Shown here piece after piece: positions 1 to 64,000 of a stretch of DNA of 64,000 bases. The notes beneath the pieces were generated by a model. The model made no database searches, was not told the origin of the DNA, and saw only the letters and a program-made list of their open reading frames with translations. This DNA is from a virus. The DNA lies in the IMG/VR virus record IMGVR_UViG_3300032770_000001, positions 251,931 through 315,930 of that record; one strand, given 5' to 3'. Made by a program: the position numbers and the translations under genes. How positions within the stretch are numbered: the stretch's first letter is position 1; each line of letters starts with the position of its first letter.

Positions 1-4
1 TTCA

Positions 5-151
5 ATGGCTGCGTTCAAAACCCCGTCGAAAAAGCAGGGCTGGATGTCCATTCCGGAAGATTTCAAGCCTCTTCTCAAGCACGCCATCGATCTCGACGAA
101 TGCGCTGCCAAAATCAAGGCGGAATTCCGCCGCAATCGCAGTAGTAAATAG
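5..151 (+). CDS. small hypothetical protein (48 aa, may extend upstream of window)
   Basis: An ATG at base 5 opens a 48-codon frame ending in TAG at 149-151. The product is basic with a Lys/Arg-rich tail (FRRNRSSK) and alternating charged and hydrophobic residues. The frame is still open to the window edge, so the true start could lie further left. Function unknown. Confidence 0.6.
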   Translation: MAAFKTPSKKQGWMSIPEDFKPLLKHAIDLDECAAKIKAEFRRNRSSK

Positions 152-155
152 TGGG

Positions 156-254
156 GCGGCTCCGAGCCTAAAGTCTCGATAGGAGCTAGTGACTCCCCTG
201 ACTGTTGATGTCTGGCTCATCGATTGGTCGGGAGAGAATGCAACTCGGAGCCGT
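156..254 (+). promoter_or_regulatory. structured 5' leader upstream of the MazG-like gene
   Basis: The 118-base gap before the MazG-like gene folds strongly. A perfect 10-bp helix joins CGGCTCCGAG (157-166) to CTCGGAGCCG (244-253). Inside it CTCCC (193-197) pairs with GGGAG (230-234), and further in GATG pairs with CATC around 207-220. This nested arrangement is too regular for ordinary spacer. It could be a cis-regulatory RNA or a processed small RNA. No known riboswitch class was recognised. Confidence 0.55.
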
Positions 255-269
255 TCTACTGAGGATTGA

Positions 270-662
270 ATGCCACTTACACGCAAAGAAATGTTAGAGA
301 AGTTCCCGCTGCTGGACATGTACCAGAGCCTCTCTGGTGAAACTGCCGTCTATGACGGTCAAGGTGAATTCCAAGGTTTGTGCTACTGCCTGTTCAAACT
401 GGGCGGCGAGGCTGGCGAAGTCTTGGAGAAAATGGGCAAGTTGCTCCGTGATCGTGGTGTCCGCTGGAACTCCGATCCAAAAAGCTGGCCTGACGATGTC
501 CAAGAGGCGCTCAAGAAAGAACTGGGTGACGTGCTTTGGTATGTTGCCGGGGTCGCCCGTGAACTTGGTTTCTCACTGCAATCGGTCGCCGAATGCAATC
601 TGGAAAAACTTGAAGACCGTGAGAAACGTGGTAAGATTCACGGTAGCGGGGACAATCGTTGA
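270..662 (+). CDS. MazG-like nucleotide pyrophosphohydrolase
   Basis: 130 aa. All-alpha NTP pyrophosphohydrolases of the MazG type hydrolyse (d)NTPs to the monophosphate and PPi. The helix-1 acidic pair is visible in 'GGEAGEVLEK' (about residues 45-54) and the second in 'KELGDVLWYVAGVARELG' (about 91-108); the E-x-x-D pattern binds Mg. Length fits the single-domain phage forms. It lies downstream of a folded leader and overlaps the next gene by four bases. Probably nucleotide-pool control or alarmone removal; substrate not deducible. Confidence 0.8.
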   Translation: MPLTRKEMLEKFPLLDMYQSLSGETAVYDGQGEFQGLCYCLFKLGGEAGEVLEKMGKLLRDRGVRWNSDPKSWPDDVQEALKKELGDVLWYVAGVARELGFSLQSVAECNLEKLEDREKRGKIHGSGDNR

Positions 663-1183
663 TAACCTGCGTCACAGCGCCGAGCCGGAGCGGAACTAGC
701 CTGACCATGCAGATGTTGCTGGCGGCTGGCTATCCTTTGGCTTGGAACGGACTTCCGAATCGCAATAAATGGAATGAGCGCGGTTTCTACGAAATGGATT
801 GGAATAAGGGCACACTCGCCGAGTGCGAGGGTAAAGCGGTGAAAGTCATGCCGTTCGATCTCTACCGCCTGACGCCGGATCACGAGTATCGGTTCATCAC
901 GATTCTGCGGAATATCGCCTGTATTGAGGCGTCGATGGAGCACACGGTGCAGTGGCGCGGTAAGGAAATGTTCGACGCTCATCATGCCTCGGACTGGCAG
1001 GCACGCACGCTGGACTTTATCAAGGATTATTCGCGTGTCATCGTCGAATTCAGTGACCTTTTCAACGGCAAAGCGCAGCAGCAGATTGGAGAATTCTTGG
1101 GGTTCGATGAATTACAGATTGCGAAAATGAACGACTGCGTGGACCCAAGTATGTGGCACTTCAAGCCGGGGGAAAACCAATGA
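659..1183 (+). CDS. sulfotransferase-like P-loop protein
   Basis: 174 aa, TTG start overlapping the previous stop (TTGA). Near the N-terminus 'TAPSRSGTSLTMQML' looks like the PAPS 5'-phosphosulfate-binding loop, and 'RNIACIEASMEH' (about residues 84-95) fits the 3'-phosphate motif of sulfotransferases. It is shorter than most cellular members. A phage sulfotransferase could modify a glycan or a small molecule; acceptor unknown. A kinase-like P-loop protein is the alternative. Confidence 0.55.
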   Translation: MITCVTAPSRSGTSLTMQMLLAAGYPLAWNGLPNRNKWNERGFYEMDWNKGTLAECEGKAVKVMPFDLYRLTPDHEYRFITILRNIACIEASMEHTVQWRGKEMFDAHHASDWQARTLDFIKDYSRVIVEFSDLFNGKAQQQIGEFLGFDELQIAKMNDCVDPSMWHFKPGENQ

Positions 1184-1359
1184 GATGCCTGCGCTGCGTT
1201 CGCGAGAATTTGAAGAATCAGCAGATCACCCTCAGCGTTGTTCAGATGGCGGTTGATGGGGCCAGAACGGGCGTGGTTGTCCGTAACGGAGAGTCCATCT
1301 GCACCGAGCATTTGTACAACATCGTCATCGAAGAGGCGATTCCGGTACAGTTCAAATAA
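1180..1359 (+). CDS. small CxxC protein
   Basis: 59 aa, ATG overlapping the previous TGA (ATGA) behind GGGGGA. It begins 'MRCLRCVREN', a CxxC pair, with a further Cys near residue 43. Too few Cys for an obvious zinc ribbon unless it dimerises. Function unknown. Confidence 0.7.
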   Translation: MRCLRCVRENLKNQQITLSVVQMAVDGARTGVVVRNGESICTEHLYNIVIEEAIPVQFK

Positions 1360-1410
1360 TTCCATTTTTCATGGGATTTTCGACTGCTACCGCAAATTTC
1401 ATCTCTCCGA

Positions 1411-1425
1411 CTCTTAATTAGAGGG
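1411..1425 (+). promoter_or_regulatory. hairpin whose 3' arm is the ribosome-binding site
   Basis: CTCT-TAATT-AGAG followed by GG. The purine-rich 3' arm (AGAGGG) is the Shine-Dalgarno sequence of the GTG start at 1434. The same design recurs upstream of several genes in this window (20512, 37764, 48483). Confidence 0.45.
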
Positions 1426-1433
1426 CATCGATA

Positions 1434-2075
1434 GTGAACACGGAATACATCGAAACTACCGAGGAACAACTACTCGGACTTCGCGACAGCCTTGACTTGC
1501 TGGGGCAGCTTAATCGCGACAAGATCAGAGAATTGGACATCTATCTGTATGGCACGACCACGGATCGTGGTCTAGTCGATGCCGCCAAGGAAGCCATTGC
1601 CGACAGTTCCTATGAAGTCGAAATCACCGAAGAAGACGTAAACCTGACTGAGATTGCGGTCGCCATTCCGATCTCCGGTGACACCATCTACGCCCTGACT
1701 GGGTCTGGTTTTCGTGTAGATCGCCACATCAGTTTTGCTTACCAAAGCGAGGGTGAAGGACCGAGAGACTTGAACTACGGTGCCTCATCCTATCGTCCGA
1801 ATATTAGTTTTTCAGTCCTCAAAAATCCTGCTCTCGCCGATTCAGACTTGAATCTCGGCGAGTACCTGAAGCAGTACGGAACCGGGGGAGCCGCGCAAAT
1901 CAAACCAAAGGTCAGACGGACAGAAGAAGCCACGCAACCGGGCATACCCGCCCCTGCGCAGGCTCCGGAGACTCCGGCACAGGCTCCCCCAGCAACTCCC
2001 GCCCCGGCACCGCAGGGGCAGCCGAAGCGAACCTCGGTGAACATCCCCTACTTGGTAGAGAAGTTCCTTGGTTAA
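1434..2075 (+). CDS. hypothetical protein with proline/alanine-rich linker
   Basis: 213 aa, GTG start after GAGGG. Residues 1-150 form an acidic, mixed alpha/beta-like domain. About 160-195 is a low-complexity Pro/Ala/Gln linker (APAQAPETPAQAPPATPAPA). The tail 'VNIPYLVEKFLG' looks like a short binding peptide. Such tethers often hold a partner protein. No family recognised. Confidence 0.75.
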   Translation: MNTEYIETTEEQLLGLRDSLDLLGQLNRDKIRELDIYLYGTTTDRGLVDAAKEAIADSSYEVEITEEDVNLTEIAVAIPISGDTIYALTGSGFRVDRHISFAYQSEGEGPRDLNYGASSYRPNISFSVLKNPALADSDLNLGEYLKQYGTGGAAQIKPKVRRTEEATQPGIPAPAQAPETPAQAPPATPAPAPQGQPKRTSVNIPYLVEKFLG

Positions 2076-2424
2076 AACCGAGCCCAAACCCGAAACGGTA
2101 CGTAAGGAAAAGCTGGTCGCACCGCCGCTCACCGCCGCCAAGAAAGCGAACTACCTAAAAGTGCGGCTCTCCTATCTGACACCGGAACCAAAACACATCC
2201 GTTCGGTCGCACTGGAGCAGCAATGCCGTATCAAGCCGCCGTTTCTTGAGGACGTGTGCGTTTTGATGCCACGGCTGAAAGTCTTCACGATCCTCGAAAC
2301 CTATATGCCGATTTTCGAGAAATTGCAGGCTGCTGGAATTGTCTCAAATCAGGCTAACCTACAGAGTTTTAAGGTTTTAGAGGAAGATACCACCACCCTC
2401 GCCTACATCTTCAAAAAATCCTAG
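2068..2424 (+). CDS. hypothetical protein
   Basis: 118 aa, TTG start overlapping the end of the preceding gene by eight bases. Basic Lys/Pro-rich N-terminus, then a predicted mixed-fold domain. Coupling to the upstream gene suggests the two proteins work together. Its stop overlaps the upstream box of the promoter at 2420. Confidence 0.65.
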   Translation: MVKTEPKPETVRKEKLVAPPLTAAKKANYLKVRLSYLTPEPKHIRSVALEQQCRIKPPFLEDVCVLMPRLKVFTILETYMPIFEKLQAAGIVSNQANLQSFKVLEEDTTTLAYIFKKS

Positions 2425-2451
2425 CCAAACCACCGCTCGTTGTTGTAGAAT
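2420..2451 (+). promoter_or_regulatory. phage box promoter for the exported-protein genes
   Basis: CCTAGCC (2420-2426), 15 bases, GTTG, then -10 TAGAAT (2446-2451). Box and exact spacing match the promoters at 9435, 23075, 48964, 53344 and 59478. Unlike most of those it makes a leadered RNA: the ATG is at 2487 behind GGGGGAAAC, after a small TTCGC/GCGA hairpin. Confidence 0.7.
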
Positions 2452-2486
2452 AGCCCCTGATTCGCATTTTCGCGATTGGGGGAAAC

Positions 2487-2921
2487 ATGAAACGAACCGC
2501 GTTGATTTTCCTGATTGTGGGGTTATTCGCAGCCGCCGCGCACGCCGCGACTGTTCACGTGCTCATTCCGAACTACGACAGCTACAGCCAAGGCATGATC
2601 TGCGTCGTCGATCAAGAGTACAACTCCCAGTTCGAGAACCTAATCCATGCCAGCGATTTCAGCGTCAGTCGCACCAACAAGAACTCTGCGCTCACCTTGA
2701 TGGGCTTTTTCAAAGATGTCGATTTGAATGCCTGCTATGTTCCGAAGGGAACCTCGCAGCATGTCGATGTGCCGAACGCTGAGACGGTCTATGTCGTGAC
2801 TATCGTGATGAAGGTCGCAAACGGAGCGGCGACTAACGTGTACTGGAACATCACCAACCTGAACACTGTCGGCATTGTCGGCGATAATCAGTACGTGACC
2901 GTGGACGCCCCGGCGCTATAG
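2487..2921 (+). CDS. exported protein with signal peptide
   Basis: 144 aa. N-terminal Sec signal: basic 'MKRT', hydrophobic core about residues 4-18, then AHA/A as likely cleavage site. The mature part is rich in Val, Asn and Thr and predicted to be beta. First of three consecutive exported-protein genes with good Shine-Dalgarno sites. Presumably acts in the periplasm or outside the cell; function unknown. Confidence 0.8.
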   Translation: MKRTALIFLIVGLFAAAAHAATVHVLIPNYDSYSQGMICVVDQEYNSQFENLIHASDFSVSRTNKNSALTLMGFFKDVDLNACYVPKGTSQHVDVPNAETVYVVTIVMKVANGAATNVYWNITNLNTVGIVGDNQYVTVDAPAL

Positions 2922-2928
2922 GAGCCTT

Positions 2929-3384
2929 ATGAAATCGTTTTCGGTACTCACCCTGATGTTCGTTTTGTCCTTGGCGGCTGTGGCGCAGATGCCTCAGCTA
3001 CTCCCCCCGCCTCCCCCCGTGGTGCCTTCGGCTCCGGTAGTGACGCCTCCTCCCGCAATGATTCCAGCATCGCCCAACAACCCGGCTGCCGTTTATCCCC
3101 CGGACAACGTCATCGTGGTCACCGTGAAGCTGTTTGACTCGGATAACTACTGGTACGGTTCACAGTTCGAGTTGACGAGCACGGTGAATACGGACATCTG
3201 CGTGATGCCGTATGTGGTGCCCGGTTCTGCAAGCAACGTCATCGGTTCTGTGGTCCAGATGATGCCGATGAAGGCATTCGAGAAAAACGTAAACATCGGG
3301 CAGTACAAGACGGCTGATGAAAATCAACCGTGGAGAGTCATCGTGAAAGCGAAATGGCGCAAAGGCAACTGCGCCGACAAATAG
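2929..3384 (+). CDS. exported protein with proline-rich N-terminus
   Basis: 151 aa. Sec signal peptide (core about residues 6-18, cleavage near VAQ/M). A run of Pro follows (LLPPPPPVVPSAP) and then a beta-rich domain whose layout resembles the previous exported protein, so the two may be distant paralogues. Seven-base gap from the upstream gene. Confidence 0.8.
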   Translation: MKSFSVLTLMFVLSLAAVAQMPQLLPPPPPVVPSAPVVTPPPAMIPASPNNPAAVYPPDNVIVVTVKLFDSDNYWYGSQFELTSTVNTDICVMPYVVPGSASNVIGSVVQMMPMKAFEKNVNIGQYKTADENQPWRVIVKAKWRKGNCADK

Positions 3385-3392
3385 GAGAATTC

Positions 3393-4031
3393 ATGAAACG
3401 CACATTGATTATTGTTCTGCTCCTGCTGACTGCCAGCATTGCATGGGGTCAGACCATCGGCGATCAAATCAACGATCTGACCAAGCAACTCCAAGATGCT
3501 CAAGCCGCGTCAGAAAGCAACGGCGCAAAGATCAAGAAGCAAGCCGCCAAGCTGGACGACATCAAATTCGCTGCTGAGGCATACAAGAAGCAGAGCGCCC
3601 GTTTGCAGAACGACATCAACGATCTCAACATGCGAATTCAGCAGCACAATAACAACCGCTGCACCGAAACCTGCGATCAAAATGGCGGCAACTGCACGCA
3701 CAACTGTGGTGCGTACAACGCGGAATCGGCGTCCCTCAACAACGAAGCGGCCTCGTTGCAGCAACAAGGGCAGCAACTCGATCAGATTCAGCAGACCGTT
3801 ACTCAGCAATCACAGGAGTGGGTTGCGGAGACGAAAGAATTGCTGGCGGAAAATGATCGCCTGAACGCGCTCATCGCCAACATCCAATCGCGACTCGCTG
3901 ACCTACGCGGTCAGTACGATCAGTGTCGGGGTTCCATTCCGGTGACGTGTGACGCTCCGAACGATCCAATCCTCAACGAGAAGTGTGAGAAAATGCACGC
4001 TTCTTGTGGTCGGCTGTTCGACGGAAACTAA
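3393..4031 (+). CDS. exported coiled-coil protein with Cys-rich insert
   Basis: 212 aa, ATG after TAGGAG. Signal peptide 'MKRTLIIVLLLLTASIAWG'. The mature protein is almost entirely heptad-like with many Gln, Lys and Leu, so a long coiled coil. It is interrupted near residue 90 by four Cys and three His/Asn turns (CTETC...CTHNC) and has more Cys at the C-terminus. Disulfides or metal would suit an extracytoplasmic location. Function unknown; a spanin-like or cell-envelope role is only a possibility. Confidence 0.78.
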   Translation: MKRTLIIVLLLLTASIAWGQTIGDQINDLTKQLQDAQAASESNGAKIKKQAAKLDDIKFAAEAYKKQSARLQNDINDLNMRIQQHNNNRCTETCDQNGGNCTHNCGAYNAESASLNNEAASLQQQGQQLDQIQQTVTQQSQEWVAETKELLAENDRLNALIANIQSRLADLRGQYDQCRGSIPVTCDAPNDPILNEKCEKMHASCGRLFDGN

Positions 4032-4147
4032 TGCGAAAACTCGACAACAATTTTACGGCAGCGGTACGGCGACTATGGCCTATTGGGATCGTTTTCGCCA
4101 TCGTCCTTGGCGTGATAGTATCGTTTGCAGTGGCTTGGAGCCGCTAG
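4031..4147 (+). CDS. small single-pass membrane protein (38 aa)
   Basis: The ATG shares a base with the preceding TAA. A basic N-terminus (MRKLDNNFTAAVRRLW) is followed by one membrane segment (about residues 17-35) and a short SR tail. Size and topology fit phage small membrane proteins. No family recognised. Confidence 0.65.
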   Translation: MRKLDNNFTAAVRRLWPIGIVFAIVLGVIVSFAVAWSR

Positions 4148-4155
4148 GAGAAAAC

Positions 4156-4329
4156 ATGAAATTCATTCGCAACGTCGGATGGTGTATGTTCTTCATCGGG
4201 ATCGGCTGGTCGATTCGCAGCTTTTCCGATCCTAGCTACAACCTCGGTGCGGCAGTGATGGGCGGTCTTTTCGGCTTGGCTATCGCTCTCGGCTCCAACT
4301 ACGTTATCAACAAACGAGCGGCAAAATAA
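4156..4329 (+). CDS. small membrane protein (57 aa)
   Basis: ATG behind TAGGAG. Two hydrophobic segments (about residues 6-20 and 30-48) flank a polar turn, ending 'NKRAAK'. Translation passes straight into Thg1 (TAATG overlap). Function unknown. Confidence 0.7.
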   Translation: MKFIRNVGWCMFFIGIGWSIRSFSDPSYNLGAAVMGGLFGLAIALGSNYVINKRAAK

Positions 4330-5150
4330 TGTCTAACAGGCCAAAGAACGATGCTCTCGGCGACCGGATGAAGCGGTACGAAGACGTTTATCGTTTCCGT
4401 CTCCCCCGTCGCACTTACACCATTGTTCGAGTTGATGGTCGTGCGTTCCACACGTGGACGAAAAGATTGCAGCGCCCATACGATCTCGAACTGATCGATT
4501 GCATGAACGCAGCCGCCCTTGCCCTCTGCGAAGAAGTTGCCGGAGCCCGGTTCGCCTATGTGCAGTCCGATGAGATCAGTCTGCTGGCGACCGACTTCGA
4601 CCTCACGACCACACAGCCGTGGTTTGATGGTATCGTGCAGAAGTGGTGCAGCGTAGCGGCATCTATCGCGACGATGGCATTCAACGAAAAGGTGAGACAC
4701 TACCGTAACTGCGTTGATGGTTCGATGCTCATTAGCAAAAAAGAACCCAACGCAACGTTTGATGCTCGTGTGTTCACCATTCCTGACCACGTGGAAGTGG
4801 CGAACTATTTCGTCTGGCGGCAGCAGGACGCTGAGCGCAATTCGGTCGCGATGTTGGCGCAGCATTATGCCAGCCATAAAGAACTGCATGGCAAGGGCCG
4901 GGAAGAGCAGCATGAGGTCATCTATAAATACGGCGATAACTGGGCAAAGCACCCCGTTCGTTTTAAGCACGGTGCAGTTGTACGTCGTCATGTTGAATCT
5001 CTCTACTCAACGACCGCTTTCTCAGGTGGGTGGGCGGTTGATGATGCAACGCCGAAGTTTACGCGCAAGCGTGCGTACCTTGAGAACCTGATCCCTATTG
5101 CATGGGAAGGCGATTTGATTGAGCGCAAAGCCAAAGCGGAGGGTGTATGA
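4329..5150 (+). CDS. tRNA-His guanylyltransferase (Thg1/TLP family)
   Basis: 273 aa. Thg1-family enzymes add nucleotides in the 3'-5' direction, classically G at position -1 of tRNA-His; Thg1-like proteins can also repair tRNA 5' ends. Visible: 'TIVRVDGRAFHTW' (residues 31-43; metal Asp36) and 'AYVQSDEISLL' (76-86; Asp81, Glu82), both hallmark palm motifs, after 'DRMKRYEDVY'. Length is that of bacterial-type members. The same phage carries two tRNA-His genes (32100, 32188), both with an encoded G-1. Classification is secure; biological substrate is inference. Confidence 0.93.
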   Translation: MSNRPKNDALGDRMKRYEDVYRFRLPRRTYTIVRVDGRAFHTWTKRLQRPYDLELIDCMNAAALALCEEVAGARFAYVQSDEISLLATDFDLTTTQPWFDGIVQKWCSVAASIATMAFNEKVRHYRNCVDGSMLISKKEPNATFDARVFTIPDHVEVANYFVWRQQDAERNSVAMLAQHYASHKELHGKGREEQHEVIYKYGDNWAKHPVRFKHGAVVRRHVESLYSTTAFSGGWAVDDATPKFTRKRAYLENLIPIAWEGDLIERKAKAEGV

Positions 5151-5467
5151 AGAACGGAACACTTCGTCAGGTGAAAGTCAACGACCGTACCTACAAGTAC
5201 CGCGTCGTCAGCGAACTGTCTACCGAAGTCACTATGCCGGATGGCAAGACCATCACCGCAACCAATTGGGATGTCAAAGGGGTGCGGGAAGCGTTCTATC
5301 GCGACGAGTACCTCAACCCGGAGATTCATTACAATCTGCCGAAGGGGGATGAAGTCGTGGAGTTCGGCATTCGTCCGGCAGACGTGACGCGGTTCATCAC
5401 CGATGGCATCGAACGCAACCCGGATTTGTTCGATCCTATCGAAATCGCCGAGGGAGCCAATGCTTAA
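5147..5467 (+). CDS. hypothetical protein
   Basis: 106 aa, ATGA overlap with Thg1. Compact, acidic, predicted beta-rich; starts 'MKNGTLRQVKVNDRTYKYRV'. No family recognised. Co-translation with Thg1 may be positional only. Confidence 0.75.
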   Translation: MKNGTLRQVKVNDRTYKYRVVSELSTEVTMPDGKTITATNWDVKGVREAFYRDEYLNPEIHYNLPKGDEVVEFGIRPADVTRFITDGIERNPDLFDPIEIAEGANA

Positions 5468-6605
5468 TTTTCTCTTGCTCATGATCGTGCCAGTGCTGAT
5501 CGCTCTGGCTACCCTGCTGGTCTTCAAGGGCAAGATTCTGCTTTGGGAATTCGGAGCGCAGGTCGGCGTTGTCGCCCTTGTGATCGGTATCGCTCTTGCT
5601 GCGGCGTATGAGGGACGGACCGAGGATGTCGAGGTTTGGAATGGGCAGGTCACCAGCCGCCAACGGCATGAAGTTTCTTGTTCCCACTCCTATTCCTGTA
5701 ACTGCACCCCGGAGTACGACAGCAAGGGCAACTATACGGGAGAACACTGCGACACGTGCTATGAACACAACTACGACGTGGATTGGACAGTGTACGCTTC
5801 GACCGGAGAGTCCGTTGATATCGAACGCGAAGATCGACAGGGTTTGATCGAACCGAAGCGGTGGGACGCCGCGTACCCCGGTGAACCGTGGGCATCGGAA
5901 CATTCGTTCACGAATTACATCAAGGCAAACCCTGATTCCGTATTACTCGGTACCAAAGGCGACATGCAGAAGTGGGGCAAGCTGGTGCCGAAATACCCGG
6001 CAGATATCTACAACTATTACTACAACAACCCGGTCATCAACATGGGCGTCCCCGGCGTCAAGGTTGAGGAGTGGAACTGGCTGGTTCGTGAGATCAACAA
6101 GACTCTCGGACCGAAGAAGCAGGTTCACATCATCGTGATTCTGGTGCCGACTAACGACCGCAGTTACCTGTATGCCCTCAAAGATGCGTGGCTCGGCGGC
6201 AAGAAGAACGATGTGGACGTGGTCATCGGTTCACAGGACGGACAGACAATCGACTTCGCCGACGTGATGTCATGGAGCACGAACAAAGCTTTGACGGTGG
6301 AACTCCGTGACGACATCCAAGGCATCGGCAACCTGCTTCGCAAGGACGATATCGTTGCAGCCATCAATACGCGAGTCAGTGCTGACTTCGTCCGGATGCA
6401 CATGAAAGACATGAAATGGATCATGCGTTCGTACCAGCCCTCCTCGTCCACAATGATGTGGATTTTCATCGTTGGTACGATCCTGTCCGTTGGAATTTCA
6501 GTGTGGGCAGTCTACGCGGATTTAGGCGAAGATGATGTTGACCACGATTGGGGTCACCGTCGCTACGCCGCACGTTTCAAATTTGGGAACAGCTACTTCA
6601 ATTAA
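5460..6605 (+). CDS. membrane protein with Cys/His-rich extracytoplasmic domain (possibly TPM-like)
   Basis: 381 aa, ATG overlapping the previous stop region. Two N-terminal membrane segments (about 2-21 and 28-48) and one near the C-terminus (about 345-367) enclose a large soluble part with a Cys/His cluster (CSHSYSCNC...CDTCYEH). Residues about 215-315 (HIIVILVPTNDRSYLYALKD, later 'GGKKNDVDVVIG') recall the TPM domain usually found beside LemA. The LemA-like gene is next, which supports but does not prove that reading. Confidence 0.75.
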   Translation: MLNFLLLMIVPVLIALATLLVFKGKILLWEFGAQVGVVALVIGIALAAAYEGRTEDVEVWNGQVTSRQRHEVSCSHSYSCNCTPEYDSKGNYTGEHCDTCYEHNYDVDWTVYASTGESVDIEREDRQGLIEPKRWDAAYPGEPWASEHSFTNYIKANPDSVLLGTKGDMQKWGKLVPKYPADIYNYYYNNPVINMGVPGVKVEEWNWLVREINKTLGPKKQVHIIVILVPTNDRSYLYALKDAWLGGKKNDVDVVIGSQDGQTIDFADVMSWSTNKALTVELRDDIQGIGNLLRKDDIVAAINTRVSADFVRMHMKDMKWIMRSYQPSSSTMMWIFIVGTILSVGISVWAVYADLGEDDVDHDWGHRRYAARFKFGNSYFN

Positions 6606-6626
6606 ATCGAGTTCAGGAGAAAACAC

Positions 6627-7223
6627 ATGAAATACGCTCTGATCGTAATCGGGATTCTCGCGACACTTCTCGTCGTCGCCGGGATGGGTCTCGCCGTGGG
6701 TTACTGGAACTGGTCAAACGACTGCCGTACCGCCGAGCAGGAGATTCCGGGGCAGTACACCGAAATGCAGAATGCTTACGACAACGGCTGGAAGAAGGTC
6801 ACTGAGATCGCTCAGGTGCCGCAGCAGCAGATGGACAACTACAAGACCATCTACGACGGCGTCATGAAGGGTCGCTACGGTGCTGACGGTTCCAAGGCGC
6901 TGCTCCAGTTCATCAAAGAACAGAACCCGACGCTTGACCCGGTTCTGTACACGAAGGTTCAGCAGACCATCGAAATCTTCCACGACAGCTTTCAGGCGGC
7001 TCAGACAAAGTTGATCGCCGAGAAGGTCGCCTACAAGCAGTTGATGGACGTGGGCGCAGGTCGCGTTTACAACATCTTCGGCAGCTATCCGCGTATCAAG
7101 ATCGGCTACCCGGCTGGAACGCAGGATGACTTCCAGATTGTGACGAGCGACAAGACGCAGACCGACTTCCAGAATCACAAGTCGGCCCCACTAGACATCC
7201 GTCACCCTGAGAACAACAAGTAA
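6627..7223 (+). CDS. LemA-family membrane protein
   Basis: 198 aa. One N-terminal membrane anchor (about residues 3-28) precedes a long helical domain with the LemA pattern: regularly spaced aromatic/Asn turns such as 'YTEMQNAYDNGWKKV' and 'MDNYKTIYDGVM'. LemA proteins are bacterial inner-membrane proteins of unclear function, often paired with a TPM protein. RBS CAGGAGA. A phage LemA-like pair suggests interference with the host envelope. Confidence 0.7.
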   Translation: MKYALIVIGILATLLVVAGMGLAVGYWNWSNDCRTAEQEIPGQYTEMQNAYDNGWKKVTEIAQVPQQQMDNYKTIYDGVMKGRYGADGSKALLQFIKEQNPTLDPVLYTKVQQTIEIFHDSFQAAQTKLIAEKVAYKQLMDVGAGRVYNIFGSYPRIKIGYPAGTQDDFQIVTSDKTQTDFQNHKSAPLDIRHPENNK

Positions 7224-7462
7224 TGCCTACCGTTAAGACGCCTGCCAAGGTCAAAGTTTTCACGGGCGGTGAGGATATCGTCCTCGATGGCACAGTTGAA
7301 CCCCTTCTAATCGAAGGGGTTCAACCCATCTATGACGGTGCGAAAGTCCAACTCTTTCACGCCGGACGTGTTTGGTGGTTACACTACGGGTTCGACCACA
7401 ACACTGGCGGCTTCAAATCAAAAAAAGCTGCGATTCATTGGTTTGAGCACGGCGGCAGATAG
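7223..7462 (+). CDS. hypothetical protein with internal perfect hairpin
   Basis: 79 aa; ATG shares a base with the previous TAA. Small SH3-like beta character ('VWWLHYGFDHNTGG', 'KKAAIHWFEH'). Codons 25-35 contain a perfect 13-bp inverted repeat at DNA/RNA level. Function unknown. Confidence 0.7.
   Translation: MPTVKTPAKVKVFTGGEDIVLDGTVEPLLIEGVQPIYDGAKVQLFHAGRVWWLHYGFDHNTGGFKSKKAAIHWFEHGGR
7295..7325 (+). repeat. perfect 13-bp inverted repeat inside a coding region
   Basis: GTTGAACCCCTTC (7295-7307) and GAAGGGGTTCAAC (7313-7325) are exact reverse complements separated by TAATC. No U-tract follows. It lies within the 79-aa gene and 150 bases upstream of the DUF5664-like gene. Possible roles: operator, pause or processing site. 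Confidence 0.7.
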
Positions 7463-7467
7463 TATTA

Positions 7468-7487
7468 GTCAGTGTATGAGCACTGAC
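7468..7487 (+). promoter_or_regulatory. start-codon hairpin
   Basis: GTCAGTG (7468-7474) and CACTGAC (7481-7487) pair perfectly, with the loop TATGAG holding the ATG of the DUF5664-like gene. No Shine-Dalgarno is seen upstream. TATTAG (7463-7468), seven bases before the ATG, could be a -10 for a leaderless mRNA. Confidence 0.5.
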
Positions 7488-8126
7488 GTTGGATTCAAGA
7501 AAACCGCAGAAGCAGAACACCACTACAGCACAGGGATGCAACGCGACAATCGCGTCGGTAAGGGTGCCCTCCATTGGCTCCCGTGGGACGCCGTCCGGTT
7601 GGTATCCACCATCTACGAGCACGGCAACAAAGGTCGCAGCAACGTAAACCTCCGTCCTAACAAGGACGGCAAGGACCGCAATTGGGAGAACGGCGGCGAC
7701 ATCGATGACTTCTACCAGTCAGCCCTGAACCACATTTCAGCCTTTCTCGCAGGTGATCGAAGCGAAGCGCATATCCCGCAGGCGATATGGAACCTGCTCA
7801 ACGGGCTCCAAATGTCGATTTGGGTGTATCTGGGATACCGTTCTCAAGAGCACAACACTTTGACGGATGCACGCCACGGCTGGAAGCCCGGTGACCCATA
7901 CGTCTCTGTGTTGGCACCCATTGAGATCGAACGCCTCAAGTTTTTCGGCGTAATCCCAAAGGACTATGAACCCGCTCCGAGTGTCAATGAACCTGAATCT
8001 CAGCCGGAGGAACCAACCCCGGCACCAGAGCCGACACCCGCACTCAAGGAATTGATGCAGGAACCTGCTCCGACCGTGGTCAAGAAGAACATCAAGAAGT
8101 TCGAGGAAGGTGAGGACGAACTGTAA
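7476..8126 (+). CDS. DUF5664-like dATP/dGTP diphosphohydrolase-type protein
   Basis: 216 aa. Residues about 12-125 match the phage DUF5664 / dGTP-diphosphohydrolase N-terminal pattern: 'GKGALHWLPWDAV', 'NWENGGDIDDFYQSALNHI', then 'HIPQAIWNLLNGLQM', an all-alpha MazG-like layout. A Pro/Glu-rich linker (about 165-195) leads to a basic-acidic tail. Likely trims a nucleotide pool, complementing the MazG-like protein at 270. Substrate is inference. Start chosen from the ATG in the hairpin loop. Confidence 0.7.
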   Translation: MSTDVGFKKTAEAEHHYSTGMQRDNRVGKGALHWLPWDAVRLVSTIYEHGNKGRSNVNLRPNKDGKDRNWENGGDIDDFYQSALNHISAFLAGDRSEAHIPQAIWNLLNGLQMSIWVYLGYRSQEHNTLTDARHGWKPGDPYVSVLAPIEIERLKFFGVIPKDYEPAPSVNEPESQPEEPTPAPEPTPALKELMQEPAPTVVKKNIKKFEEGEDEL

Positions 8127-8344
8127 TGGACGGCATCGAACTCACGCAACCAGCAGCAACTTACTGGGTTGTCGCTCTCTACAATGAGAAGTCGGAGATG
8201 ATCTTCGGTGTCAAACTGGATGGTTCAGTTGAGTTCGGACCGGGGTTCACAACCAAGGACGAGGCGGCTCGTGAGTTCTGGAAGCTTTTAGGACGGCATT
8301 ATCCGATCTACGTCAACGAGACATACATCAAGGCAGGCGCATAA
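8126..8344 (+). CDS. hypothetical protein (72 aa)
   Basis: TAATG overlap with the preceding gene. Begins 'MDGIELTQPAATYWVVALYN'; beta-rich small protein, neutral. Recurrent type of small phage accessory protein; function unknown. Confidence 0.7.
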   Translation: MDGIELTQPAATYWVVALYNEKSEMIFGVKLDGSVEFGPGFTTKDEAAREFWKLLGRHYPIYVNETYIKAGA

Positions 8345-8548
8345 ATGATAGAAAATGAAAACTTACTGGATGCTCAACGTTACCGATGGTTGCGAACCCA
8401 TTTAGAGTTCATCAACTTTGCAGGAGGTCATGTTTTTGACGAGATTAAAGGTTCAGTTCATTCGGGCTTCTTAACTTGTGACACCTGTGATGTGGGGCTT
8501 GATTATGCGATTGACAAACGAATTGCAGCCGAGAAAGGAAATGCATAA
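8345..8548 (+). CDS. hypothetical protein (67 aa)
   Basis: Starts directly after the previous stop. 'DAQRYRWLRTHLEFINF' near the N-terminus is a motif seen in many short phage proteins, and 'IDKRIAAEKGNA' ends it. More A/T-rich than its neighbours, so possibly acquired separately. Function unknown. Confidence 0.7.
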   Translation: MIENENLLDAQRYRWLRTHLEFINFAGGHVFDEIKGSVHSGFLTCDTCDVGLDYAIDKRIAAEKGNA

Positions 8549-8946
8549 TGGGATTCTCTTTTGAAGAAGCATTCAAACATCTGGACGGCACCAAGCTGAC
8601 CTACAGCACCCTCATGGACGAGGTTATCGCTGTGCGTCGGAAATATCTTGGCGACCTCGCTCCGGAGATCAATTCTCATGACATGTTTTTCCAGCTTATG
8701 CAAATGGGCTGGATCAGCTTCCCGGACGACGGAAGTTCGGGCGGCAATGAGACTTGTATCTTCGCAATCTGTGAAGATGTCCGTAAGGTTCGGGAGCGCA
8801 TCGAGACCTACAAGCGGGACTTCATCACTGAACAGGCGAAACGATTCCTCCAAGAGGAGGAAGAGGACGGGCAGTTTTACCCCCACGATGTCAAGGTGGA
8901 GGAATACCGCACGGCAGTCCAAGAAGTCGCGGCTGGAAATTTCTAG
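8548..8946 (+). CDS. hypothetical protein (132 aa)
   Basis: TAATG overlap with the previous gene. Predicted mostly helical with an acidic C-terminal part (LQEEEEDGQF). No family recognised. Confidence 0.72.
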   Translation: MGFSFEEAFKHLDGTKLTYSTLMDEVIAVRRKYLGDLAPEINSHDMFFQLMQMGWISFPDDGSSGGNETCIFAICEDVRKVRERIETYKRDFITEQAKRFLQEEEEDGQFYPHDVKVEEYRTAVQEVAAGNF

Positions 8947-8973
8947 CTTCTGGAGCCTTTATTGAGGGCTCTC

Positions 8974-9432
8974 ATGGGCAATCCCCTACTCGATAAACAA
9001 GCAAATCCCGCAGCTACCGCTGTCAACAACGCTGGGACCGGACACGAAGAGATCGAAGGCAATCCCCTGTTCGATCACCGGGTGGGTGTGGTTGATGGTG
9101 GGTTGGGTCGCCGTCCTGATTACGGCGAGAAATCGGCTTGCGGCAACCGGGGCGGCTATACGGGCTGGTTCGAGATCGAAGCTGAAAAGGAAGCCTCCGA
9201 TATCAAAGCAGAGTATGGAATAGCGGTACAGGCGGACGCCAAAGTCGCCTCGATCCAAACCCAGATGTTCGTCTCCGGAGCCGACTGGGACGGTCTAAAG
9301 CTTAAGCAAGCCCACCTGACAGCCGACCTGACCAAGGCCGTTTATCTGCCGTGGTTTACTGCTCGTCAAATCGCCCGTGAACTGCCCAAAATGAACTCCG
9401 GGCTCCGTACATCGTTGATTTCTAAGGCATAA
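8974..9432 (+). CDS. hypothetical protein (152 aa)
   Basis: ATG chosen because GAGGG sits just upstream in the 3' arm of a GAGCC/GGGCTC hairpin (8953-8969). The N-terminus holds an internal repeat (GNPLLDKQ / GNPLFDHR, residues 2-9 and 29-36). Possibly a tandem short linear motif. Function unknown. Confidence 0.68.
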   Translation: MGNPLLDKQANPAATAVNNAGTGHEEIEGNPLFDHRVGVVDGGLGRRPDYGEKSACGNRGGYTGWFEIEAEKEASDIKAEYGIAVQADAKVASIQTQMFVSGADWDGLKLKQAHLTADLTKAVYLPWFTARQIARELPKMNSGLRTSLISKA

Positions 9433-9434
9433 AA

Positions 9435-9466
9435 CCTAGACTTTTACCCGGCGAAGCTGGTAGAAT
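9435..9466 (+). promoter_or_regulatory. phage box promoter, leaderless start for the HD gene
   Basis: CCTAGAC (9435-9441), 15 bases, CTGG, -10 TAGAAT (9461-9466), then eight bases to the ATG at 9475. One of six copies of this arrangement. The short distance predicts transcription starting at or next to the start codon. Confidence 0.75.
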
Positions 9467-9474
9467 ATAGGTAC

Positions 9475-10164
9475 ATGACACGTTTAGAGAGAGCTATCCT
9501 CTTCGCTACCACCGCTTTTGACACCAAAGGCGGAACCATCAAGAAATACATCGATGAAGATGGGATGCCGAAGATCGTCCACTGCCTCGAAGTGATGTTC
9601 GCGGTGAAGCAACTCATTGAGCGCGATCCTTCCATAATCCCTGACGGCTGTACAGCCGACGACCTTCTCGTCGCTGCCGTCCTGCACGACGTTGTCGAGG
9701 ACACCAAGTTCACGAAGGAAGATATCGCACGCGAGTTCGGCGACGTGGTTGCGGAACTGGTTGATGGTGTCAGCCGCCGTGAGCACTCTCATTCCACTTG
9801 CAAGGTTGCGAAGTGCTCCGAGCACAAGGAATTCTATCGCGATTTCATCTATCGCGCCGGGGAGAAGGTCGGGACGACCATTATCAAAATCGCCGACCTG
9901 ACAGTGAACCGTAAGCGCACGCACAAGATCAAGGACTTGAAGTGGCGCGACAAACTGGAGTTCAAATACGACACCGCCCTGAAAGTTCTCACTGAGGAAA
10001 TTTCGTGGGAAGAGGCATCGTGGGGCTGGCACTGCGGTGATTTCGGTGGTAAGATCGGTTCCGAAGGCGGTTACTTCACCGTAGCAGACCCGAATGGGAA
10101 GAAGCTGCGGCTGACTACGGAAGAGTTCGAGAAGTACACCGGACGAAAGGTCACAACATTATGA
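9475..10164 (+). CDS. HD-domain hydrolase (RelA/SpoT hydrolase-like)
   Basis: 229 aa. The HD metal-binding set is visible: His in 'KIVHCLEVM' (about residue 36), 'LHDVVEDTKFTKEDI' (about 70-84) and 'IIKIADLTVNR' (about 135-145). This order is that of RelA/SpoT-type (p)ppGpp hydrolase and related HD phosphohydrolases. No synthetase domain follows; about 60 extra residues form the C-terminus. Likely removes an alarmone or nucleotide during infection. Own promoter, predicted leaderless. Confidence 0.82.
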   Translation: MTRLERAILFATTAFDTKGGTIKKYIDEDGMPKIVHCLEVMFAVKQLIERDPSIIPDGCTADDLLVAAVLHDVVEDTKFTKEDIAREFGDVVAELVDGVSRREHSHSTCKVAKCSEHKEFYRDFIYRAGEKVGTTIIKIADLTVNRKRTHKIKDLKWRDKLEFKYDTALKVLTEEISWEEASWGWHCGDFGGKIGSEGGYFTVADPNGKKLRLTTEEFEKYTGRKVTTL

Positions 10165-10346
10165 GAGTCGTACAGCTTGGCGGTCTCACAGTCGTCGGCA
10201 TGAGCGAAGAGCAAGAAGTTTTCATGCGCAAGCGTGAAGCTTTCGTCGAACGCTGGATGAAGGAACACGGTCTGACAAAAGAGACCGCGACCATCAAACA
10301 GATTCTTGAAATGCGCCAAGAAGAAGGGTGGAAGAATCCCCAATGA
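10161..10346 (+). CDS. small hypothetical protein (61 aa)
   Basis: ATGA overlap with the HD gene. Highly charged, helical C-terminal part ('EAFVERWMKEHGLTKETATI'). Function unknown. Confidence 0.68.
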   Translation: MRVVQLGGLTVVGMSEEQEVFMRKREAFVERWMKEHGLTKETATIKQILEMRQEEGWKNPQ

Positions 10347-10774
10347 AAACCCTGAGCGTCAACCGCTTCATCTGTCAACGTACCGGGCGTATCTTCGATA
10401 CCGAAGCGGCCTGCCGCGTGTCTGAAAACAAATTCCCCGCCAAGAAAATCAAACAGTTGTTCGACCGCATCATGCGAGGCAAGTATTGGGTGCCGAAAGT
10501 CGGCGATCTTGTCTATGTGCCGACGATGATGTCCATCGATCATGGCGAGGATGACGTGCAGGGTGGACGTGCAATGGTCACCCGCGTTTACAAAAACATG
10601 AGCGGCGGCGACAAGGACTGCATCTTTATCGAAATCGCGCAGCATGATCGCGGCGGCAATTGGACGCAGTTCCTTTTCCCGGAACAGAAGCAACTGATGC
10701 ATCGCTTCAAGGACATGGTCGCCCGTCCCGATCCTGATTACGGTCCGAGCGATCCCAACGGAGGATGGAGCTAA
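10343..10774 (+). CDS. hypothetical protein (143 aa)
   Basis: ATGA overlap sets the start. Two Cys near the N-terminus (residues about 10 and 23) and 'VPKVGDLVYVPTMM' followed by 'GGRAMVTRVYKNM' suggest a small SH3-like beta barrel with a helical lead. Function unknown. Confidence 0.72.
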   Translation: MKTLSVNRFICQRTGRIFDTEAACRVSENKFPAKKIKQLFDRIMRGKYWVPKVGDLVYVPTMMSIDHGEDDVQGGRAMVTRVYKNMSGGDKDCIFIEIAQHDRGGNWTQFLFPEQKQLMHRFKDMVARPDPDYGPSDPNGGWS

Positions 10775-10995
10775 TGGAAACTCGTGAACAACATTTGAAC
10801 TGGTGCAAAGAACGTGCGCTGGCGATTCTGAACACTGGTGATATCGCCGGAGCCTATGCTTCAATGGCATCCGATCTCCGCAAACACCCGGAAACCGAGG
10901 ATCACATCGCTATCGGTCTAGGGATGTCGCTTTTGTTCGGTGGACACCTGAACACAACCAACGAGATGCGCAAATTCATCGAAGGCTTCAACTGA
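10774..10995 (+). CDS. hypothetical protein (73 aa)
   Basis: TAATG overlap. Starts 'METREQHLNWCKERALAILN', the shape of a helical bundle; 'GDIAGAYASMASDLRKHPET' resembles a recurrent phage motif. Function unknown. Confidence 0.75.
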   Translation: METREQHLNWCKERALAILNTGDIAGAYASMASDLRKHPETEDHIAIGLGMSLLFGGHLNTTNEMRKFIEGFN

Positions 10996-11159
10996 GCCTG
11001 CACTGGCAGAAAGACCTGCCGCACAAGTTCGTCTGGCGATGGGCGACTTGGATGCGCCGGGAATACAAACGACAGCAGAGAATGCGAAATGAGTCGAGGC
11101 AGCAAGGTTCATCCGAAGGGCGAATTCGATATCCGCTATCCGGCTGTCGAGAAATTTGA
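10992..11159 (+). CDS. possible small basic protein with CTG start
   Basis: A 55-codon frame opens with CTG overlapping the previous stop (CTGA) and encodes a Trp/Arg-rich basic peptide ('WQKDLPHKFVWRWATWMRRE'). It overlaps the next gene by 71 bases. The 93-base gap would otherwise be empty, unusual here, but no standard start codon is available near the beginning. Low confidence. Confidence 0.3.
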   Translation: MSLHWQKDLPHKFVWRWATWMRREYKRQQRMRNESRQQGSSEGRIRYPLSGCREI

Positions 11160-11412
11160 GCAGTTCTGCGCTAACCTGCGGTCGCACATGAGGGCGCACG
11201 ATAAGGGCGATCTCAAGAATGCACAGATCATTTATCGCCGAGCCGTGGGATACGCTTACGAGCGAACCAAGTCGGCGGTAGAGGCAATGAACCCGAACGA
11301 TTTTACAGACGTGATGACTCCGGCGTGGAGGCAGTTCCGATTTAATCACGGCGAGTTATCCCGGCTGATTAGCAAGTACAGATTCATCAAGCAAGAGGAC
11401 ATCAAGATATGA
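11089..11412 (+). CDS. hypothetical protein (107 aa)
   Basis: Basic, helical protein (starts 'MSRGSKVHPKGEFD'). No cysteine cluster or family motif seen. ATGA overlap with the following gene. Confidence 0.7.
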   Translation: MSRGSKVHPKGEFDIRYPAVEKFEQFCANLRSHMRAHDKGDLKNAQIIYRRAVGYAYERTKSAVEAMNPNDFTDVMTPAWRQFRFNHGELSRLISKYRFIKQEDIKI

Positions 11413-11615
11413 GCCATCTCGCCGATCCCGAAACACAGCCACTCTGGAACAAGGTCATCGACATGTGCGGCGGTGACTATGACCAAGCCGTGACGTTCAT
11501 TTGCCGCCTGCGGGAGTTGGTATGTGTTGTCGATCCGTCACGTGGCGAAGATGTCACCAATGCGATTCGCCGTGCGCAGTACGAAGAGGCTCTTGAGGAG
11601 GCTCTGTTTGACTAA
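11409..11615 (+). CDS. small hypothetical protein (68 aa)
   Basis: ATGA overlap with the previous gene. Helical, acidic ('YEEALEEALFD' at the end). It contains the AGGAGG ribosome site for the ligase gene, so ligase translation is probably coupled to it. Confidence 0.7.
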   Translation: MSHLADPETQPLWNKVIDMCGGDYDQAVTFICRLRELVCVVDPSRGEDVTNAIRRAQYEEALEEALFD

Positions 11616-13722
11616 CTCAATCGACAACCCGGCAGTCATTGCGCGTATTCGGCAGCTTAATACCGAACTGGAACTGGCACGCGAGGCTTATTACAAGTCG
11701 GCTACGCCGATCATGTCGGACGCTGAATACGACAAGAAGGAAAAGAACCTTCGCGATATCGTGAAATCAAGCCCGTGGCTGGCCGAATTTGCTCCGGTAT
11801 TGACTACGGTCGGTAACGATCTGATGCCTGCCGCAGGGCGTATTCGTCATAGCCGCCCCATGCTCTCCATCGAGAACAAATACGAGAAGTCCGAGATCGA
11901 TGATTTCCAGAAGAACGTATTGCATGGCGAAGCAATGCTTCTGGAGCCGAAACGTGACGGCATTTCCTGCGAACTTCGCTACCGCGAGGGCAAGCTGCAA
12001 CTGGCATTGACACGTGGTTCCGGCTCCGAGGGCGAGGATATCACGGCTCAGATTCGTGTGCTGAGAGACATCCCGAAAGAGATCAAGTATAGTGACGCAT
12101 TCCCGCATAGCCTTGATGTGCGCGGTGAACTGGTCATGCGCAAGTCCGAACTGGAGCGCCTGAACAAGATCGCCCGTGAGAAGGGCGGCAAGGAATATCA
12201 GTCCACTCGCAATTTGGTTGCTGGCACCGTCAAGTTGAAGGACATGAACGAAGTTGCCAAGCGTGAGATTCTGTTTATCCCGTGGGAGATGACCGGGGAT
12301 GGGCAACTGTCGGATAGTGGCTATGTCCGTATGACCATGTTGGCAAGTGCAGGCTTCGCCAAGTACGAGGGCTATCTGGTCGATCCAGCCGACAGCACCG
12401 ACGTTATTAAGGTGCTCGATCACATCCTGAAAGAGAACGAGCAATCACAGATCGTGGCTGATGGCGTAGTCGCCAAAGCTGACAGCATGAAGCTGCGCAA
12501 GGAACTCGGCGGCGGCACCAAGTTCGCTAACTATCAAGTTTGTTACAAACCGCAGACCGACTTCGCTACGACCTACTTGCGCAAGATCGTGTGGCAGACC
12601 GGGCGCTCCGGCAAACTGACCCCGGTCGGCGAGTGCGACCCGGTTCCTTTGGCGGGGGCGGTGGTGACCCGTGCAACCCTCAATAATCTCAGTTTTATTG
12701 AGGAAATGGGACTCAAATTGAACGCCAAAGTGAAGATGCTTCGCTCTGGCGGCGTAATCCCGGAGATCGACGGAGTCATCGAAGAGGGCGACACCGCAAT
12801 TAAAGCACCCGGACATTGTCCGGAGTGCGGCAGCATTATCGTTGCCGAGACAGATGAGCGCAGCGGCATCCTGACGCACTGGTGTCAGAACGTCGAGTGC
12901 CCCGGTCGCGTCTCCGATCTGTTCTATTTCATCGGCGGACGAGGCGTGCTGGAGATTGACGGACTCGGCCCGGAAATGGCTTTGAAGATCGTCAAGGATG
13001 GCTACGCCCGAAATATCGGCGAACTTTTCGAATTCCAGACTGAGGCAATGGAAGGCATCAAGACACACGGCGAAGAGAACTTCGACCGCCGTATGGCGAA
13101 ACGCGGCTTCTCTGTCGTGTTCCGTAAGATGGTGCAGTCGATGGAACTCGCCAAAAAGAAAGATTGGGATCGCTGGATTATGGCTCTCGGTATCCCCATG
13201 ATCGGTGGGTCGCTTTCCAAGGTTCTGGCGACGAAGTTGGAATTGATGCCGGAGTCGATGAAGTACCTGACCGCCCGATTGCTCGATGTTGAGGGCATGG
13301 AGATCGAAGGCATCGGTTTCCACAAAAAGCAGATGATTCTGGATTGGGCGAAGGATAGTCAGAATCGCAAGATTTGCGAGGCTCTGTATAACGCCGGGGT
13401 TGCTCCCAAGGCTCCTGAGAAAGTACAGGTGGTTGCCGGGGAGCCGCTTAAGAACGTGGTGTTCGTCATCACTGGCGAGTTCAGTGAGGATCGTGAGAAA
13501 ATCACGGCAAAACTGGTAAAACTTGGTGCTACATCAAAGTCTGGTGTATCATCGAAGGTGAACCTGTTGATCGTCGGGGAAGCCCCCGGCAAGACCAAGA
13601 CAACCAAGGCGAAAGAACTTGGGATTCAACAGGTCGGCAAGGACTGGCTGGTCAACGTGCTTCGCGAGAACGGCATGGAATTGTCCGGCTCCGGGCTCGA
13701 TTTTGAAATGGACGAGGCGTAA
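11608..13722 (+). CDS. ligA: NAD-dependent DNA ligase LigA
   Basis: 704 aa, full length. TTG start chosen because AGGAGG (11595-11600) precedes it with normal spacing. Domains in order: NAD-binding Ia (about 1-60), adenylation domain with nucleophile Lys115 in 'LEPKRDGISCELRY', OB fold, four-Cys zinc finger ('CPECGSIIV' with 'CQNVECPGR', about 402-430), helix-hairpin-helix repeats (about 435-585) and a C-terminal BRCT ('VITGEFSEDREKI'). Seals nicks using NAD+ and releases NMN. It lies 40 kb from a Ku gene in the same phage. Confidence 0.96.
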   Translation: MTNSIDNPAVIARIRQLNTELELAREAYYKSATPIMSDAEYDKKEKNLRDIVKSSPWLAEFAPVLTTVGNDLMPAAGRIRHSRPMLSIENKYEKSEIDDFQKNVLHGEAMLLEPKRDGISCELRYREGKLQLALTRGSGSEGEDITAQIRVLRDIPKEIKYSDAFPHSLDVRGELVMRKSELERLNKIAREKGGKEYQSTRNLVAGTVKLKDMNEVAKREILFIPWEMTGDGQLSDSGYVRMTMLASAGFAKYEGYLVDPADSTDVIKVLDHILKENEQSQIVADGVVAKADSMKLRKELGGGTKFANYQVCYKPQTDFATTYLRKIVWQTGRSGKLTPVGECDPVPLAGAVVTRATLNNLSFIEEMGLKLNAKVKMLRSGGVIPEIDGVIEEGDTAIKAPGHCPECGSIIVAETDERSGILTHWCQNVECPGRVSDLFYFIGGRGVLEIDGLGPEMALKIVKDGYARNIGELFEFQTEAMEGIKTHGEENFDRRMAKRGFSVVFRKMVQSMELAKKKDWDRWIMALGIPMIGGSLSKVLATKLELMPESMKYLTARLLDVEGMEIEGIGFHKKQMILDWAKDSQNRKICEALYNAGVAPKAPEKVQVVAGEPLKNVVFVITGEFSEDREKITAKLVKLGATSKSGVSSKVNLLIVGEAPGKTKTTKAKELGIQQVGKDWLVNVLRENGMELSGSGLDFEMDEA

Positions 13723-13723
13723 C

Positions 13724-14065
13724 ATGAAGAGCGAAAGCACATACGTTGTCGGCACGACGGACTACTACGGTGAGTACCAAGCGGTGATGAAGCAATCCGC
13801 CGTGGGGAAAAGTTTCCATGAGTTCACAAAAGAGGACACGATCCCTATCAAGAGCGGTGACAAACTGATCGTCCGTTGGCCTGACGGCAAGTTCACGACC
13901 GAAACGATTCGTGTGCGCGACTATCGTAGTTCGGCGAAAGTGGATATGTTCGCCCCACCGGATCAATTTACCGCCCGTGTGTTGGAGGTTGTCCGCAATA
14001 TCCATGGGCAAGACGTGTTCATTCCTTTGAAGAAAGGGCAGAAAGTTCGCCTTTCCCGGAGCTAA
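13724..14065 (+). CDS. hypothetical protein (113 aa)
   Basis: ATG one base after the ligase stop. Beta-rich with 'GDKLIVRWPDGKF' and 'LKKGQKVRLSRS', suggestive of a small barrel. Function unknown. Confidence 0.72.
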   Translation: MKSESTYVVGTTDYYGEYQAVMKQSAVGKSFHEFTKEDTIPIKSGDKLIVRWPDGKFTTETIRVRDYRSSAKVDMFAPPDQFTARVLEVVRNIHGQDVFIPLKKGQKVRLSRS

Positions 14066-14066
14066 T

Positions 14067-14861
14067 ATGGCAGAAACCGCCACATACCCGCTCACCGCTA
14101 AACTCCAGAAAGAGGGGGCCGAGTGGTATTCCATGAGGGGCTTTAGCAAGTTCGATGACGCCCGTGATTTTATCCTCAAAGAACTCCGCGAGGGCCGAGC
14201 AGATAAAGGCATCATGTTGGCTGAGGTTCCCGGCGATCCCACTCCCACCGAACTCCACTACCGGGCGTTCACCGATCCCATGCGTGGACGCACCGTGCTT
14301 GGCGGTGTATGCACGGCTGAGGACGCCGATCAATACATGGCGGAAGTCAAAGCGGCTTACGTCCGTCCGGTGTTCTCTCCTCGCGAACTCTTCGAAATGA
14401 AGGGCATCGACAAGTACCCGGCTGGCAGCCTACTTGGGTTGGAAAAATACCTCTGCGAGGACGGCATTGACCTGCCTTACGACGCATGGGAAAAGATTGA
14501 GACTGAGGGTCGCATCGATATGCGTTTTCTCGTCTCCGAGGACATGGGCAGCGATGAAACGCTGGAGATCGCCACGGTTCGGTTTATCCCGGAGGAAATC
14601 AGCCGTATTCCGGTGATGATTTGCACTCATTGCGGAGAAGATGAAGCAGACCGCTACATCGTCAATGCGGACGCTTTTGCCCGTATGGTCTCCTACCTGC
14701 GCTCGTTCATGGAACGGGAGGAAGATCAAAAACCTTATGTGACCGACATGGACAAGAAACTCCCGGTCTTAACAGAGTTTGGCGGCTACACTATCCACGA
14801 CTGGTACGACACCGAAAAGCAACAACGAAAAGAGACGAATCCCCACTCAAGACTCCGTTGA
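14067..14861 (+). CDS. hypothetical protein (264 aa)
   Basis: Acidic protein, no membrane segment. A CxxC in 'MICTHCGEDEADRYI' (about residues 189-203) is the only metal-like site. Probably two domains. No family recognised. Confidence 0.75.
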   Translation: MAETATYPLTAKLQKEGAEWYSMRGFSKFDDARDFILKELREGRADKGIMLAEVPGDPTPTELHYRAFTDPMRGRTVLGGVCTAEDADQYMAEVKAAYVRPVFSPRELFEMKGIDKYPAGSLLGLEKYLCEDGIDLPYDAWEKIETEGRIDMRFLVSEDMGSDETLEIATVRFIPEEISRIPVMICTHCGEDEADRYIVNADAFARMVSYLRSFMEREEDQKPYVTDMDKKLPVLTEFGGYTIHDWYDTEKQQRKETNPHSRLR

Positions 14862-14905
14862 CGAAACCACCCCTACGACGTTAAAGTGGGGTATGGGAGC
14901 CTATA

Positions 14906-15562
14906 ATGTTCAAAGTCAGCTATCACTCTTGGCACTCGGAACTCTACCACTGGTGGTATGAGAAAAAATACGGGCATCCGAAAGCGCAGCCCGTCAGCAA
15001 CCTCTGTCCGTACATGCGTGTCGTTCTGTTCTGGGCACCGCTGCGTATCCTGTTCTGGGATTGGGTCGAAGTGTTTGGCATTCCGACTTACCTGATCTCT
15101 TTCCCGACAATTCTTGCTGCGATCCCGATCATTGGGTACCTGCGAGGTCACCACAAATTTGCTGCCCGCATGTGGGAAATCTACGGGCTCAGTATCGCCA
15201 TAATTTTGGCGTTTATTCTGCTCATTTACATCATCGCTTCCATCGAACGTTGGGCGAAGCGCCGTAAGGCTAATCGCGTAGAGAAGCCGCCGAAACCGCC
15301 CGGAGTTTTCTGGCCGATGGTGGGTGCTTACATGAAGTCCGGGCACGACCGTATCTGCCCGGAGATTTGCTTTATCGGTGCACCTGAACCCCCATGTCCC
15401 GATCCCGGCCCGGAGCCATATTGCGACTACGGCGACGAACCGCCCCATGAAGGTTGTGGCTGTCCGCTCTGCCTTGAACAGGAAAAGAACAAAGCCATCG
15501 ACGAGATTCTCAACGACAAGGATAAACCGCAAAACTGCGGCGGTGAGGGGAACATCGATTAA
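14906..15562 (+). CDS. membrane protein with Cys/Pro-rich tail
   Basis: 218 aa. Three hydrophobic stretches (about 39-57, 60-79, 95-115) give a membrane-embedded N-terminal half. The C-terminal 80 residues are Pro- and Cys-rich (PEPPCPDPGPEPYCDYG; CGCPLCLEQE), possibly a metal site. The upstream gap holds an ACCCC/GGGGT hairpin before GGGAG. Function unknown. Confidence 0.75.
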   Translation: MFKVSYHSWHSELYHWWYEKKYGHPKAQPVSNLCPYMRVVLFWAPLRILFWDWVEVFGIPTYLISFPTILAAIPIIGYLRGHHKFAARMWEIYGLSIAIILAFILLIYIIASIERWAKRRKANRVEKPPKPPGVFWPMVGAYMKSGHDRICPEICFIGAPEPPCPDPGPEPYCDYGDEPPHEGCGCPLCLEQEKNKAIDEILNDKDKPQNCGGEGNID

Positions 15563-15991
15563 ATGGCGAACTACACCGTAGGATACAAAGCGTTCCGTGT
15601 GGGAGAAGATGGGCAGCTTCGTTTCCTATTCCACAGCTACCGGGAGCCCGGTGCCGACAAGGGTTCCAGCATCGTTCCGCTTGATCGTTGGATCACGACC
15701 AAACGTCCGTGGGGGCGTGAGGCTCAGGGCAAGAAATATCGCCTTGCCTTCCACTTTCTGCGATACGAGAGGGACATCGCCGCGTTTCAAAAGCTGACAA
15801 AGCACAAGTATCTAGTGCTTCCCGTGCACGTCCGTAAGATCGAGCCGAAGCCGCGTACCAGCGTAGGATCGTGGTTAGCGGTCGAGATTCGCGTGCCATC
15901 CGCCCACGTTGCCAAGGCGAAAGCCGAATGGCACCTGACGCATACGCCTCGTCCCGGTAAGCGGGTGAAGGCGATAGGAGCAGCAGCATGA
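15563..15991 (+). CDS. hypothetical protein (142 aa)
   Basis: Begins immediately after the previous stop. Starts 'MANYTVGYKAFRVGEDGQLR'; basic, beta/alpha mix. N-termini of this type occur in several unassigned phage proteins. Function unknown. Confidence 0.72.
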   Translation: MANYTVGYKAFRVGEDGQLRFLFHSYREPGADKGSSIVPLDRWITTKRPWGREAQGKKYRLAFHFLRYERDIAAFQKLTKHKYLVLPVHVRKIEPKPRTSVGSWLAVEIRVPSAHVAKAKAEWHLTHTPRPGKRVKAIGAAA

Positions 15992-16296
15992 ACACTGAAG
16001 CGACGAAAATTCCTGAATTCAACGAAAGCGTCGTCATGAAGTACGCCGGGGATTTCATGCATCTCGGCGATGTGGCACAATACTACGATCCGACAGTCTG
16101 TCCGGAGTTTTTCGCACTGTCCGCCCAACTCAAGTTTTTCGCAGGTCTCATGCCTGCGGATATCACGGCGGCAGACTTACACAACCGTCTGACGGAACTG
16201 CGTCAAAAGGTGTTGGTTGCACAGGATCGTCTGAATGCGATTCTCGATGCGGTCGATACCGCACGTACACAAGTTCGCAAGGAAATCCAACACTGA
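15988..16296 (+). CDS. hypothetical protein (102 aa)
   Basis: ATGA overlap. The second half is a predicted amphipathic helix with heptad character ('LTELRQKVLVAQDRLNAIL'). Function unknown. Confidence 0.72.
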   Translation: MNTEATKIPEFNESVVMKYAGDFMHLGDVAQYYDPTVCPEFFALSAQLKFFAGLMPADITAADLHNRLTELRQKVLVAQDRLNAILDAVDTARTQVRKEIQH

Positions 16297-16303
16297 GGTT
16301 ACT

Positions 16304-16840
16304 ATGCCAGACCTACGTCCACGGGTAGACGACCAAGAGTTGTCGCCCAAAGCAAAACGCAATCTCCTCATCACCATCGCTATTCTGTTCGTAGCGGTTG
16401 TGGGGTTCTGCCTGTTCTTAAATAAGGACACGCGCATCATCGGTCAGGGTACACCGGAAACTCTAATTATGAAGCCGATTCAAAGTGCAACTATCGGAGC
16501 GAATGGTCTCGTCTGTGTTGAGATGCTTCCCGACCGCACTTTTTATGACCCGACCGCAGAAAAAGGGATTGAACAGCACTGCACACCCATCGAAAATGCA
16601 TGGGTCTTGGTCAACAAGAAACCTGAGGTCGATGGTACTGTCGCCACGATTCAATTGCTCCATGACGCCCCGAATCCTTACGGCATGGATCATTACACTG
16701 CGACCAAGAGCATCCTGATTCTGGTGCGTACTGAGAAAGAACGCGAACAGTATCAGGACGTTTTGGACGCGGTTCAAACTCGTCTGTTTAAGGAACGGGA
16801 TGTTGCTTTGACAGACCTGACCCAACAGTCAGCGAACTAA
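16304..16840 (+). CDS. single-pass membrane protein (178 aa)
   Basis: A cytoplasmic basic start (MPDLRPRVDDQ) is followed by one membrane segment (about residues 21-39) and an extracytoplasmic-type domain with two Cys (about 70 and 92). The C-terminus is helical. RBS TGAGG. Function unknown. Confidence 0.75.
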   Translation: MPDLRPRVDDQELSPKAKRNLLITIAILFVAVVGFCLFLNKDTRIIGQGTPETLIMKPIQSATIGANGLVCVEMLPDRTFYDPTAEKGIEQHCTPIENAWVLVNKKPEVDGTVATIQLLHDAPNPYGMDHYTATKSILILVRTEKEREQYQDVLDAVQTRLFKERDVALTDLTQQSAN

Positions 16841-17103
16841 TGTCCAAAGAGACCAAAAAGAAGGCGCAATGCCCGTCCTGCCGGAATGAGAGCAAGGGCG
16901 AGAGAAGGTACTATTGCCACGCGGTGAACTGCACGTGGTGTGGCGGCAGCAACTTTCACATTTGCTACGATCCTTGGCACGGAGACGTGAGTGTCGTGGT
17001 AGAGTCCTCGGCTCCGAAATCGGCCCCGAAGAAAAAGGTTAAAACAGAAGCGGAAGCCGTTTTGGATATGGACGTAGACTACTTCTTAGATTCGGTGATC
17101 TGA
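16840..17103 (+). CDS. zinc-ribbon-like protein (87 aa)
   Basis: TAATG overlap. Cys/His pattern 'CPSCRNES', 'YYCHAVNCTWCGG' fits a small treble-clef or ribbon in the first 45 residues. A Lys-rich linker leads to an acidic tail (DMDVDYFLDSVI), a typical binding peptide. Possibly a nucleic-acid or host-protein adaptor. Confidence 0.7.
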   Translation: MSKETKKKAQCPSCRNESKGERRYYCHAVNCTWCGGSNFHICYDPWHGDVSVVVESSAPKSAPKKKVKTEAEAVLDMDVDYFLDSVI

Positions 17104-17234
17104 TGCGTGGGTTCTTTCGACAAGTCGCAATCCTGATCCGGGAACTCCGCTCCCGAACCCGCTGCATCATCTGCGGCGAGAAGTACGAGGGACTGGCTCA
17201 GGACTGTAGGTGTACAAACTATGAACGAAATTAA
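17103..17234 (+). CDS. small four-Cys protein (43 aa)
   Basis: ATG overlaps the preceding stop (TGATG). Basic N-terminal helix, then 'CIICGEKYEG' and 'CRC' making a minimal zinc knuckle. Overlaps the Lar-like gene start by 14 bases. Function unknown. Confidence 0.6.
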   Translation: MRGFFRQVAILIRELRSRTRCIICGEKYEGLAQDCRCTNYERN

Positions 17235-17427
17235 GCCATGTCCGTTCTGCGGCGGTGTCGGGTCAGTGAGTAACGACTATGACGCCAACTCCAAGCTCCC
17301 CGACGATGAGCAATTTTTTGTTCGCTGTTTGAGTTGTGCCTGCGAGGGTCCGTGGGCTCGACTCGCAAGCAATGCAATTACCCTCTGGAATATGAGACAT
17401 GAGAACGTTCAAGCTGCTGCGCATTAG
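17221..17427 (+). CDS. Lar-family restriction-alleviation-like protein
   Basis: 68 aa. 'IKPCPFCGGVGSVSN' at the N-terminus, 'VRCLSCACEGPW' in the middle and 'ITLWNMR' at the end are the Lar zinc-ribbon signature (CPFCG...C..C...A...WN.R). Rac-prophage Lar modulates EcoKI restriction/modification, so an anti-restriction role is the family-based inference. The domain is common in phages and some members have no proven activity. Confidence 0.75.
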   Translation: MNEIKPCPFCGGVGSVSNDYDANSKLPDDEQFFVRCLSCACEGPWARLASNAITLWNMRHENVQAAAH

Positions 17428-17599
17428 AGACGTGTCGGGAATCAGCGGCACTGGGTATGTTGCGGAAGGTGTCGTGTTCAGCGATAATCAGGTTGTGCTT
17501 CGTTGGTTCAACACCGGAGCCATCACTGTGTTTGAAAATCTGGATGTGCTTGAGCGTATCCATTGCGGCGGCGGGAATTCCCGCGTGGAGTTCGTGTAA
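17399..17599 (+). CDS. conserved small phage protein (66 aa)
   Basis: Overlaps the Lar-like gene by 29 bases. Pattern 'ISGTGYVAEGVVFSDNQVVLRW' with a later 'LERIHCGGGNSRVEF' matches a widespread small protein of phages and prophages, all-beta and without an assigned function. Confidence 0.72.
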   Translation: MRTFKLLRIRDVSGISGTGYVAEGVVFSDNQVVLRWFNTGAITVFENLDVLERIHCGGGNSRVEFV

Positions 17600-17844
17600 T
17601 GGCAAATTACATCCATGTAGAAGCGAAGGGCGGGGGCACCGAGGACATCGATTTCGGTTTCACGACCGAAGAAGACCCCATCGATGTAATCAAGAAGTGG
17701 CGTGCCGAAGGTGGGATTGACACCGGAACCTCTCAATCAGGCAGGACACTCCAGACGGGGTCATTCATCCCGTGGCATAGGATTCGCGATATAAAGTTTG
17801 AGCGAAATTGGAAGAACACGTATCAGGGGGACGGCTTCTCATGA
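17599..17844 (+). CDS. hypothetical protein (81 aa)
   Basis: TAATG overlap. Starts 'MANYIHVEAKGGGTEDIDFG'; includes 'SFIPWHRIRDIKFERNW', a beta-strand/turn pattern seen in small barrel-like phage proteins. Function unknown. Confidence 0.7.
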   Translation: MANYIHVEAKGGGTEDIDFGFTTEEDPIDVIKKWRAEGGIDTGTSQSGRTLQTGSFIPWHRIRDIKFERNWKNTYQGDGFS

Positions 17845-18152
17845 GGATGATTACTGGCTACATTGTTGCCGATCCGAGCAAGCTCCCACCGGGCACCTGT
17901 CAACGCTGCGGTGGTTGGTCACCGGGCTACGGGCCGTGCCATGATGGTGTCACCGGGATCGAGATGCATCACGCAGGCGGCGAAGTCCGTTGCGCGATCT
18001 GCGGTCGTTGCGGCGGCACCGGGAAAGAGCTATACTGGAAACGCATTCCACAATGGCGTTGGTACAAACCACAGACATGGGGCAAAGGTTGGTACGTGGA
18101 CAACACAGGCACCGTCCAGAATCCACGATTCGGGCAGGAGTATTATCCATGA
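17841..18152 (+). CDS. zinc-binding-type protein (103 aa)
   Basis: ATGA overlap. Four CxxC or Cys/His sites: 'CQRCGGWSPGYGPCHDG', 'HHAGGEVRCAICGRCGG'. This spacing suits two zinc sites, DnaJ-like in outline. Trp-rich C-terminus ('WRWYKPQTWGKGWY'). Function unknown. Confidence 0.7.
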   Translation: MRMITGYIVADPSKLPPGTCQRCGGWSPGYGPCHDGVTGIEMHHAGGEVRCAICGRCGGTGKELYWKRIPQWRWYKPQTWGKGWYVDNTGTVQNPRFGQEYYP

Positions 18153-18430
18153 AAGAACGCACCTGTTTTTGTGAACTCATCAACAGCGGTATGGTGGATG
18201 GCAGGAATCCTCCCCTAGTATGTCCGGAGCATCCAAGAAATTTCAGCATTCCGCCTGAGGGATACGAGCCGCCCAAACTCCACAAGTGGCAGTTCTGGTT
18301 TAGCAAGCACGCACTGTGTTGGGGCGACCGGAAAAGCGGAACTACCTACCACGAGATCGGATACCTGTGGGTCTTCGTGATCGTGTGGGGCATCGGACAT
18401 TTCGTCGTCCTGCCGCTCCTCCCAAAATAA
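18149..18430 (+). CDS. Cys-rich N-terminus with C-terminal membrane anchor (93 aa)
   Basis: ATGA overlap. N-terminal 'CFCELINSG' and 'VCPEHPRNF' give a possible zinc site; residues about 72-91 are a membrane segment. Last gene before the first tRNA promoter. Confidence 0.7.
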   Translation: MKERTCFCELINSGMVDGRNPPLVCPEHPRNFSIPPEGYEPPKLHKWQFWFSKHALCWGDRKSGTTYHEIGYLWVFVIVWGIGHFVVLPLLPK

Positions 18431-18434
18431 ATTG

Positions 18435-18463
18435 TTGACAGTTTTCCGACTTTCTGGTATTAG
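18435..18463 (+). promoter_or_regulatory. strong sigma70-type promoter for the first tRNA unit
   Basis: TTGACA (18435-18440), 17-base spacer ending in TGG, -10 TATTAG (18458-18463): a consensus -35 with an extended -10. The promoter at 31591 is almost identical and also precedes a short ORF, a terminator and tRNAs. Confidence 0.75.
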
Positions 18464-18488
18464 TATAGTAGTAGGAACACAAACTCGA

Positions 18489-18566
18489 ATGGTTCGCATA
18501 CACGCATTATCGTCGTCCTCAAGTAGCTCCCGTAGCGGGAGCGGCGGCGTTGGTGTGTGCTTGTAA
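18489..18566 (+). CDS. possible leader peptide (25 aa)
   Basis: ATG about 26 bases after the -10, behind AGGAAC. The product is Ser-rich (seven Ser in a row, then SGSGG). It lies between promoter and terminator exactly as the 31-aa ORF does at 31643. In a unit carrying four tRNA-Ser genes the Ser run is suggestive of attenuation, but it could be chance. Confidence 0.4.
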   Translation: MVRIHALSSSSSSSRSGSGGVGVCL

Positions 18567-18602
18567 ACACTTGAAAACAAGCAAGTAAGAAACACCGATG
18601 AA

Positions 18603-18636
18603 GCCGCCTAGAAACTTGGGCGGCATTTGTGTTTTT
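18603..18636 (+). terminator. intrinsic terminator-like hairpin
   Basis: GCCGCC (18603-18608) pairs with GGCGGC (18619-18624), followed by ATTTGTGTTTTT. Lies between the first tRNA promoter and the HNH/tRNA genes, so read-through or attenuation would set tRNA expression. Confidence 0.6.
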
Positions 18637-18656
18637 AGGGTAGTTTAATGGTATAG

Positions 18657-18666
18657 CTGGTATTGA
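18657..18666 (+). promoter_or_regulatory. extended -10 for leaderless HNH gene
   Basis: CTGG-TATTGA, then six bases (TATACC) and the ATG at 18673, the same geometry as the box promoters but without the CCTANCC element. TGGTAT/ATACCA can also form a hairpin immediately before the ATG. Confidence 0.45.
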
Positions 18667-18672
18667 TATACC

Positions 18673-19035
18673 ATGGAGTGCCAATATCACAGATGCGGTA
18701 AGGAACTCATCGGCAGGCAGACGAAGTTCTGCTCTCCGAACTGTAAGAACAAAAACAATGTTCACCTTAGCCGTAGGCGGATGAAGCGTCGAGCAGTCGA
18801 TTATCTCGGCGGAAAGTGTGTTGGGTGTGGGTATTCCAGATGTCTGGATGCCTTGGAATTCCACCACAACTGTGATGAAAAAGAGACTGAAGTTTCAAAG
18901 ATGATCGCCAATAACAGACCTTGGGAGGTCATCTTACAAGAATTGAAAAAGTGTGAGCTTAGGTGCGCCAATTGCCACGCTGAGTATCATACATTAGGTG
19001 AGTTGGGAGAGAGGCTTATCCCGCTCGGTTGCTAA
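18673..19035 (+). CDS. HNH homing-type endonuclease
   Basis: 120 aa. 'CQYHRCGKELIGRQTKFCSPNC' supplies a first zinc pair; 'LEFHHNCDEK' and 'CELRCANCHAEYHT' are the HNH core and its zinc ligands. The last 13 codons run into tRNA-Ser (starting 18997), so gene and tRNA overlap by 39 bases. This suggests insertion next to a tRNA. Probably a free-standing homing endonuclease. Confidence 0.85.
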   Translation: MECQYHRCGKELIGRQTKFCSPNCKNKNNVHLSRRRMKRRAVDYLGGKCVGCGYSRCLDALEFHHNCDEKETEVSKMIANNRPWEVILQELKKCELRCANCHAEYHTLGELGERLIPLGC

Positions 19036-19088
19036 CCGAGAGTCCCCCGCGAGGGGGACCGCAAGTTCGAATCTTGCACTCACCGCCA
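18997..19088 (+). tRNA. tRNA-Ser(GCT)
   Basis: Acceptor GGTGAGT/ACTCACC, CCA encoded. Anticodon arm CTCGG-TTGCTAA-CCGAG, anticodon GCT. Long variable arm with a CCCCC/GGGGG stem, as expected for Ser. Its first 39 bases overlap the HNH gene. Confidence 0.93.
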
Positions 19089-19101
19089 AGTTTTGAAGTT
19101 T

Positions 19102-19191
19102 GGTGAGTTGGGAGAGTGGTTTAATCCGCCACGTTGGAAGCGTGGAGCACCCGTAAGGGTGCCGCAAGTTCGAATCTTGCACTCACCGCCA
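19102..19191 (+). tRNA. tRNA-Ser(GGA)
   Basis: Acceptor GGTGAGT/ACTCACC, anticodon loop TTGGAAG, long variable arm, CCA encoded. Acceptor and T-arm are nearly identical to the preceding tRNA-Ser(GCT), pointing to duplication. Confidence 0.93.
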
Positions 19192-19205
19192 AATTTTTGA
19201 AGTAC

Positions 19206-19302
19206 GGTGGGGTTGGTACATGTGGCTTAGGTCCGCTCGTCTTGAAAACGAGTATACTTCAGAGATGGAGTATTGCCAGTTCAACTCTGGCTCCCACCGC
19301 CA
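19206..19302 (+). tRNA. tRNA-Ser(TGA)
   Basis: Acceptor GGTGGGG pairing with the 3' CCCACC end; anticodon arm CTCGT-CTTGAAA-ACGAG. Long variable arm (ATACTTCAGAGATGGAGTAT) and CCA present. Confidence 0.92.
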
Positions 19303-19307
19303 AGTTT

Positions 19308-19403
19308 GGAGAGGTTGGTACATGTGGCAAGTCCGCTCGCCTCGAAAGCGAGTCACGGGGTTAATCACCCCGTGTGCAGGTTCGACTCCTGTCCTCTCCG
19401 CCA
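19308..19403 (+). tRNA. tRNA-Ser(CGA)
   Basis: Acceptor GGAGAGG/CCTCTCC, anticodon arm CTCGC-CTCGAAA-GCGAG, long variable arm (CACGGGG/CCCCGTG), CCA. With its three neighbours it completes a four-anticodon serine set. Confidence 0.93.
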
Positions 19404-19411
19404 TTTTACGT

Positions 19412-19489
19412 GCGCACGTGAAGGGAATTGGCATACCTTTCCCACTTAAAACGGGAAGCTTGTGGGTTCAACTCCCACCGTGCGCACCA
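19412..19489 (+). tRNA. tRNA-Leu(TAA), atypical short variable loop
   Basis: Acceptor GCGCACG/CGTGCGC, discriminator A, CCA. Anticodon loop CTTAAAA on a TCCCA/CGGGA stem (one A.C mismatch). The variable loop is only about five bases, whereas bacterial tRNA-Leu normally has a long arm. T-arm is good (GTGGG-TTCAACT-CCCAC). Confidence 0.75.
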
Positions 19490-19494
19490 AGTTT

Positions 19495-19589
19495 GGGGGA
19501 GAGCACTGGCTGTGCGGCTGGGCCTTATAAACCCGGAGTAGCTCCTGATTAGAGCAGACGGTGGGGTTCGAATCCCTACTCCCCTACCA
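19495..19589 (+). tRNA. class II tRNA, anticodon probably TAT (Ile?)
   Basis: Acceptor GGGGGAG/CTCCCCT, T-arm and CCA are clear. The anticodon region TGGGC-CTTATAA-ACCCG reads TAT, with a C.A mismatch closing the loop. It has a long variable arm (GCTC...GAGC), typical of Leu, Ser or Tyr and not Ile, and a short D-loop. Identity is uncertain. Confidence 0.6.
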
Positions 19590-19619
19590 ATTTCTTCCTT
19601 CCTGTAGTATCATTCCAGC

Positions 19620-20126
19620 ATGGAACTCACCGACCGCGAATACTATCGAGCGCACATGGCGGAATATGCCAAAGACACGATGGTTCTGTCTTTCACGAAA
19701 ACCAATCATCCCAGTTATCAGGCGATTCTTTCAATGGGCTCCCTTGCAGTTCCATTCTTACTTGAAGACGTGCAGTCACAGCACCCAGATGGATCATGGA
19801 CGCCGGGAGAGCGGCAGTTCTCTTACTGGGGCGCAACTTCGTTGCTCTGGCAAATCACGGCAAAGTCAATTAACACACCGCCTGCTCCAATTCTGCCGGA
19901 GAAGGATCGTGGTCGGCTGGCTCCGATTCGCAAGTTGTGGGTGGACTGGGGGATCGCGAATGGCTACCTAACGCCGAATGACCCCAAGATTCCTCTTCGT
20001 TTCAATCAGGTTCACCGCTTTGTGCCGAAGCGGTTCTTCGGGCTCCGCAATTACATCTGGCGTCTGACCACGCTGCCGAACAAGCATCGCATGAAACATT
20101 CATGGGACTACTGGAGAGCGATTTAA
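19620..20126 (+). CDS. hypothetical protein (168 aa)
   Basis: First gene after the tRNA run. TGTAGTAT lies nine bases before the ATG, so it may have its own promoter and a very short leader. Basic, Trp-rich, helical ('ILSMGSLAVPFLLEDV' is HEAT-like). Function unknown. Confidence 0.72.
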   Translation: MELTDREYYRAHMAEYAKDTMVLSFTKTNHPSYQAILSMGSLAVPFLLEDVQSQHPDGSWTPGERQFSYWGATSLLWQITAKSINTPPAPILPEKDRGRLAPIRKLWVDWGIANGYLTPNDPKIPLRFNQVHRFVPKRFFGLRNYIWRLTTLPNKHRMKHSWDYWRAI

Positions 20127-20344
20127 TGGGTAACTTCAAGCCGTTCAAGATTCTTTTCTCCGGGATGGGTATCATTTTTCTTCTCATCCTTGGCTACCTC
20201 TTCCTGCACTGGGTCGGCGTACACGTCAGCTTCGTTGAGAGGCCGATTTCCGACAGCGACTTCAAGCAGTGGGTAATAGTCCTCCTCGTCGTCATCGCCT
20301 GCAAGAGCGGCGGCGATTGTAACTGCAACTGCAAGAAGGGCTGA
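20126..20344 (+). CDS. membrane protein with Cys tail (72 aa)
   Basis: TAATG overlap. Two membrane segments (about 10-32 and 47-62) and a C-terminal 'CKSGGDCNCNCKKG', four clustered Cys that could bind metal or carry a lipid. Function unknown. Confidence 0.7.
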   Translation: MGNFKPFKILFSGMGIIFLLILGYLFLHWVGVHVSFVERPISDSDFKQWVIVLLVVIACKSGGDCNCNCKKG

Positions 20345-20345
20345 T

Positions 20346-20519
20346 ATGGCGCTCCATCTATACGAGACCAACGAGGGTTACATCTGCGACCACGGCAAGC
20401 CGGGATCGATGATGCTGGCTTCGGTCCCATTCATTGCTCACTGCGAAGAGTGCATCCGCAAGGCATTTGCTGAAGCTTTAGAGCGGACGTTGCGGGAAAA
20501 CGGCTTCTCAACCCCTTAA
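20346..20519 (+). CDS. small Cys/His protein (57 aa)
   Basis: Frame found between annotated neighbours with no gap. Pattern C-x2-H near residue 14 and 'AHCEECIRKAF' near 37-47 fits a small zinc site. The stop lies in the loop of the downstream RBS hairpin. Confidence 0.65.
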   Translation: MALHLYETNEGYICDHGKPGSMMLASVPFIAHCEECIRKAFAEALERTLRENGFSTP

Positions 20520-20529
20520 CTATAGGGGG
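20512..20529 (+). promoter_or_regulatory. RBS hairpin with stop codon in its loop
   Basis: CCCCT (20512-20516) pairs with AGGGG (20524-20528) around TAACTAT. The TAA of the upstream gene lies in the loop and the 3' arm GGGGG is the RBS of the gene at 20538. Ribosomes finishing the upstream gene should open it, giving translational coupling. Confidence 0.5.
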
Positions 20530-20537
20530 TACTTTTC

Positions 20538-20783
20538 ATGATCGCTGCTCTTTTGCTCTACTTTATCTCGCTGGCAATGCTCGGATTCACCGTGGGCTGT
20601 GGTGTTTATGCCTACAAAAAGTCCACCACCTACAACCAGTTCATGAATGAACATCCGATTTTGGGTTGGACGGCTACGATCACGACAGCCGGACTGATTC
20701 TGTATGGAGAATTCCTGTTCCTTCTCTTGACGGTCGCCACGATCCTCGTTATGCTTGGACTAACCAATCTCGCAGTTCAGTAA
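20538..20783 (+). CDS. two-pass membrane protein (81 aa)
   Basis: Hydrophobic segments about residues 2-25 and 45-76 with a short polar loop (KKSTTYNQFMNEHPI). RBS is the 3' arm of the hairpin at 20512. Function unknown. Confidence 0.72.
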   Translation: MIAALLLYFISLAMLGFTVGCGVYAYKKSTTYNQFMNEHPILGWTATITTAGLILYGEFLFLLLTVATILVMLGLTNLAVQ

Positions 20784-20794
20784 TAGGAGATCGA

Positions 20795-21031
20795 ATGCCA
20801 GCAGCAACGAAGGATCACCGTAGCAAGAAGAACGCTCAGTCCCACGAGTCGCACCTTCGTCGGAAGCGTGAACTCAATGCCGCCAATACTACGGCGATTC
20901 AGTTCCAGCGCATCTATCGCATCAACTGTCTCAAGCAGCGCAAGGCAGAAGGTCGCCTGACCGAGAAGAACGAAAAAGAGATCGTCTCCCTCGGCATCAC
21001 TACGGAAGTGCATCTCAAGAATGGCATCTGA
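20795..21031 (+). CDS. small basic protein (78 aa)
   Basis: ATG behind TAGGAG. Very Lys/Arg/Asn-rich ('DHRSKKNAQSHESHLRRKRE'), likely nucleic-acid binding. No domain recognised. Confidence 0.68.
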   Translation: MPAATKDHRSKKNAQSHESHLRRKRELNAANTTAIQFQRIYRINCLKQRKAEGRLTEKNEKEIVSLGITTEVHLKNGI

Positions 21032-21260
21032 ACTGGCAGTAATGCGGTTGGATCGCCTCCTCGATACTGAGGAGGGACGGCGGCTCCTGACTGATGCCGT
21101 GATGGAAATCATGCGGACACGCGCAACAGTCGATGTCGGGGCGGTTGCGGCGGATTTAGCTCCGATGCTGGATGCGCAGAAACTATCCTTCCTCGTGGAA
21201 GTGTTGCAGGAAGCCGCTCAACGTTCCGGAATCGCCATTACCCTCCCGAATCAAGCATGA
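21021..21260 (+). CDS. hypothetical helical protein (79 aa)
   Basis: Overlaps the preceding gene by 11 bases. All-helical, with 'LLDTEEGRRLLTDAVMEIM' and 'LSFLVEVLQEAAQRSG'. Function unknown. Confidence 0.68.
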   Translation: MASELAVMRLDRLLDTEEGRRLLTDAVMEIMRTRATVDVGAVAADLAPMLDAQKLSFLVEVLQEAAQRSGIAITLPNQA

Positions 21261-21571
21261 CCACCGTCGTCCACGTCCGAAAATGCGATCCGCCTTTCGT
21301 CCAATTTACGTCCAATTTCGTCTACATCGGACGAGACTTTGACGGGTTCAAAGATGAGGGTTTTGGAAATCCTTTCCATTTGGGTAAAGACGGGAACCGA
21401 AAAGAGGTATTAAGCAAATATAGGGCGTATGCCATTCACCGAATGCAGCACGACCCGGAGTTCTGGGCGCGAGTCAAGAACCTCAAGGACAAGACCCTCG
21501 GTTGCTGGTGTAAGCCTTATGATTGTCATGGAGATATTTTAGCGGAGTTGGCCTATGCGCTTTGGGTGTGA
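21257..21571 (+). CDS. DUF4326 family protein
   Basis: 104 aa. 'YIGRDFDGFKDEGFGNPFHLG' (split here around residues 24-44) and 'KTLGCWCKPYDCHGDILAEL' near the C-terminus are the DUF4326 signature, with conserved Cys and His. The family is frequent in phages and has no established activity; it has been linked to nucleoside-modifying folds only by comparison. Confidence 0.85.
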   Translation: MTTVVHVRKCDPPFVQFTSNFVYIGRDFDGFKDEGFGNPFHLGKDGNRKEVLSKYRAYAIHRMQHDPEFWARVKNLKDKTLGCWCKPYDCHGDILAELAYALWV

Positions 21572-21734
21572 ACCGGGTGATGGAAGCATTCATATTATCC
21601 TAGAAAATGGGGAAAAACTCCCCCCTCAGTGGAACGTTCCCGGCGTCTCCGTCATGGAAGAAGTCGCCCCGATTTGCGGCGGCACGCAATACCGGATGAT
21701 TAAGCAGGAGGACGAAATCCTTGCAACGACGTAA
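21555..21734 (+). CDS. small hypothetical protein (59 aa)
   Basis: Overlaps the DUF4326 gene end by 17 bases. Begins 'MRFGCEPGDGSIHIILENG'. It carries the AGGAGG (21706-21711) that serves the capsid-like gene, which starts inside it. Confidence 0.6.
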   Translation: MRFGCEPGDGSIHIILENGEKLPPQWNVPGVSVMEEVAPICGGTQYRMIKQEDEILATT

Positions 21735-22818
21735 TTTTCTTCGCGGTCTACTTCTCGCTCCGCTTGCCGGACTCTTCCCCACGTTCACGTGGGCTGAGGT
21801 CTGGAGCAAGTTCACTAACTGGGTTCCGGTACGATCACTTTCCAAAACTGAGCAACAATCTGAAATGCTCGGTAAGCTACTCAAGACCGCTGGAGGTCGG
21901 CAATTGCTTGCCGCATCTATCGGACCATCGATCCGCCGTCGTCGCGATTACACCAGTCTTATCCGCAAAGCGTTTCACACCCAAAATGATCCTGTCATTC
22001 GCAATGTGACAGAACAGGATTTGTACGTTGTTGGTGAAGAGGGCGGCGATATTATCCGGGTGAGCAACCCCAAGATAATCAATTTCCCGACGTTCCGCAT
22101 CGTAAGCAACCCGATGATCCCGTACAGCGATGTCACCGGCAAGCGGTTCGACCTCGTCGCTCGTTGCCTCAACCTGTCCAAAGCAGAGATAGGTGCTTGC
22201 GAAGAGGGGTACATGTTCGCCTTAATGAACGCTGCCGCCGAGGGAGCAAACGCCGGGGGTGCGGGGAATCCCGATCTCCAGTATGAAGAGAGTCTCGAAT
22301 TCCTCGAACCGATGAAAGCGCAATTCGCCAAACAGGGCGTCAAAGAGATCAACTTTGCGTTTGTCCATCCTCGCGATTTCGTCACCTTACTCAAGAACCA
22401 GACGTTTATGAATCACTTTGACCGGGAGACCAAACGTAGTTTCCTCAAAGCTGGCGTGATGGGTTACTACCAGTTGGCAGATAAAGGCGCAGTCACTTTC
22501 ATTCAGAACCGTAAGGTCACATACGGATACATCTACATCACAGGCAACACTCCGGCGACCGAAACAGAACCAGCCGTTCACACTGGTTATGTCGTCGATC
22601 ACGTTCCTCTGACCGTGCAATCGACAGATCGTCTTGATCTTGAACAGATCGGTTTCACGATCAGCGAAAAGGTCGGTTTCGCTTTGAATCCCATCGCCGT
22701 TCAACGTGTGAAGATTGCAACAGACAAACCTGTTGTTGAGCCCGTGGATGAAGGTGATGATTTAGACAAGATTATCGACAAAACGGGCATCTACCCGTGG
22801 GCTGAAGTCAAAGCTTAA
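21721..22818 (+). CDS. HK97-fold major-capsid-like protein with Tat-like N-terminus
   Basis: 365 aa from a TTG start supported by AGGAGG nine bases upstream. From about residue 48 (MLGKLLKTAGG...) the sequence has features of HK97-type capsid proteins: 'IRRRRDYTSLIRKAF', 'YVVGEEGGDI', 'NFPTFRIVSNPMIPYSDV', 'CEEGYMFALMNAAAEGANAG'. Residues 1-25 instead form a twin-arginine-type signal (QRRNFLRG, hydrophobic core, TWA). No protease, portal or tail gene is nearby, so it may be a paralogue or minor shell component. Capsid-like fold probable; function uncertain. Confidence 0.65.
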   Translation: MQRRNFLRGLLLAPLAGLFPTFTWAEVWSKFTNWVPVRSLSKTEQQSEMLGKLLKTAGGRQLLAASIGPSIRRRRDYTSLIRKAFHTQNDPVIRNVTEQDLYVVGEEGGDIIRVSNPKIINFPTFRIVSNPMIPYSDVTGKRFDLVARCLNLSKAEIGACEEGYMFALMNAAAEGANAGGAGNPDLQYEESLEFLEPMKAQFAKQGVKEINFAFVHPRDFVTLLKNQTFMNHFDRETKRSFLKAGVMGYYQLADKGAVTFIQNRKVTYGYIYITGNTPATETEPAVHTGYVVDHVPLTVQSTDRLDLEQIGFTISEKVGFALNPIAVQRVKIATDKPVVEPVDEGDDLDKIIDKTGIYPWAEVKA

Positions 22819-22854
22819 CGGCTACCTGTATCTCTGATGAGGGGGTACAGGACC

Positions 22855-23049
22855 GTGTCAATCATTCGTATCGACAATCCAAAAATCTTCATCGGGCTCA
22901 GTCCCGATGAAGCCTCTAGCCAGATCAAATCGTGCGAGTACGACGTTCGCATAATCAACAAACTGGTGCCCTATAAGCCGGACTACGATCCGCTGCGTAT
23001 CTGCCTCATTGTGGAGAAAGATAAGGTGATCGATGCTTTTGTCGGCTAA
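22855..23049 (+). CDS. small protease-inhibitor-I78-like protein (64 aa)
   Basis: GTG start; GAGGGGG is in the loop of a CCTGTA/TACAGG hairpin just upstream. Outline 'IGLSPDEASSQIKS' then 'YKPDYDPLRICLIVEKDKVI' resembles the small potato-inhibitor-like/I78 layout common in phages. Assignment is tentative. Confidence 0.55.
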   Translation: MSIIRIDNPKIFIGLSPDEASSQIKSCEYDVRIINKLVPYKPDYDPLRICLIVEKDKVIDAFVG

Positions 23050-23074
23050 ACTGTTGATTTTTAAGCCATAAAAT

Positions 23075-23106
23075 CCTAACCAAAATCGTCTCCAAGCTGG
23101 TAGGAT
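23075..23106 (+). promoter_or_regulatory. phage box promoter, leaderless
   Basis: CCTAACC (23075-23081), 15 bases, CTGG, -10 TAGGAT (23101-23106), six bases, ATG 23113. The best match to the shared upstream box. Confidence 0.75.
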
Positions 23107-23112
23107 ATGGGC

Positions 23113-23394
23113 ATGAATGCTTATGTTCTCACCCAGATGGAGATGACGGGCGATGGTGAACAAGCTCACGTCGTCACGCGCAACCGCAGCGTTACGTTTG
23201 ATGTCGAGAAGGCTCAGGCATGGGCGAATCAAGGTGTCGATTTCGATTACGAAACCTTCGACATCACCACCGAGTCTATCGTCGCCGACGCGACCGGGCA
23301 ACTCTCTCAAGCCATCGGTGAGGTCAAACAGCAAGCCATCGACTTGGGACAGGCATTCGATGAGGTAAATCGTTTGATCCGGGAGTTGAAATGA
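23113..23394 (+). CDS. hypothetical protein (93 aa)
   Basis: ATG at 23113 preferred over 23107 because it sits six bases after the -10, as at 49002 and 59516. The C-terminal half is helical with heptads ('QLSQAIGEVKQQAIDLGQAF'). Function unknown. Confidence 0.72.
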   Translation: MNAYVLTQMEMTGDGEQAHVVTRNRSVTFDVEKAQAWANQGVDFDYETFDITTESIVADATGQLSQAIGEVKQQAIDLGQAFDEVNRLIRELK

Positions 23395-23606
23395 GAACTG
23401 CGTGGGCAATCCTCTTCACCTTCGGAATTTTCCTCGCCGTCGCTGCCGTCCTGTTCATGATGGGCTTCGGCGCTTCCCGGTTGCCGGGCCCAGTCGGTGA
23501 CCCCTTCTATTTCCGGCGTCGTAAAGCCGGGAATATTCTCTTCGGCATCGGCCTCATCTGCATCACGATCTCAGCGGCAATCATTTCTTTCGGGGTGCCG
23601 CGATGA
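23391..23606 (+). CDS. two-pass membrane protein (71 aa)
   Basis: ATGA overlap. Membrane segments about 4-27 and 47-68, joined by a basic loop with 'FYFRRRKAG'. Function unknown. Confidence 0.72.
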   Translation: MRTAWAILFTFGIFLAVAAVLFMMGFGASRLPGPVGDPFYFRRRKAGNILFGIGLICITISAAIISFGVPR

Positions 23607-23776
23607 GTTTCGCACGCCAAAAACTTCTTGAAGTCAAGAAAGAGTTCGGCGAACTCGTGAAGGTACTTCACGACGATTGCGTATGCGTGCGTCCAGAATG
23701 CGGATGCGAAACATCTCGTCCGATTAACCGTATCCATGATCTGATCCAAGAACTTGAGGGAGAAATCCATGAGTAA
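23603..23776 (+). CDS. small helical Cys protein (57 aa)
   Basis: ATGA overlap. Two helices flank 'CVCVRPECGCE', four closely spaced Cys, so a small zinc hairpin. Overlaps the next gene by eight bases. Confidence 0.65.
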   Translation: MSFARQKLLEVKKEFGELVKVLHDDCVCVRPECGCETSRPINRIHDLIQELEGEIHE

Positions 23777-24512
23777 ACGCAAAGGAAACGTCCACCCGAT
23801 TCTCGATCAGTTCGGTGAGAAACTTTCGCCGTTCTCATTCGACCGCCTGTACGGTGAGGAGAAGTATCGCCTCCAGAACATGGTGCTCAACATGGCGGAT
23901 TTCCCGGCTGAGTACGAAGAGGGTGTCGATCAGGTGTTCTCGATCTATGCCGACCGTGCGCACACACAATGGTGGGCTGCCGCAAGTCTGGTGGAAAGTA
24001 CGTCATCCGGCGATGCGTGGTTTAACGGCGTCTCGCATGACGACTTCCTGAAATTCGCAGGCAAGCTGTTCGGCGCTCTGAACAACCACCGCAAGTGCAC
24101 CGGGGACGCTCTCACCTACAAAGCGTACCAGTACGCAAACGAATACGAACTCCGCTACAAGGAACTCTACGGCTCCATCGCCCTATCGGGTATGTGGCGT
24201 GGGCGCGAGGACGAGTTTGAAGGTGATGAGTACCGCCGTTTCCTCGACCTGAGCATTGCGACTGACAAGTGGGCACAGAAGCAGGCGATGGAGGAAGTCG
24301 TACCATTGCCCATCACCGGGGCACTGATGATCCGCATGACCAACGTATCGAGCGGCTATCCCTGCCCGGTGCTCATCGGCGTGATCCAGAAATCGAAGCT
24401 GCCGCGATACAATGGCGGCGGGCCGCTGATCGAATACCCGAAGATGCGCTACGGTATGGACATCTACGGTGGGCATCTGGACGAGTTAGAAGGTTTCTAC
24501 CGGAGGGGTTAA
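23769..24512 (+). CDS. hypothetical protein (247 aa)
   Basis: Starts 'MSKRKGNVHPILDQFGEKLS'. Soluble, mixed fold, no Cys cluster. One of the larger unknowns of the region. RBS GAGGGAG inside the preceding gene. Confidence 0.75.
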   Translation: MSKRKGNVHPILDQFGEKLSPFSFDRLYGEEKYRLQNMVLNMADFPAEYEEGVDQVFSIYADRAHTQWWAAASLVESTSSGDAWFNGVSHDDFLKFAGKLFGALNNHRKCTGDALTYKAYQYANEYELRYKELYGSIALSGMWRGREDEFEGDEYRRFLDLSIATDKWAQKQAMEEVVPLPITGALMIRMTNVSSGYPCPVLIGVIQKSKLPRYNGGGPLIEYPKMRYGMDIYGGHLDELEGFYRRG

Positions 24513-24513
24513 A

Positions 24514-24714
24514 TTGTTCCGATTCTTCGCTCTTTCGCTGATCTATCTGATTTTGATTTTCATCGCCCTCCCCCTGTGGTTGGAGGCGTTGCTGACACAC
24601 AACCATCAGGAGTTGTGGTGGGCGAGTGTCGTAATCATCGCCGGACTTTTATCGTTGCCGTTCGAGTGGCAGCGTGCGAAAAAGGTCGGAATTATTGGCT
24701 GGCGTCCTCGGTAG
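24514..24714 (+). CDS. two-pass membrane protein (66 aa)
   Basis: TTG start behind GGAGGGG. Hydrophobic segments about 2-27 and 33-49, basic tail 'WQRAKKVGIIGWRPR'. Function unknown. Confidence 0.68.
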   Translation: MFRFFALSLIYLILIFIALPLWLEALLTHNHQELWWASVVIIAGLLSLPFEWQRAKKVGIIGWRPR

Positions 24715-24717
24715 GGA

Positions 24718-24726
24718 TGGTATAAT
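24718..24726 (+). promoter_or_regulatory. extended -10 promoter
   Basis: TGG-TATAAT (24718-24726), 17 bases before the ATG at 24744, with GGAGG between. No convincing -35 or CCTANCC box upstream. Confidence 0.45.
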
Positions 24727-24743
24727 CTGGCTGGAGGAAACGT

Positions 24744-25010
24744 ATGGAGATAGCCGAAGCATACCGCGACACCCGCGAGTTGACGCCGGAACTTCTGCTT
24801 GAACTCACGCAGTCGTATGAGTACCATGAAACCGACATGCACACCGGGTATCACACCGATTTGTGCGTAACCGAACGGGATATCGAGGTCATGGCTGAGT
24901 CGATGAAGAGCATCCTGTTCTTCGTGACGCCTGCATGTATGAGAGCGGCGATGGAACTGGCGCGGGATCGAGGTAAGCTGATCGGCAGCCGCCGTTGGCT
25001 TAAGGAATAA
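24744..25010 (+). CDS. hypothetical protein (88 aa)
   Basis: Starts 'MEIAEAYRDTRELTPELLLE'; helical, with 'HETDMHTGYHTDLC' rich in His. RBS CTGGAGG. Function unknown. Confidence 0.72.
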   Translation: MEIAEAYRDTRELTPELLLELTQSYEYHETDMHTGYHTDLCVTERDIEVMAESMKSILFFVTPACMRAAMELARDRGKLIGSRRWLKE

Positions 25011-25011
25011 C

Positions 25012-25233
25012 ATGGCAAACATCAGCGAGGTCGGTCGCGACATCGGCTCCATGCTGTTCGGTCTGGGTGTGGCGATGGCCGTTGGCACCATAGCGGGGCT
25101 GCTTTTCTATCGGGCATACCCGGCGTTCGGGTCTGGCAATGCGGTAGGAATCGGTTTTGTGCTCGGCGGCGGTGCGGGGCTGGCTCTCGGTTCCCTGACA
25201 TGGATGTTCATTCAATGGTCGAACAAGGAATAG
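25012..25233 (+). CDS. glycine-rich two-pass membrane protein (73 aa)
   Basis: Membrane segments about 12-32 and 44-65 packed with Gly and Ala ('LGGGAGLALGS'), suggesting helix-helix packing. Function unknown. Confidence 0.7.
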   Translation: MANISEVGRDIGSMLFGLGVAMAVGTIAGLLFYRAYPAFGSGNAVGIGFVLGGGAGLALGSLTWMFIQWSNKE

Positions 25234-25235
25234 CG

Positions 25236-25484
25236 ATGGCTCAGATGCGAGTAGCGAGGAACGGCTGGATCGACGATCAGGGGCGCGTTCTTGCTCTGTT
25301 CGGCAATCCGGATGCCTCCCAGTTTCTTTTCGACCTTCTAACCGACGAACAGGCACAAAAGTTTCTGGAGTTCATGAAAGAAAACGCCTTCGTCCGGCAA
25401 CAGGTTTGCTCTGAATGCCAGACCGAACTGTTCGCCGGAAACAACATCTGCCCCAAGTGTGGGCTCGACAACGAGGACAAGTAA
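25236..25484 (+). CDS. C-terminal zinc-ribbon protein (82 aa)
   Basis: ATG two bases after the previous stop. Residues about 58-78 are a zinc ribbon, 'CSECQTELFAGNNICPKCG'. The N-terminal part looks like a small alpha/beta domain. Possible nucleic-acid binder. Confidence 0.72.
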   Translation: MAQMRVARNGWIDDQGRVLALFGNPDASQFLFDLLTDEQAQKFLEFMKENAFVRQQVCSECQTELFAGNNICPKCGLDNEDK

Positions 25485-25681
25485 TGGCGATGGAAGGCTG
25501 GAACTGGATACACGGCTCCCCAAAGTGGCACTATTTCTTGGAAGATGGTCGAGCGATTTGTCGTAAGTGGATGACGTTTGGTGATAACTCCGACGCTCAG
25601 CAGGGCAACGATACCAGCCCGGACAATTGCAAAGCGTGCCGGAAGGCTCTGGAGAAGAGGGCGGCAAAGGCGGCGAAATGA
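25484..25681 (+). CDS. hypothetical protein (65 aa)
   Basis: TAATG overlap. Trp/His-rich start ('MAMEGWNWIHGSPKWHYF') then 'CKACRKALEKRAAKAAK'. The pattern W-H-Y-F...C...C-x2-C recurs in phage mini zinc proteins. Confidence 0.68.
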   Translation: MAMEGWNWIHGSPKWHYFLEDGRAICRKWMTFGDNSDAQQGNDTSPDNCKACRKALEKRAAKAAK

Positions 25682-25986
25682 AGCAGACGCAAATTCAGGA
25701 AATGTCGCGGATGCGAAAAGCAGTCGAACTTGCCGAGCAGAACTTGGCTCGGAAGCGCACGTCTCTCATTATCCTGCGGAACAAATGCGATCACCGCTTC
25801 TCCAATCGCCGGAGCGCAATGAAAGTCATGTCCACGCACAACGACCGCACTTGCGGGGGCTGGAAAGAGTGTGCTGTCTGTGCCGGAGAACTACCGGAGA
25901 CCTTCGTCGAGGTCTGTCGCATCTGTCAACATCATGGCGAAGAATTCAGGGAACAACCGCCGCTGGCAAAACCAATCAGGCTGTAA
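25678..25986 (+). CDS. coiled-coil plus zinc-site protein (102 aa)
   Basis: ATGA overlap. An N-terminal helix about residues 1-35, then Cys/His positions 'CDHRF', 'CGGWKECAVCAG', 'CRICQHHG'. Resembles small phage adaptors. Function unknown. Confidence 0.7.
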   Translation: MKQTQIQEMSRMRKAVELAEQNLARKRTSLIILRNKCDHRFSNRRSAMKVMSTHNDRTCGGWKECAVCAGELPETFVEVCRICQHHGEEFREQPPLAKPIRL

Positions 25987-25995
25987 GGGGGATTT

Positions 25996-26940
25996 ATGGG
26001 AACAAGGGCGAAAATCGCGGCAACCGCGAAGCTGGCGAAAAAGGGCAATACTCTGGTCTATGAGAACCGGAAGCAAGACCCGATTCGTTGGGATATTTCT
26101 ACGCCGGAACTTCGGGCGAAAGGTTTTCTCGAACTGTTCGAGTTCCTCAAGCGAACATGGAAGGTTTATACCTGCGGCTTCTGGGGAACGTCCGACCGCG
26201 AGAAGATCGTGCAGAAAGATTTGTATCAGCAGGCGTGCGCAGGAGACGCCAAAGCAGCCGAGAAGTTGCTGACCATGCGCATCGACTATGAGTACGAAAA
26301 CTGGTACATCCTCGACGCTCCGGCTGCCGCCAAGGGTGAACCCAAGAAGGTGCTGGCACGCCGTTCAAACCCGGTCTACGTAAAAGACATTCGCCGTCAG
26401 GATTCCTCCGGACGCTACTCGTTCGAGTTGAGCAATGGGGAAGAGATCGAGATGATGTATGTCCCGGTCAACACGACCCGTCAGAATTGGGAGAACGGTT
26501 GGCTGATCCATCACTTCCTGATCGACAGTTTCTACGAGAAGCTTGGTCGTGACAAGGACAACGAGAAACTGGTTGAGGAACTCCTGTCGCACATGAACTA
26601 CATGCGCATGACCCTCTACTACACTCTGCATCCGGAGCAGATGCCTCTCGGCAAGTCGCTTCCGATCTGGCAGAACCGTTCCATCTCGGCGGCTGAGGGA
26701 CTGATCGAGCGTCATGGCGGCAACCCGGTCGAGAAGTTGAAGGACAAAAAGGTTCGCCCGACCGATCTCCAGAAGGCGCAGAACGCCGTCAGCGGCTTAA
26801 TTCTCCAATTGGAGAGCCTGATTGGTTGCGTAAAGCGCATCAAGCAGGGCAAGTATGATCTGGACACCTTCCACGATCACGATCTGAGCCGTTACGAGGA
26901 GAAGATCGAGGAAATCAAGAAGGGCATGATCGAGGACTAA
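25996..26940 (+). CDS. hypothetical protein (314 aa)
   Basis: Large soluble protein, basic N-terminus, helical C-terminal half with charged heptads ('YEEKIEEIKKGMIED'). RBS AGGGGG. No motif assignable; not a recognisable enzyme. Confidence 0.78.
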   Translation: MGTRAKIAATAKLAKKGNTLVYENRKQDPIRWDISTPELRAKGFLELFEFLKRTWKVYTCGFWGTSDREKIVQKDLYQQACAGDAKAAEKLLTMRIDYEYENWYILDAPAAAKGEPKKVLARRSNPVYVKDIRRQDSSGRYSFELSNGEEIEMMYVPVNTTRQNWENGWLIHHFLIDSFYEKLGRDKDNEKLVEELLSHMNYMRMTLYYTLHPEQMPLGKSLPIWQNRSISAAEGLIERHGGNPVEKLKDKKVRPTDLQKAQNAVSGLILQLESLIGCVKRIKQGKYDLDTFHDHDLSRYEEKIEEIKKGMIED

Positions 26941-27152
26941 TGCCGGACCGGAAGTACGAGCCTCGCGATTTCGTGATTGTCCGTGTCTCCAAGAAGCGGT
27001 GGAGAATTGCAGTCCTCCGGCTATCCGGGGAGAAGCTGCAAGCGGACTACATCACCGGGAAGTTCAAGTCGCAGGCCCGTGCTGCCGAAGCACTGAAAAC
27101 GTGGAACAACAGTGCGTATGGCATTCAATACGGAGAATACGCGGAGGCATGA
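26940..27152 (+). CDS. small basic protein (70 aa)
   Basis: TAATG overlap. Starts 'MPDRKYEPRDFVIVRVSKKR'; short beta strands followed by a helix ('SQARAAEALKTW'), similar in outline to AP2/DUF-type small DNA-binding domains. Tentative. Confidence 0.68.
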   Translation: MPDRKYEPRDFVIVRVSKKRWRIAVLRLSGEKLQADYITGKFKSQARAAEALKTWNNSAYGIQYGEYAEA

Positions 27153-27153
27153 T

Positions 27154-27720
27154 ATGGGTCTTTTTCCGAGCAACATGATCGCAGAAGAAGTTAATGGCGG
27201 CGTCAAGGTGTTCGCCAACGTCGCACGTCGCATCGCACGCGACAACCCGGAGTATCCCTACAAGTCTGTCCTCCTGCCTGAGGCTCCGCAGATCGTCGAG
27301 GAAGTCAAGAAGATCATCATTGGAGAATTGATTGAGGCTGGCATTCCGCACAAAATGAATGGCGAAGGCGTATGCGGGATGTTCGACATGTCTTTTGACG
27401 ACGTAGAAAGTCTCCGTATGTCCAACGGCTACTTCCCGGAAGTTCCGTCGAAGCTGATCGGTTTTTACAACAAGTGGAAATTTGAGCGACGTTGGTATTA
27501 CTATGTAGCAGAGGGTGCCGGAATCCCTCCGGAATTCGCCATCCCGTTCGACAAAGAATGGGGTCGTCAGGTCAGAGTTCACGGTGACTGCGGTTGCCGT
27601 GGGGCGGAATTTTGGGGAGAAGGCTTCGGGATCGACATGTATCACATCGATACTCCCGCAGGTTTGAAAGCATTCATCGGGCTCCTCGATAAGGTTTACA
27701 AACCACATCCGCGAGAGTAA
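27154..27720 (+). CDS. hypothetical protein (188 aa)
   Basis: ATG behind GGAGG. Contains 'VHGDCGCRGAEFWGEGFGID' (three Cys nearby). Mixed fold, no membrane segment. Function unknown. Confidence 0.75.
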   Translation: MGLFPSNMIAEEVNGGVKVFANVARRIARDNPEYPYKSVLLPEAPQIVEEVKKIIIGELIEAGIPHKMNGEGVCGMFDMSFDDVESLRMSNGYFPEVPSKLIGFYNKWKFERRWYYYVAEGAGIPPEFAIPFDKEWGRQVRVHGDCGCRGAEFWGEGFGIDMYHIDTPAGLKAFIGLLDKVYKPHPRE

Positions 27721-27721
27721 C

Positions 27722-27967
27722 GTGAAGCTGTCTAAGATCGGTATAGGTGCAATGATCGTCGCCGCTGGCGGCGGTGTCCTCTGGTTAATCTCCCACTGCA
27801 ATCACAAATTCACCCGCCCGTTCAGCAACACCCCGTGGCGTCGAAAGCAGACCTACGTGGTATGCATCAAATGCGGCGGGGAGTACGAGTACGACGCTGA
27901 ACTCATGGAAGTCGGCAAACGGCTACCGAATATCGTTGACTCGGCTCCGAAACATACCGTAATCTAG
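27722..27967 (+). CDS. membrane-anchored zinc-type protein (81 aa)
   Basis: GTG start one base after the previous stop. One membrane segment (about 6-24) followed by 'HCNHKFTRPF' and 'VVCIKCGGEYEYD', a Cys/His set. Function unknown. Confidence 0.7.
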   Translation: MKLSKIGIGAMIVAAGGGVLWLISHCNHKFTRPFSNTPWRRKQTYVVCIKCGGEYEYDAELMEVGKRLPNIVDSAPKHTVI

Positions 27968-27971
27968 GGAC

Positions 27972-28379
27972 ATGTTTCCCACAATCAACATCCCCCAAGC
28001 ACTCAGCGTCTATGACGATCTGGTTAAGGCGTACTACGGAGACAACCGCTACGGCGGTAACGTTGCTGAAATCTATGCCAGCCGTTGCACGGAGTACAGC
28101 GCCTCGATCTACTGTGCAGTCGGAGCCGCTGACCTTCACAAAGATGGGTTTCTTTACGACGCTCTGTTAGAGTTCACCAAGAGCGCCGGGGACAACCTGT
28201 TCTCGATCATCGAACTGTTTAAGCAGCACTACCCGGACGCCAAAGTCCATATTCAAGGGTGGGTGGGGCCGAAGAGTCGCGAAGTCTGGCGCATTCCCCG
28301 TATCGGATTACGGGGCGGATTCAACCATCGAGTTCATGTCCGGGTCACGCATCCGGGTCAGAAAATCCACGGCGAATGA
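27972..28379 (+). CDS. hypothetical protein (135 aa)
   Basis: Starts 'MFPTINIPQALSVYDDLVKA'. Mixed alpha/beta, C-terminus basic. Function unknown. ATGA overlap with the next gene. Confidence 0.72.
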   Translation: MFPTINIPQALSVYDDLVKAYYGDNRYGGNVAEIYASRCTEYSASIYCAVGAADLHKDGFLYDALLEFTKSAGDNLFSIIELFKQHYPDAKVHIQGWVGPKSREVWRIPRIGLRGGFNHRVHVRVTHPGQKIHGE

Positions 28380-28621
28380 TCTGGCTGGCAAATGTTGCTC
28401 TCTTTCTCGCGCTCTGGCTGATCGGGAGAAAAACCTTCCGAACGGGCTATACTTTGGGCGTAATCGGGAGTATCCTGTACGCAGTGGTTTCGATTCAGAT
28501 TCATCGTTGGGATTTTGCGTCATTCAACATAGCGATGACCCTGCTTAATGGGTGGAATTTATGTCAGAACTGGAACAAGACTGGAAAGACCGCTGTGACA
28601 AAATCGGAGTTGATCCCTTGA
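28376..28621 (+). CDS. three-segment membrane protein (81 aa)
   Basis: ATGA overlap. Hydrophobic segments about 2-16, 24-41 and 46-60. Its end overlaps the next gene by 61 bases. Function unknown. Confidence 0.68.
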   Translation: MIWLANVALFLALWLIGRKTFRTGYTLGVIGSILYAVVSIQIHRWDFASFNIAMTLLNGWNLCQNWNKTGKTAVTKSELIP

Positions 28622-29082
28622 CGACATCAGGAACCCCGCAAGATCAAATGATGTTCCCGGAGAAGGCGACCTATGAGGTAATGCCTTCGCGAGAGCCGCA
28701 GAAAGAACCTCGCAAGCTAGAATTTCTATTCGCTGACGTTATGGGCGTCTGGTATTCCGCCCCGGAGACGTGGGTGCGCATGGATGGCTCCGAGAAAAAG
28801 CATGTAGAGCCGGGTCAGATCGGACTGCACATCAAGTGGGGAGCCAAGAACTACGGCTTCGGCGAGTACATCGTGCGGTTCATGACGGACGGTACGATCA
28901 AGGTGCATGACGAGTATGGCGGGCCGAATTTCTCGCAACAGCTTTTCGCATTCATCGGTGAACAGATTGCCAAAGGCGAACACGACCGCGAGAGAGACGC
29001 GAAGGAAACAAAATCGCTGGCAGAACTAGCGAAGGAAGTCGAAGAATCGAATGAAGGTTCTGGAACAACTCAAGGCGAATAA
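28561..29082 (+). CDS. hypothetical protein (173 aa)
   Basis: ATG chosen behind GGTGGA. Acidic; central domain about 45-145, low-complexity acidic tail ('EVEESNEGSGTTQGE'). It overlaps the nucleotidyltransferase gene by 32 bases. Function unknown. Confidence 0.72.
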   Translation: MSELEQDWKDRCDKIGVDPLTTSGTPQDQMMFPEKATYEVMPSREPQKEPRKLEFLFADVMGVWYSAPETWVRMDGSEKKHVEPGQIGLHIKWGAKNYGFGEYIVRFMTDGTIKVHDEYGGPNFSQQLFAFIGEQIAKGEHDRERDAKETKSLAELAKEVEESNEGSGTTQGE

Positions 29083-29989
29083 GTTCCCCTACGCGGGGAA
29101 CCTGATCCACCTGTTCAAGGCTGGCTCCGAACTCCACGGTGCCAAGGTCGAGGGCAAGCAGGATGAGGATTGGATGGGTGTGTACGTCGAGAGCCCCAAC
29201 ATGGTGATTGGGCTGGACGAATACCCCCACTACGTTTGGTCATCGGCTGGCGACCACGACAAGAACAAGCCGGGGGACATGGACATCACTCTTTACAGCC
29301 TGCGCAAGTGGGTCAAGCTGGCGTGCACGGGGAATCCTACGATCCTCGGCTGCCTGTTCGCTCCCAATGTGCTGGATAACGCGCATTGGAGCAAGGTTGT
29401 GGCGAAGAAGGATTTGTTCCTCGCCAAGTCCGTGGCTGAGCCGTTCCATGGTTTCGCCGATCAGCAGCTTAAGCGGGTGCTCGGCGAGAAGGGCAAGGGC
29501 AAGCATGGTCAGCGTCCCGAACTGGAGCAGAAGTTTGGGTACGACACTAAGGCTGCCATGCACGTGCTGCGGCTCCTCGGTGAGGGCGTGGAATTGTTGA
29601 TGGCGGGTAAGATCACCTATCCTCGTCCCAACACCAAGATTCTGATTGACTGTCGGCAGGGCAAGTTTGATTTGCCGTCTGTCAAGGGAATGGCGGATAT
29701 TCTCTTTGCCGATCTCGAACGGGCTCGACGCGAATCCGGACTGCCGGAGGAGTGCGACCGTGCGGGAGCTTCTCAGTTCTTGACGGATTTCTACCTTGAC
29801 TACTGGCAGCAACAGGAATCGCAGATGAACCGCGTTCTAGCGAAGGGAGTAAATCTTGCTTCCCGCTGGATCGCGGGACACCTGCGCGTGTGCCCTCTGA
29901 CTGACGGTCATCCGGCGTGGGAAGAGTGGAAGGAAGAAGATGTCGTGAAGATCGCCATGATCGATTTGGCGATGCGGAGCAGTGAATGA
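29051..29989 (+). CDS. predicted nucleotidyltransferase (DNA polymerase beta superfamily, RlaP-like)
   Basis: 312 aa. 'FKAGSELHGAKVEGKQDEDWMGV' (split around residues 24-46) carries the G-S then D-x-D arrangement of this superfamily, with DEDW as metal ligands. The following helical region ('GYDTKAAMHVLRLLGEGVEL') matches phage RlaP-type proteins. Such enzymes transfer a nucleotide to an unknown acceptor, RNA ends in some relatives. In a phage with many tRNAs a tRNA or RNA repair role is plausible but unproven. Confidence 0.8.
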   Translation: MKVLEQLKANKFPYAGNLIHLFKAGSELHGAKVEGKQDEDWMGVYVESPNMVIGLDEYPHYVWSSAGDHDKNKPGDMDITLYSLRKWVKLACTGNPTILGCLFAPNVLDNAHWSKVVAKKDLFLAKSVAEPFHGFADQQLKRVLGEKGKGKHGQRPELEQKFGYDTKAAMHVLRLLGEGVELLMAGKITYPRPNTKILIDCRQGKFDLPSVKGMADILFADLERARRESGLPEECDRAGASQFLTDFYLDYWQQQESQMNRVLAKGVNLASRWIAGHLRVCPLTDGHPAWEEWKEEDVVKIAMIDLAMRSSE

Positions 29990-30153
29990 ACAACGTCTAC
30001 ATCCCCGTATCCAGCGACACCATCGTGAAGATGGACGAACGCGGACTGCCGATGATAACGACCATCAGTCGGTTCAAAGCACCGTGCGAAGGGCCGGATT
30101 GCTGGATGTGCAAATCACTCAAGGAAAATAAAGATGGCGGCGATTCAAGGTAA
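29986..30153 (+). CDS. small Cys protein (55 aa)
   Basis: ATGA overlap. Ends in 'CEGPDCWMCKSLKENKDGGD', three Cys. Overlaps the next gene by 20 bases. Function unknown. Confidence 0.62.
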   Translation: MNNVYIPVSSDTIVKMDERGLPMITTISRFKAPCEGPDCWMCKSLKENKDGGDSR

Positions 30154-30358
30154 TACGGTTTGGAACAACCGGGGAAGTAGCTGGGACTTCGAGAACAATT
30201 CCGACGCATGGCAGGCTTACGGTTTGATCTGCGACTATGAAGCCTACATCAACGATCTGATTGCTGCTGGTATCGTCGAGGTTCATCGTGGTGAGGCTAT
30301 CTCGACCGAGATCAAACATCATCCCTTCGAGCGGCGAGAATCTGATGTACGAGTGTGA
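30134..30358 (+). CDS. hypothetical protein (74 aa)
   Basis: Starts 'MAAIQGNTVWNNRGSSWDFE'. Trp/Asn-rich, acidic. Function unknown. Confidence 0.65.
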   Translation: MAAIQGNTVWNNRGSSWDFENNSDAWQAYGLICDYEAYINDLIAAGIVEVHRGEAISTEIKHHPFERRESDVRV

Positions 30359-30545
30359 CGGCGGCGAAGTAGTCGTTAAGGACTGCAATGAGGGGCGCTT
30401 CCGCCTCGGAGGTCTGCTCGACTTCCATACATGGCGATGCGAGGACGTGTACGTTTGGCCGAACTCATGGGGTGATCGCACAATTACCGAACGTTGCCGG
30501 GTCTGCGGAGCCGAGCGTCAGTATGATCTTCCCGGAGGGCCGTAG
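30345..30545 (+). CDS. small Cys-containing protein (66 aa)
   Basis: Overlaps the previous gene by 14 bases. 'WRCEDVYVW' and 'ERCRVCGAERQYDLPGG' give a possible zinc site. Function unknown. Confidence 0.63.
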   Translation: MYECDGGEVVVKDCNEGRFRLGGLLDFHTWRCEDVYVWPNSWGDRTITERCRVCGAERQYDLPGGP

Positions 30546-30823
30546 TGAGTCACGGCACCTGCTGCCTCTGCGACCGGGAACGAGGCGACATCACCCGGCA
30601 CCATCTGATTCCTCGCACCATGCACAGCAAGAAATGGGTGAAGGAACGTTTCCTCATCACGACCCTGCGGATCACGGTGCCCATGTGTAAGCCCTGTCAC
30701 AAGCAGATTCACGAGTTGATTACTGAAAAAGACATGGCACGGGAGTACAATACTGTGGAAGACCTCAAGGCTCACCCGGAGGTCGCTACTTGGGTCGAGT
30801 GGGTGAGAGACAAGGCATTCTAA
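30545..30823 (+). CDS. HNH endonuclease-like protein
   Basis: 92 aa, GTG start overlapping TAG. 'CCLCDRERGDITRHHLIPR' followed by 'MCKPCHKQIHEL' is the classical HNH zinc-finger nuclease core (His-His, then CxxCH...H). Small stand-alone HNH proteins are frequent in phages; some act as homing endonucleases, others assist packaging. No terminase is adjacent, so homing is more likely. Confidence 0.82.
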   Translation: MSHGTCCLCDRERGDITRHHLIPRTMHSKKWVKERFLITTLRITVPMCKPCHKQIHELITEKDMAREYNTVEDLKAHPEVATWVEWVRDKAF

Positions 30824-31170
30824 TGTGCTTTTTCGCGATGAAGCCGGAACCGAAGGGCGATGATCCCATCCCCTACACCTATTGTCCGCACATCATGACT
30901 GAGTTTGAAGGACGGCCTGTGCTCTGGTCGCGGACTGGCACCATCGGCATGTGCTCGTGCTGCTGGCATTACATGTGCGGCAAGTGCTACAGCCATCACC
31001 CGAAGCCGGAGAACGCGCCTCACGGGATTCTCCCTTGCCATTGGGATACGCGACAGTTTATATTCATGGTTGAACGCTTCGGTGATCTACCTCAGAGCGA
31101 ACAAAGCAGAATTTGGCGAGACCCAGTTGCACGGGCAAAGTTTTACCACGAGACGCCGATAAGGGGCTGA
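30823..31170 (+). CDS. Cys/His-rich protein (115 aa)
   Basis: TAATG overlap. 'YCPHIM', 'CSCCWHYMCGKCYSHHP' and 'CHWDTRQF' make a dense Cys/His cluster. Function unknown. Confidence 0.7.
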   Translation: MCFFAMKPEPKGDDPIPYTYCPHIMTEFEGRPVLWSRTGTIGMCSCCWHYMCGKCYSHHPKPENAPHGILPCHWDTRQFIFMVERFGDLPQSEQSRIWRDPVARAKFYHETPIRG

Positions 31171-31172
31171 TT

Positions 31173-31571
31173 ATGAATTCTTTTGGTCTTAGATTCATTG
31201 CTTTTGTGTTCGTGTTAGCCGTGCTGTTCGGTGCCATCAACGCCAATCGACTTTATGAGTCGCACGTTACGACGACAGCGACGGGACGTGAACCCGTCCA
31301 GCCAGAGCCATACAAAGCGGTGTCCTCGATCTACGTTTGGCATCAACCCCTGAAGGACATGCCCGTGGGCGCACAGGGCTGTTACGAGGTTTTCTACACG
31401 TCAAGCGGAGAGCCGTTTGTTTGGGCGTGGGAAGATTCAGACCCGATCTGCCACACTATCGTCCGGCGTGATAAGGACGGCTGGCACGCCACACAGCAGG
31501 GACCGACAGACCATGAGCAAATCACCGGGTATGTGTCGGTCAGACAGGCTGAGGGCATCCCGATCTCGTAA
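31173..31571 (+). CDS. membrane-anchored or exported protein (132 aa)
   Basis: N-terminal hydrophobic segment (about 6-24) then an extracytoplasmic-type domain with two Cys. Last gene before the second tRNA promoter; TAA is followed by an A/T-rich stretch. Confidence 0.7.
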   Translation: MNSFGLRFIAFVFVLAVLFGAINANRLYESHVTTTATGREPVQPEPYKAVSSIYVWHQPLKDMPVGAQGCYEVFYTSSGEPFVWAWEDSDPICHTIVRRDKDGWHATQQGPTDHEQITGYVSVRQAEGIPIS

Positions 31572-31590
31572 AAAATTTTTTCGATAGTTG

Positions 31591-31620
31591 TTGACAAACC
31601 GACTACCGATATGGTATTAG
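31591..31620 (+). promoter_or_regulatory. strong sigma70-type promoter for the second tRNA unit
   Basis: TTGACA (31591-31596), 18-base spacer ending TGG, -10 TATTAG (31615-31620). Matches the promoter at 18435 in both elements. Confidence 0.75.
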
Positions 31621-31642
31621 TAGTAGTGAGCTTGAGAAATTC

Positions 31643-31738
31643 ATGACCTTCATGACAGCCAAATCGAGCCGAAAGCATCAGCGCCGGAATAATCGCTGGT
31701 TCGGCACGGGTCTGTTCTCTGAAGGGTGGGGCGCTTAA
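31643..31738 (+). CDS. possible leader peptide / small basic protein (31 aa)
   Basis: ATG 22 bases after the -10. Product begins 'MTFMTAKSSRKHQRRNNRWF' and ends 'SEGWGA'. It fills the space between the promoter and the terminator at 31766. Either a short regulatory/leader peptide or a real basic mini-protein. Confidence 0.5.
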   Translation: MTFMTAKSSRKHQRRNNRWFGTGLFSEGWGA

Positions 31739-31765
31739 AGCCTAGAAACCCAAGAGATTAACGAG

Positions 31766-31801
31766 ACCCGGAGCCAAAAGGCTTCGGGTTTTTTGTTTTG
31801 G
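31766..31801 (+). terminator. strong intrinsic terminator
   Basis: ACCCGGAGCC (31766-31775) pairs with GGCTTCGGGT (31780-31789) around AAAA, followed by TTTTTTGTTTTG. It lies between the TTGACA promoter and the first tRNA. Confidence 0.88.
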
Positions 31802-31816
31802 TCTTTGAAAATTTAT

Positions 31817-31895
31817 AGGGGCGTAAGACTATCTGGCGTCGTCGGCTGGTCTCCAAAACCATGCAGTGGGGGTTCAAATCCCCCCGCCCCTGCCA
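31817..31895 (+). tRNA. tRNA-Trp(CCA)
   Basis: Acceptor AGGGGCG/CGCCCCT, T-arm GGGGG-TTCAAAT-CCCCC, CCA encoded. Anticodon loop CTCCAAA on a short TGGT/ACCA stem. D-arm is irregular. Confidence 0.85.
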
Positions 31896-31896
31896 T

Positions 31897-31984
31897 TGGG
31901 CGATGGTGTAATTGGCAACACACTTGGCTCTGAACCAAGGGACTGATAAAGCTTGTGGAGGTTCGAGTCCTCCTCGCCCAGCCA
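31897..31984 (+). tRNA. tRNA-Gln(CTG), enlarged variable region
   Basis: Acceptor TGGGCGA/TCGCCCA, anticodon arm CTTGG-CTCTGAA-CCAAG, CCA. The variable region is about 17 bases instead of five. A second, ordinary tRNA-Gln(CTG) is at 38096. Confidence 0.85.
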
Positions 31985-32098
31985 ATATTGCAATAGGACT
32001 GGATACTTGCCGAGAAAGGGTACGGCGTTCGCGTCGGAGAGTATTTCGGGTGTCGAGAAGCCAGCCTTACGGCTACAATCCGTGAAAGCCGTTTCGAT
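31985..32098 (+). other. non-coding spacer in tRNA array
   Basis: No protein frame supported. It contains an ACGGCT...AGCCGT inverted repeat (about 32070-32092) and ATACT/AGTAT pairing. It may be a decayed tRNA or a processing spacer. Confidence 0.35.
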
Positions 32099-32175
32099 GG
32101 TGGGCGTAGTTCAACTGGTAGAACGCAGGATTGTGGCTCCTGTAGTTGCGGGTTCGAATCCCGTCGCCCACCCCA
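32099..32175 (+). tRNA. tRNA-His(GTG), copy 1
   Basis: Acceptor GTGGGCG/CGCCCAC with G-1 encoded at 32099 opposite C73, the tRNA-His identity pair. Anticodon arm CAGGA-TTGTGGC-TCCTG; T-arm GCGGG-TTCGAAT-CCCGT; CCA. Confidence 0.94.
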
Positions 32176-32186
32176 AGTTTAGATGT

Positions 32187-32262
32187 GGTGTCATTAGCCA
32201 AGAGGTAAGGCAAGAGGTTGTGGCCCTCTCATGCGTCGGTTCGATCCCGACATGACACCCCA
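32187..32262 (+). tRNA. tRNA-His(GTG), copy 2
   Basis: Acceptor GTGTCAT/ATGACAC, G-1 at 32187 opposite C73, anticodon arm AGAGG-TTGTGGC-CCTCT, CCA. The body sequence differs from copy 1, so it is not a recent duplication. Confidence 0.92.
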
Positions 32263-32300
32263 AGTTTTGAGGAGATAGCAGATTGGATCGACATAGTAAC

Positions 32301-32376
32301 GGGCTTATAGCTCAGAAGGAAGAGCACTGGAATCCGAATCCAGAGGTCGGCGGTTCGAGTCCGCCTAAGCCCTCCA
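32301..32376 (+). tRNA. tRNA-Arg(CCG)
   Basis: Acceptor GGGCTTA/TAAGCCC, D-arm GCTC...GAGC, anticodon arm CTGGA-ATCCGAA-TCCAG, T-arm GGCGG-TTCGAGT-CCGCC, CCA. Canonical. Confidence 0.92.
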
Positions 32377-32387
32377 GAGTTTTGCAA

Positions 32388-32534
32388 GTGATCGCTGGCA
32401 GTCCGATTGATTTTGACTGCCCTCTTTGCGGCAAGCCGAAAGGCGTACCCTGCAAAGTCAGGATCGTGGAAGAGCAGATCGTAGAGATCGACTTCCATCT
32501 TGACCGCAAAAAGTTGACAAGATTGTCCGCATAG
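32388..32534 (+). CDS. small zinc-type protein between tRNAs (48 aa)
   Basis: GTG start (a TTG lies two codons earlier). 'FDCPLCGKPKGVPCKV' is a compact Cys motif found in many phage mini-proteins. The stop TAG is inside the next tRNA, so gene and tRNA overlap by ten bases. Confidence 0.6.
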   Translation: MIAGSPIDFDCPLCGKPKGVPCKVRIVEEQIVEIDFHLDRKKLTRLSA

Positions 32535-32601
32535 CTCAACTGGATAGAGCGCGTGCCTACGAAGCATGAGGTTGGGGGTTCGAGTCCCTCTGTGGACACC
32601 A
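32525..32601 (+). tRNA. tRNA-Arg(ACG), canonical copy
   Basis: Acceptor GTCCGCA/TGTGGAC, D-arm GCTC...GAGC, anticodon arm CGTGC-CTACGAA-GCATG, CCA. Anticodon A34 would need deamination to inosine by a TadA enzyme; none is seen in this window. Confidence 0.9.
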
Positions 32602-32606
32602 TATCA

Positions 32607-32681
32607 GGGGTGTATTGTCGGTTCGAATCCGGCTGGTCGTGGGTTTCACGATCATAGGCTCAAATGGTCAACCAACGCCCC
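32607..32681 (+). tRNA. candidate circularly permuted tRNA
   Basis: The 3' part of a tRNA comes first and the 5' part follows. T-arm GTCGG-TTCGAAT-CCGGC (32617-32633) is followed by acceptor 3' strand TGGTCGT (32634-32640), seven bases (GGGTTTC), then acceptor 5' strand ACGATCA (32648-32654), T8-A9 and a D-arm-like stretch with GG. ACGCCCC (32675-32681) then pairs with GGGGTGT (32607-32613), closing the anticodon stem. Both seven-base helices pair completely, each with one G.U. Anticodon cannot be deduced. A rearranged tRNA relic is the alternative. Confidence 0.5.
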
Positions 32682-32692
32682 GTCGTTTTTAT

Positions 32693-32779
32693 GCCTCCGT
32701 GTCGGCAACTGGATGCCACCCTCGCTACGAACGAGGAGCCCGAAAGGGAATGCAGGTTCGAGTCCTGTCGGGGGTTCCA
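32693..32779 (+). tRNA. tRNA with ACG anticodon (Arg?) and long variable arm
   Basis: Acceptor GCCTCCG/CGGGGGT, anticodon arm CCTCG-CTACGAA-CGAGG, T-arm GCAGG-TTCGAGT-CCTGT, CCA. The variable arm AGCCCGAAAGGGAATGC is long, unlike bacterial tRNA-Arg. Second ACG gene in the array. Confidence 0.75.
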
Positions 32780-32798
32780 TTTTGAAGTATTGAAGAGT

Positions 32799-32987
32799 AT
32801 GAGCAGACTTGAAGAGTTGTACGCGCAGTTGGAAAAGACGGAGCCCGGATCGCCGGAATCGAAAACAATAGCGGAAAAGATTCTGGAAGAGGTCTTCGGC
32901 GGCGTCCCGGAAGGGAAAGAAGGCGCGACTGTTCATGCTCCGGGTTGTAAGTGTGGTTGGTGTTTGATGGGAGATACAAAGTTTTAA
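32799..32987 (+). CDS. small protein with Cys tail (62 aa)
   Basis: ATG downstream of TTGAAGAG. N-terminal helix 'MSRLEELYAQLEKTEPGSPE' and C-terminal 'HAPGCKCGWCLMGD', three Cys. Sits between tRNAs. Confidence 0.65.
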   Translation: MSRLEELYAQLEKTEPGSPESKTIAEKILEEVFGGVPEGKEGATVHAPGCKCGWCLMGDTKF

Positions 32988-32990
32988 CAC

Positions 32991-33077
32991 TGGGATGTAG
33001 ACCGTAATTGGTAGCGGGCGTGGCTGTTAACCACGTGCAGAAATGCCTTGTAGGTTCGAGCCCTACCGTCCCAGCCA
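32991..33077 (+). tRNA. tRNA-Asn(GTT), enlarged variable region
   Basis: Acceptor TGGGATG/CGTCCCA, anticodon arm CGTGG-CTGTTAA-CCACG, T-arm GTAGG-TTCGAGC-CCTAC, CCA. A 14-base variable region with GCA/TGC pairing and an irregular D-arm make it aberrant; the next tRNA is an ordinary Asn(GTT). Confidence 0.85.
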
Positions 33078-33083
33078 GATTTT

Positions 33084-33159
33084 TCCGGGGTAGCTCAGCG
33101 GTAGTAGCGTCCGGCTGTTAACCGGATGGTCGCAGGTTCGATCCCTGCCCCCGGAGCCA
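33084..33159 (+). tRNA. tRNA-Asn(GTT), canonical copy
   Basis: Acceptor TCCGGGG/CCCCGGA, D-arm GCTC..., anticodon arm TCCGG-CTGTTAA-CCGGA, T-arm GCAGG-TTCGATC-CCTGC, CCA. Canonical. Confidence 0.93.
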
Positions 33160-33177
33160 AGATGTAAACGTGCGGTT

Positions 33178-33225
33178 GGGGAGCGGAGCCCTCGGCGAGG
33201 GTGGAAAGCCTAAACTCCGCTCCCC
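33178..33225 (-). terminator. hairpin at the end of the minus-strand gene
   Basis: GGGGAGCGGAG (33178-33188) pairs perfectly with CTCCGCTCCCC (33215-33225); CCCTC/GAGGG forms inside. It overlaps the end of the only minus-strand gene and separates it from the tRNAs. There is no U-tract on either strand, so terminator function is tentative. Confidence 0.45.
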
Positions 33226-33395
33226 GCTGTGGGGGCTGGGTCGCCTGTATAGCGCCACTCCTCATGCTTAGGGCACGGGATGTCGTTTTCGAAGACTTCT
33301 AGGATTGGAATTGGGATGTGGCACTCGCAAAGCAGGATCGCAAAGTAGCGTTCCTCACCGTCTTCGGTTTTTGCGTAGGCACCACAGACCTGCAT
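33210..33395 (-). CDS. small Cys-containing protein on the minus strand (61 aa)
   Basis: The only convincing minus-strand gene. Product starts 'MQVCGAYAKTEDGEERYFAI' and continues with 'CECHIP' and 'IPCPKHEEW', a C-x-C...C-x2-H pattern like the plus-strand protein at 18149. On its strand TTTGG-TATTCT lies six bases before the ATG, the leaderless geometry. Function unknown; opposite orientation suggests separate control. Confidence 0.62.
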   Translation of the reverse strand: MQVCGAYAKTEDGEERYFAILLCECHIPIPILEVFENDIPCPKHEEWRYTGDPAPTAGSGV

Positions 33396-33416
33396 ACTTA
33401 AAGAATACCAAAGTTT

Positions 33417-33493
33417 GGGTGCGTCGTATAGCGGCTGATTATATTCCCCTCTTAAGGGACTTGACGTTGGTTCAAATCCAACCGCACCCACCA
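33417..33493 (+). tRNA. tRNA-Lys(CTT), divergent copy
   Basis: Acceptor GGGTGCG/CGCACCC, anticodon loop CTCTTAA on a TCCC/GGGA stem, T-arm GTTGG-TTCAAAT-CCAAC, CCA. The D-arm (TCGTATAGCGGCTGATTATA) is abnormal. Confidence 0.82.
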
Positions 33494-33513
33494 AGTTTGT
33501 GGTATTGTGTAGT

Positions 33514-33675
33514 ATGGCTTTTACCAAGGAACAACTCGAAGCACTGGCTGCTCCATTGCGGCATGTGATTTTCGACAAGGACACCATCGCGTACCTTGAA
33601 TGGGTTAGAGATAACCCAAACGAGTGGGCACAGATGATGCAGCAGCGCGATAAAGAACGACAATTGGGGGGTTAG
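33514..33675 (+). CDS. small hypothetical protein (53 aa)
   Basis: Starts 'MAFTKEQLEALAAPLRHVIF', ends at a TAG inside the next tRNA (ten-base overlap). TGG-TATTGT lies five bases before the ATG, so a leaderless mRNA is likely. Helical; function unknown. Confidence 0.65.
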   Translation: MAFTKEQLEALAAPLRHVIFDKDTIAYLEWVRDNPNEWAQMMQQRDKERQLGG

Positions 33676-33741
33676 CTCAACTGGCAGAGCAGGGGCCTCT
33701 TAAGCCTCAGGTTGCGGGTTCGACTCCCGTGCCCCTCACCA
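33666..33741 (+). tRNA. tRNA-Lys(CTT), canonical copy
   Basis: Acceptor GGGGGGT/GCCCCTC, D-arm GCTC...GAGC, anticodon arm GGGGC-CTCTTAA-GCCTC, T-arm GCGGG-TTCGACT-CCCGT, CCA. Confidence 0.92.
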
Positions 33742-33761
33742 AATCTAGTTAGGAGTTTGCT

Positions 33762-33950
33762 ATGTTCGGTCCAGCGGAAGATGTACCGGGCGAATGCAAT
33801 GCTCGGTTGGAGATCGGCGACGATTATGGCGACAATGTCGCCACGATGCGTTGCCAGCGGGAGCCGGGTCATCCGGATCGGCACCGCGAAGAATACGTGG
33901 ACGTGGACAAAGGTGTTGTCACCGTCCAGTGGGGCAATCAGCCCGAATAA
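33762..33950 (+). CDS. small hypothetical protein (62 aa)
   Basis: RBS TAGGAG. Starts 'MFGPAEDVPGECNARLEIGD' and contains 'MRCQREPGHPDRH', a C...C/H pattern. Acidic. Function unknown. Confidence 0.65.
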   Translation: MFGPAEDVPGECNARLEIGDDYGDNVATMRCQREPGHPDRHREEYVDVDKGVVTVQWGNQPE

Positions 33951-33953
33951 GAT

Positions 33954-33973
33954 TGGAACGTGTACACGTTCCA
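33954..33973. repeat. perfect 20-bp palindrome
   Basis: TGGAACGTGTACACGTTCCA reads the same on both strands with no spacer. It lies just after a small gene and 40 bases before a tRNA-Pro-like gene. Candidate operator for a dimeric repressor or a hairpin; the neighbouring 50 bases are also GC-rich with CGG repeats. Confidence 0.6.
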
Positions 33974-34011
33974 TCGTCCTCGGCTCGGCGACGGTCGGGT
34001 AGCGGGGACAG

Positions 34012-34082
34012 CGTACCGTAGCTTAGTTGGCAGAGCGTCCGCCTTGGAAGCGGAAGACGCAGGTTCGAATCCTGTCGGCTTT
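34012..34082 (+). tRNA. tRNA-Pro(TGG) with defective acceptor stem (pseudo-tRNA?)
   Basis: D-arm TAGCTTAGTTGGCAGAGC, anticodon arm TCCGC-CTTGGAA-GCGGA and T-arm GCAGG-TTCGAAT-CCTGT are canonical, but CGTACCG and CGGCTTT pair for only three bases and no CCA follows. Downstream GGCTCCGG/CCGGAGCC forms another hairpin (about 34088-34127). Confidence 0.55.
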
Positions 34083-34137
34083 GTGTTGGCTCCGGCAGTA
34101 CCTCGACGGAGGGAATAGTCCGGAGCCGCTTACGTTT

Positions 34138-34413
34138 ATGATACCAGCGTGTGTGACATGCACCGATTGCGGGTTCGCACCATACGGGATGTACATGGTG
34201 ACGAACGAGCTTTGGGCAGCGGCGGGACTGAAGCGTGACGATAACGTTTGTCCTCTCTGTCTGGAGAAGCGTATCGGGCGACCGCTGACACAAGAGGATT
34301 TTACGCCGTTCCCGTGCAATAGGATCATCCGAGCCCACGGGGTTCAGGCGCACATTGATTTTTGGAAGCCTTTAATAGAGGAAGATTATCGTGAACGACA
34401 CATTGGTACTTGA
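34138..34413 (+). CDS. zinc-type phage protein (91 aa)
   Basis: 'CVTCTDCGFAPYGMYMVTNE' and 'NVCPLCLEKRIGRPLTQEDF' give two CxxC pairs and a conserved ERxGRxLT segment known from short phage proteins of unknown function. Overlaps the next gene by 23 bases. Confidence 0.75.
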   Translation: MIPACVTCTDCGFAPYGMYMVTNELWAAAGLKRDDNVCPLCLEKRIGRPLTQEDFTPFPCNRIIRAHGVQAHIDFWKPLIEEDYRERHIGT

Positions 34414-34936
34414 CATGAACTGGCAGCCTGTCGGCTTCTGCTCTTGGCAGAACGCCGTGAAGCTCTGGTACGAAGGGCGTGCTCAGGTCATCAAGGAAGA
34501 CGAGGCGGGCCGCGTGCTGCGTTCTCCATCTTTCACGATGGGTATGCCGCGAGTCATTGTCGTTCGTAACGCTTGGACTCGTCGTCGCCGTCAGGCTGTG
34601 CCGTTCAGCCGTCGCAACATTGCTGTTCGTGACGACTCGACGTGCCAGTATTGCGGCAAGATACTGCACACCCACCAGTACACGCTGGATCACGTACTGC
34701 CGCGTTCGCAGGGTGGTGTGTCGTCTTGGACGAACCTTGTTCTGGCTTGCATCCGTTGCAACAAGTACAAGGCCGGACAGACGCCGGAGCAGGCAGGCAT
34801 GACTCTGTTGAAGAAGCCTGTCGAACCGAAGTCCGATGATCCGAAGTACAACTTCAAGCTGCACATCCGCCACGTCCGTGCCGAGTGGAAGGAATGGTCA
34901 AGCTGGCTCTACTGGAACATCGAATTGGATCGTTAA
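34391..34936 (+). CDS. HNH endonuclease
   Basis: 181 aa, GTG start. 'MNDTLVLDMNWQPVGFCSWQ' then 'RDDSTCQYCGKILHTHQYTL' and 'DHVLPRSQGGVSSWTNLVLA', 'CIRCNKYKAG': a complete HNH nuclease (CxxC, DHV, N, CxxC) of a family found in many bacteria and phages. Neighbouring GIY-YIG and HNH genes make a homing-endonuclease cluster inside the tRNA array. Confidence 0.88.
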   Translation: MNDTLVLDMNWQPVGFCSWQNAVKLWYEGRAQVIKEDEAGRVLRSPSFTMGMPRVIVVRNAWTRRRRQAVPFSRRNIAVRDDSTCQYCGKILHTHQYTLDHVLPRSQGGVSSWTNLVLACIRCNKYKAGQTPEQAGMTLLKKPVEPKSDDPKYNFKLHIRHVRAEWKEWSSWLYWNIELDR

Positions 34937-35544
34937 TGCTGCACACCGTCTACAAAACGGTTTGCCTGCTAAACGGCAAATTCTATGTTGGGTATCACAA
35001 AACTAAAGACCCGTCCGATGGATACCTCGGCTCCGGCACGTACATCCGCCGAGCAGTTCGTAAACACGGACGGGTAAATTTTAGAAAAGAAGTGCTTTTC
35101 ATCTTTCCGGATGTTGAATCCGCGATGGAGAAGGAAAAAGAACTGGTTGAGTTGCATCGCACTAACCCGCTTTGCATGAATCTGAAAGACGGTGGGCTCA
35201 ACGGGAAGATGCCGCCTCATGTCGGGCAAGCAGTAGCGGCAGCCAACCGAAAACGGGTTGGATGGCATCATACAGAGGATGCCCGAAACCGGATGCGAGC
35301 GTCCGGCAAAAAGGTGAAGACGCCACGAGGCGGTTGGAACAAAGGACGAGCGTGGTCGGCTGACGTGCGGGAAAAAATCAGTGAGGCGACTGGTGATCGT
35401 TCCGGTACAAGGAATCCGAATTTCGGAAATAAAGGCTTGAAGAACCCGCTGTTTGGGACGATCCGGTCGCAGGAAACACGAGATCGCATAGCCGCTGCGC
35501 AGCGTGCGCGGTGGGCGCGGAGGAAAAATGGAATTAACGGGTAA
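34936..35544 (+). CDS. GIY-YIG homing endonuclease (SegA-like)
   Basis: 202 aa. The N-terminal GIY-YIG core is visible as 'VYKTVCLLNGKFYVGYHKTK' and 'GYLGSGTYIRRAVRKHG', followed by basic NUMOD-like repeats ('GWHHTEDARNRM', 'KGRAWSADVREKISEA', 'RSQETRDRIAAAQ') that bind DNA. Free-standing, not within an intron as far as can be seen. TAATG overlap with the HNH gene. Confidence 0.88.
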   Translation: MLHTVYKTVCLLNGKFYVGYHKTKDPSDGYLGSGTYIRRAVRKHGRVNFRKEVLFIFPDVESAMEKEKELVELHRTNPLCMNLKDGGLNGKMPPHVGQAVAAANRKRVGWHHTEDARNRMRASGKKVKTPRGGWNKGRAWSADVREKISEATGDRSGTRNPNFGNKGLKNPLFGTIRSQETRDRIAAAQRARWARRKNGING

Positions 35545-35890
35545 GTATCGCATAATTCGAGAGAATGCCGTGGTAGGTGAGGCTGAGGTAGGACCTGATG
35601 GTTCAATCACTGCAATCTACCGACCTTCTGAGAAGTGTGTGTATCATGGGAAGGGCAGCGTTCAATACGGCGGCGTACAACCCGGTCCTGTAAATGGTAC
35701 GGTGAATTTCGCCATCCAATTCGGAAGTCAACTTCCTGTGGGCGGTCCGGGAACAAAATTCGGATTCTCGTTTAACGGCAACAAAGCGGCTGATGGGTCG
35801 CTGGCGTTGCAGGGGCACCTGAGCCCGGTTGCCCCCGCGTTCCGGCAAGTTTATAAGTTTTCGGCTGAAAAAGAGGCGACCGATGGGTAA
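35528..35890 (+). CDS. hypothetical protein (120 aa)
   Basis: Starts 'MELTGKYRIIRENAVVGEAE'. Gly-rich, beta-sheet-like ('GSVQYGGVQPGPVNGTVNFA'). No family recognised; sits between homing endonucleases. Confidence 0.68.
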   Translation: MELTGKYRIIRENAVVGEAEVGPDGSITAIYRPSEKCVYHGKGSVQYGGVQPGPVNGTVNFAIQFGSQLPVGGPGTKFGFSFNGNKAADGSLALQGHLSPVAPAFRQVYKFSAEKEATDG

Positions 35891-36290
35891 CGATTTCATT
35901 TGGGCACCGAAAACCGGACTTAGCAGTCTGTTCACCTTAGAGTGTTTCTATTGCGGCATCGAGCTTAAAACTGATGATTTGAGCAAGAAATACGCAAATG
36001 ATGGGGCTACGGTGGACCACAAAGACCCCGTGAGCAAATTCGGGTCTGAGTTGCCAAGCAATAAAGTGGATGCCTGTCGAAAATGTAACTCGGAGAAGAA
36101 TGATCGTAGTCTCGAAGACTACCGTCAATGGCTCATTGTTCAAAATGAATTGAACACGGAAAAACCCGCAATGATTATGGGGCTTCTGGGTTGCTGGACT
36201 AGCGGTCAGTTGCGTCGTAATCCAAGCCCAATGGCTGTTCTATTCGGGATGGAGTGGTTGTTCCCCGGAGAACTGAAAGGGAAAGTATGA
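35883..36290 (+). CDS. HNH endonuclease-like protein
   Basis: 135 aa. 'LECFYCGIELKTDDLSKKYA', 'GATVDHKDPVSKFGSELPSN' and 'CRKCNSEKNDRSLEDYRQWL' are a full HNH set (CxxC, DH, N, CxxCN). Probably a free-standing homing endonuclease. Confidence 0.85.
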   Translation: MGNDFIWAPKTGLSSLFTLECFYCGIELKTDDLSKKYANDGATVDHKDPVSKFGSELPSNKVDACRKCNSEKNDRSLEDYRQWLIVQNELNTEKPAMIMGLLGCWTSGQLRRNPSPMAVLFGMEWLFPGELKGKV

Positions 36291-36619
36291 ACGTCAAGCG
36301 TTGTTGTGGGTGTGGGCTTGTAACATCTCGGATCGGACCGAACAGCTTTCGAACAACGATCAACCCACTTCAGCTTGTGGGAATTACCGACGAGCATTGG
36401 GCTTCGGGCACCTGTCCTGTTTGTTATACCCCCACATTGAAAGACGGAGCAGGAATAACGATTCGTTTGGTCGGCAACTCCCTTTATGAGGTTGTGGGAC
36501 AAAATAAAACTCTTGATCGAAATGAACTCGTTACGTACCTGTGGGAGCAAGGTCTGAGTGCGCGAGAAACGGCTACCGTTTCTGGTATGATCCACGGGTA
36601 TCACGAAGCAACGTTTTAA
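36287..36619 (+). CDS. zinc-type protein (110 aa)
   Basis: ATGA overlap. 'MNVKRCCGCGLVTSRIG' and 'GTCPVCYTPTLKDG' provide two Cys pairs; the C-terminal half is helical. Function unknown. Confidence 0.68.
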   Translation: MNVKRCCGCGLVTSRIGPNSFRTTINPLQLVGITDEHWASGTCPVCYTPTLKDGAGITIRLVGNSLYEVVGQNKTLDRNELVTYLWEQGLSARETATVSGMIHGYHEATF

Positions 36620-36624
36620 CGGTA

Positions 36625-36663
36625 TTCCCGCACGGTAACATTCACCGTGTGATCGTGCGGGAA
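36625..36663 (+). terminator. nested hairpin, possible terminator
   Basis: TTCCCGCAC (36625-36633) and GTGCGGGAA (36655-36663) pair perfectly. CACGGT (36631-36636) and ACCGTG (36644-36649) form a competing inner hairpin. Only weak T-rich sequence follows, so it may be a switch or a processing site. Confidence 0.45.
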
Positions 36664-36688
36664 ACCTGATTTGTTACCGGACGGGAAT

Positions 36689-36922
36689 ATGCCACACGTG
36701 CAGGGTTGCTTGTTTTGTTTGCTGGAAAAGCTAACTGTGATCTTCGGCTTCGCGGCAATAGGGCTGGTGTGCATCTTCGGGATGCTGGTGGACGCGGTTC
36801 ATTTTCGCTTCCTGATGGCAGCCAAGGATTTGATCGGTTATTTCATCGCTATAGTAGGGATCAGCGTGGTACCGAAAATGATAGATCGGTTTCACGGTTT
36901 ACTGGATCAGTGGGGATTATGA
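36689..36922 (+). CDS. membrane protein (77 aa)
   Basis: ATG behind GGACGGGA (a TTG six codons upstream is possible). Membrane segments about 13-34 and 45-62. Two Cys at the N-terminus. Function unknown. Confidence 0.65.
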   Translation: MPHVQGCLFCLLEKLTVIFGFAAIGLVCIFGMLVDAVHFRFLMAAKDLIGYFIAIVGISVVPKMIDRFHGLLDQWGL

Positions 36923-37113
36923 AGGTCAACCATCAACGCGGGTATCGGGACGAGCGGGATTACAATGCAATCCTGCGTGGTGGTTGCTGGACATGCGGAA
37001 AGCATGGAGCCGCGAGAAACAGACGCGGTCGCAAGAAGTTTTTCAACTCTCGTGAGCGATTCCGGACGCACATGGAAACTCGGAAGCTTGCGAAAGATGG
37101 TGTGGTAGAGTAG
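36919..37113 (+). CDS. small basic protein (64 aa)
   Basis: ATGA overlap. Arg/Lys-rich with 'GGCWTCGKHGAARNRRGRKK', a CxxC followed by a basic patch. Likely nucleic-acid binding. Confidence 0.65.
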   Translation: MKVNHQRGYRDERDYNAILRGGCWTCGKHGAARNRRGRKKFFNSRERFRTHMETRKLAKDGVVE

Positions 37114-37117
37114 GATT

Positions 37118-37193
37118 GACCCCGTAGCTCAGATGGAAGAGCGGTGCGGTCCTAACGCACAGGTCGAGAGTTCGAATCTCTCCGGGGTCTCCA
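37118..37193 (+). tRNA. tRNA-Arg(CCT)
   Basis: Acceptor GACCCCG/CGGGGTC, D-arm GCTC...GAGC, anticodon arm GTGCG-GTCCTAA-CGCAC, T-arm GAGAG-TTCGAAT-CTCTC, CCA. Canonical. Confidence 0.92.
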
Positions 37194-37197
37194 AGTT

Positions 37198-37353
37198 ATG
37201 AACTGGATGTGGCTTTGCAGGATTGGTTTTCACGATTGGGTGTATTCAGTGTTTCGTCCTGTTGCACCTGAATGTGGTGGTGCCGTACCTTGCTACTACG
37301 AGAAACGCTGTGAGCGTTGCGGTCTCGAAGAGAAGGGCGAGGGTTGGTTTTAG
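37198..37353 (+). CDS. small Cys protein (51 aa)
   Basis: ATG overlaps the spacer five bases after the tRNA CCA. 'FHDWVYSVF' and 'YYEKRCERCGLEE' recall the C...H-x-W...RxCxxCG pattern of short prophage proteins. Function unknown. Confidence 0.65.
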   Translation: MNWMWLCRIGFHDWVYSVFRPVAPECGGAVPCYYEKRCERCGLEEKGEGWF

Positions 37354-37360
37354 GGGGCGT

Positions 37361-37579
37361 ATGCCTACTTTGGTGATTGAGTTCAATCGCAAGATGAATG
37401 ACATCCTCCAGCAGATGGCGGATGAGAAGGGCACGACCAAGGTAGATATCATCCGGCGTGCCGTGGCGTTGTACAAGTACCTGACTAACGAACTAGCCTG
37501 TCGCCGTAAGGGTGACACGCCGAAGAAGTTGGTCATTCGCCGGGGCGATCTGATCTTGAAAGAAGTCGTATTGCCGTGA
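37361..37579 (+). CDS. ribbon-helix-helix DNA-binding protein
   Basis: 72 aa. 'TLVIEFNRKMNDILQQMADE' then 'GTTKVDIIRRAVALYKYLTN' is a CopG/Arc-type strand-helix-helix. These dimerise and bind operators. A perfect palindrome lies at 33954, 3.4 kb upstream. RBS GGGGG. C-terminal part is a basic beta extension. Confidence 0.75.
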   Translation: MPTLVIEFNRKMNDILQQMADEKGTTKVDIIRRAVALYKYLTNELACRRKGDTPKKLVIRRGDLILKEVVLP

Positions 37580-37761
37580 GTCTTGAGTGCAGTGAGTGCG
37601 AACGCGATCTGCGCGGTCCTCATGCTGAGGATTGCTCAAGATACACGCCGCCAAGGGCTTGCAAGTGGTGCCCTCATGATGAATACGACCATGATGAGGA
37701 AGATTGGTGCTGGAAATGCGGCACCTTCGGCCCGTGTAGATTCTTTGAACCAGCTTCCTGA
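37576..37761 (+). CDS. Cys/His-rich small protein (61 aa)
   Basis: GTG start overlapping the previous stop. Contains 'CSECERDLRGPHAEDCSRY' and 'CKWCPHDEYDHDEEDWCWKC': eight Cys plus His, likely two zinc sites. Function unknown. Confidence 0.68.
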   Translation: MSLECSECERDLRGPHAEDCSRYTPPRACKWCPHDEYDHDEEDWCWKCGTFGPCRFFEPAS

Positions 37762-37763
37762 AC

Positions 37764-37776
37764 CCTTAAATAGGGG
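37764..37776 (+). promoter_or_regulatory. RBS hairpin
   Basis: CCCTTAAATAGGG, with the 3' arm AGGGGG serving the ATG at 37779. Same design as at 20512 and 48483. Confidence 0.45.
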
Positions 37777-37778
37777 GC

Positions 37779-37937
37779 ATGATGAAGCTGACGGAGTACG
37801 TGATTATCGCGGAACCGTTCGATACCTCAGACCTGACCTCGACGTTCTATGAGTCGGGCATAGACGAGGAAGACGCTCTGAAACAGTTCCGCAAGAAGCA
37901 CCCAACGATGCGGGTGCAGGAAGTTCGGGAGCGGTAA
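37779..37937 (+). CDS. small hypothetical protein (52 aa)
   Basis: Double ATG behind TAGGGGG. 'EYVIIAEPFDTSDLTSTFYE' and a basic C-terminal helix. Function unknown. Confidence 0.62.
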   Translation: MMKLTEYVIIAEPFDTSDLTSTFYESGIDEEDALKQFRKKHPTMRVQEVRER

Positions 37938-38090
37938 ATGGGCAAAAGGAAGCCGCAACCAAAGATCAAGTTTGTGTGCAAGTTGTGCGGTAAAGATGCG
38001 CCGAAGGATGAAGCTCAGTCCAATGAAAATTGGACAGTAGTTAGTACGACCTGTCCATGCGGCGGCACCATGAAGATTGTTGTAGAATAA
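37938..38090 (+). CDS. small zinc-ribbon protein (50 aa)
   Basis: Starts directly after the previous stop. 'FVCKLCGKDAPKDEA' and 'TTCPCGGTMKIVVE' form a minimal zinc ribbon. Function unknown. Confidence 0.65.
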   Translation: MGKRKPQPKIKFVCKLCGKDAPKDEAQSNENWTVVSTTCPCGGTMKIVVE

Positions 38091-38095
38091 AGTTT

Positions 38096-38169
38096 AGCCC
38101 TGTCGTTCAACGGTAGGACATCTGCCTCTGGAGCAGAGTATCGGGGTTCGAATCCCTGTGGGGCTGCCA
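38096..38169 (+). tRNA. tRNA-Gln(CTG), canonical copy
   Basis: Acceptor AGCCCTG/TGGGGCT (two G.U), anticodon arm TCTGC-CTCTGGA-GCAGA, T-arm CGGGG-TTCGAAT-CCCTG, CCA. Canonical partner to the tRNA at 31897. Confidence 0.9.
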
Positions 38170-38302
38170 AGTGTACTCATGGGGGAAGCGAGTCGCCCCG
38201 TCCTCATGGGCATTAGAGGCGGCAGTTATCGCTCACTGTCGGAGCGGCAAAACGTCAGGATGTAAACGTGACAGCCCGGAGAGACGGGCACTTAAAGAGA
38301 CC

Positions 38303-38404
38303 ATGAACACTGCAATCAATCTCGTCGCAATGGCCTGCTTCGTAGCGGGTATGGTCGTATTCTATCTTGCACTGACCTCCCTTCCCCTCAGACGAAAACG
38401 TTAA
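38303..38404 (+). CDS. small membrane protein (33 aa)
   Basis: ATG after a GCCCG/CGGGC hairpin (about 38272-38287). One membrane segment (about 5-28) and basic tail RRKR. The 130 bases before it hold no convincing gene. Confidence 0.5.
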   Translation: MNTAINLVAMACFVAGMVVFYLALTSLPLRRKR

Positions 38405-38414
38405 CCACAAACGT

Positions 38415-38498
38415 GGGGGCGTAGTCGGGGGGCTCTTCTAAAGCCTTAGCCGTAAACCGGAACTGCGAATGCGAGTTCGAATCTCGCCGCCCCTTCCA
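38415..38498 (+). tRNA. unusual tRNA, anticodon TCT (Arg), lacking a normal D-arm
   Basis: Acceptor GGGGGCG/CGCCCCT, T-arm GCGAG-TTCGAAT-CTCGC and CCA are good. GGGCT-CTTCTAA-AGCCT gives anticodon TCT, but only about seven bases remain for the D-arm, and a 20+ base variable region follows. Either a D-armless tRNA or a degenerate one. Confidence 0.55.
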
Positions 38499-38509
38499 TA
38501 TTTTTCTTT

Positions 38510-38584
38510 GGGAGTATCGTCTAATGTCAAGACCCCCGCCTTTTAAGCGGGCCGATCTCGGTTCGAATCCGGGTGCTCCCACCA
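38510..38584 (+). tRNA. tRNA-Lys(TTT), copy 1
   Basis: Acceptor GGGAGTA/TGCTCCC, anticodon arm CCCGC-CTTTTAA-GCGGG, T-arm CTCGG-TTCGAAT-CCGGG, CCA. D-loop lacks the usual GG. Confidence 0.88.
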
Positions 38585-38586
38585 AT

Positions 38587-38660
38587 GGGGGCGTAGCTCA
38601 GCGTAGAGCAGCGGGCTTTTAACCCGAAGCGCGTGGAATCAATCCCCACCGCCCCCACCA
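38587..38660 (+). tRNA. tRNA-Lys(TTT), copy 2 with aberrant T-arm
   Basis: Acceptor GGGGGCG/CGCCCCC, anticodon loop CTTTTAA, CCA. The T-loop reads AATCAAT instead of TTCAAAT and the D-loop is short. Last tRNA of the array. Confidence 0.8.
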
Positions 38661-38669
38661 AATCTCTGC

Positions 38670-38675
38670 TATAAT
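38670..38675 (+). promoter_or_regulatory. -10 element of a leaderless promoter
   Basis: TATAAT six bases before the GTG at 38682 (spacer CCTTCC), directly after the last tRNA. No clear -35. Confidence 0.5.
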
Positions 38676-38681
38676 CCTTCC

Positions 38682-39080
38682 GTGACAATCTATCATCTCA
38701 GCGTCATGACATGGTGGGGCATGTGCCCCGGTGCCATCCATTATTTCGGCACTATCGACTCTCGCGATATGGAAATGAAGACCGTCCACATCGACGGCGA
38801 CCACGATCTCTACTCCGAAGAAGCCGTCATCAAGGAAGCTCGCCGCTGGTTCCGCAAGAACGCCAAGCGTGGCGACATCATGCTGCTCGGCGGTGCTGCC
38901 TATCGCGATCCGCAGAAGGTTCTGTGCGGCCCGGCAGAGTTCAAGAAGAAAGGCAATGCCTTGTACGCCAAGGCTGAGGCGATTGATTTCTGGGAGAAAG
39001 ATGAAGCCCGGATGCAGAAGCTTTCCGATCAATGGGACGTACTCATCGAAAAGTATGGGACAAGTCACAAGGCAAAATAG
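38682..39080 (+). CDS. hypothetical protein (132 aa)
   Basis: GTG start. 'MTIYHLSVMTWWGMCPGAIH', then a helical charged C-terminal half ('KGNALYAKAEAIDFWEKDEA'). Predicted leaderless. Function unknown. Confidence 0.72.
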   Translation: MTIYHLSVMTWWGMCPGAIHYFGTIDSRDMEMKTVHIDGDHDLYSEEAVIKEARRWFRKNAKRGDIMLLGGAAYRDPQKVLCGPAEFKKKGNALYAKAEAIDFWEKDEARMQKLSDQWDVLIEKYGTSHKAK

Positions 39081-39384
39081 AATATGGCTGTTCGGCTACT
39101 GTTGGAAGTATGCGGTCGCTCTGAACATGCTCAAAGGCTGGCGGATTTGGATGTGCTCGGAGACGCCCGACCCGGATGACGGATTCTACCATGCAGTCGT
39201 GGAGCGCGACGACGGGATGCTGTATGACGCGAGCGGTGTAGTTACGACCGAGGAATTGATGAAGCGTTACAAACGTCGGGAATGCTTCCTGTGCTACCCG
39301 CAGCAACACCACTACTACCACACCGACATGGGAGCCGCGATCAACGATGCAGCACAGCAGTTGCAAAAGGTCGGTTTGTATTGA
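39055..39384 (+). CDS. hypothetical protein (109 aa)
   Basis: Overlaps the previous gene by 26 bases. 'RIWMCSETPDPDDGFYHAVV' and 'FLCYPQQHHYYHTDMGAAIN': Tyr/His-rich. Function unknown. Confidence 0.65.
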   Translation: MGQVTRQNRIWLFGYCWKYAVALNMLKGWRIWMCSETPDPDDGFYHAVVERDDGMLYDASGVVTTEELMKRYKRRECFLCYPQQHHYYHTDMGAAINDAAQQLQKVGLY

Positions 39385-39411
39385 CACTTTTTTACCGCTA
39401 CCGGGTTATAT
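39381..39411 (+). promoter_or_regulatory. sigma70-type promoter for the exported protein gene
   Basis: TTGACA (39381-39386), then TTATAT (39406-39411) 19 bases on. RBS CAGGAGG follows. Together with the terminator at 39887 it makes a one-gene transcription unit. Confidence 0.55.
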
Positions 39412-39430
39412 AGTCAGGAGGGTCTACCTC

Positions 39431-39883
39431 ATGAAGAAGTTAGCGTTGATTTTCGCAGTATTGATGGCATTTTCACTCCCCGCTCTGGCACAGCATCGCG
39501 GCAGTGGGGGTGGTGGGCACTGGGGCGGCGGACGTGAACCACACGAGCACACGCAGGCGATCCGTCAGAATCACCAAGCCTATCGCGGACATGGCAGCCC
39601 GGAAATTCGCGATCACTGGGATGGTCGCCGCTTCGACCGCGCCTATTTCGGAGCCCACTGGGGCTACGGTCACCAGTTCTACTGGTATCACTGCCGCTGG
39701 TGGGGACCGCGTTTCGTGGTCGGCAGCCGCTTCTACTATGGCGGTGCGTGGTTTATGATCGTCGATCCGATTCCGGATTACTGGGGTGATGAGTATGTCT
39801 ACATCGACGAGATCGACGGTATCTACTACCTTGTCAATCCGCTGTATCCCGGCACTCACATTGTAGTCAACGTCGTGTTCTAA
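39431..39883 (+). CDS. exported His/Trp/Tyr-rich protein
   Basis: 150 aa. Signal peptide 'MKKLALIFAVLMAFSLPALA'. Mature part starts Gly/His-rich (GSGGGGHWGGGREPHEH) and ends with 'DEYVYIDEIDGIYYLVNPLY', an all-beta pattern I associate with small secreted proteins of Acidobacteriota. It has its own promoter and terminator, so it may be a lysogenic-conversion-type or host-derived gene. Confidence 0.8.
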   Translation: MKKLALIFAVLMAFSLPALAQHRGSGGGGHWGGGREPHEHTQAIRQNHQAYRGHGSPEIRDHWDGRRFDRAYFGAHWGYGHQFYWYHCRWWGPRFVVGSRFYYGGAWFMIVDPIPDYWGDEYVYIDEIDGIYYLVNPLYPGTHIVVNVVF

Positions 39884-39886
39884 AAT

Positions 39887-39912
39887 GAGGGGGAGAAATC
39901 CCCCTCTTCTCT
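39887..39912 (+). terminator. intrinsic terminator
   Basis: GAGGGGGA (39887-39894), GAAA tetraloop, TCCCCCTC (39899-39906), then TTCTCTT. Ends the one-gene unit above. Confidence 0.75.
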
Positions 39913-39935
39913 TCCCAAAACGACGGCGGTCGAGG

Positions 39936-39941
39936 TATTAT
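39936..39941 (+). promoter_or_regulatory. -10 element of a leaderless promoter
   Basis: GAGG-TATTAT (39936-39941) six bases before the ATG at 39948. Upstream TCTTCCC lies exactly 15 bases before GAGG, a weak match to the shared box. Confidence 0.5.
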
Positions 39942-39947
39942 TCCAAT

Positions 39948-40349
39948 ATGACTCGTCACCCTTCCGTCATCGATGTCCGCATCAAAAACTCCGAGAACAA
40001 CACGTTCTACTATTTCGCCGCACGCGAAGATCGCTTGAAGGCGTTTTACCAATTCATCGTCGCCGACCGTAAGACCGTTCCCGGCCCATTCATTCCCGGC
40101 ATCTCCGGGATGGCACTGGAAGGAAGCAAGTGTCTTTTCACTAGCCAGTTCAACAAATTTCCATCCATGGACGTGTTGGCATGGCTTCGCGATCAGCAGA
40201 AGACTTACCTCGGCGAATACCCGAATCCGAAAATCGAAATCCCGGAGATCGAGAACGCACTGGAACGTTTCGGTCTGGTAACACCACAGTTGCATCAAGA
40301 CGGCAGCGGGGAAGAGATCGTAGTGGAGCCTGCATCGAATGCTGAATGA
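39948..40349 (+). CDS. hypothetical protein (133 aa)
   Basis: Starts 'MTRHPSVIDVRIKNSENNTF'. Soluble, mixed fold, C-terminus acidic. Predicted leaderless. Overlaps the next gene by 11 bases. Confidence 0.7.
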   Translation: MTRHPSVIDVRIKNSENNTFYYFAAREDRLKAFYQFIVADRKTVPGPFIPGISGMALEGSKCLFTSQFNKFPSMDVLAWLRDQQKTYLGEYPNPKIEIPEIENALERFGLVTPQLHQDGSGEEIVVEPASNAE

Positions 40350-40821
40350 GTTGTTGCAGAAGCTTCGACAGTTGAAGCGAGATTACATCGCTGGTAAGCT
40401 GTCCAAGCAGGAAGTCGTCGATCAGATGGGGCTGTTGCTGCGTCAACGCGGCATGATGGCTCCGGATGCCACGATGCATATCGAAGACTTGCCGGAGGAA
40501 TTCTGGCTACCGTGCGACTGTATCCTGTGTCGTGCTGAGCGTGGCGAAGTGCCGCTGCCAGTAGACGCTGTCATGGAAGTCGAGGCTCTGCGTACCGCCT
40601 ACCAGTTCGGGATGATGAGTAAGGTGGAAGCCTTGATGAAGATTCAAGTCGTATTCCGGCGTCACGGTGTGAGTGAAGCCGATGCGACAGCTTATTGGAA
40701 AAATCCAATGAACAAGAGGACGCCACACGACGTTGAAATCAAGCCCATGTCCGACAGTGAGAAGGATTTCTTCGCCGGGTTGGAAAAACAGATGAAGGAC
40801 GTTCCAAAGGATGAAAAATGA
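40339..40821 (+). CDS. hypothetical protein (160 aa)
   Basis: Two similar helical halves ('LRQLKRDYIAGKLSKQEVVD' and 'ALRTAYQFGMMSKVEALMKI') flank 'CDCILCRAERG', a three-Cys site. The halves look like an internal duplication. Function unknown. Confidence 0.72.
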   Translation: MLNELLQKLRQLKRDYIAGKLSKQEVVDQMGLLLRQRGMMAPDATMHIEDLPEEFWLPCDCILCRAERGEVPLPVDAVMEVEALRTAYQFGMMSKVEALMKIQVVFRRHGVSEADATAYWKNPMNKRTPHDVEIKPMSDSEKDFFAGLEKQMKDVPKDEK

Positions 40822-41105
40822 CTAAAGGTGCTTTAGAAGTTCTCCGTGTAGCCTTACGAAATATCTGTGCTCTCCCACAACCGGATGGACACGACTGTGA
40901 TGACGACATGGTAATCGACACCCTGTCCAAGATGATCGGGGGCGAAATGTTTGGTTTTGAGGTTTGGGCTACCCAAGGTCAGGGTGGGGTTTTGGATGAG
41001 ACCTACCCAACGTTCGAAGAAGCTTTGGCTCACGTGGAGCAGCACAAGGGTGATGCTTCCTTCGGTATTAAATACCCCAACGGCAACTGGCATAAATGGG
41101 CATGA
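40818..41105 (+). CDS. hypothetical protein (95 aa)
   Basis: ATGA overlap. C-terminal part 'FEEALAHVEQHKGDASFGIK' is a beta-alpha unit common in small phage proteins. Function unknown. Confidence 0.7.
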   Translation: MTKGALEVLRVALRNICALPQPDGHDCDDDMVIDTLSKMIGGEMFGFEVWATQGQGGVLDETYPTFEEALAHVEQHKGDASFGIKYPNGNWHKWA

Positions 41106-41368
41106 GAATCGCCAAGATCAAGTTCAGCGAAGAGCAGGTTCGAATGATGGTCGATGGTAAGACCGTCGTTGTGCGTACCACCGAGGGCGAGATGCATCTG
41201 ACCATGGATCAGACTCGTGTTGAACTTCGCCGTGCCGCCGACAAGCTGAAGGACATCGGCAAAACCAAGACCGGGTTCGAAGACCTGTTCGGTGACGGTT
41301 TCGATTTTAACGGCAAGAGTGGCGGATTCAAAGACATCTTCAACGACATCATGGGTAAGAAGAAATGA
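41102..41368 (+). CDS. hypothetical protein (88 aa)
   Basis: ATGA overlap fixes the start at 41102. 'MRIAKIKFSEEQVRMMVDGK', Gly/Phe/Asp-rich tail 'LFGDGFDFNGKSGGFKDIFN'. Function unknown. Confidence 0.7.
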   Translation: MRIAKIKFSEEQVRMMVDGKTVVVRTTEGEMHLTMDQTRVELRRAADKLKDIGKTKTGFEDLFGDGFDFNGKSGGFKDIFNDIMGKKK

Positions 41369-41760
41369 ATCTCGGTTACGGACTAATCGAACGCAAGAAA
41401 CGATACACGCTGGAGGAAGTTCTTGCGTGGAAATATCCGGGCTTCAAGATCAAAAAGACCTACAGCGAACGAGAAGTGCTGCGGATGAAGGGGATGCTGG
41501 GTGGAACCGGACTATATGCTGGTGCCCTCATGATCTATGATGACTGCCCTACTGAAGTGGGACACATCATCGACCGTCAGCTTCGCAAGCACAACATGTC
41601 ATTCAGTTTCCGGAAAGGTCAGCGTTCCAAGGTGGTTCAGCTTGATGACGCCAAGCCCTTGCCGACGAATTACTTTTTCATAGCAGAGAAGATCATCGGA
41701 GAGGCATACGATGAATATTTACGACGAGAAGAACAACGGTCCGGTAACGGAAATCGCTGA
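41365..41760 (+). CDS. hypothetical protein (131 aa)
   Basis: ATGA overlap. Basic alpha/beta; ends in a charged tail. Overlaps the next gene by 50 bases. Function unknown. Confidence 0.68.
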   Translation: MNLGYGLIERKKRYTLEEVLAWKYPGFKIKKTYSEREVLRMKGMLGGTGLYAGALMIYDDCPTEVGHIIDRQLRKHNMSFSFRKGQRSKVVQLDDAKPLPTNYFFIAEKIIGEAYDEYLRREEQRSGNGNR

Positions 41761-42004
41761 TCCCGGTTTCCGCGATCAGGACATCGAGGTCGGCGACGTA
41801 GTCACGATTGTGGCTCCCCCCATTCGACGCATGGGCGGCTGGTTTGCGCACCCGCATGTGGGGCGCTCCGGCAGGGTCGTGGATTACCAGCGACGTGCGA
41901 ATGGCGATCCCTACGGTCGTGTGGTAGAATTGGCTGGGGGCGATCTCCGCAACGTTCGCGTCTGCGTATTTGATGACCGCGAACTTCGCAAGGGGCGGAT
42001 GTAA
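41711..42004 (+). CDS. hypothetical SH3-like protein (97 aa)
   Basis: 'DQDIEVGDVVTIVAPP' and 'HVGRSGRVVDYQRRANGDPY' followed by 'GRVVELAGG' describe a KOW/SH3-type barrel. Function unknown. Confidence 0.68.
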   Translation: MNIYDEKNNGPVTEIADPGFRDQDIEVGDVVTIVAPPIRRMGGWFAHPHVGRSGRVVDYQRRANGDPYGRVVELAGGDLRNVRVCVFDDRELRKGRM

Positions 42005-42017
42005 AGGAAAAGAAAAA

Positions 42018-42281
42018 ATGAGCGTTTCTCTGTACCGACGAATACGTCAAGCGGAAAGTCTGCGAAGCAGGTTGATTGGCAGGGTGAAGCGTCGTTGCGT
42101 GTACGAACCTCACACCATTCGGTGCTACTATCCCGCGAAACGCGGCTTCATTTACTGCCCACTGCACATCAAGGAAAATTTACAAGTGGCGCTCATATCG
42201 AGTACCATGAAACAAGCCCTTGATGCCCTCAGGGTGAAAAACAATCCTTGGGCCGTAAAGCGGCTCACCGAACGGGAGTAA
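42018..42281 (+). CDS. small basic protein (87 aa)
   Basis: ATG behind AAAGGAAAAG. Arg-rich ('RQAESLRSRLIGRVKRR') with 'RGFIYCPLHIKENL'. Possibly RNA- or DNA-binding. Confidence 0.68.
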   Translation: MSVSLYRRIRQAESLRSRLIGRVKRRCVYEPHTIRCYYPAKRGFIYCPLHIKENLQVALISSTMKQALDALRVKNNPWAVKRLTERE

Positions 42282-42284
42282 TCT

Positions 42285-42677
42285 ATGTACGGAGCATTTC
42301 TCGAAACTCTAGCGGACATGGGCTTTCGCAGTTCTCTGGAAAAGATGGGAGCTATCCCCAAAGGTCCGAAATCCAAGCCCCCGGCGTTGCCGCCCGATCC
42401 GATTCTTGAAGCCCTCGGCACTCTTCATATCTGCCCTGACTGCAAAGGCAACACGTTCATCATGGGACCGCAGGGCGGCATGAGTCAGAACATCAAGTGT
42501 GAGAACCGTGAGTGCGGCTCTGAGTTTTCCGTCGCTCCGTTCGAAGATGGGCAATGGCTTGATGTGCCCATGATGGCGAAGCGCACCAACCGCAGTGAAG
42601 CGGATAGCATATCACTATACGGTTTTGGCTATGGACGATTTCATTCAAATTCCACTTCAACCTCTGCGACTGTCTGA
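42285..42677 (+). CDS. zinc-ribbon-containing protein (130 aa)
   Basis: Middle 'HICPDCKGNTFIMG' and 'IKCENRECGSEF' form a zinc ribbon resembling phage Com-like/transcription-factor ribbons. The tail is low complexity (HSNSTSTSATV). Overlaps the next gene by 47 bases. Confidence 0.7.
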   Translation: MYGAFLETLADMGFRSSLEKMGAIPKGPKSKPPALPPDPILEALGTLHICPDCKGNTFIMGPQGGMSQNIKCENRECGSEFSVAPFEDGQWLDVPMMAKRTNRSEADSISLYGFGYGRFHSNSTSTSATV

Positions 42678-42792
42678 GTTGGACAGGCGGATGGAAGAAA
42701 GCCGACTGGCGCTGATACGCGACATCGTCAACGCTCTCGGAATACCACCGGAGTATTTTGATGGAAAAAACAAAACTTCAAACCGTTATTGA
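42631..42792 (+). CDS. small helical protein (53 aa)
   Basis: Starts 'MDDFIQIPLQPLRLSELDRR', ends 'LGIPPEYFDGKNKTSNRY'. The 'ALGIPPEYFDG' segment is typical of short phage capsid- or portal-associated peptides but no function can be stated. Confidence 0.6.
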   Translation: MDDFIQIPLQPLRLSELDRRMEESRLALIRDIVNALGIPPEYFDGKNKTSNRY

Positions 42793-43456
42793 CATGATCG
42801 CGGCGTCAGTCCGCGAAGGTATCACCACGATGGAACTGGAGCAACAGGCGGTGCGTGCTTTCAACCTCCTGAACGTCCAGCCAGCGTTTTTAGGCTATCA
42901 GCCGCGAGGCGCAAAGGGCGGCTACCCGTTCGTCACCTGCATCTCGATCAATAACGAAGCCATCCACGGGTTGCCATCCGAACGAAAGATCGAGGAAGGT
43001 GACATGGTGAAGATCGATACGGGACTTATCGACAATGGACAGTACGATGATGGAGCCACGACTGTATTGGTCGGCAAATGCTCAGCCGTTGCCCGTCGCT
43101 TGTTTTGGGCTACGCAGGCGGCACTGGAAGCCGGGGTCGATCAAGCGAAGGCTGGCAAGACCAATCACGATATCGCTCGTGCGATTCAAGAGGTCGCCGA
43201 AGACAACGAGTTCGGCATTGTCGAAGGTTTTGCTGGTCACGGCATCGGCGAGAAACTGCATCTGGAGCCGACCATTCCGAACCGTGTCGAAGGTCCGGAA
43301 GTCAAGCTAGAGTCCGGAATGCGCATCTGCATCGAGCCCATGTTCACGTCCAAGAAGGGAAACGGTCGCGTGTATACGGACGCTAACGGCTGGACAGTCA
43401 AGCTGGTCGGCGGCGGTCTGGCGGCACATTTTGAACGTTCGATCACAATCGCATGA
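42761..43456 (+). CDS. methionine aminopeptidase (type I-like)
   Basis: 231 aa. Removes N-terminal Met with a di-metal centre. Ligands: His in 'INNEAIHGLPS' (substrate), Asp in 'VKIDTGLIDNGQYDDGATT' (two metal Asp), His in 'GHGIGEKLHLEPTIPN', Glu in 'CIEPMF' and Glu in 'AAHFERSITI'. Complete catalytic set, no N-terminal zinc extension. A phage MetAP may process abundant viral proteins. Confidence 0.93.
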   Translation: MEKTKLQTVIDMIAASVREGITTMELEQQAVRAFNLLNVQPAFLGYQPRGAKGGYPFVTCISINNEAIHGLPSERKIEEGDMVKIDTGLIDNGQYDDGATTVLVGKCSAVARRLFWATQAALEAGVDQAKAGKTNHDIARAIQEVAEDNEFGIVEGFAGHGIGEKLHLEPTIPNRVEGPEVKLESGMRICIEPMFTSKKGNGRVYTDANGWTVKLVGGGLAAHFERSITIA

Positions 43457-43788
43457 ATAACTACTGGTGCCATTGCGGGTGGGGAACATTCGTTGCGGAC
43501 GGCATAGCGATGGCCGATCCGCCGCAGTGTCCGCTGTGTGAGTGCTATACTTTCTGCGAAAGGGAGAAAGGAACGTTCTGGGATTCGGACAAGCACTGTG
43601 TCGTGAAAAAGCAGAAAGAACGCTATCCGTATCTTGAAAGCGTGGTGTCGTACATAGAGTCGCTCCCGCATCGGCACATAGATTTCTACGTCAGGCATAA
43701 AGTCGGGAAACAATTCAACCTCACCCCGGAAGAAGTTTGCGGCGTGCTGGATGAAATTGAAGAAATGAAGGAATATGCGAAACGCTAA
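43453..43788 (+). CDS. zinc-type protein (111 aa)
   Basis: ATGA overlap with MetAP. 'MNNYWCHCGWGTFVADGIAM' and 'CPLCECYTFC' make an N-terminal zinc site; the C-terminal half is helical ('LTPEEVCGVLDEIEEMKEYA'). Function unknown. Confidence 0.72.
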   Translation: MNNYWCHCGWGTFVADGIAMADPPQCPLCECYTFCEREKGTFWDSDKHCVVKKQKERYPYLESVVSYIESLPHRHIDFYVRHKVGKQFNLTPEEVCGVLDEIEEMKEYAKR

Positions 43789-44005
43789 GAGATTTCTCGA
43801 ATTGCTGACAAAGGCATTTCCGATTGACGTGAACCACCGCCACAACCTCACTGTGAATAACAACGGTTTGCTCACAATCACTATTTGGCTTCCATTCCAT
43901 GGCGGGTTCGCAGCCCAACCCTTCACGCTTAACGACGCCGATTTGGAAAAACCTTTGGAACAGATCGTTGAAGAGACCATGAACTGCGCACCAAAATTAC
44001 TATGA
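43775..44005 (+). CDS. hypothetical protein (76 aa)
   Basis: Overlaps the previous gene by 14 bases. Starts 'MRNAKRFLELLTKAFPIDVN'; beta-rich middle ('LTVNNNGLLTITIWLPFHGG'). Function unknown. Confidence 0.68.
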   Translation: MRNAKRFLELLTKAFPIDVNHRHNLTVNNNGLLTITIWLPFHGGFAAQPFTLNDADLEKPLEQIVEETMNCAPKLL

Positions 44006-44235
44006 AACTGATTCGACAAGGCACCAAGCACGAACGCACTTTCCGGGGAACCTGTCACCACTGCGGTTCTGAATGGGAAGCTATGGAGCAAGAGCTTCAG
44101 GGCAAGATCACGGACGATCAACGGGACGGTGAGTTTGCTCGCACTAAATGCACCGCTCGCAACTGCGGCCATGAACTAATTTTGTATCCGGTGAAGGAAG
44201 AAGCTCCCGGCAGTCCGAGTTGGATGCAACGATGA
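44002..44235 (+). CDS. zinc-type protein (77 aa)
   Basis: ATGA overlap. 'RGTCHHCGSEWEAMEQEL' and 'TKCTARNCGHELILYPV' give a C4 ribbon. Function unknown. Confidence 0.7.
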   Translation: MKLIRQGTKHERTFRGTCHHCGSEWEAMEQELQGKITDDQRDGEFARTKCTARNCGHELILYPVKEEAPGSPSWMQR

Positions 44236-44543
44236 AGTGCCCCTACCACACTTGGAGTTGCCCGATTTGCTGGACACTTCGTGCCGCCGTTGTCTTGTTC
44301 ATCTTGGCGGTCGTTGTCGCTACTTGCAGAGCGGATATCCCGCGTGATCCCTTCATCAAGCCTCGCACTCCAACTTTCAAAGAGGCAAAGCACAAAAACG
44401 GCGGTCGCTGGTACATGGCGGCGGACGGCCATGCAGTCTACTGTTACGGTCCGAAAATGCTTGTGCGCAATGCGGTGGGTGACATCGAGCCCGTCGCAAC
44501 ATTTTGTCGCGATGGTCGTTCCATCGTCCCTTTGAAACAATAG
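44232..44543 (+). CDS. membrane-anchored or exported protein (103 aa)
   Basis: ATGA overlap. N-terminal Cys pair (CPYHTWSCPIC) precedes a membrane segment (about 17-33), then a soluble part with two Cys. Function unknown. Confidence 0.68.
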   Translation: MKCPYHTWSCPICWTLRAAVVLFILAVVVATCRADIPRDPFIKPRTPTFKEAKHKNGGRWYMAADGHAVYCYGPKMLVRNAVGDIEPVATFCRDGRSIVPLKQ

Positions 44544-44562
44544 CGAAACATGGTATTAAACA

Positions 44563-44582
44563 TCAGGAGCCTTTTCCTGATG
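44563..44582 (+). promoter_or_regulatory. hairpin enclosing RBS and start codon
   Basis: The arms around AGGAGCCTTTTCCT pair as ATCAGGA with TCCTGAT, so the RBS and the ATG at 44580 would both be base-paired. Translation would need opening, perhaps by ribosomes from upstream. Confidence 0.45.
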
Positions 44583-44825
44583 CGAAAGAAGATTCAGAAA
44601 CTCACCGAAGAAGACCTCGAACGGTACGAACGCGCTCTTCAACTTTGGGAAGTTGCACTTCAAAGACAAGAAGACGAACTGGAACAACGGGAAGACAACC
44701 TCCTGATGGAACTGACGGGCAAGTCACTCATCCGAACAGCCGAGATCAATCAACTCGAAGCACTCTACAAACTGGAAGACACCCGGAAACACGAAGACCC
44801 GCCACAAGGTGGGACGGGTCTTTGA
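44580..44825 (+). CDS. small coiled-coil protein (81 aa)
   Basis: ATG at 44580 preferred over 44550 because AGGAG precedes it. Almost entirely one charged helix ('LTEEDLERYERALQLWEVAL', 'QRQEDELEQREDNLLMELTG'). A terminator-like hairpin covers its last codons. Confidence 0.65.
   Translation: MRKKIQKLTEEDLERYERALQLWEVALQRQEDELEQREDNLLMELTGKSLIRTAEINQLEALYKLEDTRKHEDPPQGGTGL
44794..44823 (+). terminator. terminator-like hairpin at gene end
   Basis: AAGACCCG (44794-44801) pairs with CGGGTCTT (44815-44822), with CCA/TGG inside and TTT at the 3' side. Overlaps the end of the coiled-coil gene. Confidence 0.6.
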
Positions 44826-44999
44826 TCGTGCTAGATTTTAAGATCACCCCCTCTCAGAATTGGACTTTTGTTGAGATGTAACCTCCGGATGGTTGAAGCT
44901 GCGTTGAGTCGGAAAGATTCATCGGCAAGTCCTCCTGAGGGGAGTATTGAATTGTATACCGGGCAGAGCCCTCAGTAAGGGGTTCGGTAGCGGCGAAAC
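44826..44999 (+). other. non-coding region before the ADP-ribosylglycohydrolase gene
   Basis: 175 bases with no supported gene. It contains CTCCTGAGGGGAG and GCCCT...AGGGG short inverted repeats. No clear promoter, although TTGACA-like and TATACC segments occur near 44955. Confidence 0.4.
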
Positions 45000-46043
45000 A
45001 TGGAACGTAGATCAAAAGTTTTCGGAGCGGTCTTCGGGCAAGCAATTGGCGATGCTCTCGGACATCCTCGCGAATTCGCTAACTCCCGTATGGTCAAAGG
45101 GGTATGGTCGCCCGTAGTTATCGAAGACCTTCCAGAAAAGAACAAATTCACCGACGATACGCAGATGTTCTGCTGCATCGGTGAGGCTCTCATATCCGAC
45201 CCCCCACACGTTGATGAGAACAAGTTCATGGAGGCGGTCAGCCGGAATTTCGTGGTGTGGAAAGACAAGCCATTAGGCGGTGACCACCGGGCACCGGGCG
45301 GCTCCTGTATGGCGGGAGTTCGGAAATTGAGTGCCGGAGTGCCGTGGCTTGAATCCGGAGGGCTACAAGCGAAGGGAAACGGCACTGCCATGCGTTCTGG
45401 CGTGGTGGGTGCCTATTACTGGAGCACCCCGGACTATGCGTTCAGGATCGGGGCACTGACTGCCGTCAACACGCATTACAACTTGGAACCCATCATCGGA
45501 GCCGGGATAGTCAGCTACCTAGTTGCGGCGTCGATTAAGGGAATCGAATTTTCGACTGCGGTCGGCTGCGCCTTCAAGCTGGCAAGCGAATTCGATGACT
45601 TGACGGTCGTGGCTCATTATCCCCAGCAAGTGCGCCTCGGACCGGGGGAGGCGAATCAAAATCCATGGTACGCCATTGGGCATATCGCAGCCAGTTTTGC
45701 CTTCGGAAATGGGAAATCGGTCAATATCAAAGCCTTTAATAAGTGGAATGGGGATGACTTCGCGGTCATTCCAGCGGTTGCCGCAGCCGTGTTTTACAAC
45801 GCACGGTACAGTACCTACCGAGACATCGTCCTGAACTGCGTGAACAACACCGGGGACTGCGACACCACCACTGCCATCGCTGGCACCATTGCCGGAGCCC
45901 GATTTGGGACGCCGGGAATAGATCAAGAGTGGATCATGCGGGTGGAACTCAGCGAGTATTTAGCGACACTGGCGGATCAGATTTATCAGGGCAGTATTAC
46001 GTTAGTAGGACAGGAGAAAGAAACGCATGGATCGCATTCGTAG
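45000..46043 (+). CDS. ADP-ribosylglycohydrolase (DraG/ARH family)
   Basis: 347 aa. Cleaves ADP-ribose from modified proteins or other substrates with a di-Mg centre. Motifs: 'GAVFGQAIGDALGHPREF' (N-terminal G-D-A-x-G), 'KFTDDTQMFCCIGEAL' (Thr/Asp/Asp metal ligands, about residues 53-58), 'AKGNGTAMRSGVVGAYY' and C-terminal 'TGDCDTTTAIAGTIAGA' (second Asp/Thr cluster). All expected ligands present. Likely reverses a host ADP-ribosylation or acts on a nucleotide-linked substrate. Confidence 0.93.
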   Translation: MERRSKVFGAVFGQAIGDALGHPREFANSRMVKGVWSPVVIEDLPEKNKFTDDTQMFCCIGEALISDPPHVDENKFMEAVSRNFVVWKDKPLGGDHRAPGGSCMAGVRKLSAGVPWLESGGLQAKGNGTAMRSGVVGAYYWSTPDYAFRIGALTAVNTHYNLEPIIGAGIVSYLVAASIKGIEFSTAVGCAFKLASEFDDLTVVAHYPQQVRLGPGEANQNPWYAIGHIAASFAFGNGKSVNIKAFNKWNGDDFAVIPAVAAAVFYNARYSTYRDIVLNCVNNTGDCDTTTAIAGTIAGARFGTPGIDQEWIMRVELSEYLATLADQIYQGSITLVGQEKETHGSHS

Positions 46044-47556
46044 CATCCTCGGCATGTTGGACGAGGGCAAACGTATTTACCGCGTGCAGGAAGGTGAAGT
46101 GCAACGCGAGGAGTTCGAGTATTGTCAGGTCATCGACCAACTCGTCTTCGGACCGAAGGGCTATGTGGAGACGCTCGGTCCGACATGGAACATGATCCAT
46201 GACCCGCGCTTCGTCAAGATCGAGAACGCATTCATCATCGACCGCAAGTCCATCTTTGGCGGCGATGCCCGTGTGGGCAAGCAATACATCTCTTCGGACG
46301 GTACCTTCTCATCTACGGTAGCCGATCTGGAACAGTACGCTGAAATCCTCGGCGAAGGCCGTCACTTCCACAACGTGCTTCAGCACCCGGATGTGAAGTG
46401 TCCGGTGCGTGCATGGCTGGAGCGCACCTTCAAAAAGACCGAGGTCAAGCCGGATGAGACGCTGGCGTGCACCTGTCCGGAAGGAATGAAAATTGATCCC
46501 AAGAAGCTGACTCTCTGGACGGACACACAGCTTTGGGGTTTGATCCGCACCGAGTGTCCGAACTATTTCACGCAGAAGGGTAAGCCCAACAAGCTGGCTG
46601 TCCGCCTGTTCGATTTGTTCCGTGCCGATCTTGTGGGATTGGTTGCTGACTACTGCGAGACCCCGCTGATCGATGAGTGGCAAATGCTCGACACTGGCGA
46701 CGTGGTGGAGACCACCAACGCCGAAAACGTTCTGGATGTGCAGCCGCAAGTCTTCATGGAAGTCGATATCCTCGAAAAGGCTCTGACCTACCGTGCGACC
46801 CTGCGTGCGACCGCAGCCAAGATTCTCAAGCAGTGCGGCTTCGCAAGTTATCTGAAGAACATCACAAAAGACCTGCCGGATGGGACGCCTATCCTCACCG
46901 ATACGGAGACCGACACGTTGCTCCGCACCATCTATCAATCGGATTGGCCGAACGACAAGCCTTTGTTGATTACCAAGCTCACCACAATCGTCACAGAGGC
47001 TCTCAAGGCTCCGTATGAACAACGTTTGGCTGAGCAGACTGCTCGTGCTTCAGAGGAGTCGAAGAAGGTCGTACAGGAACTCAAGACTGGAAAGACTCTC
47101 TGCATCAACCAGTACACTGAGCCTGCCGCTGAAGTCGATCAAGACGCCTACGCCGCGTTGGTGGATGCGATCATTAAGAACCCACTCAAGCAGGGACTAT
47201 TCTTGATTTACGCCGCCGCCGAAAAAGAAATGATGCACAAAGGCATCTCCGGCGAAGGGCTGCTGGCTACCTCCGCTCTCGCGGTCGAGGAAGCCATCGG
47301 TGAAGAGTCGATCTGCAAGGATAAAGAATGCACGGAGTGTGCGCTGGCCCGCAAGGTCGTGGACATTCTGGCTCCGATCTTCTCTGCACCGGATTTCCCG
47401 TTGTCTGAGGAAGGCTACGAGAAGTTCATGAAGGACGTGCAGGCTACGGGTTGGTTCAAGAAGAACCCACTCACTTTCGAAGGTGAGTTCCATTCCGACG
47501 AAAGTGGCGAACGCGGCTGGGAGCGTCCTATTGACCCGGATGCACCGACGCAGTAA
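46027..47556 (+). CDS. large hypothetical protein (509 aa)
   Basis: Overlaps the ADP-ribosylglycohydrolase gene by 17 bases, RBS AGGAGAAAG. Soluble, mixed fold; 'LACTCPEGMKIDPKKLTLWT' and 'ICKDKECTECALARKVVDIL' contain Cys pairs. No membrane segments. Tight linkage suggests a shared role but nothing else points to function. Confidence 0.8.
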   Translation: MDRIRSILGMLDEGKRIYRVQEGEVQREEFEYCQVIDQLVFGPKGYVETLGPTWNMIHDPRFVKIENAFIIDRKSIFGGDARVGKQYISSDGTFSSTVADLEQYAEILGEGRHFHNVLQHPDVKCPVRAWLERTFKKTEVKPDETLACTCPEGMKIDPKKLTLWTDTQLWGLIRTECPNYFTQKGKPNKLAVRLFDLFRADLVGLVADYCETPLIDEWQMLDTGDVVETTNAENVLDVQPQVFMEVDILEKALTYRATLRATAAKILKQCGFASYLKNITKDLPDGTPILTDTETDTLLRTIYQSDWPNDKPLLITKLTTIVTEALKAPYEQRLAEQTARASEESKKVVQELKTGKTLCINQYTEPAAEVDQDAYAALVDAIIKNPLKQGLFLIYAAAEKEMMHKGISGEGLLATSALAVEEAIGEESICKDKECTECALARKVVDILAPIFSAPDFPLSEEGYEKFMKDVQATGWFKKNPLTFEGEFHSDESGERGWERPIDPDAPTQ

Positions 47557-47565
47557 GCTAAGACA

Positions 47566-47814
47566 GTGCCGCAGCTAGTCAAAACCGAAACGGGCAGCCT
47601 CTACCTGATTGACCAAAAGAAAGGTACATGGAAGAGGGTGTCCGCCACTGAAAATTCCGGCGATTTGCGTACCGATGAGGGCACGTTTTACGAAATATCA
47701 TTGAAGGTGGGCGAAGGCATGGCGATGCTCGGTCCGCCGCTCAGCGATGACGTTGATGGTCGATTCCTGTACACCAGTGACGTAGTCGAAATCGAAGAGG
47801 TTCCCGAAGCCTAA
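47566..47814 (+). CDS. hypothetical protein (82 aa)
   Basis: GTG start. Beta-rich: 'TGSLYLIDQKKGTWKRVSAT', 'GRFLYTSDVVEIEEV'. Resembles other small phage barrel proteins. Function unknown. Confidence 0.68.
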   Translation: MPQLVKTETGSLYLIDQKKGTWKRVSATENSGDLRTDEGTFYEISLKVGEGMAMLGPPLSDDVDGRFLYTSDVVEIEEVPEA

Positions 47815-47993
47815 TGGCATACGTCACCTACAACGTCAATCATACGACAGGCGAGATTCGAGAACGGAAGTACCGATGGAGTACGGAGGACGATCTAATC
47901 GGTGTCTGTCCTGCTGGAGAAGACCCGATTCAATTCTGCCTTAAGCTCGCACATGAGGAACTTATCCGGAGACATAAAGAAGAATGCCGCTAG
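47814..47993 (+). CDS. small hypothetical protein (59 aa)
   Basis: TAATG overlap. 'MAYVTYNVNHTTGEIREREY'-like start (actual ...IRERKY), helical acidic end. Function unknown. Confidence 0.65.
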   Translation: MAYVTYNVNHTTGEIRERKYRWSTEDDLIGVCPAGEDPIQFCLKLAHEELIRRHKEECR

Positions 47994-48280
47994 TATTCAG
48001 CAACGCTACATTCACCCACGGCACATATATCATCTTCCTCAACAAGGGAATTATTCCCGGAGGGAAGACCAACGTGTACGAGGTCTGGTCGAAAGGTGCT
48101 GAGGATGAGCTAGGCGATTTGCTCGGCGAGATCAGATGGTTCGGTCGTTGGCGTAAGTATTCGTTTTTTCCGAAAGGCGACACGATCTACGAGGAAGTCT
48201 GCCTGCAAGAGATCACGGACTTTCTCAAGGCAGCGAACATAGCACACCGAGAGGCGAAAAAACATGCTGCAAACGTTTAG
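47984..48280 (+). CDS. hypothetical protein (98 aa)
   Basis: Overlaps the preceding gene by ten bases. 'GKTNVYEVWSKGAEDELGDL' then 'GRWRKYSFFPKGDTIYEEVC': pattern of short phage proteins that share a 'WYGRWRKYSFFP' segment. Function unknown. Confidence 0.7.
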   Translation: MPLVFSNATFTHGTYIIFLNKGIIPGGKTNVYEVWSKGAEDELGDLLGEIRWFGRWRKYSFFPKGDTIYEEVCLQEITDFLKAANIAHREAKKHAANV

Positions 48281-48473
48281 ATATTTCGACGTGCAGGGTG
48301 ACTGTCGCGGTATTGCGGTCGGCACCCATAAACGCACCGAGACCGAAGAAGATGGCACCACGACAGTGTTCATTCTGAATGGTGATGCTGAAACATTTGT
48401 CGCCTGTTTTTTGCTTCTCCCCGGCGAGTTCGTTTCTGCCAATGCACCCGATTTGGAACTCACCACAGCCTGA
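48264..48473 (+). CDS. hypothetical protein (69 aa)
   Basis: Overlaps the previous gene by 17 bases. Beta-rich, 'RYFDVQGDCRGIAVGTHKRT'. Function unknown. Confidence 0.65.
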   Translation: MLQTFRYFDVQGDCRGIAVGTHKRTETEEDGTTTVFILNGDAETFVACFLLLPGEFVSANAPDLELTTA

Positions 48474-48482
48474 CTTTCGTAT

Positions 48483-48496
48483 CCCTAAACAGGGGG
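48483..48496 (+). promoter_or_regulatory. RBS hairpin
   Basis: CCCT-AAAC-AGGG with flanking GTA/TAC pairing; GGGGG in the 3' arm is the RBS for the ATG at 48502. Confidence 0.45.
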
Positions 48497-48501
48497 TACG
48501 A

Positions 48502-48885
48502 ATGGACAAGGACTGCCCACATCTCATCCCTGATGAGAACTGGAAGTGCGAAGACTGCGGAGCCGACTACCCGCAGCCAGACCTACCACCCGACTGGAAT
48601 CCTGACATCGGCGATGTAAAAGGCATCTGCACTCATCTAAAGCAGACCTGCAAGGAATTCTCCCTCATAATCAAGGCCAATACCGACGCGGATGGCAAGC
48701 CCAAAATGCGCATTATCGGCGGTCAACTCTTCCGTCTTCCGCACGACATGATTATCCGGGCGATGATCGGTCCGTCATTCCTGAAAGCTCGAACCCTCGG
48801 CTATCGCGGCAGCGAAAGCAAATGGCGGGAGATGGTGATTGAGGAAATCTCCAATCCGAGCAAAAATTGTCAGCCTGCAAAATAG
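48502..48885 (+). CDS. zinc-type protein (127 aa)
   Basis: N-terminal 'DCPHLIPDENWKCEDCGADY' is a zinc site, then an acidic domain. Last gene before the rIIA promoter. Function unknown. Confidence 0.7.
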   Translation: MDKDCPHLIPDENWKCEDCGADYPQPDLPPDWNPDIGDVKGICTHLKQTCKEFSLIIKANTDADGKPKMRIIGGQLFRLPHDMIIRAMIGPSFLKARTLGYRGSESKWREMVIEEISNPSKNCQPAK

Positions 48886-48963
48886 GGGCTAATCTACAGA
48901 AACCGAAAGATTTAACTTCAAAACCACCCGAAAAATTGCAAATTCAAAAAATATTTTTGGAAA

Positions 48964-48995
48964 GTTAACCAAATCACCGATTTTGCTGGTAGTAT
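48964..48995 (+). promoter_or_regulatory. phage box promoter, leaderless, for rIIA
   Basis: GTTAACC (48964-48970), 15 bases, CTGG, -10 TAGTAT (48990-48995), six bases, ATG 49002. An A/T-rich tract (48930-48962) lies upstream, like a UP element. T4 rII genes are also driven by activator-dependent middle promoters. Confidence 0.72.
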
Positions 48996-49001
48996 ATCGG
49001 C

Positions 49002-51644
49002 ATGAAGCTAAACACCCGTGGGAACGACAAGGCGACAGTCGTCGGCGGCAAGAGCCTCGGCACCTATCGCATCAACGCCAACAAAGCCGCTTTTGAAACC
49101 CTCTCCAGCCGCCTCTACTCCGATAAGATTCGGGCCGTCATTCGTGAACTGGCGTGCAACGCATACGACGCCCATGTCGCCGCTGACAAAGAGAACGTGC
49201 CCTTTGAGGTTCACCTTCCCACGACGTTTGAGCCCCATTTCGAAATGAAGGATTTCGGTACCGGACTGGCTCACATCGACATCGTCGATCTGTTCTGCAC
49301 TTATTTCGGCACCAACAAATCCGACAGTGACAAGTTCATCGGAGCCCTCGGTCTCGGATCGAAGTCGCCGTTCTGTTTGACCATGCGCAACGAGACCACT
49401 GGTCGGGAAGAAGCGCAGGGCTTCTCGATTACCAACCGCTTCAAGGGTGACTCCGGTGAGTGCCCGGTCTGCGGCAAGTTGGTGCTCCTCGTCGATGAAT
49501 GGATGCGCGATCAGCAGCGAGGTATCCGTTTCACCCGCAAGCCAATCGAACACGAAGTCGGTCGTATCAGTGAGAAGTCGGCGTTCGACCGGGTCGATAC
49601 TGACGAAGAAGATTCGCATGTGAACTGCGAAGGCGTCGGGCTCCTGCCGAAGCACGGGGAGTATGAGGGTTGGGAAGCCAAGCAACCGCTGGTCGTGCGC
49701 ATGTACGACGCGATGATCGAGGACGGCGAACCGAAACTGATGCTGATGGCTGAGCGCATCGTGCCGGAAGAGCCCCTCGGAATTACCGTAAAGTTCGATG
49801 TCCAGCAGAGCCAGATTTGGGAGTTCGAAAACAAGGCGAAAGTTGCATTCGAATTCTTCGCCCCACGTCCGATCTTCAACATCGAAGATTTTTCCATTCC
49901 TCAGGTCGAATACAGCGTCAAGACGGCTCTGTGGGGAATGCGCAAGGTCGCCGCCACGCCACAGACAAACACCGTGCGTGCGATTCAGGGCAAGGTGCAA
50001 TACAGCGTCGGCAACATCGACGTGAGCCGCACGACCGACTGGCAGAAGAAACTGCTGGCGATGCCGCTCGACCTGTTCTTCCCGATTGGGCAACTCGATC
50101 CGGCTGTCAGCCGCGAGACTCTGGAACTGAATGAGCGCACCATCAAGAACATCTTGGGGATGCTCGACAGCGTCTACGAGGAAATGCTTGCCGAGATCAA
50201 GAAAAAGATCGACGCCTGCTCACAGCCGTATGAAGCCCGGTTGCTGGCATGGGAACTGGTGCACTCGGAAGGCATCGGCAAGATCGTCAACGACGCATGG
50301 AACAAGGGCGACCTGTTCGGCAAGTACCAGAATTTCGTTCTGTCCGACAAGAAGCCCTTCCTGAATGATCTGGACATGGAGCAGACCATTCTCGTTCGAT
50401 TCTCGAAGAACGGCGAGAAGAAGCGTGCCAAGAAAGAAGTTCTTACCAAAGTCTGCGAGAAGTGGAACAAGCAAACCGTCATGAGCGATGTCATGGCGGG
50501 CCGTGCGAAAAAGGAAGAGTACAACCGTGAGATCGATGTCGAGCCGAAGGTTGCGTTCCTCATCAACGATCTGAAACAGGGCGGCGACAAGTACGTCCAC
50601 TTCCTGATTCAGGAGTGGACGGAACAGGATCACAAAGATTTTGGCTTGAACTGCGAGAAGTCCGTGGTCTACATGCTCAACCGTGTGGACAAGTTCGCTG
50701 ATCCGAAGGAAGTGGCTAAGGAAGCCCGAAAGATGTTGAAGCGCATCGGCAATCCGCCCTTCATTCTCATGAGTGAACTCAAGGCGAAGTTGAAGCCGAT
50801 CCTCGATGTGGAGAACGACAATCCGCGCATGTCGCGTGAGCGGCGTACCATCATCGAACTGAATCTGAACCTCGGCAGCCGTCGCCATCAACGTGGTAAA
50901 GGCTGGCAGGAAGCTTGGGATAAATCGGAAGAGCAGCCGGAGGGGATCAAGTATTACATCCCGGTTGAGCGCCTCAAGGCGACCGAATCCGGATTCAACC
51001 GCTCTTATGATCTGGTCGATTTCATCAACACGATCATCAAGACTGGTATGTTCGGAATCGATAACACTACGGTGATCTACGGTCTGCGCAAGAACAGCAA
51101 GCTGCGACAGAAGGCGGAATGGGTTGATCTGATTCCGCACTTGAAGCGTATGATTCCGACCGTCCTGAACACGGACATCGAAATGCGCCTGTCGTATCTT
51201 TTGTCGCCGTTCCAGTCCGATCACAGTTCGCTGTTGAGCCGCATCGCAGATAAAAAGCTGCTTTATGCTAAGAGCCCGTTGCAGAAATTCTGCAACCAGC
51301 TTAGAGCGGCACAGAATTCGCAAACGCCGGAGCAGGATCGCGCCCTGCACGAGATCATTCGTCAGGCGCGTATCTGGGGCATCTATCACGTCACCAACAC
51401 AGTCACGTTCGATGCGACGTGGAAGGAATTGAAAGAACGGTACCCACTGCTCAAGCTGAGTTGGTATGGTGCCTATGATGCGAACAAGGATGATCGTCTG
51501 ATCGTGGATTATCTTCTGATGATCGATGAGCGGGACGGCATCACCGCTCCGGTCCGGGTTCAAGCGGCTGCGGCGTCCGGCGATGGTATCGTCACCGCCC
51601 CATCCGAACTAACAGTTTCCGAGACGGAGGTCTCAAATGTCTAA
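49002..51644 (+). CDS. rIIA: rIIA-like protein (GHKL ATPase-type)
   Basis: 880 aa. The N-terminal GHKL ATPase fold is visible: 'IRAVIRELACNAYDAHVAAD' (motif with catalytic Glu/Asn), 'FEMKDFGTGLAHIDIVDLFC' (D-x-G-x-G) and 'FIGALGLGSKSPFCLTM'. This order is that of T4 rIIA and relatives. T4 rIIA with rIIB counters prophage-encoded exclusion and affects membrane events and lysis timing; the exact activity is unknown. The rIIB-like gene follows with an eight-base overlap. Confidence 0.9.
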   Translation: MKLNTRGNDKATVVGGKSLGTYRINANKAAFETLSSRLYSDKIRAVIRELACNAYDAHVAADKENVPFEVHLPTTFEPHFEMKDFGTGLAHIDIVDLFCTYFGTNKSDSDKFIGALGLGSKSPFCLTMRNETTGREEAQGFSITNRFKGDSGECPVCGKLVLLVDEWMRDQQRGIRFTRKPIEHEVGRISEKSAFDRVDTDEEDSHVNCEGVGLLPKHGEYEGWEAKQPLVVRMYDAMIEDGEPKLMLMAERIVPEEPLGITVKFDVQQSQIWEFENKAKVAFEFFAPRPIFNIEDFSIPQVEYSVKTALWGMRKVAATPQTNTVRAIQGKVQYSVGNIDVSRTTDWQKKLLAMPLDLFFPIGQLDPAVSRETLELNERTIKNILGMLDSVYEEMLAEIKKKIDACSQPYEARLLAWELVHSEGIGKIVNDAWNKGDLFGKYQNFVLSDKKPFLNDLDMEQTILVRFSKNGEKKRAKKEVLTKVCEKWNKQTVMSDVMAGRAKKEEYNREIDVEPKVAFLINDLKQGGDKYVHFLIQEWTEQDHKDFGLNCEKSVVYMLNRVDKFADPKEVAKEARKMLKRIGNPPFILMSELKAKLKPILDVENDNPRMSRERRTIIELNLNLGSRRHQRGKGWQEAWDKSEEQPEGIKYYIPVERLKATESGFNRSYDLVDFINTIIKTGMFGIDNTTVIYGLRKNSKLRQKAEWVDLIPHLKRMIPTVLNTDIEMRLSYLLSPFQSDHSSLLSRIADKKLLYAKSPLQKFCNQLRAAQNSQTPEQDRALHEIIRQARIWGIYHVTNTVTFDATWKELKERYPLLKLSWYGAYDANKDDRLIVDYLLMIDERDGITAPVRVQAAAASGDGIVTAPSELTVSETEVSNV

Positions 51645-52989
51645 GTGCTCAGTTGTTTCATACGTGTCGAAGCCCTCATTCGTTTCACTCTACGTGGATC
51701 GCGGCAAGGGTGTTGAGAATTTCCGCCTCAACGATACGCACCCGACTTTCAAGAGCCTGTTGCGTGCGTTGAAGCGTGGCGAAGATCGTCGCGTTCCCAA
51801 GCTGCTTTCGGCGGCTGAGAGCATTTCCAACGTCACCCACGGCAACGTGACGGTGATGAAAGACGGCGTGTACTTCAAGGGGCGCAAGGTGGAAGCCGCT
51901 CTGACTCGCCGCATCTACGAACTGGCGTCCCAGAAGGCATCGACTCAGGCTCTCCTGAAATTCATGGACAACCTGTTCCAGAATCCTTCCGAGGAAGCGC
52001 AGAACGAGTTGTACGAATGGCTCGTGAACTTCAATGACGGCAAGTTCGTGCCGACCGATGATGGCTGTTTCGTCGCCTACAAGGTCGTCAACCCGGACTA
52101 CACCGACTGCCGTACTGGTACGGTACTGAACAAGCCCGGTGAGCGTCCGTGGATGCCCCGCAAGGATGTCGATCCGGACCGCCGCAACGAATGCAGCCGT
52201 GGGTTCCACTTCTGCTCACGTCAGTATGTCGGCGTGTTCAATGGTTGGCAGCGTGGCTCCGGCAGCAACCGCGTGGTCGTGGTGAAAGTCAACCCGAAGG
52301 ACGTGGTTGCGATCCCGAAGGACTACAGCTTCAACAAGGGGCGCACGTGGACGTATGAAGTGCTTCGCGAACTGGAAGAGTTCAACTTCAAGAACGAGCA
52401 GGAGCACCCGTACTTCCAGCAGTTGTTCGTGCCTGAGATGAAGGAAAAGGCCGACATTCTCAAGGCTCTGTACGAACTGCCGAACGTGAAGCGCATCCTC
52501 AAGAAGCGCAAGCTGACCAAGACTTCGCTGCGCAAGGCGTCGAAAGAACGTCTCCGCAACTGGTACGGTCAGTTGCACGCGATGCTGAATCCGCCTGATA
52601 TGAGCAAGCTGTTCGAGAACCCGTTGAAGGCGACTCTGACGGCGACCAAGGGCGGCATCACCATCGGCATGGTCGCAGCCGAACTCGATGTGCCGTACAA
52701 GACGATCTACAACGCGGTGAACGGTAAGCCGCCGCAGGAAATGATTGATCTGATCGGCGAAGCCATTGCCAAGTTGCGTGGCACCAAGGGCAACACGTCG
52801 AACAACTCGTATCCGACGCCTGTTTCTGAAAAGCGCACCTACGCGGCGGCAGCCTCGCTGTCCGGCTCGACGGTGAATCAGGAAGGCGAAGAGTCCGAGT
52901 TCGATGGGCTGTACGACGAATACGGCTACGGAACCATCGATGACGGGTCGGAATTCGACGAGACGGAAGAAGAACAGGATCAGGACTAA
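51637..52989 (+). CDS. rIIB: rIIB-like protein
   Basis: 450 aa, RBS GGAGG. The central part 'DDGCFVAYKVVNPDYTDCRT', 'KPGERPWMPRKDVDPDRRNE' and 'CSRGFHFCSRQYVGVFNGWQ' matches the conserved rIIB core (D-G-x-F-x-A-Y-K...C-S-x-G-x-H). A helix-turn-helix-like stretch lies at about 335-365 and the tail is acidic. Partner of rIIA; co-translated with it. Confidence 0.9.
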   Translation: MSKCSVVSYVSKPSFVSLYVDRGKGVENFRLNDTHPTFKSLLRALKRGEDRRVPKLLSAAESISNVTHGNVTVMKDGVYFKGRKVEAALTRRIYELASQKASTQALLKFMDNLFQNPSEEAQNELYEWLVNFNDGKFVPTDDGCFVAYKVVNPDYTDCRTGTVLNKPGERPWMPRKDVDPDRRNECSRGFHFCSRQYVGVFNGWQRGSGSNRVVVVKVNPKDVVAIPKDYSFNKGRTWTYEVLRELEEFNFKNEQEHPYFQQLFVPEMKEKADILKALYELPNVKRILKKRKLTKTSLRKASKERLRNWYGQLHAMLNPPDMSKLFENPLKATLTATKGGITIGMVAAELDVPYKTIYNAVNGKPPQEMIDLIGEAIAKLRGTKGNTSNNSYPTPVSEKRTYAAAASLSGSTVNQEGEESEFDGLYDEYGYGTIDDGSEFDETEEEQDQD

Positions 52990-53065
52990 CCGTCTCTTAA
53001 GTTAGAGGCGAAGCCCGATCTGTTAATCTCTCGACCAACTGACTAAACACACGGGTGGAGTCTCT

Positions 53066-53112
53066 AAGGGGAGCACTGGATATGGAAATCCAATCGCTCC
53101 CCTTCTCTTTTT
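53066..53112 (+). terminator. strong intrinsic terminator after rIIB
   Basis: AAGGGGAGC (53066-53074) pairs with GCTCCCCTT (53096-53104); TGGAT/ATCCA stacks inside; CTCTTTTTT follows. Confidence 0.88.
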
Positions 53113-53121
53113 TGGTATTAA
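53112..53121 (+). promoter_or_regulatory. extended -10, leaderless gene
   Basis: TTGG-TATTAA directly after the terminator T-tract, then CCGGGT (six bases) and the ATG at 53128. Same geometry as the other leaderless starts. Confidence 0.45.
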
Positions 53122-53127
53122 CCGGGT

Positions 53128-53319
53128 ATGAACACCATATTCCGGTGCGCAGAGCACAAACGATTCGAGACACAACGAGAAGCCGAAGAGGAACTCCCCA
53201 AGATCGCCCTGCACGGCATGAGAAAGGGCGGCGGATCGTGGCGTTTACTTAAGGCATTCCAGTGCGGTGACCACTGGCATGTGGGCCGAGATTGGAAGAG
53301 CCGCAAAAAACCCTCGTAA
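53128..53319 (+). CDS. small basic protein (63 aa)
   Basis: 'MNTIFRCAEHKRFETQREAE' and 'FQCGDHWHVGRDWKSRKKPS': C...H and C-x2-H-x-H, a small zinc-ribbon-like fold with basic tail. Function unknown. Confidence 0.68.
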   Translation: MNTIFRCAEHKRFETQREAEEELPKIALHGMRKGGGSWRLLKAFQCGDHWHVGRDWKSRKKPS

Positions 53320-53343
53320 GTAGCTGAAAACACGCCAATAAAA

Positions 53344-53375
53344 ACTACCCAAAATCCCTTCCCCGCTGGTAGAAT
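53344..53375 (+). promoter_or_regulatory. phage box promoter for Ku
   Basis: ACTACCC (53344-53350), 15 bases, CTGG, -10 TAGAAT (53370-53375), GTAGGC. Here the start position is ATC and the ATG lies 14 bases later behind GGAGGG, so the mRNA has a short leader. Confidence 0.75.
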
Positions 53376-53395
53376 GTAGGCATCGGAGGGATTTT

Positions 53396-54406
53396 ATGGC
53401 GAAATCCAAGAAAGCTGCTCCAGCCGTTGCCGTTGCAGAAGCACCGATCACCAAGGAATCGGCTATGAGCAAGCTGGCAGCAATGCTGAGCCAGCCCGGT
53501 ATCACCCCGGTCGTCGCTCCTACTCCTGAAAAGAAAACCACCAAGAGTTCGGTATTCACTGGCGAACTGGTCATCCTCGAAGGCCGCGCCACTCTCGACA
53601 TCAAGTGCTATAACGCTGCCGAAGCCGACAGCATCGAGCGCAACAACCTGCACGCCCATACCACCAAGCAGAAGAACGAGAAGGGCGAGGACGTTGAAGT
53701 CACCACCTACAGCAAGGTGAAGAACGGCACGCAGTTCTGCTCCGGCTGCAACAAGACGATCTCGAAAGACGAGATCGTGAAGGGCGTCGAAGTCGGCAAG
53801 GACAAATACGTCACCTTGACCGATCAGGAAATTCAGGAAGTCGCACCGCTCAAGGCGAATCAGATGTTCGTTACCGCCTACGTCAAGCCGGAAGATGTCA
53901 ACCTGACCTACATCGAAGATTCCGAGTACGTCTGCATCGACCCGGACAGCAAGAACCCTCGCAAGGAAGTTTTCGACACGTTCGTCGATGCGATGTTCAA
54001 GCACGGTCGTTACGGCAAGGGTGTGCGTGTGAAAGGCAATCGTGAGCAGTATTTCATCATTCGCCCGGTCATGAACAAGCTGGCGGATGGCTCCATCGCC
54101 TACGGCATGATGCTGCACCACCTGTTCGCGGAATACGAAGTCCGCGAGTGCAACAAGTTCCAGAAGGCTGAGCCGAACTCGGAATTGTCGGCAGTCATCG
54201 GTCAGTACATGGAAGAGACGACCGAGGGTTTCGTCCCGGCAAAGTACGACAGCTTCCTCGGCAACACGCGCAATCTGGTGTTGGCGAAGTCGAACGGTGC
54301 CGTTGCGTCGATCAAGCAGTCGCACATGGCGCAGGCTCCTGCGACCGATCTGATCGGTGCTTTGAAAGACGCTCTCAAGACGAAGAGCGCCAAGGCTGGC
54401 AAATAA
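53396..54406 (+). CDS. Ku-like DNA-end-binding protein
   Basis: 336 aa. Ku dimers thread onto DNA double-strand ends. Core match: 'FTGELVILEGRATLDIKCYN' (first strands), 'NNLHAHTTKQKNEKGEDVEV', 'FCSGCNKTISKDEIVKGVEV' then 'GKDKYVTLTDQEIQEV', the bacterial Ku signature (C-x2-C, D-x-I-V-K-G, K-Y-V-x-L-T-D). An N-terminal Ala/Lys-rich tail (about 1-45) is extra; the C-terminus is basic. Some mycobacteriophages use a Ku with host LigD to circularise genomes; here the phage also has LigA. A Gam-type nuclease-blocking role is the alternative. Confidence 0.83.
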   Translation: MAKSKKAAPAVAVAEAPITKESAMSKLAAMLSQPGITPVVAPTPEKKTTKSSVFTGELVILEGRATLDIKCYNAAEADSIERNNLHAHTTKQKNEKGEDVEVTTYSKVKNGTQFCSGCNKTISKDEIVKGVEVGKDKYVTLTDQEIQEVAPLKANQMFVTAYVKPEDVNLTYIEDSEYVCIDPDSKNPRKEVFDTFVDAMFKHGRYGKGVRVKGNREQYFIIRPVMNKLADGSIAYGMMLHHLFAEYEVRECNKFQKAEPNSELSAVIGQYMEETTEGFVPAKYDSFLGNTRNLVLAKSNGAVASIKQSHMAQAPATDLIGALKDALKTKSAKAGK

Positions 54407-54409
54407 GTT

Positions 54410-54784
54410 CGTGCCGTGCGTAGTCGAAAGGCTTACACCAAGTCCGCTGTAGTCGGCAGCCAGTGCCCACACGGATTCAGGTAGCGCACGGCACATAGAT
54501 TTCAACCCGGTGTAAACGGGAAGGGGTGTAAACGGTTCGCCGGAATGAAGCCCCCGGAACATCGCCGGACGAAGCCGGGTTGAGAGGAAAGAGACCACGC
54601 CCTATATAGGCGTGGCGGTGAGGCGGGTTCCGTAAAAGAGCGGCCCACGATGTACCTGACAGCATAGGGAGGGCTTAGCGACAAACACTGGTGTCCGGCA
54701 GTAAGCTACGCCCGGAGAAACAAAACGGACGCCGGAAGGAATGGTTGAGACCGAACCGCCTCATGCAGATTTAGGAGGGAAGCA
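54410..54784 (+). ncRNA. highly structured non-coding region, candidate structured RNA
   Basis: 375 bases without a gene. Helices: GTGCCGTGCG (54411-54420) with CGCACGGCAC (54485-54494), 10 bp; CAACCCGG (54503-54510) with CCGGGTTG (54575-54582), 8 bp; CCACGCC/GGCGTGG hairpin (54595-54615); GAGGCGGGTTC (54620-54630) with GAACCGCCTC (54753-54762), 10 bp plus one bulge, closing a 120-base domain that holds GTCCG/CGGAC. GTGTAAACGG occurs twice (about 54510 and 54526). Not recognised as RNase P, tmRNA, 6S or a group I/II intron. It could also be the Ku 3' UTR or an origin. Confidence 0.6.
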
Positions 54785-54982
54785 ATGGCGAAACGATATC
54801 TTGGCAGGCCATACATCATCGGCCTTGATCGGCGGCATGGCACGGCTGGTCTGTTGGATGAACTACGAAGGGTCGCACGAGCGACTCAGAAGGCCGATAA
54901 AAAAGCTGACGTGGTCACGAGGGGGCGACATCCGAAAAGTTCTCCGAATGCGCTCAGAAAGGCTCTCGACGAACTGGCATGA
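54785..54982 (+). CDS. small basic protein (65 aa)
   Basis: ATG behind TAGGAGGGA, at the end of the structured region. Lys/Arg-rich ('VARATQKADKKADVVTRGRH'). Function unknown. Confidence 0.68.
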   Translation: MAKRYLGRPYIIGLDRRHGTAGLLDELRRVARATQKADKKADVVTRGRHPKSSPNALRKALDELA

Positions 54983-55227
54983 GATACTTCAAACTGGTAG
55001 CTGGTGGACGCGGTGACTCAGCCTACGGCGAGTATCAGGAAATCTCCGAAGGCGAGTACAAGTTCACCCTTGAGAAGTGCATGAAGCCTGCCTATCACGA
55101 GAAGCTGTTGCAGCACATGAACGGTTTCGTCTACATGGGTATGGCGTTTATCGCTCTGGAATACGTGAGCGATGAGACTGACATCGACCGCAAGGCGGAA
55201 GCTGAGGATCGAGATCGTGGACGATAA
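54979..55227 (+). CDS. hypothetical protein (82 aa)
   Basis: ATGA overlap. 'AYGEYQEISEGEYKFTLEKC' and an acidic/basic alternating tail (KAEAEDRDRGR). Function unknown. Confidence 0.68.
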   Translation: MRYFKLVAGGRGDSAYGEYQEISEGEYKFTLEKCMKPAYHEKLLQHMNGFVYMGMAFIALEYVSDETDIDRKAEAEDRDRGR

Positions 55228-55450
55228 ACAGCGCAGGGTCGCGGAACTGGTCGGACTGATCGAAGTTTCGCGATTGACAATCGCAGGGCACAAGCGCAAT
55301 CTTAAGATTGCCGAAAGCCTCATCCTGCAATGCACCGGGCGACTGGCGGCTGAGGAAGCAACGCTGGAACGCCTGATGAAAGAGATCAAGGCACTTGGGT
55401 TTCACGATAGTGGACACGCCAAGGGAGAGATGAAGAAATGGACTTCTTAG
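55217..55450 (+). CDS. coiled-coil protein (77 aa)
   Basis: GTG start inside the previous gene, behind GAGGAT. Mostly one long helix ('KQRRVAELVGLIEVSRLTIA', 'RLAAEEATLERLMKEIKALG'). Function unknown. Confidence 0.65.
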   Translation: MDDKQRRVAELVGLIEVSRLTIAGHKRNLKIAESLILQCTGRLAAEEATLERLMKEIKALGFHDSGHAKGEMKKWTS

Positions 55451-55803
55451 TCGGACAACTCGTAAGATGGTCGAGTCAGTCTCGTGGCTACCAGACAACC
55501 AAAGAAGGCATCATCTGCTGCGCCGTGCCTGCTGGTGAGAAGCCGAGCAAAGAATACAAAAACCTGCACACGGGCGCGGGATGCGGCTCCAGCCGTAAAG
55601 AAATTTCGTATGTGGTCTGCGTGGACGGCAAGTTTTATTGGCCTCGTGTCGGCAGTCTATGCGCGGTGGTGCATGACCCCAACCGCAGTATTCCTGCGGA
55701 GAACTTCGTGCAAACTGTGGCGGCGAACGTCCACAATCCGAGCCTGACGGACAAAGGCTTCCGGGAATTCGTGAAGAGCACGTTGCCGATAGTGAGGTAT
55801 TGA
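55438..55803 (+). CDS. hypothetical protein (121 aa)
   Basis: Overlaps the preceding gene by 13 bases. Beta-rich with 'VGQLVRWSSQSRGYQTTKEG' and 'YVVCVDGKFYWPRVGSLCAV', resembling a small SH3-like phage protein. Function unknown. Confidence 0.7.
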   Translation: MDFLVGQLVRWSSQSRGYQTTKEGIICCAVPAGEKPSKEYKNLHTGAGCGSSRKEISYVVCVDGKFYWPRVGSLCAVVHDPNRSIPAENFVQTVAANVHNPSLTDKGFREFVKSTLPIVRY

Positions 55804-56159
55804 TGGAATACGAAGTCACATTCAAGAAGCGGTTCAAGGTCCGCGAAGATCAGAACCCGGCTGACATCGGCAAGAACTACATCGAGACGATGGGTTTTGA
55901 AGTCGTGTCCACCGAACTGGTTTACGATCCGACCTACGGTGACGATGTTCTGTGCGAATGCGGTCATGCCTATTACCGCCACTTCGACACTTACGAGGAC
56001 ATGCGTCCGGTCGGCTGCAAGTATTGCGGCATGTATGTCGAGGGCATATCGCATCGCCGGGAGATTCCTGTTCCCCCCGATGCGGATGTCTCGAAGTTCA
56101 CTTTCGAGGACTGGCAGAAATACGCTAGTATTTGCACGGGCTTCAAGAGGGCAAAATGA
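55803..56159 (+). CDS. zinc-type protein (118 aa)
   Basis: Beta-strand start 'MEYEVTFKKRFKVREDQNPA' then 'DVLCECGHAYYRHFDTYEDM' and 'GCKYCGMYVEGISHR', a C4/CH ribbon. Function unknown. Confidence 0.7.
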   Translation: MEYEVTFKKRFKVREDQNPADIGKNYIETMGFEVVSTELVYDPTYGDDVLCECGHAYYRHFDTYEDMRPVGCKYCGMYVEGISHRREIPVPPDADVSKFTFEDWQKYASICTGFKRAK

Positions 56160-56578
56160 GAATCGATCAATTACAACCCGGTCAGCGAGTTTACAACGTC
56201 ATCCGCCGCAGGATGGGCAACACGACCCTCCGCGATACCGCCGTGTTTAGCATCGTGGTCAAGGAAATCGACCCCGCTGGTCGGTGGGTGCTGGCGTCGT
56301 GGAACTCGAATCCGCCTGAGAAGTTCCATGCCACTCAAGTTAGCAAATGGAAAAAGGACAAACCCGTCACGGTTGCTATCGGGTTCGGAGCCAGCCGTCT
56401 GGCGACACGCGAGGAACTGAAACTCATCAAGGCGCAGAAAGAGATCGACGCCGTCCAGCCTGAGGGCGACAATTGCGGAACGCATTTCACTCGTTACCGC
56501 ACGCTCAAAGTTGATGGTGGACTCACGATCAAGTATTGCAACGTATGCCGACAGGAGCAGGGGTTCAAAGAGATATGA
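56156..56578 (+). CDS. hypothetical protein (140 aa)
   Basis: ATGA overlap. 'MRIDQLQPGQRVYNVIRRRM' is a frequent start of phage SH3-like proteins; the end has 'IKYCNVCRQEQGF'. Function unknown. Confidence 0.7.
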   Translation: MRIDQLQPGQRVYNVIRRRMGNTTLRDTAVFSIVVKEIDPAGRWVLASWNSNPPEKFHATQVSKWKKDKPVTVAIGFGASRLATREELKLIKAQKEIDAVQPEGDNCGTHFTRYRTLKVDGGLTIKYCNVCRQEQGFKEI

Positions 56579-56907
56579 GAAACCGGGAAGCAGTCCTCAG
56601 GGAACTGGCTCCACTGGTGCGAACGATCTATCAACGCGACGACAACGGCTGCTGCTTGCACGCGATGCTGGATGACGGGAATTGGGAACTGATCTACGAG
56701 GATGACCTGTTGGAGCACGATGACTGCCGGAAGGCTCATGAGTTGCTACAGGAACTCGCTCTGGAAGATCGGCTCCTGCTGGAACACGACGGCGGCAGGG
56801 GGCTGCATTTCGGTGAACTGCCGCAGTTCGATGACGAGTACGACCCGAACGAATACGGAGAATGGGGCGATGAGGAAGAGACTGAAACCAATTCGACTGG
56901 CGACTAA
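56575..56907 (+). CDS. acidic hypothetical protein (110 aa)
   Basis: ATGA overlap. Very acidic, tail 'EYGEWGDEEETETNSTGD'. Could be a DNA mimic or inhibitor by charge alone, but nothing specific supports that. Overlaps the next gene by 38 bases. Confidence 0.68.
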   Translation: MRNREAVLRELAPLVRTIYQRDDNGCCLHAMLDDGNWELIYEDDLLEHDDCRKAHELLQELALEDRLLLEHDGGRGLHFGELPQFDDEYDPNEYGEWGDEEETETNSTGD

Positions 56908-57175
56908 GGACGGCGGCGTGCTGAAAGTGGTCGGACAGGGCAAGGACGCCTGCCTGAATTTCCATGCCGGGAATGCGCCCTACGCCCTGATCGACAACAG
57001 CCTCACTGTGCGCAACTTCCTCCGGGATGCTCTGGAGCGGATGCGCATTCCAATCCACTGCATGACCTGTTCGGATGATCGCAAGGTACTGCAAGGTACG
57101 GGTGACCCTGAGCATCCGCTCAAAGCAGTACCATGCCCGGATTGCACAAAGCGGAGTCAGAAACATGGCAAATGA
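56870..57175 (+). CDS. zinc-type protein (101 aa)
   Basis: C-terminal 'IHCMTCSDDRKVLQ' and 'AVPCPDCTKRSQKHGK' give two CxxC pairs; basic N-terminus. Function unknown. Confidence 0.66.
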   Translation: MRKRLKPIRLATKDGGVLKVVGQGKDACLNFHAGNAPYALIDNSLTVRNFLRDALERMRIPIHCMTCSDDRKVLQGTGDPEHPLKAVPCPDCTKRSQKHGK

Positions 57176-57767
57176 AAAAATGGAAGCATTCTGGAAAGCC
57201 AACCCGAAGCTGGCTGCTGAGGTTGAGGAGTTGAGAAAGAAGCCGGACAACGAGATCGATTTGTCCGACATTCCGGAGATCACGGACTGGTCGGGTGCCG
57301 TGGTCGGCAAGTTCTATCGCCCGAAGCGGAAACTCTTCGTCTCGTTCACCGCCCTGCTCCGTCACTTGAAAGACGGCAACGTCATTCAGAACGACCTGAA
57401 TCGTGGGCTGTTCTATTTCGGCTGCACGCGCAGCTACGTGTTTGACGACATCCAGCCGAAGGAAGTCGAATGGTTCTTCCGCGACGACATGGAGGCGGGA
57501 GCCGCCGCCCTAGCTCAGGTGCGGGGTGCCATCGTCTTGGCTGAGGCTGAGGGTCGCTGCATCTGGCGTGAAGCACATGAGATGAATAGCTACGAGGCTC
57601 TGAACGACCTGCTGGTCAAGAGCGGCTATTCGTACAACCGTCACGGCGGTCCGGCGATTGTGTTCGAGAACGATAACCGCACCGAAAACCCGTCGTATGC
57701 GTATTGCTATCCCGGCGTCCGCGACCGCATCGCGGAAGCGGCAATCCCGCTGGAAGTGGTGATGTGA
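57165..57767 (+). CDS. hypothetical protein with antitoxin-like N-terminus (200 aa)
   Basis: Residues about 25-55 ('DNEIDLSDIPEITDWSGAVV' then 'GKFYRPKRK') match the short motif of many BrnA-type antitoxins and related transcriptional regulators. The remaining 145 residues are unrelated and unrecognised. No toxin gene of the matching type is seen next to it. Confidence 0.7.
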   Translation: MANEKMEAFWKANPKLAAEVEELRKKPDNEIDLSDIPEITDWSGAVVGKFYRPKRKLFVSFTALLRHLKDGNVIQNDLNRGLFYFGCTRSYVFDDIQPKEVEWFFRDDMEAGAAALAQVRGAIVLAEAEGRCIWREAHEMNSYEALNDLLVKSGYSYNRHGGPAIVFENDNRTENPSYAYCYPGVRDRIAEAAIPLEVVM

Positions 57768-57928
57768 TGCCGCCGCTCATGCGCAGGTTCATAGATCGTC
57801 TGAGGCTTTCGTTCAGCAACAACCAGCTTCCCCCGGCTCAACCGGATTTCGTGGGAACTCCCGGCGATGTGTTAAAATCGAGGCTGCTGGAGATAGGAGC
57901 GATATGCGAGAAGCAGGAGACGAAATAA
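57767..57928 (+). CDS. small hypothetical protein (53 aa)
   Basis: ATG overlaps the preceding stop. Basic helix then 'PPAQPDFVGTPGDVLKSRLL'. TGTTAAAAT near 57870 inside it could act as a -10 for the next gene. Function unknown. Confidence 0.62.
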   Translation: MPPLMRRFIDRLRLSFSNNQLPPAQPDFVGTPGDVLKSRLLEIGAICEKQETK

Positions 57929-58341
57929 TCGGACGTGTAGTTCGAGTCGAACGATGTTCAGCACGAGAGCACGGCGATCACGATGCCTGCGTGTGCAAAT
58001 TCATCGGCGAAAATGTTCTTGTCGGTAGGAAGATCGAAAGTGCGTTCATCGGCCTGCCGAGCTACTACATTCAGGGCACCAGCTTCCGAATTCGCCGCAA
58101 TGAAGTGAAGTTGCTCAAGAACCAGAAAACCAAGACCGCTTTCGAACAACCACGTCTCGGTCAGAAGGTGTATTTCAGCAGCATTGCGCACGGCAAGGGC
58201 GCACGCCGCGACACCATCTATGCATTGGTAAATGAGGCCGACACCGGGGAATTGACTTTGAGCGCCACGCTGGACGATTGCCTGTTGAGAATCAATGAGC
58301 GTGGTTGGGTGATCGTAGATCGCCCGAAAAGTTTGTCGTAG
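57904..58341 (+). CDS. hypothetical protein (145 aa)
   Basis: RBS GATAGGAG. Beta-rich, 'IIGRVVRVERCSAREHGDHD' and 'LGQKVYFSSIAHGKGARRDT': barrel-like. Function unknown. Confidence 0.72.
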   Translation: MREAGDEIIGRVVRVERCSAREHGDHDACVCKFIGENVLVGRKIESAFIGLPSYYIQGTSFRIRRNEVKLLKNQKTKTAFEQPRLGQKVYFSSIAHGKGARRDTIYALVNEADTGELTLSATLDDCLLRINERGWVIVDRPKSLS

Positions 58342-58460
58342 CGTTCTTGCCAAGAACGTTCCCTCCGAACCAATGTGATTTTGAGCGATAACGTTTCGCC
58401 ACGTTGGACTACGACAAGGGGCAGGTTGCCAAACCTGCCCCAACAGTTTAGGATAAAGTC
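58342..58460 (+). other. intergenic region with two perfect hairpins
   Basis: CGTTCTTG-C-CAAGAACG (58342-58358), AACGT/ACGTT (about 58390-58405), and GGGGCAGGTT-GCCA-AACCTGCCCC (58418-58441). Neither strong hairpin has a T-tract. Probably an RNA-processing, pausing or 3'-protecting element. Confidence 0.55.
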
Positions 58461-58736
58461 ATGTTGAAGAAGCTATCGGTAGCAGCGCAGGAATCGCAGT
58501 TCGAACAAACCCTCACCGACTACTGGAGGAAATTCGGTATCGGCACGGACACGATGGGCATTGGACATTGCTCGTTTTGCGGCAACCGGGGCATCATCGA
58601 TTCACGCAGCATCACGACACCAGCCGGACAAGTTTGCGGTCGTCTGAACTGGTGCATCTGCCCCAACGGACAGACCATGCGGCGTCAGACCAAGCAGATG
58701 TTCCCGGACGAAGCACAGTGGGATCGAGCGAGGTAG
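58461..58736 (+). CDS. zinc-type protein (91 aa)
   Basis: 'HCSFCGNRGIIDSRSITTPA' and 'VCGRLNWCICPNG' form a C4 site; flanked by helices. The CxxCxNxGIIDT-like segment is common in phage proteins. Function unknown. Confidence 0.7.
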   Translation: MLKKLSVAAQESQFEQTLTDYWRKFGIGTDTMGIGHCSFCGNRGIIDSRSITTPAGQVCGRLNWCICPNGQTMRRQTKQMFPDEAQWDRAR

Positions 58737-58737
58737 C

Positions 58738-58941
58738 ATGGGTTGGCCTACAGGCTTTCAGTTTTCGATGGCACCGTGGGGATACACGATCATCATCGAC
58801 CGGGTGCCGGACACGTCAATGGGAAGTGTGCGATACAAGTGCCACTACGACCGCTGCACTCAGGATTTCATTTTCCCGTTGGATAGCTCTCAAGAGTCGG
58901 CGCAGCAAGTCATGCGGAAACACGTAGACGAGAAACACTGA
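58738..58941 (+). CDS. C2H2-like small protein (67 aa)
   Basis: ATG one base after the previous stop. 'YKCHYDRCTQDFIFPLDSSQ' with 'MRKHVDEKH' at the end resembles a C2H2 finger. Possible nucleic-acid binder. Confidence 0.65.
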   Translation: MGWPTGFQFSMAPWGYTIIIDRVPDTSMGSVRYKCHYDRCTQDFIFPLDSSQESAQQVMRKHVDEKH

Positions 58942-58950
58942 GGAGGCTCC

Positions 58951-59463
58951 ATGCAGGGTGAAGAGAAGCGCATCTACGTAGTCGTAGCCAACACGGTCCA
59001 GCATCCCCTATTCGAGGGACGCCGAGGCGAGGACACGCGCACTATTGTGCAGGTTCCCGGTCGGCAGATTGCTCAGGCGTGCCACGCCGTTCGCCGCATG
59101 GGGCACTACATGGTCATCCGTGCGGTTCTCGGTCTGTTCGAGGATATTCGGGGCGGCAAGTTCCGCAACTTGAAGAATCGTCTTGACACCATCCGGGCGA
59201 CCATCGCCCATGAATTGCATTACGAGCCCATCACGACTATCGTGCTCTCATGCCGCGACAGTTTCGAACTGGAGCACGTCTACGATCTGCTTCGGATCGC
59301 GGGTGTGGACGTTTTCATGTTCTTCGACACCAACCCGGCTGTTTACGGCGAGGGCGAGGTTCGCACCGCGTTCGCCACAGACCCGATTGATCCCTCCAAG
59401 ACGGTGGGAGTCATCGATTATCTCCCTCTATGGAGCCCGGAAGTGACTGGAAACAAAGGGTAA
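58951..59463 (+). CDS. PTH2-like peptidyl-tRNA hydrolase family protein
   Basis: 170 aa, RBS GAGGAGG. 'VPGRQIAQACHAVRRMG' corresponds to the PTH2 R-G-x-x-A-Q-x-x-H-A segment, 'ITTIVLSCRDSFELEHVYDL' to the central strand, and 'FFDTNPAVYGEGEVRTAFAT' to the C-terminal part. PTH2 enzymes free tRNA from peptidyl-tRNA. The first 20 residues and a basic insertion are atypical, and the usual Lys is not obvious, so activity is uncertain. Would suit a phage with many tRNAs. Confidence 0.7.
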   Translation: MQGEEKRIYVVVANTVQHPLFEGRRGEDTRTIVQVPGRQIAQACHAVRRMGHYMVIRAVLGLFEDIRGGKFRNLKNRLDTIRATIAHELHYEPITTIVLSCRDSFELEHVYDLLRIAGVDVFMFFDTNPAVYGEGEVRTAFATDPIDPSKTVGVIDYLPLWSPEVTGNKG

Positions 59464-59477
59464 ACAGGCTCAAAAAT

Positions 59478-59509
59478 CCTACCTTTTTCGACTCGTTGAC
59501 TGGTAGAAT
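59478..59509 (+). promoter_or_regulatory. phage box promoter, leaderless
   Basis: CCTACCT (59478-59484), 15 bases, CTGG, -10 TAGAAT (59504-59509), GTAGGC, ATG 59516. Confidence 0.75.
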
Positions 59510-59515
59510 GTAGGC

Positions 59516-59836
59516 ATGGACAACAGCGTACCGCAAACGATTCTCCAGCAGTTAGGCGGCAGCCGCTTTCGCACCATGACCGGGGCGCACAGCTTCACCG
59601 CTGACGGCAACAGCTTGATCTTCAAACTGCCCCGCACGTCCAACAAAAAGCGCATCGCTGGCGTCAAGATCACCCTGACGCCGCAAGACGAGTACGACAT
59701 GGAGTTCTTCGCGTTCCGTGGTTCGCTGTCGAAGGGCAACTACCGCTGCGAGACAGTCGCCAAGCACGATGGTATCTATTGCGACATGTTGCAGGACATC
59801 TTCACGCAGGAGACCGGGCTGGACACCCACCTATAA
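59516..59836 (+). CDS. hypothetical protein (106 aa)
   Basis: Leaderless start as above. 'FRTMTGAHSFTADGNSLIFK', 'YDMEFFAFRGSLSKGNYRCE', 'GIYCDMLQDIFTQETGL' match a small phage/prophage protein family of unknown function, all alpha+beta. Confidence 0.75.
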   Translation: MDNSVPQTILQQLGGSRFRTMTGAHSFTADGNSLIFKLPRTSNKKRIAGVKITLTPQDEYDMEFFAFRGSLSKGNYRCETVAKHDGIYCDMLQDIFTQETGLDTHL

Positions 59837-59838
59837 AC

Positions 59839-60117
59839 ATGACTGGACGACTCCAACTCGAATTAGATCGCGAGACACAGCGGCACGAGAAAAAGGTCGC
59901 TGAACTGGCAAACCGTTGCCTGCAAGACTTCAAGGACGAATGGAAGCAGGGCAGCAAGGTGCGGCTGACCTTCGGCATGGGCGACGTGCTGGTCGAGGTC
60001 AACAACCTTCCGGTAGACGAAGAGGACTATCCGGAGATCGAGCAAGTCATCATGGACGTGTGCGAGATCACGGATGATTTCCGTATCGCCTGCCCGGACA
60101 ACTTGGAGATCAATTGA
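59839..60117 (+). CDS. hypothetical protein (92 aa)
   Basis: N-terminal helix with heptads, then an acidic domain ('EEDYPEIEQVIMDVCEITDD'). Function unknown. Confidence 0.68.
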   Translation: MTGRLQLELDRETQRHEKKVAELANRCLQDFKDEWKQGSKVRLTFGMGDVLVEVNNLPVDEEDYPEIEQVIMDVCEITDDFRIACPDNLEIN

Positions 60118-60377
60118 CGAGCAAAGAACTCAAGGCGGCGAAAGAGAGGCGGGAGCGCCCGAAGCGCAAGGCGGCTAAAAAGCTGCACGACGCCGGGTAC
60201 TACCTGTACACCAGCACCGTCCCTGAGTCTACGCTGACGCCTGCCATGCGCATCCTGCGCATCTGCGAACAGGCGGCACGCCGGGGCTGGATGTACCCGG
60301 AAGAGATCACGAAAATGGCGAAGCTGACTGGAAGGGAGCATAAGGATGCCGCAGCCGTACAAACTGGCGGAAGATAG
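60114..60377 (+). CDS. small basic protein (87 aa)
   Basis: TTG start overlapping TGA. Lys/Arg/Ala-rich N-terminus ('KAAKERRERPKRKAAKKLHD'), likely nucleic-acid binding. Overlaps the next gene by 32 bases. Confidence 0.63.
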   Translation: MTSKELKAAKERRERPKRKAAKKLHDAGYYLYTSTVPESTLTPAMRILRICEQAARRGWMYPEEITKMAKLTGREHKDAAAVQTGGR

Positions 60378-60540
60378 ACAGGACGAACTGGCTCTGACCA
60401 CGGAGTTCTTCATCGACGCCCCGGATGGGCGGATGTCGGTGCGACTGCCAAATTTCATCGCCCGGAAAGAACAGGAACGCCTTGCTGCCGTGGTCGTGTC
60501 GGCATTGAATGTAGACGCTCGTTACAGGAAGGGACAATGA
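60346..60540 (+). CDS. hypothetical protein (64 aa)
   Basis: Starts 'MPQPYKLAEDRQDELALTTE'. ATGA overlap with the following gene. Function unknown. Confidence 0.65.
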   Translation: MPQPYKLAEDRQDELALTTEFFIDAPDGRMSVRLPNFIARKEQERLAAVVVSALNVDARYRKGQ

Positions 60541-60896
60541 ATCATTTCGACGAGTTCTCCAATTTCATCGGCAATCTGGAGTGGGCATCCATAGAGTTCA
60601 AAACCGAACTCCTGCGCAAGTTGAATGCCGCCGCGTCCGAAGCATACGAACGAGGCAAACAGGCTGCTCTGGATACGCACGTCTGTCACATCGACGACCC
60701 GCTGACCAAGAAGTCGCTCAAGATGCAGAAAGGCGTCAAGGGCCTGACCACGGCTGAAAAAGCACGCATCCAGAAGATCGCACGCCGGGGCGAGATGATT
60801 AACGCGATCAAGCTATGCCGCGAATTGTGTTTCGTCGGATTGTTCGACGCTAAGAAGTTCGTGGAGAAGATTCGAGATCAGAGGAAAACGTTTTGA
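60537..60896 (+). CDS. L7/L12 C-terminal-domain-like protein
   Basis: 119 aa. The last 35 residues ('RGEMINAIKLCRELCFVGLF', 'DAKKFVEKIRDQ') follow the ribosomal L7/L12 CTD pattern (KIxxIKxxRExxxxGLxxAKxxVE). The N-terminal part is helical with 'EAYERGKQAALD'. L7/L12 CTD binds translation factors, so a decoy or recruitment role is possible, but the motif is also found in unrelated bacterial proteins. Confidence 0.65.
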   Translation: MNHFDEFSNFIGNLEWASIEFKTELLRKLNAAASEAYERGKQAALDTHVCHIDDPLTKKSLKMQKGVKGLTTAEKARIQKIARRGEMINAIKLCRELCFVGLFDAKKFVEKIRDQRKTF

Positions 60897-61072
60897 CAGA
60901 TACAGCCGACCTCGTCTTTCGCCTGCGCAAACGCGCTGAGATCAGGCGGCAGATAACCACTCGTAAGAGTGTGCAGGAAGGTAAACCTGATCGCATCGCC
61001 GACCTTCTGGAAGAGGCGGCGAACGAGATTGTTCGGTTGCAAAAAGAATTGGAGACCCATGAAAAGAGGTAA
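60893..61072 (+). CDS. conserved small phage protein (59 aa)
   Basis: TTG start overlapping TGA. 'LVFRLRKRAEIRRQI', 'SVQEGKPDRIADLLEEAANE' and a Leu-rich end are a very common short phage protein, predicted to be two helices. Function unknown. Confidence 0.72.
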   Translation: MTDTADLVFRLRKRAEIRRQITTRKSVQEGKPDRIADLLEEAANEIVRLQKELETHEKR

Positions 61073-61073
61073 C

Positions 61074-61283
61074 ATGGAACGCATTTACGACACCGTCATT
61101 CGCTCTATTCGAGCCTTCAAGCCGTACTTCATGGTCGGCAACCGTCACATCGGCTGCGGTCACCGTCACCGCACGGCTCAGGCGGCACGCAACTGCTTCA
61201 AACGGCACGGACTGAGCGCGGGACAATACCGCATCTACCGGGTCGCCACACGCCCGGACATCACCGCACTGGATCGCGTATGA
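61074..61283 (+). CDS. small basic protein (69 aa)
   Basis: 'MERIYDTVIRSIRAFKPYFM', then 'HIGCGHRHRTAQAARNCFKR', an AP2-like or DUF1508-like 'hrta..Aa..c...h' pattern. Function unknown. Confidence 0.66.
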   Translation: MERIYDTVIRSIRAFKPYFMVGNRHIGCGHRHRTAQAARNCFKRHGLSAGQYRIYRVATRPDITALDRV

Positions 61284-61600
61284 ACCACAAAGTCGCAATG
61301 ATGGAAGTAGAAGTCAACAAGCTGACACGGCAACTCGCGCTGGCTAAGAGCGACCTCGAACAGGTGCGCCGAACGTGCCGTCACCAGTGGGGCAAGACTC
61401 AATACACCCCCGACATTCAGGAAGCTTACACGATTCCCGCCGACCCTCCGGGTACGATGGGCGTTGACTGGCGTCCGGAATGCCACGTTCCTCGCCAAGT
61501 CACGCCGAAGTGGACGCGCACCTGCGAAGAGTGTGGCTTGAAAGAAGAAACGCAGCAGACTGAGGACAAGATCGAAAAAATTCTGGTATTCAGGAGATAG
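61280..61600 (+). CDS. coiled-coil plus zinc site (106 aa)
   Basis: ATGA overlap. Helix 'MMEVEVNKLTRQLALAKSDL', then 'CRHQWGK', 'CHVPRQ' and 'RTCEECGLKEETQQTE'. Similar layout to the protein at 25678, possibly paralogous. Function unknown. Confidence 0.7.
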   Translation: MNHKVAMMEVEVNKLTRQLALAKSDLEQVRRTCRHQWGKTQYTPDIQEAYTIPADPPGTMGVDWRPECHVPRQVTPKWTRTCEECGLKEETQQTEDKIEKILVFRR

Positions 61601-61602
61601 TC

Positions 61603-61968
61603 ATGCTCGAAACCATCAACACTCTGGCGAACTCACTGGTCGAAAAGGCTCCGCAATATCTGCGGATCGCGTTCAACGAAGAAGACCGCACAAAAGACCC
61701 GCAGCCTGAGGCTGCTCACTTCCTCAAGTTCAATCTCGACGGCGACGAACGCCGCATGGGTCGCGACCTCGAACTCTACAATTTCATGTCGGAAGTTGCC
61801 GGGGAGCAGTCGGCTCTGGCTACGCTACTCGAAGAACTGGTACTGCCACTCAAGGGCTATTCCCGCGAGGCTTTTGATGCTGGTATCGCTTTCCTGCGGG
61901 AACGTGGTACGATCTATGGTGAATTGCAGGCGGATTGGAACAATCTGCTTGACTCGGTCAGCAAATAG
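61603..61968 (+). CDS. hypothetical helical protein (121 aa)
   Basis: Starts 'MLETINTLANSLVEKAPQYL'. Entirely helical by composition. RBS AGGAG. Function unknown. Confidence 0.7.
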   Translation: MLETINTLANSLVEKAPQYLRIAFNEEDRTKDPQPEAAHFLKFNLDGDERRMGRDLELYNFMSEVAGEQSALATLLEELVLPLKGYSREAFDAGIAFLRERGTIYGELQADWNNLLDSVSK

Positions 61969-61975
61969 GAGACTC

Positions 61976-62587
61976 ATGAAAAAGCCAGTTATCACCCCCG
62001 CAGCCATCGCCGCACTTGCCGATGGCAATACGGCCAATTTTATCGCCGCCCTCACACCGGGCGGTATCGAAGCGCAGGAAGCCGCTGGACAGCGCGATAT
62101 GGTCGCCAACACCCGCCTGCCCAAAGAGATCATCCACAGCACTGACGTGAACCCCATCGTCCTCGCATCGAAGGGCTTTGAGTTCCTCGGCGACTATGAC
62201 GATCTGTTCTACAGCGTCAAGTTGCCTGCCGGGTGGAAGCTGGTTCCGACCGACCATTCCATGTGGAGCGATCTGGTTGACGACAAGGGCCGCGTCCGTG
62301 CGAACATCTTCTACAAAGCGGCGTTCTACGACCGCTCTGCGCACATGAGTTTCAATCCCCGCTTCTACGTCAACAGCGAGTACGAGGGCGGCAGCTATGC
62401 CCCGGACGCTCGTAAACGATACTTTGTGACCGACCGCCTCAACCCCGACAATCCGCCGTTCCGTGGCGAGTTCTTCACACGTCAGCGCGACAACTGGGGT
62501 CAGGACACCGAGGAGAGCAACAAGGTCTACGCTTGGTTGAAAACGAACTACCCGGACTACGAAAAGTCGTTCGCATACTGGGACTGA
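61976..62587 (+). CDS. hypothetical protein (203 aa)
   Basis: RBS TAGGAG. N-terminal helical region with 'ITPAAIAALADGNTANFIAA', C-terminal aromatic domain ('FDDLFYSV'-like, 'NPRFYVNSEYEGGSYAPDAR'). I have seen the N-terminal pattern in other phage proteins but no function is known to me. Confidence 0.75.
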   Translation: MKKPVITPAAIAALADGNTANFIAALTPGGIEAQEAAGQRDMVANTRLPKEIIHSTDVNPIVLASKGFEFLGDYDDLFYSVKLPAGWKLVPTDHSMWSDLVDDKGRVRANIFYKAAFYDRSAHMSFNPRFYVNSEYEGGSYAPDARKRYFVTDRLNPDNPPFRGEFFTRQRDNWGQDTEESNKVYAWLKTNYPDYEKSFAYWD

Positions 62588-62599
62588 ATCGGAGGGTTT

Positions 62600-63049
62600 A
62601 TGGCTTGCAAGATTACCGACTTTGACGAGAGTTTGCCTGTAGACTTCGTGTTCGGCAGCAACGAACTCGGACAGCACGGCGGCGGTGCCGCTGGCGTGGC
62701 ATGGCGCGAGTACGGCGCACGGTATGCGGGTCACGGCGGTGCCGGACAGGGCTTCGGTCCGCAGGGGAATTGTTTCGGTATTCCGACTTGCTCCAAAACC
62801 TGCAACCAGCCGGATCACGACATCGAGTACGACAAGCTGAAATACTACATCCAGTGCTTCCTGCTGTGGGCTCGATTGCAGATGGGCAGACGACAATTCA
62901 AGGTCACGCAGATCGGATGCGGACTCGCCGGGTGGAAGTCGGAAGAAGTCGCACCCCTGTTCAACGACGCCCCGCCGAACTGCTTCTATGATACGGCATG
63001 GCACGAGTTCCTCGGCGATGAGAAGAAGTATTGGGGGCACGTCGGATAG
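62600..63049 (+). CDS. A1S_2505-type phage protein (macrodomain-like)
   Basis: 149 aa. 'DFVFGSNELGQHGGGAAGVA' with 'GARYAGHGGAGQGFGPQGN' and 'FGIPT' is the signature of A1S_2505-type phage proteins, whose glycine-rich loop recalls ADP-ribose-binding macrodomains. It may bind ADP-ribose-like ligands, which fits the ADP-ribosylglycohydrolase at 45000. Ligand is inference. Confidence 0.8.
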   Translation: MACKITDFDESLPVDFVFGSNELGQHGGGAAGVAWREYGARYAGHGGAGQGFGPQGNCFGIPTCSKTCNQPDHDIEYDKLKYYIQCFLLWARLQMGRRQFKVTQIGCGLAGWKSEEVAPLFNDAPPNCFYDTAWHEFLGDEKKYWGHVG

Positions 63050-63081
63050 AATCAGGGAGTGATCGATCATGGGAGGTCGTG

Positions 63082-63414
63082 ATGAAAACAATACTGCTGG
63101 CAGTTGGTTTGTTGCTTATGTCGTCCGTGTGTTGGGGTCAATCAGTCCTCGGCGGTGGTGGACTTCAAGGGCCGACAAGCAACACTTACGTGATGCCGGA
63201 TCATCCGCAGCACGCTGATTATCATGCCATGTCTTCGGAGACGACGCTGGTCGGCGGCGGCTCGATTACCGTAGCTTCCGGCGAACAACCGCTGTGGCAG
63301 TTCGGCTCCGACAAGGTAGAAGAGCCCCTCGGCGATGTCGCCCGTCGTTACCGCCTATACGATGGACGCGAGAAAGCACGCATTCGTTGGGAAGCGCAGG
63401 GCGAGAAAAAGTAA
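63082..63414 (+). CDS. exported protein (110 aa)
   Basis: RBS GGGAGG. Signal peptide 'MKTILLAVGLLLMSSVCWG' then a Gly/Ser-rich mature part with 'TYVMPDHPQHADYHAMSSET'. Similar signal to the protein at 3393. Function unknown. Confidence 0.74.
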   Translation: MKTILLAVGLLLMSSVCWGQSVLGGGGLQGPTSNTYVMPDHPQHADYHAMSSETTLVGGGSITVASGEQPLWQFGSDKVEEPLGDVARRYRLYDGREKARIRWEAQGEKK

Positions 63415-63620
63415 TGCATTTCTGGTTCCAACATTACGTGCTCTCGACCCTCGCGGTCTATTTGTTCTTCGCGGTGCTCTATGGGCGCAAATTCAACCAG
63501 ATCAAGAAAGCACCAAACGTTTGCACTTTGATTGTCGGCGGCTTGCTCTGGTTCCCGATTGTGCTGGTGTGGGTGTACGGTGGGCTCTGGCGCGATATCA
63601 AATCTTGGAGAAAATCATGA
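63414..63620 (+). CDS. two-pass membrane protein (68 aa)
   Basis: TAATG overlap. Segments about 8-24 and 36-57, basic tail. Function unknown. Confidence 0.72.
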   Translation: MHFWFQHYVLSTLAVYLFFAVLYGRKFNQIKKAPNVCTLIVGGLLWFPIVLVWVYGGLWRDIKSWRKS

Positions 63621-64000
63621 AGCCACACTTCATATTCCCCTGCGATCCACTCAACGACCGCCGTGTTGATGCGGTGTTTGCCGATCAACATGATGCGCTG
63701 CTGGCGGCTGGCTTTAATTGCTCGGTTGTCGATCTGGACGATCCACGGATCACGTTCGGCAAAAACAAGCAGGCTGTGCTACGGGAGTTGTGTGTCTACC
63801 GTGGCTGGATGCTGGGCGAAAAAGAGTACGAGAGACTGTTGCACACCATCCAGACCTATGGCGGCTACCCTATCACCGACGAAAATTCGTATCTGGTCAC
63901 GCATCACCTGCCGAACTGGTATCAGTATCTTCACGATGTGACGCCGGAGACGATGATACTGCCGAACGGAACCTACAACATCGCCGATCTGCCGGAACTG
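63617..64000 (+). CDS. ATP-grasp domain protein, N-terminal part
   Basis: ATGA overlap; 128 codons to the window end, still open. 'FIFPCDPLNDRRVDAVFADQ', 'VYRGWMLGEKEYERLLHTIQ' and 'THHLPNWYQYLHDVTPETMI' match the N-terminus of phage/bacterial DUF4343-type ATP-grasp proteins, which join a carboxylate to an amine or other nucleophile using ATP. The catalytic half lies beyond the window. Confidence 0.75.
   Translation, partial: MKPHFIFPCDPLNDRRVDAVFADQHDALLAAGFNCSVVDLDDPRITFGKNKQAVLRELCVYRGWMLGEKEYERLLHTIQTYGGYPITDENSYLVTHHLPNWYQYLHDVTPETMILPNGTYNIADLPEL

Follow-up and report, generated by a model that had tools for sequence, protein, structure and literature searches.

The DNA analysed here (the window) is a stretch of 64,000 nucleotides corresponding to bases 251931-315930 of a 455,708-base virus record (genome label G000). 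The carrier is a huge soil phage, and the element of interest is a small RNA placed between two ordinary tRNA genes. Its parts and neighbors are as follows (window coordinates).

32525-32601, + strand: upstream tRNA-Arg(ACG), its CCA ending five bases before the outer helix of the element (ARAGORN)
32602-32692, + strand: putative head-only tRNA-mimic RNA as a whole; ends predicted from processing of both flanking tRNA-Arg genes; match of 28.7 bits to covariance model R2
32607-32613, + strand: outer helix 5' strand GGGGTGT, in the anticodon-stem position (fold and sequence)
32617-32633, + strand: T-arm GTCGG-TTCGAAT-CCGGC, 5 bp with loop TTCGAAT (fold, descriptor, and sequence)
32634-32640, + strand: acceptor 3' strand TGGTCGT (fold, descriptor, and sequence)
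32641-32647, + strand: closing linker GGGTTTC, without CCA, in which G-C gives an eighth pair (fold and sequence)
32648-32654, + strand: acceptor 5' strand ACGATCA (fold, descriptor, and sequence)
32655-32674, + strand: T8-A9 (TA at 32655-32656), D-like arm with GG, and A26 (descriptor; three of four D-stem pairs)
32657-32673, + strand: D-like segment GGCTCAAATGGTCAACC (sequence)
32674, + strand: A (A26) after the D-like segment (sequence)
32675-32681, + strand: outer helix 3' strand ACGCCCC (fold and sequence)
32693-32779, + strand: downstream tRNA-Arg(ACG), a divergent second copy (ARAGORN)

The ends given for the whole RNA are those expected if the upstream tRNA-Arg is processed at its 3' end and the downstream one at its 5' end, while the permuted fold proper spans 32607-32681. 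The T-arm, acceptor strands, T8-A9, and D-like segment all lie, in permuted order, where the original prediction had placed them, and its claim of seven-of-seven pairing in both the acceptor and the outer helix is borne out, with no pair missing among the 19 of the T, acceptor, and outer stems. The tRNA-shaped fold with its ends in the anticodon arm that it proposed is exactly the shape of the minimum-energy structure, a permuted cloverleaf of -30.8 kcal/mol (z -2.7). Spacing matches that of a tRNA opened at the anticodon: the T-arm abuts the acceptor strand, TA precedes the D-arm, and a single A precedes the outer helix. The T-loop, TTCGAAT, is perfect; the weak part is the D-stem, where three of four pairs form and the fourth is a C-A mismatch.

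Controls Against Chance

A permuted-cloverleaf descriptor matched the element as a single place in 259 kb of tRNA-rich phage sequence (bases counted over both strands) and matched nothing in 1.28 Mb of shuffled sequence; with looser thresholds, 3.5 Mb of shuffled sequence yielded no match with a score of at least 20. When 3' and 5' halves from different tRNAs of the phage were joined, one of 3422 combinations had 7/7 acceptor and 5/5 anticodon-stem pairs.

The covariance scan for permuted tRNAs proposed with the original prediction did find the element (model R1, 26.3 bits), but tandem tRNAs, in which the 3' half of one gene is followed by the 5' half of the next, also match the permuted order and reach about 47 bits or more in the genome and its relatives. 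Because of this mimicry scan scores alone prove nothing; R1 was rejected as stand-alone proof, and its matches were retained only if they lay outside canonical tRNAs. Users of permuted-tRNA scans should exercise caution, since such scans pick up Y RNA heads as well as tandem tRNAs. A Y-head covariance model (R2) built without the window sequence recovers the element at 28.7 bits (E 4e-7 in 86 kb), and for this reason the head is regarded as real. The search for close DNA relatives gave a single near-identical contig, and conservation of the window copy is seen in that contig only.

The Unlikely Case of a Permuted Decoding tRNA

In unicellular algae and an archaeon, circularly permuted tRNA genes have the 3' half ahead of the 5' half, as the element does; however, those genes have an anticodon and the bulge-helix-bulge that marks permuted pre-tRNAs, and mature via a circle (PMC3978253). 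At the junction of the element there is no bulge-helix-bulge, the outer helix being a continuous 7 bp without bulges, and the joined ends supply neither U33 nor an anticodon (the bases following the outer helix are GTCG and those preceding it TATCA). Position 33 is T in 9 of 27 permuted heads, which is near background. The complete neighboring tRNAs encode CCA, whereas the element has none, and its acceptor strands are joined by GGGTTTC into a hairpin. Elsewhere the genome holds about 64 matches to the Rfam tRNA model, representing nearly all isoacceptors. Lacking CCA and a U33 or anticodon loop, in a phage already supplied with some 64 tRNA matches, the element is therefore considered non-decoding, and the permuted decoding tRNA offered as one option in the original prediction finds no support.

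For the locus to be a true circularly permuted tRNA gene, phage RNA ligases would have to join the ends in the anticodon arm, the acceptor hairpin would have to be opened, and CCA added. The phage encodes the following factors.

Window 4329-5147 and 29051-29986, and G000 160327, 216048, 324183, and 212686: a 'tRNA repair kit' of Thg1, RlaP, three RNA ligases (two PF09414 and one PF09511), and a kinase-like AAA_33 protein (PF13671)
Locus L039, 3129-3503: bacterial class A RNase P RNA (167 bits), adjoining tRNA-Gly genes

The kinase-like gene is close to the Rnl1-type ligase gene; a search of the phage for RtcB found none. Given this complement, enzyme grounds do not count against ligation. Nevertheless, the missing U33, anticodon, bulge-helix-bulge, and CCA, the nearly complete isoacceptor set elsewhere in the genome, and the association of relatives of the same fold with Rsr (see below) make a working permuted gene very improbable.

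Two other tRNA-type readings were tried and rejected. A linear tRNA using the outer helix as its acceptor would have no D-arm after the first strand, no fitting anticodon loop, and no T-arm before the outer 3' strand. ARAGORN finds no permuted tmRNA at the element, and the acceptor has no G3-U70 alanine pair, an absence that we take to speak against tmRNA.

Likeness to Bacterial Y RNAs

The option of a tRNA mimic, also put forward originally, is supported: bacterial Y RNAs have a head with this permuted fold, which related phages also carry next to Ro60/Rsr genes. The Rfam YrlA consensus (RF02553) is itself a permuted tRNA with the same helix order and aligns co-linearly to the element. Like the YrlA head, the element presents in succession an outer stem, T-arm, closed acceptor hairpin, UA, and D-arm, has no anticodon or CCA, and has its ends in the anticodon-stem position. 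With RF02553 it reaches 11.6 bits where the gathering score is 69, a threshold that the relatives also fail to reach (36-42 bits). Because R1 and R2 score the window head alike (26.3 and 28.7 bits), the data fit both descent from a Y RNA and a separate permutation of a tRNA.

Relatives with the arrangement, for which a search had been suggested, were found in phage G, Tunturi_5, and contigs G007 and G013. Among named records, Tunturiibacter phage Tunturi_5 has the major head protein nearest to that of the window phage, and it carries an unannotated, well-paired permuted element outside all called tRNAs (PP885688.1, 250148-250214). G007 and G013 are large IMG/VR contigs with related head proteins and, like Bacillus phage G, each carries the permuted fold; RF02553 scores are 36.2 bits for phage G, 38.8 bits for G007, and 41.9 bits for G013, two of the three matches extending over the full model length. 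In phage G the element (405231-405320) is found some 2 kb upstream of gp540, whose annotation is putative TROVE domain ribonucleoprotein, and G007 encodes a Ro60-type protein with TROVE and vWA-like parts. A second permuted element in Tunturi_5 (PP885688.1:253899-254012; L076:4950-5063) has a linker of about 50 nt and an acceptor helix of 5 bp.

Two pattern scans of viral contigs added about 20 further distinct heads outside canonical tRNAs. In 17 heads (16 from the scans plus G007) all helices stay paired through two-sided changes, with 19/21 pairs and a covariation of 0.91 versus 0.22 when shuffled and at most 0.21 when slid, although the percentage paired is partly built in because the heads were selected for T-loop, D-arm, and complementarity. 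Many of the scanned heads have a basal stem formed from both flanks and a TTACTTC or ACAGCAA motif in its 5' lower strand. Rsr genes occur in 19 of 210 pattern loci; a TTACTTC-type motif upstream of a T-arm is present in 17 of these 19 but in 5 of the 191 non-Rsr loci (Fisher p ~1e-18), and Rsr accompanies 12/44 loci with unmasked permuted heads versus 7/166 (p 3e-5). These associations indicate that phages carry the permuted fold mainly as a Y RNA head partnered with Rsr. Ro60/TROVE proteins and Y RNAs in phages have already been published or proposed (PMC7824862, PMC7765460, PMC12282133). At locus L362 (- strand, ~4000-7000), several Y-RNA-like units follow one another next to a large tRNA array and an Rsr gene.

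Phage Y RNAs that occur with Ro60/Rsr, such as that of the phage G gp540 region, share the permuted head and are found in phages with a related major head protein, but there a basal stem and a TTACTTC-type motif accompany the head and the genome encodes Rsr; none of these features was detected for the window copy. At the element there is no basal stem, the flank duplex being no better than that of shuffled flanks (p 0.35), and neither a TTACTTC nor an ACAGCAA motif. No Rsr was found in G000 by PF05731, a Pfam model that is weak even on the phage G protein, or by a two-sequence phage Rsr profile, searches by which divergent proteins could be missed. Further differences from YrlA are the degenerate D-stem, the position within a tRNA array, and a score far under the Rfam cut-off. 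The missing stem, motif, and detectable Rsr, together with the 11.6 bits obtained with YrlA, set the window copy apart from a full Y RNA; the element has the fold of a Y RNA head and would work like one, but its membership among Y RNAs is putative.

With longer flanks, GACAC and CATA on one side pair with TATG and GTGTC around the head, and a full Y RNA might accordingly draw its basal stem from distant or overlapping sequence, for instance by pairing of the flanking tRNA-Arg genes, in a phage whose Rsr is too divergent to detect. However, the pairing flank bases fall mostly inside complete tRNA-Arg genes, and the shuffled-flank comparison and the Rsr profile both speak against such an RNA, which we regard as highly unlikely. 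G013, Tunturi_5, and contig locus L392 likewise have heads of this kind that lack a clear basal stem and lie within or close to tRNA arrays, suggesting that these and the window copy can be read as a head-only class. At locus L208 of G013 (4110-4256), the anticodon arm of another tRNA-like sequence appears to enclose the Y-like head.

Origin and Possible Function

The element thus most likely imitates a tRNA; that it is a working tRNA gene in scrambled order is unlikely. Specifically, we favor, with a probability of about two in three, an orphan, head-only tRNA mimic with a YrlA-type head fold that is released from the tRNA array. Such a small non-coding RNA would consist of a tRNA core (the T-loop/D-loop elbow) and a closed acceptor hairpin, with its two ends at the anticodon-stem place. 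It would probably be co-transcribed with the array and cut loose as the tRNA-Arg transcripts on either side mature; release by tRNA processing on both sides is suggested because the element lies between tRNA-Arg genes, with its outer helix five bases past a CCA. The Ro60/Rsr-binding basal stem would have been lost or never present, unlike in the full Y RNAs of related phages. The look-alike could be neither charged nor cleaved in an anticodon loop and most likely would occupy tRNA-binding proteins, acting as a decoy for a host tRNA-targeting nuclease or tRNA-handling enzyme; a decoy for tRNA-binding enzymes seems the likeliest use because, without Rsr, only the tRNA elbow is left.

The main rival is a decaying relic that is now functionless, either a former Y RNA or the leftover of tandem tRNAs (the 3' half of one copy and the 5' half of the next), the latter in line with the rearrangement between neighboring tRNAs considered in the original prediction. 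The lack of Rsr and basal stem and the D-stem mismatch are consistent with decay, and half or broken tRNAs do occur elsewhere in the arrays, namely at 34016-34078, which is without acceptor ends, and as stray T-arms near L392 and Tunturi_5. Against decay, the T, acceptor, and outer stems retain 19/19 pairs, and the outer helix even exceeds an anticodon stem in length. Origin from a resident tRNA was also rejected, as neither half closely resembles any ARAGORN-called tRNA in the genome regions compared and hence no parent is left there. A relic is accordingly an unlikely, if serious, contender to the head-only mimic.

As Y RNAs in phages have been reported, what is new here is the head-only form: the Y RNA tRNA mimic exists in phages with Rsr and, apparently, without it inside tRNA arrays. 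The attractive but mistaken claim of a permuted tRNA gene in a phage thereby gives way to a testable one. More speculatively, and with considerable doubt, the tRNA arrays of huge phages of this group may release head-only Y RNA modules, free of Rsr, which can be neither cleaved nor charged and which the phages use as decoys against host defences that target tRNAs. A published discussion raises the idea that an anticodon nuclease is inhibited by the tRNA-like domain of YrlA (PMC7790460), and the window phage family lends itself to testing this.

Unusual tRNA Genes in the Phage

Several other tRNA-like genes of the phage depart from the canonical form. At G000:26227-26302 (L038, - strand), a tRNA-like gene with CCA has an anticodon arm consisting of a 7-bp stem and a GCAA tetraloop, with no anticodon; beside it are two suppressor-type tRNAs (CUA) and a tRNA whose position 33 is A. 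Within the window, a tRNA-Arg(TCT)-like gene (38415-38495) has no normal D-arm and a D-like stretch in its variable region; it was missed by ARAGORN and found by the genome-wide Rfam tRNA model. A tRNA-like sequence at G000:385701-385803 (L041; RF00005, 46.8 bits) bears two anticodon-arm-like hairpins with CCCTAAC and GTGTTAA loops. In the tRNA clusters of G000, many isoacceptors (His, Asn, Arg-ACG, Lys, Asp, Tyr, Phe, and Gln) occur as two divergent nearby copies, often one canonical and one odd.

Follow-up and report, generated by a model that had tools for sequence, protein, structure and literature searches.

The window that we analysed, a stretch of 64,000 nucleotides, corresponds to bases 251,931-315,930 of a 455,708-bp virus record, a 455.7-kb jumbo phage from soil. 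In it, two genes whose products of 880 and 450 amino acids are RIIA- and RIIB-like lie upstream of a gene that a preliminary description had read as Ku, an assignment borne out by Pfam, and directly after this gene comes a 375-base gap (54410-54784), across which the window copy has no long plus-strand frame. A terminase search matched 25 IMG/VR relatives, and the best cultured match was Tunturiibacter phage Tunturi_5, a 309-kb jumbo phage of Acidobacteriota (PMC11924767); at 43% identity the relationship is distant, and it is only through this distant relative that a host of the window phage is hinted at. Three relatives recur below: G002 (IMGVR 3300030618_000009), G005 (3300037391_000010) and G007 (3300033405_000002, a 332-kb record). 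The features of the locus are:

53321-53375, plus strand: promoter-like element before Ku, TAGCTGAAAACA ... GGTAGAAT, the dispersed promoter motif of the clade
53396-54406, plus strand: Ku-domain protein of 336 amino acids, adjoining the gap upstream (Pfam PF02735, E = 1.6e-20; PHROG 4873)
54411-54494, plus strand: module D1, a 10-bp closing helix (54411-54420/54485-54494) with an inner arm
54422-54433, plus strand: GAAA-tetraloop hairpin of D1, its GNRA loop kept in G002 (GAAA/GCAA)
54502-54583, plus strand: module D2, with a 9-bp closing helix (54502-54510/54575-54583)
54595-54615, plus strand: D3 hairpin of 7 bp (CCACGCC/GGCGTGG), all seven pairs kept in four phages
54619-54763, plus strand: D4 domain, closed by the 8-bp helix P1 (54619-54626/54756-54763)
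54630-54643 and 54644-54646/54671-54673, plus strand: inner arms P2 and P3 of D4
54655-54668, 54688-54697/54726-54735 and 54743-54752, plus strand: inner arms P4, P5 and P6 of D4
54638-54684, plus strand: near-invariant D4 core GAGCGGCCCA ... GGGAGGGCTTAGCGACAA (54638-54647 and 54667-54684)
54764-54772, plus strand: 3' boundary of D4, TGCA followed by GATTT, like the phage tRNA trailers (CCA followed by AGTTT or GATTT)
54785-54982, plus strand: small ORF of 65 amino acids 3' of the RNA, matching no PHROG and, above the cut-off, no Pfam family

The helices that the preliminary description had seen in the gap (10 bp, 9 bp, a 7-bp hairpin and 8 bp) are all present at their coordinates, and so is the repeated sequence that it reported, as GTGTAAACGG occurs exactly twice, at 54510 and 54526, both within D2. 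Its statement that the genome has almost no intergenic space was too strong: other gaps in the gene map of the window measure 150-1070 bases, partly taken up by tRNAs and very small ORFs, and the size of this gap is not unique. That the gap folds strikingly well is true of its perfect long helices, which place it in the top 1.6% of windows, but not of its folding energy, which is ordinary for this genome (z = -2.2, with 2 of 100 shuffles as good, and a G+C-corrected rank of 63 among 253 window pieces of the same length). It is the compensatory changes in relatives, and not the folding energy, that lift the gap far above chance. Elsewhere in the window, the long stretch at 36290-37361 carries no confident gene call; perfect helices are dense there, and several very small ORFs are followed by a tRNA-Arg.

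Modules D1 and D2 (54411-54583) occur in the window and in one relative, G002, in both of which they lie directly 3' of Ku, the only position where they are known, and the Ku-D1 junction AAATAAGTTCGTG is common to the two; another relative (G023) has no such RNA 3' of its Ku gene. When D1 is folded from the window alone, 95% of its pairs are kept over the two sequences and five pairs are changed on both sides in G002, compared to 0-1 in slid controls, with 14 of 500 shuffles reaching the observed value, as expected from only two sequences. In the closing helix of D2, five pairs differ on both sides in G002 while pairing is kept, and the G002 module also carries a doubled motif, GTGTAAAGCGG. 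The sequence TGTAAACG has six copies in the window, of which four are non-coding (33163, 38261, 54511 and 54527): D2 holds two, another lies directly 3' of tRNA-Asn, and the fourth is flanked by tRNAs.

The D3 and D4 module, which spans about 54590-54772, recurs in three relatives. There are four distinct copies (window, G002, G005 and G007), and since G002 and G005 are 97.5% identical there, these represent three independent lineages, two of them outside the window. Over the four sequences, 99.1% of cells pair and nine pairs show a double change, a number that none of 500 shuffles reaches and that compares to 0-1 in slid controls. This alignment was fitted to the structure and is therefore biased towards it, but the D3 hairpin, with four pairs changed on both sides among the four phages, and the arms of P1, whose pairs are kept with five changed on both sides, can be read directly from the sequences. 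P1 encloses 129 bases, including the core that is nearly invariant among the four phages, and model R2, built without G007, finds the G007 copy at E = 1.9e-12. The window and G007 share only seven DNA matches: four overlap or adjoin tRNAs, a single gene accounts for two, and the seventh is the D4 core. D3/D4 is thus conserved about as well as tRNAs are between genomes that do not otherwise align. Conserved pairing in relatives, the check that had been named beforehand, was thus found for both modules, and the comparison shows that D1/D2 and D3/D4 adopt the predicted folds and that compensatory mutation maintains them. As their shape and core sequence persist in relatives in which the adjacent small genes differ, we take both to be real functional RNAs.

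The two modules are separable, as two small ORFs part D2 from D3 in G002, and the gap is therefore not the single 375-base RNA that it had been taken for. Syntenic regions of G002 and G005 share a sharply bounded D3/D4 unit of 163 bp, 159 of them identical, whose edges are the preceding stop codon and the following start codon; all four differences fall at positions unpaired in the predicted structure, and the ORFs on either side are unrelated between the two phages. The ORFs downstream of D3/D4 are unrelated in all four phages. As these copies show, D3/D4 is a discrete unit, about 163-195 bp long, which fits between one stop codon and the next start codon, stays while the adjacent small ORFs differ, and is also found at non-syntenic places.

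Its distribution is patchy, with only three lineages known. The unit was not matched in a 463-kb relative at a similar terminase distance, and a search of 14 further terminase relatives with model R1 gave two weak matches only (E ~0.01, 47-nt span), which were rejected. Also set aside were IMGVR_3300032954, which is DNA-identical over the region and carries no covariation information, partial, chance-like matches in an unrelated region of two relatives (G015 and G016), and other pattern matches in viral and bacterial contigs that lie within coding sequence or reach at most a weak model score. A blastn search against phages and plasmids gave no convincing match. Tunturi_5 has no clear copy of the RNA, its weak R1 match (E = 0.14) being rejected; the matched place, at ~196.5 kb (L064 1400-1650), is intergenic, structured-looking and without an Rfam family. 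Two further leader-like sequences were seen in the relatives. A short, structured and conserved 'last' leader (L052 4010-4085; L053 3548-3468, minus strand), GCTGG...CCAGC then AAATTTATG, precedes the same ORF in G002 and G005 and ends GCA followed by AATTT. A structured-looking 'mid' leader between the two small ORFs of G002 (L052 3241-3370) ends CCTGCA followed by AAGAATTTGAGGAG, and a tail similar to this end is also present in G005.

We found no sigma-70-like or clade-type promoter within the gap; the nearest plausible one precedes Ku, with an exact TAGCTGAAAACA at 53321 and GGTAGAAT at 53368, and any discrete RNA would therefore have to arise by processing. Dispersed promoter copies with an A/T-rich upstream part, GGGTATAAT, are present in G002 and G005. 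In these two and other members there are many GG(G)TATAAT promoters with an ATG 5-6 nt downstream, which, with start sites deduced from the usual -10 spacing, imply leaderless messages. An example of such a probable leaderless promoter in the window is at 59502-59515, with the ORF starting at 59516.

At the 3' end, D4 closes with P1 and NNCA and continues with GATTT in the window and G002, GATTA in G005 and AGTTT in G007. Trailers of the phage tRNAs begin with [AG]1-3TTT in 32 of 69 cases, compared to a background of 1.3% after any CA, although the motif is short and, among the intergenic CA of the window that do not belong to tRNAs, about 2% carry it as well. Several tRNAs have an ORF start 4-7 nt 3' of them. 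After D4, the ATG follows the CA by 5 nt in G007 and by 4 nt in G005 (GATT-ATG), both without a Shine-Dalgarno sequence, whereas in the window (AGGAGGG, 54773-54779, before the 65-residue ORF) and in G002 the next ORF has one. In G005, a homologue (51% identity) of the ORF that follows the RNA in G007 starts 6 nt after a TATAAT instead and is thus predicted to be leaderless. Around the tRNAs themselves, we noted a degenerate tRNA-like sequence at 38411-38500 that is missed by ARAGORN and conserved in G002, a tRNA 3' half at about 19510-19590 (GGGTTCGAATCC...CCTACCA then ATTT) called by neither ARAGORN nor Rfam, and ARAGORN calls of 'tRNA-Pyl' with a CTA anticodon in G002 (69362), G005 (87344) and G007 (192202 and 192413), which are possible amber-suppressor tRNAs.

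The reading that we tentatively favour, possible rather than probable, is that of an RNA cassette, swappable within operons, whose 3' end is cut in a tRNA-like manner, the cut defining the 5' end of the message that follows. Two conserved structured-RNA modules would be encoded within one polycistronic phage transcript, and D3/D4 would be cut just after P1, between NNCA and RRTTT, by the 3'-end processing that the phage tRNAs themselves undergo. After such a cut, the message of the small ORF that follows would begin at or close to the start codon and would sometimes be nearly leaderless; the invariant core of D4 may be what a processing factor recognises or else the part of the released RNA that carries its function, and D1/D2 may belong to the Ku message as a 3' element or form another unit of this kind. 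We infer the processing and the leaderless translation from the trailer motif, the spacing to the ATG and the pair of homologous ORFs in G007 and G005, and any role of a released RNA is likewise putative. Several observations count against this reading: P1 with NNCA is non-canonical compared to a CCA end, the Shine-Dalgarno sequences in the window and G002 make a leaderless start unneeded there, and the independent lineages are only three. A stronger version, a transferable 'start-maker' whose tRNA-like 3' cut would make the message of the next ORF nearly leaderless and which would take the place of the leaderless promoter of other clade members, strikes us as quite unlikely.

A near-invariant unpaired core inside a covarying scaffold, in copies of D4 that always lie just 5' of a start codon, would also suit a cis-acting leader, be it a riboswitch or a protein-binding element, in which D4 (and D1/D2) binds a ligand or a phage protein through its invariant core and, without leaving the message, modulates how the next ORF is translated or how stable it is. 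Ordinary riboswitches keep a regulon, whereas the ORFs downstream of these copies are unrelated in four phages, and no Rfam riboswitch matches; we regard such a leader as somewhat unlikely. A free-standing non-coding RNA, for example one that acts as a decoy or binds a protein of the phage or of the host, is in our judgement unlikely: it would account for the tRNA-level conservation, the tRNA-like trailer and the changing neighbours, with the next ORF incidental and the placement in operons merely due to these phages putting tRNA-like genes there, but a promoter of its own was not found, and D3/D4 is missing from the 463-kb relative and many others and is hence not essential.

That the same RNA stands between different ORFs in syntenic G002 and G005, with edges at stop and start codons, and that the G007 ORF is located elsewhere in G005 behind a promoter, could also be understood if the unit were a mobile boundary element like the promoter early stem-loops (PeSLs), that is, shared DNA for the exchange of small-ORF cassettes by homologous recombination. 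We consider this improbable, as the unit has no promoter and recombination alone leaves the compensatory changes and the deeply conserved core unexplained. That there is no functional RNA here, and that G+C-rich DNA between genes merely folds by chance or a known intron or coding gene has left a remnant, is hardly credible: such a view agrees with the ordinary folding energy, but is contradicted by the covariation and the conservation across phages. In addition, Rfam has no match to introns of group I or II, and the window copy has no long plus-strand frame.

The RNA adds a covariation-supported structured family that Rfam does not list to jumbo phages, whose genomes hold little non-coding DNA, and, on the reading that we favour, would connect RNA processing with leaderless translation and the exchange of small accessory genes in a concrete and testable way. 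Jumbo phages of the wider group can be grown, as the cultured Tunturi_5 illustrates (PMC11924767).

How does this RNA compare to known families? That it is an unrecognised structured RNA, as first proposed, is supported by the conserved pairing and by Rfam, which has no match for the window or for three relatives: with Rfam 15, there is no non-tRNA match in the window at the curated threshold, and a permissive search of the region and these relatives returned sub-threshold matches only. Two of these, mir-4018 (E = 1.2) and the raiA-hairpin RNA (RF03059; 15.5 bits, well below its threshold of 43.7, with E = 4), were taken as chance, the likeness to the latter being a short CACC-AGTCCG ... GGTG-AAA-GGGA over D1/D2. 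Group I and group II introns and known self-cleaving ribozymes have no Rfam match up to E = 5 in the window and relatives, a search by family models that may leave room for very divergent introns or new ribozymes. The phage tRNA genes of the same genomes resemble D4 in their conservation between the window and G007, in the trailer motif after the 3' end and in the ORF that sometimes starts 4-7 nt downstream; unlike them, D4 has P1 and NNCA rather than an acceptor stem and CCA, has no cloverleaf and is called by neither ARAGORN nor the Rfam tRNA model. The ornate RNAs GOLLD, ROOL and OLE (PMC12286853) are likewise structured non-coding RNAs of phage-type genomes without a known function, but they are large, the modules D1-D4 are much smaller and have no Rfam match to any of them.

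Compensatory changes in independent sequences, the mark of a structured RNA, are found in both modules (nine pairs in D3/D4, five in D1), whereas a downstream gene of one class shared among genomes, the mark of a riboswitch or cis-regulatory leader, is not (four unrelated ORFs). PeSLs, as far as described in PMC4503421 (citing Arbiol 2010 and Comeau 2014), are mobile regulatory cassettes of T4-like phages, and like them D3/D4 is short, conserved and non-coding, lies between small accessory ORFs of the phage and is kept as ORFs are exchanged, as in the 163-bp unit of G002 and G005. Unlike the simple stem-loop described there, D3/D4 has no sigma-70-like or clade-type promoter and combines multi-branched, covarying helices with an invariant core. 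The RNA of the gap is thus a new structured-RNA family of phage operons that lies outside any named family and that, by analogy of arrangement, would be a variant of the known mobile leader-type cassettes.
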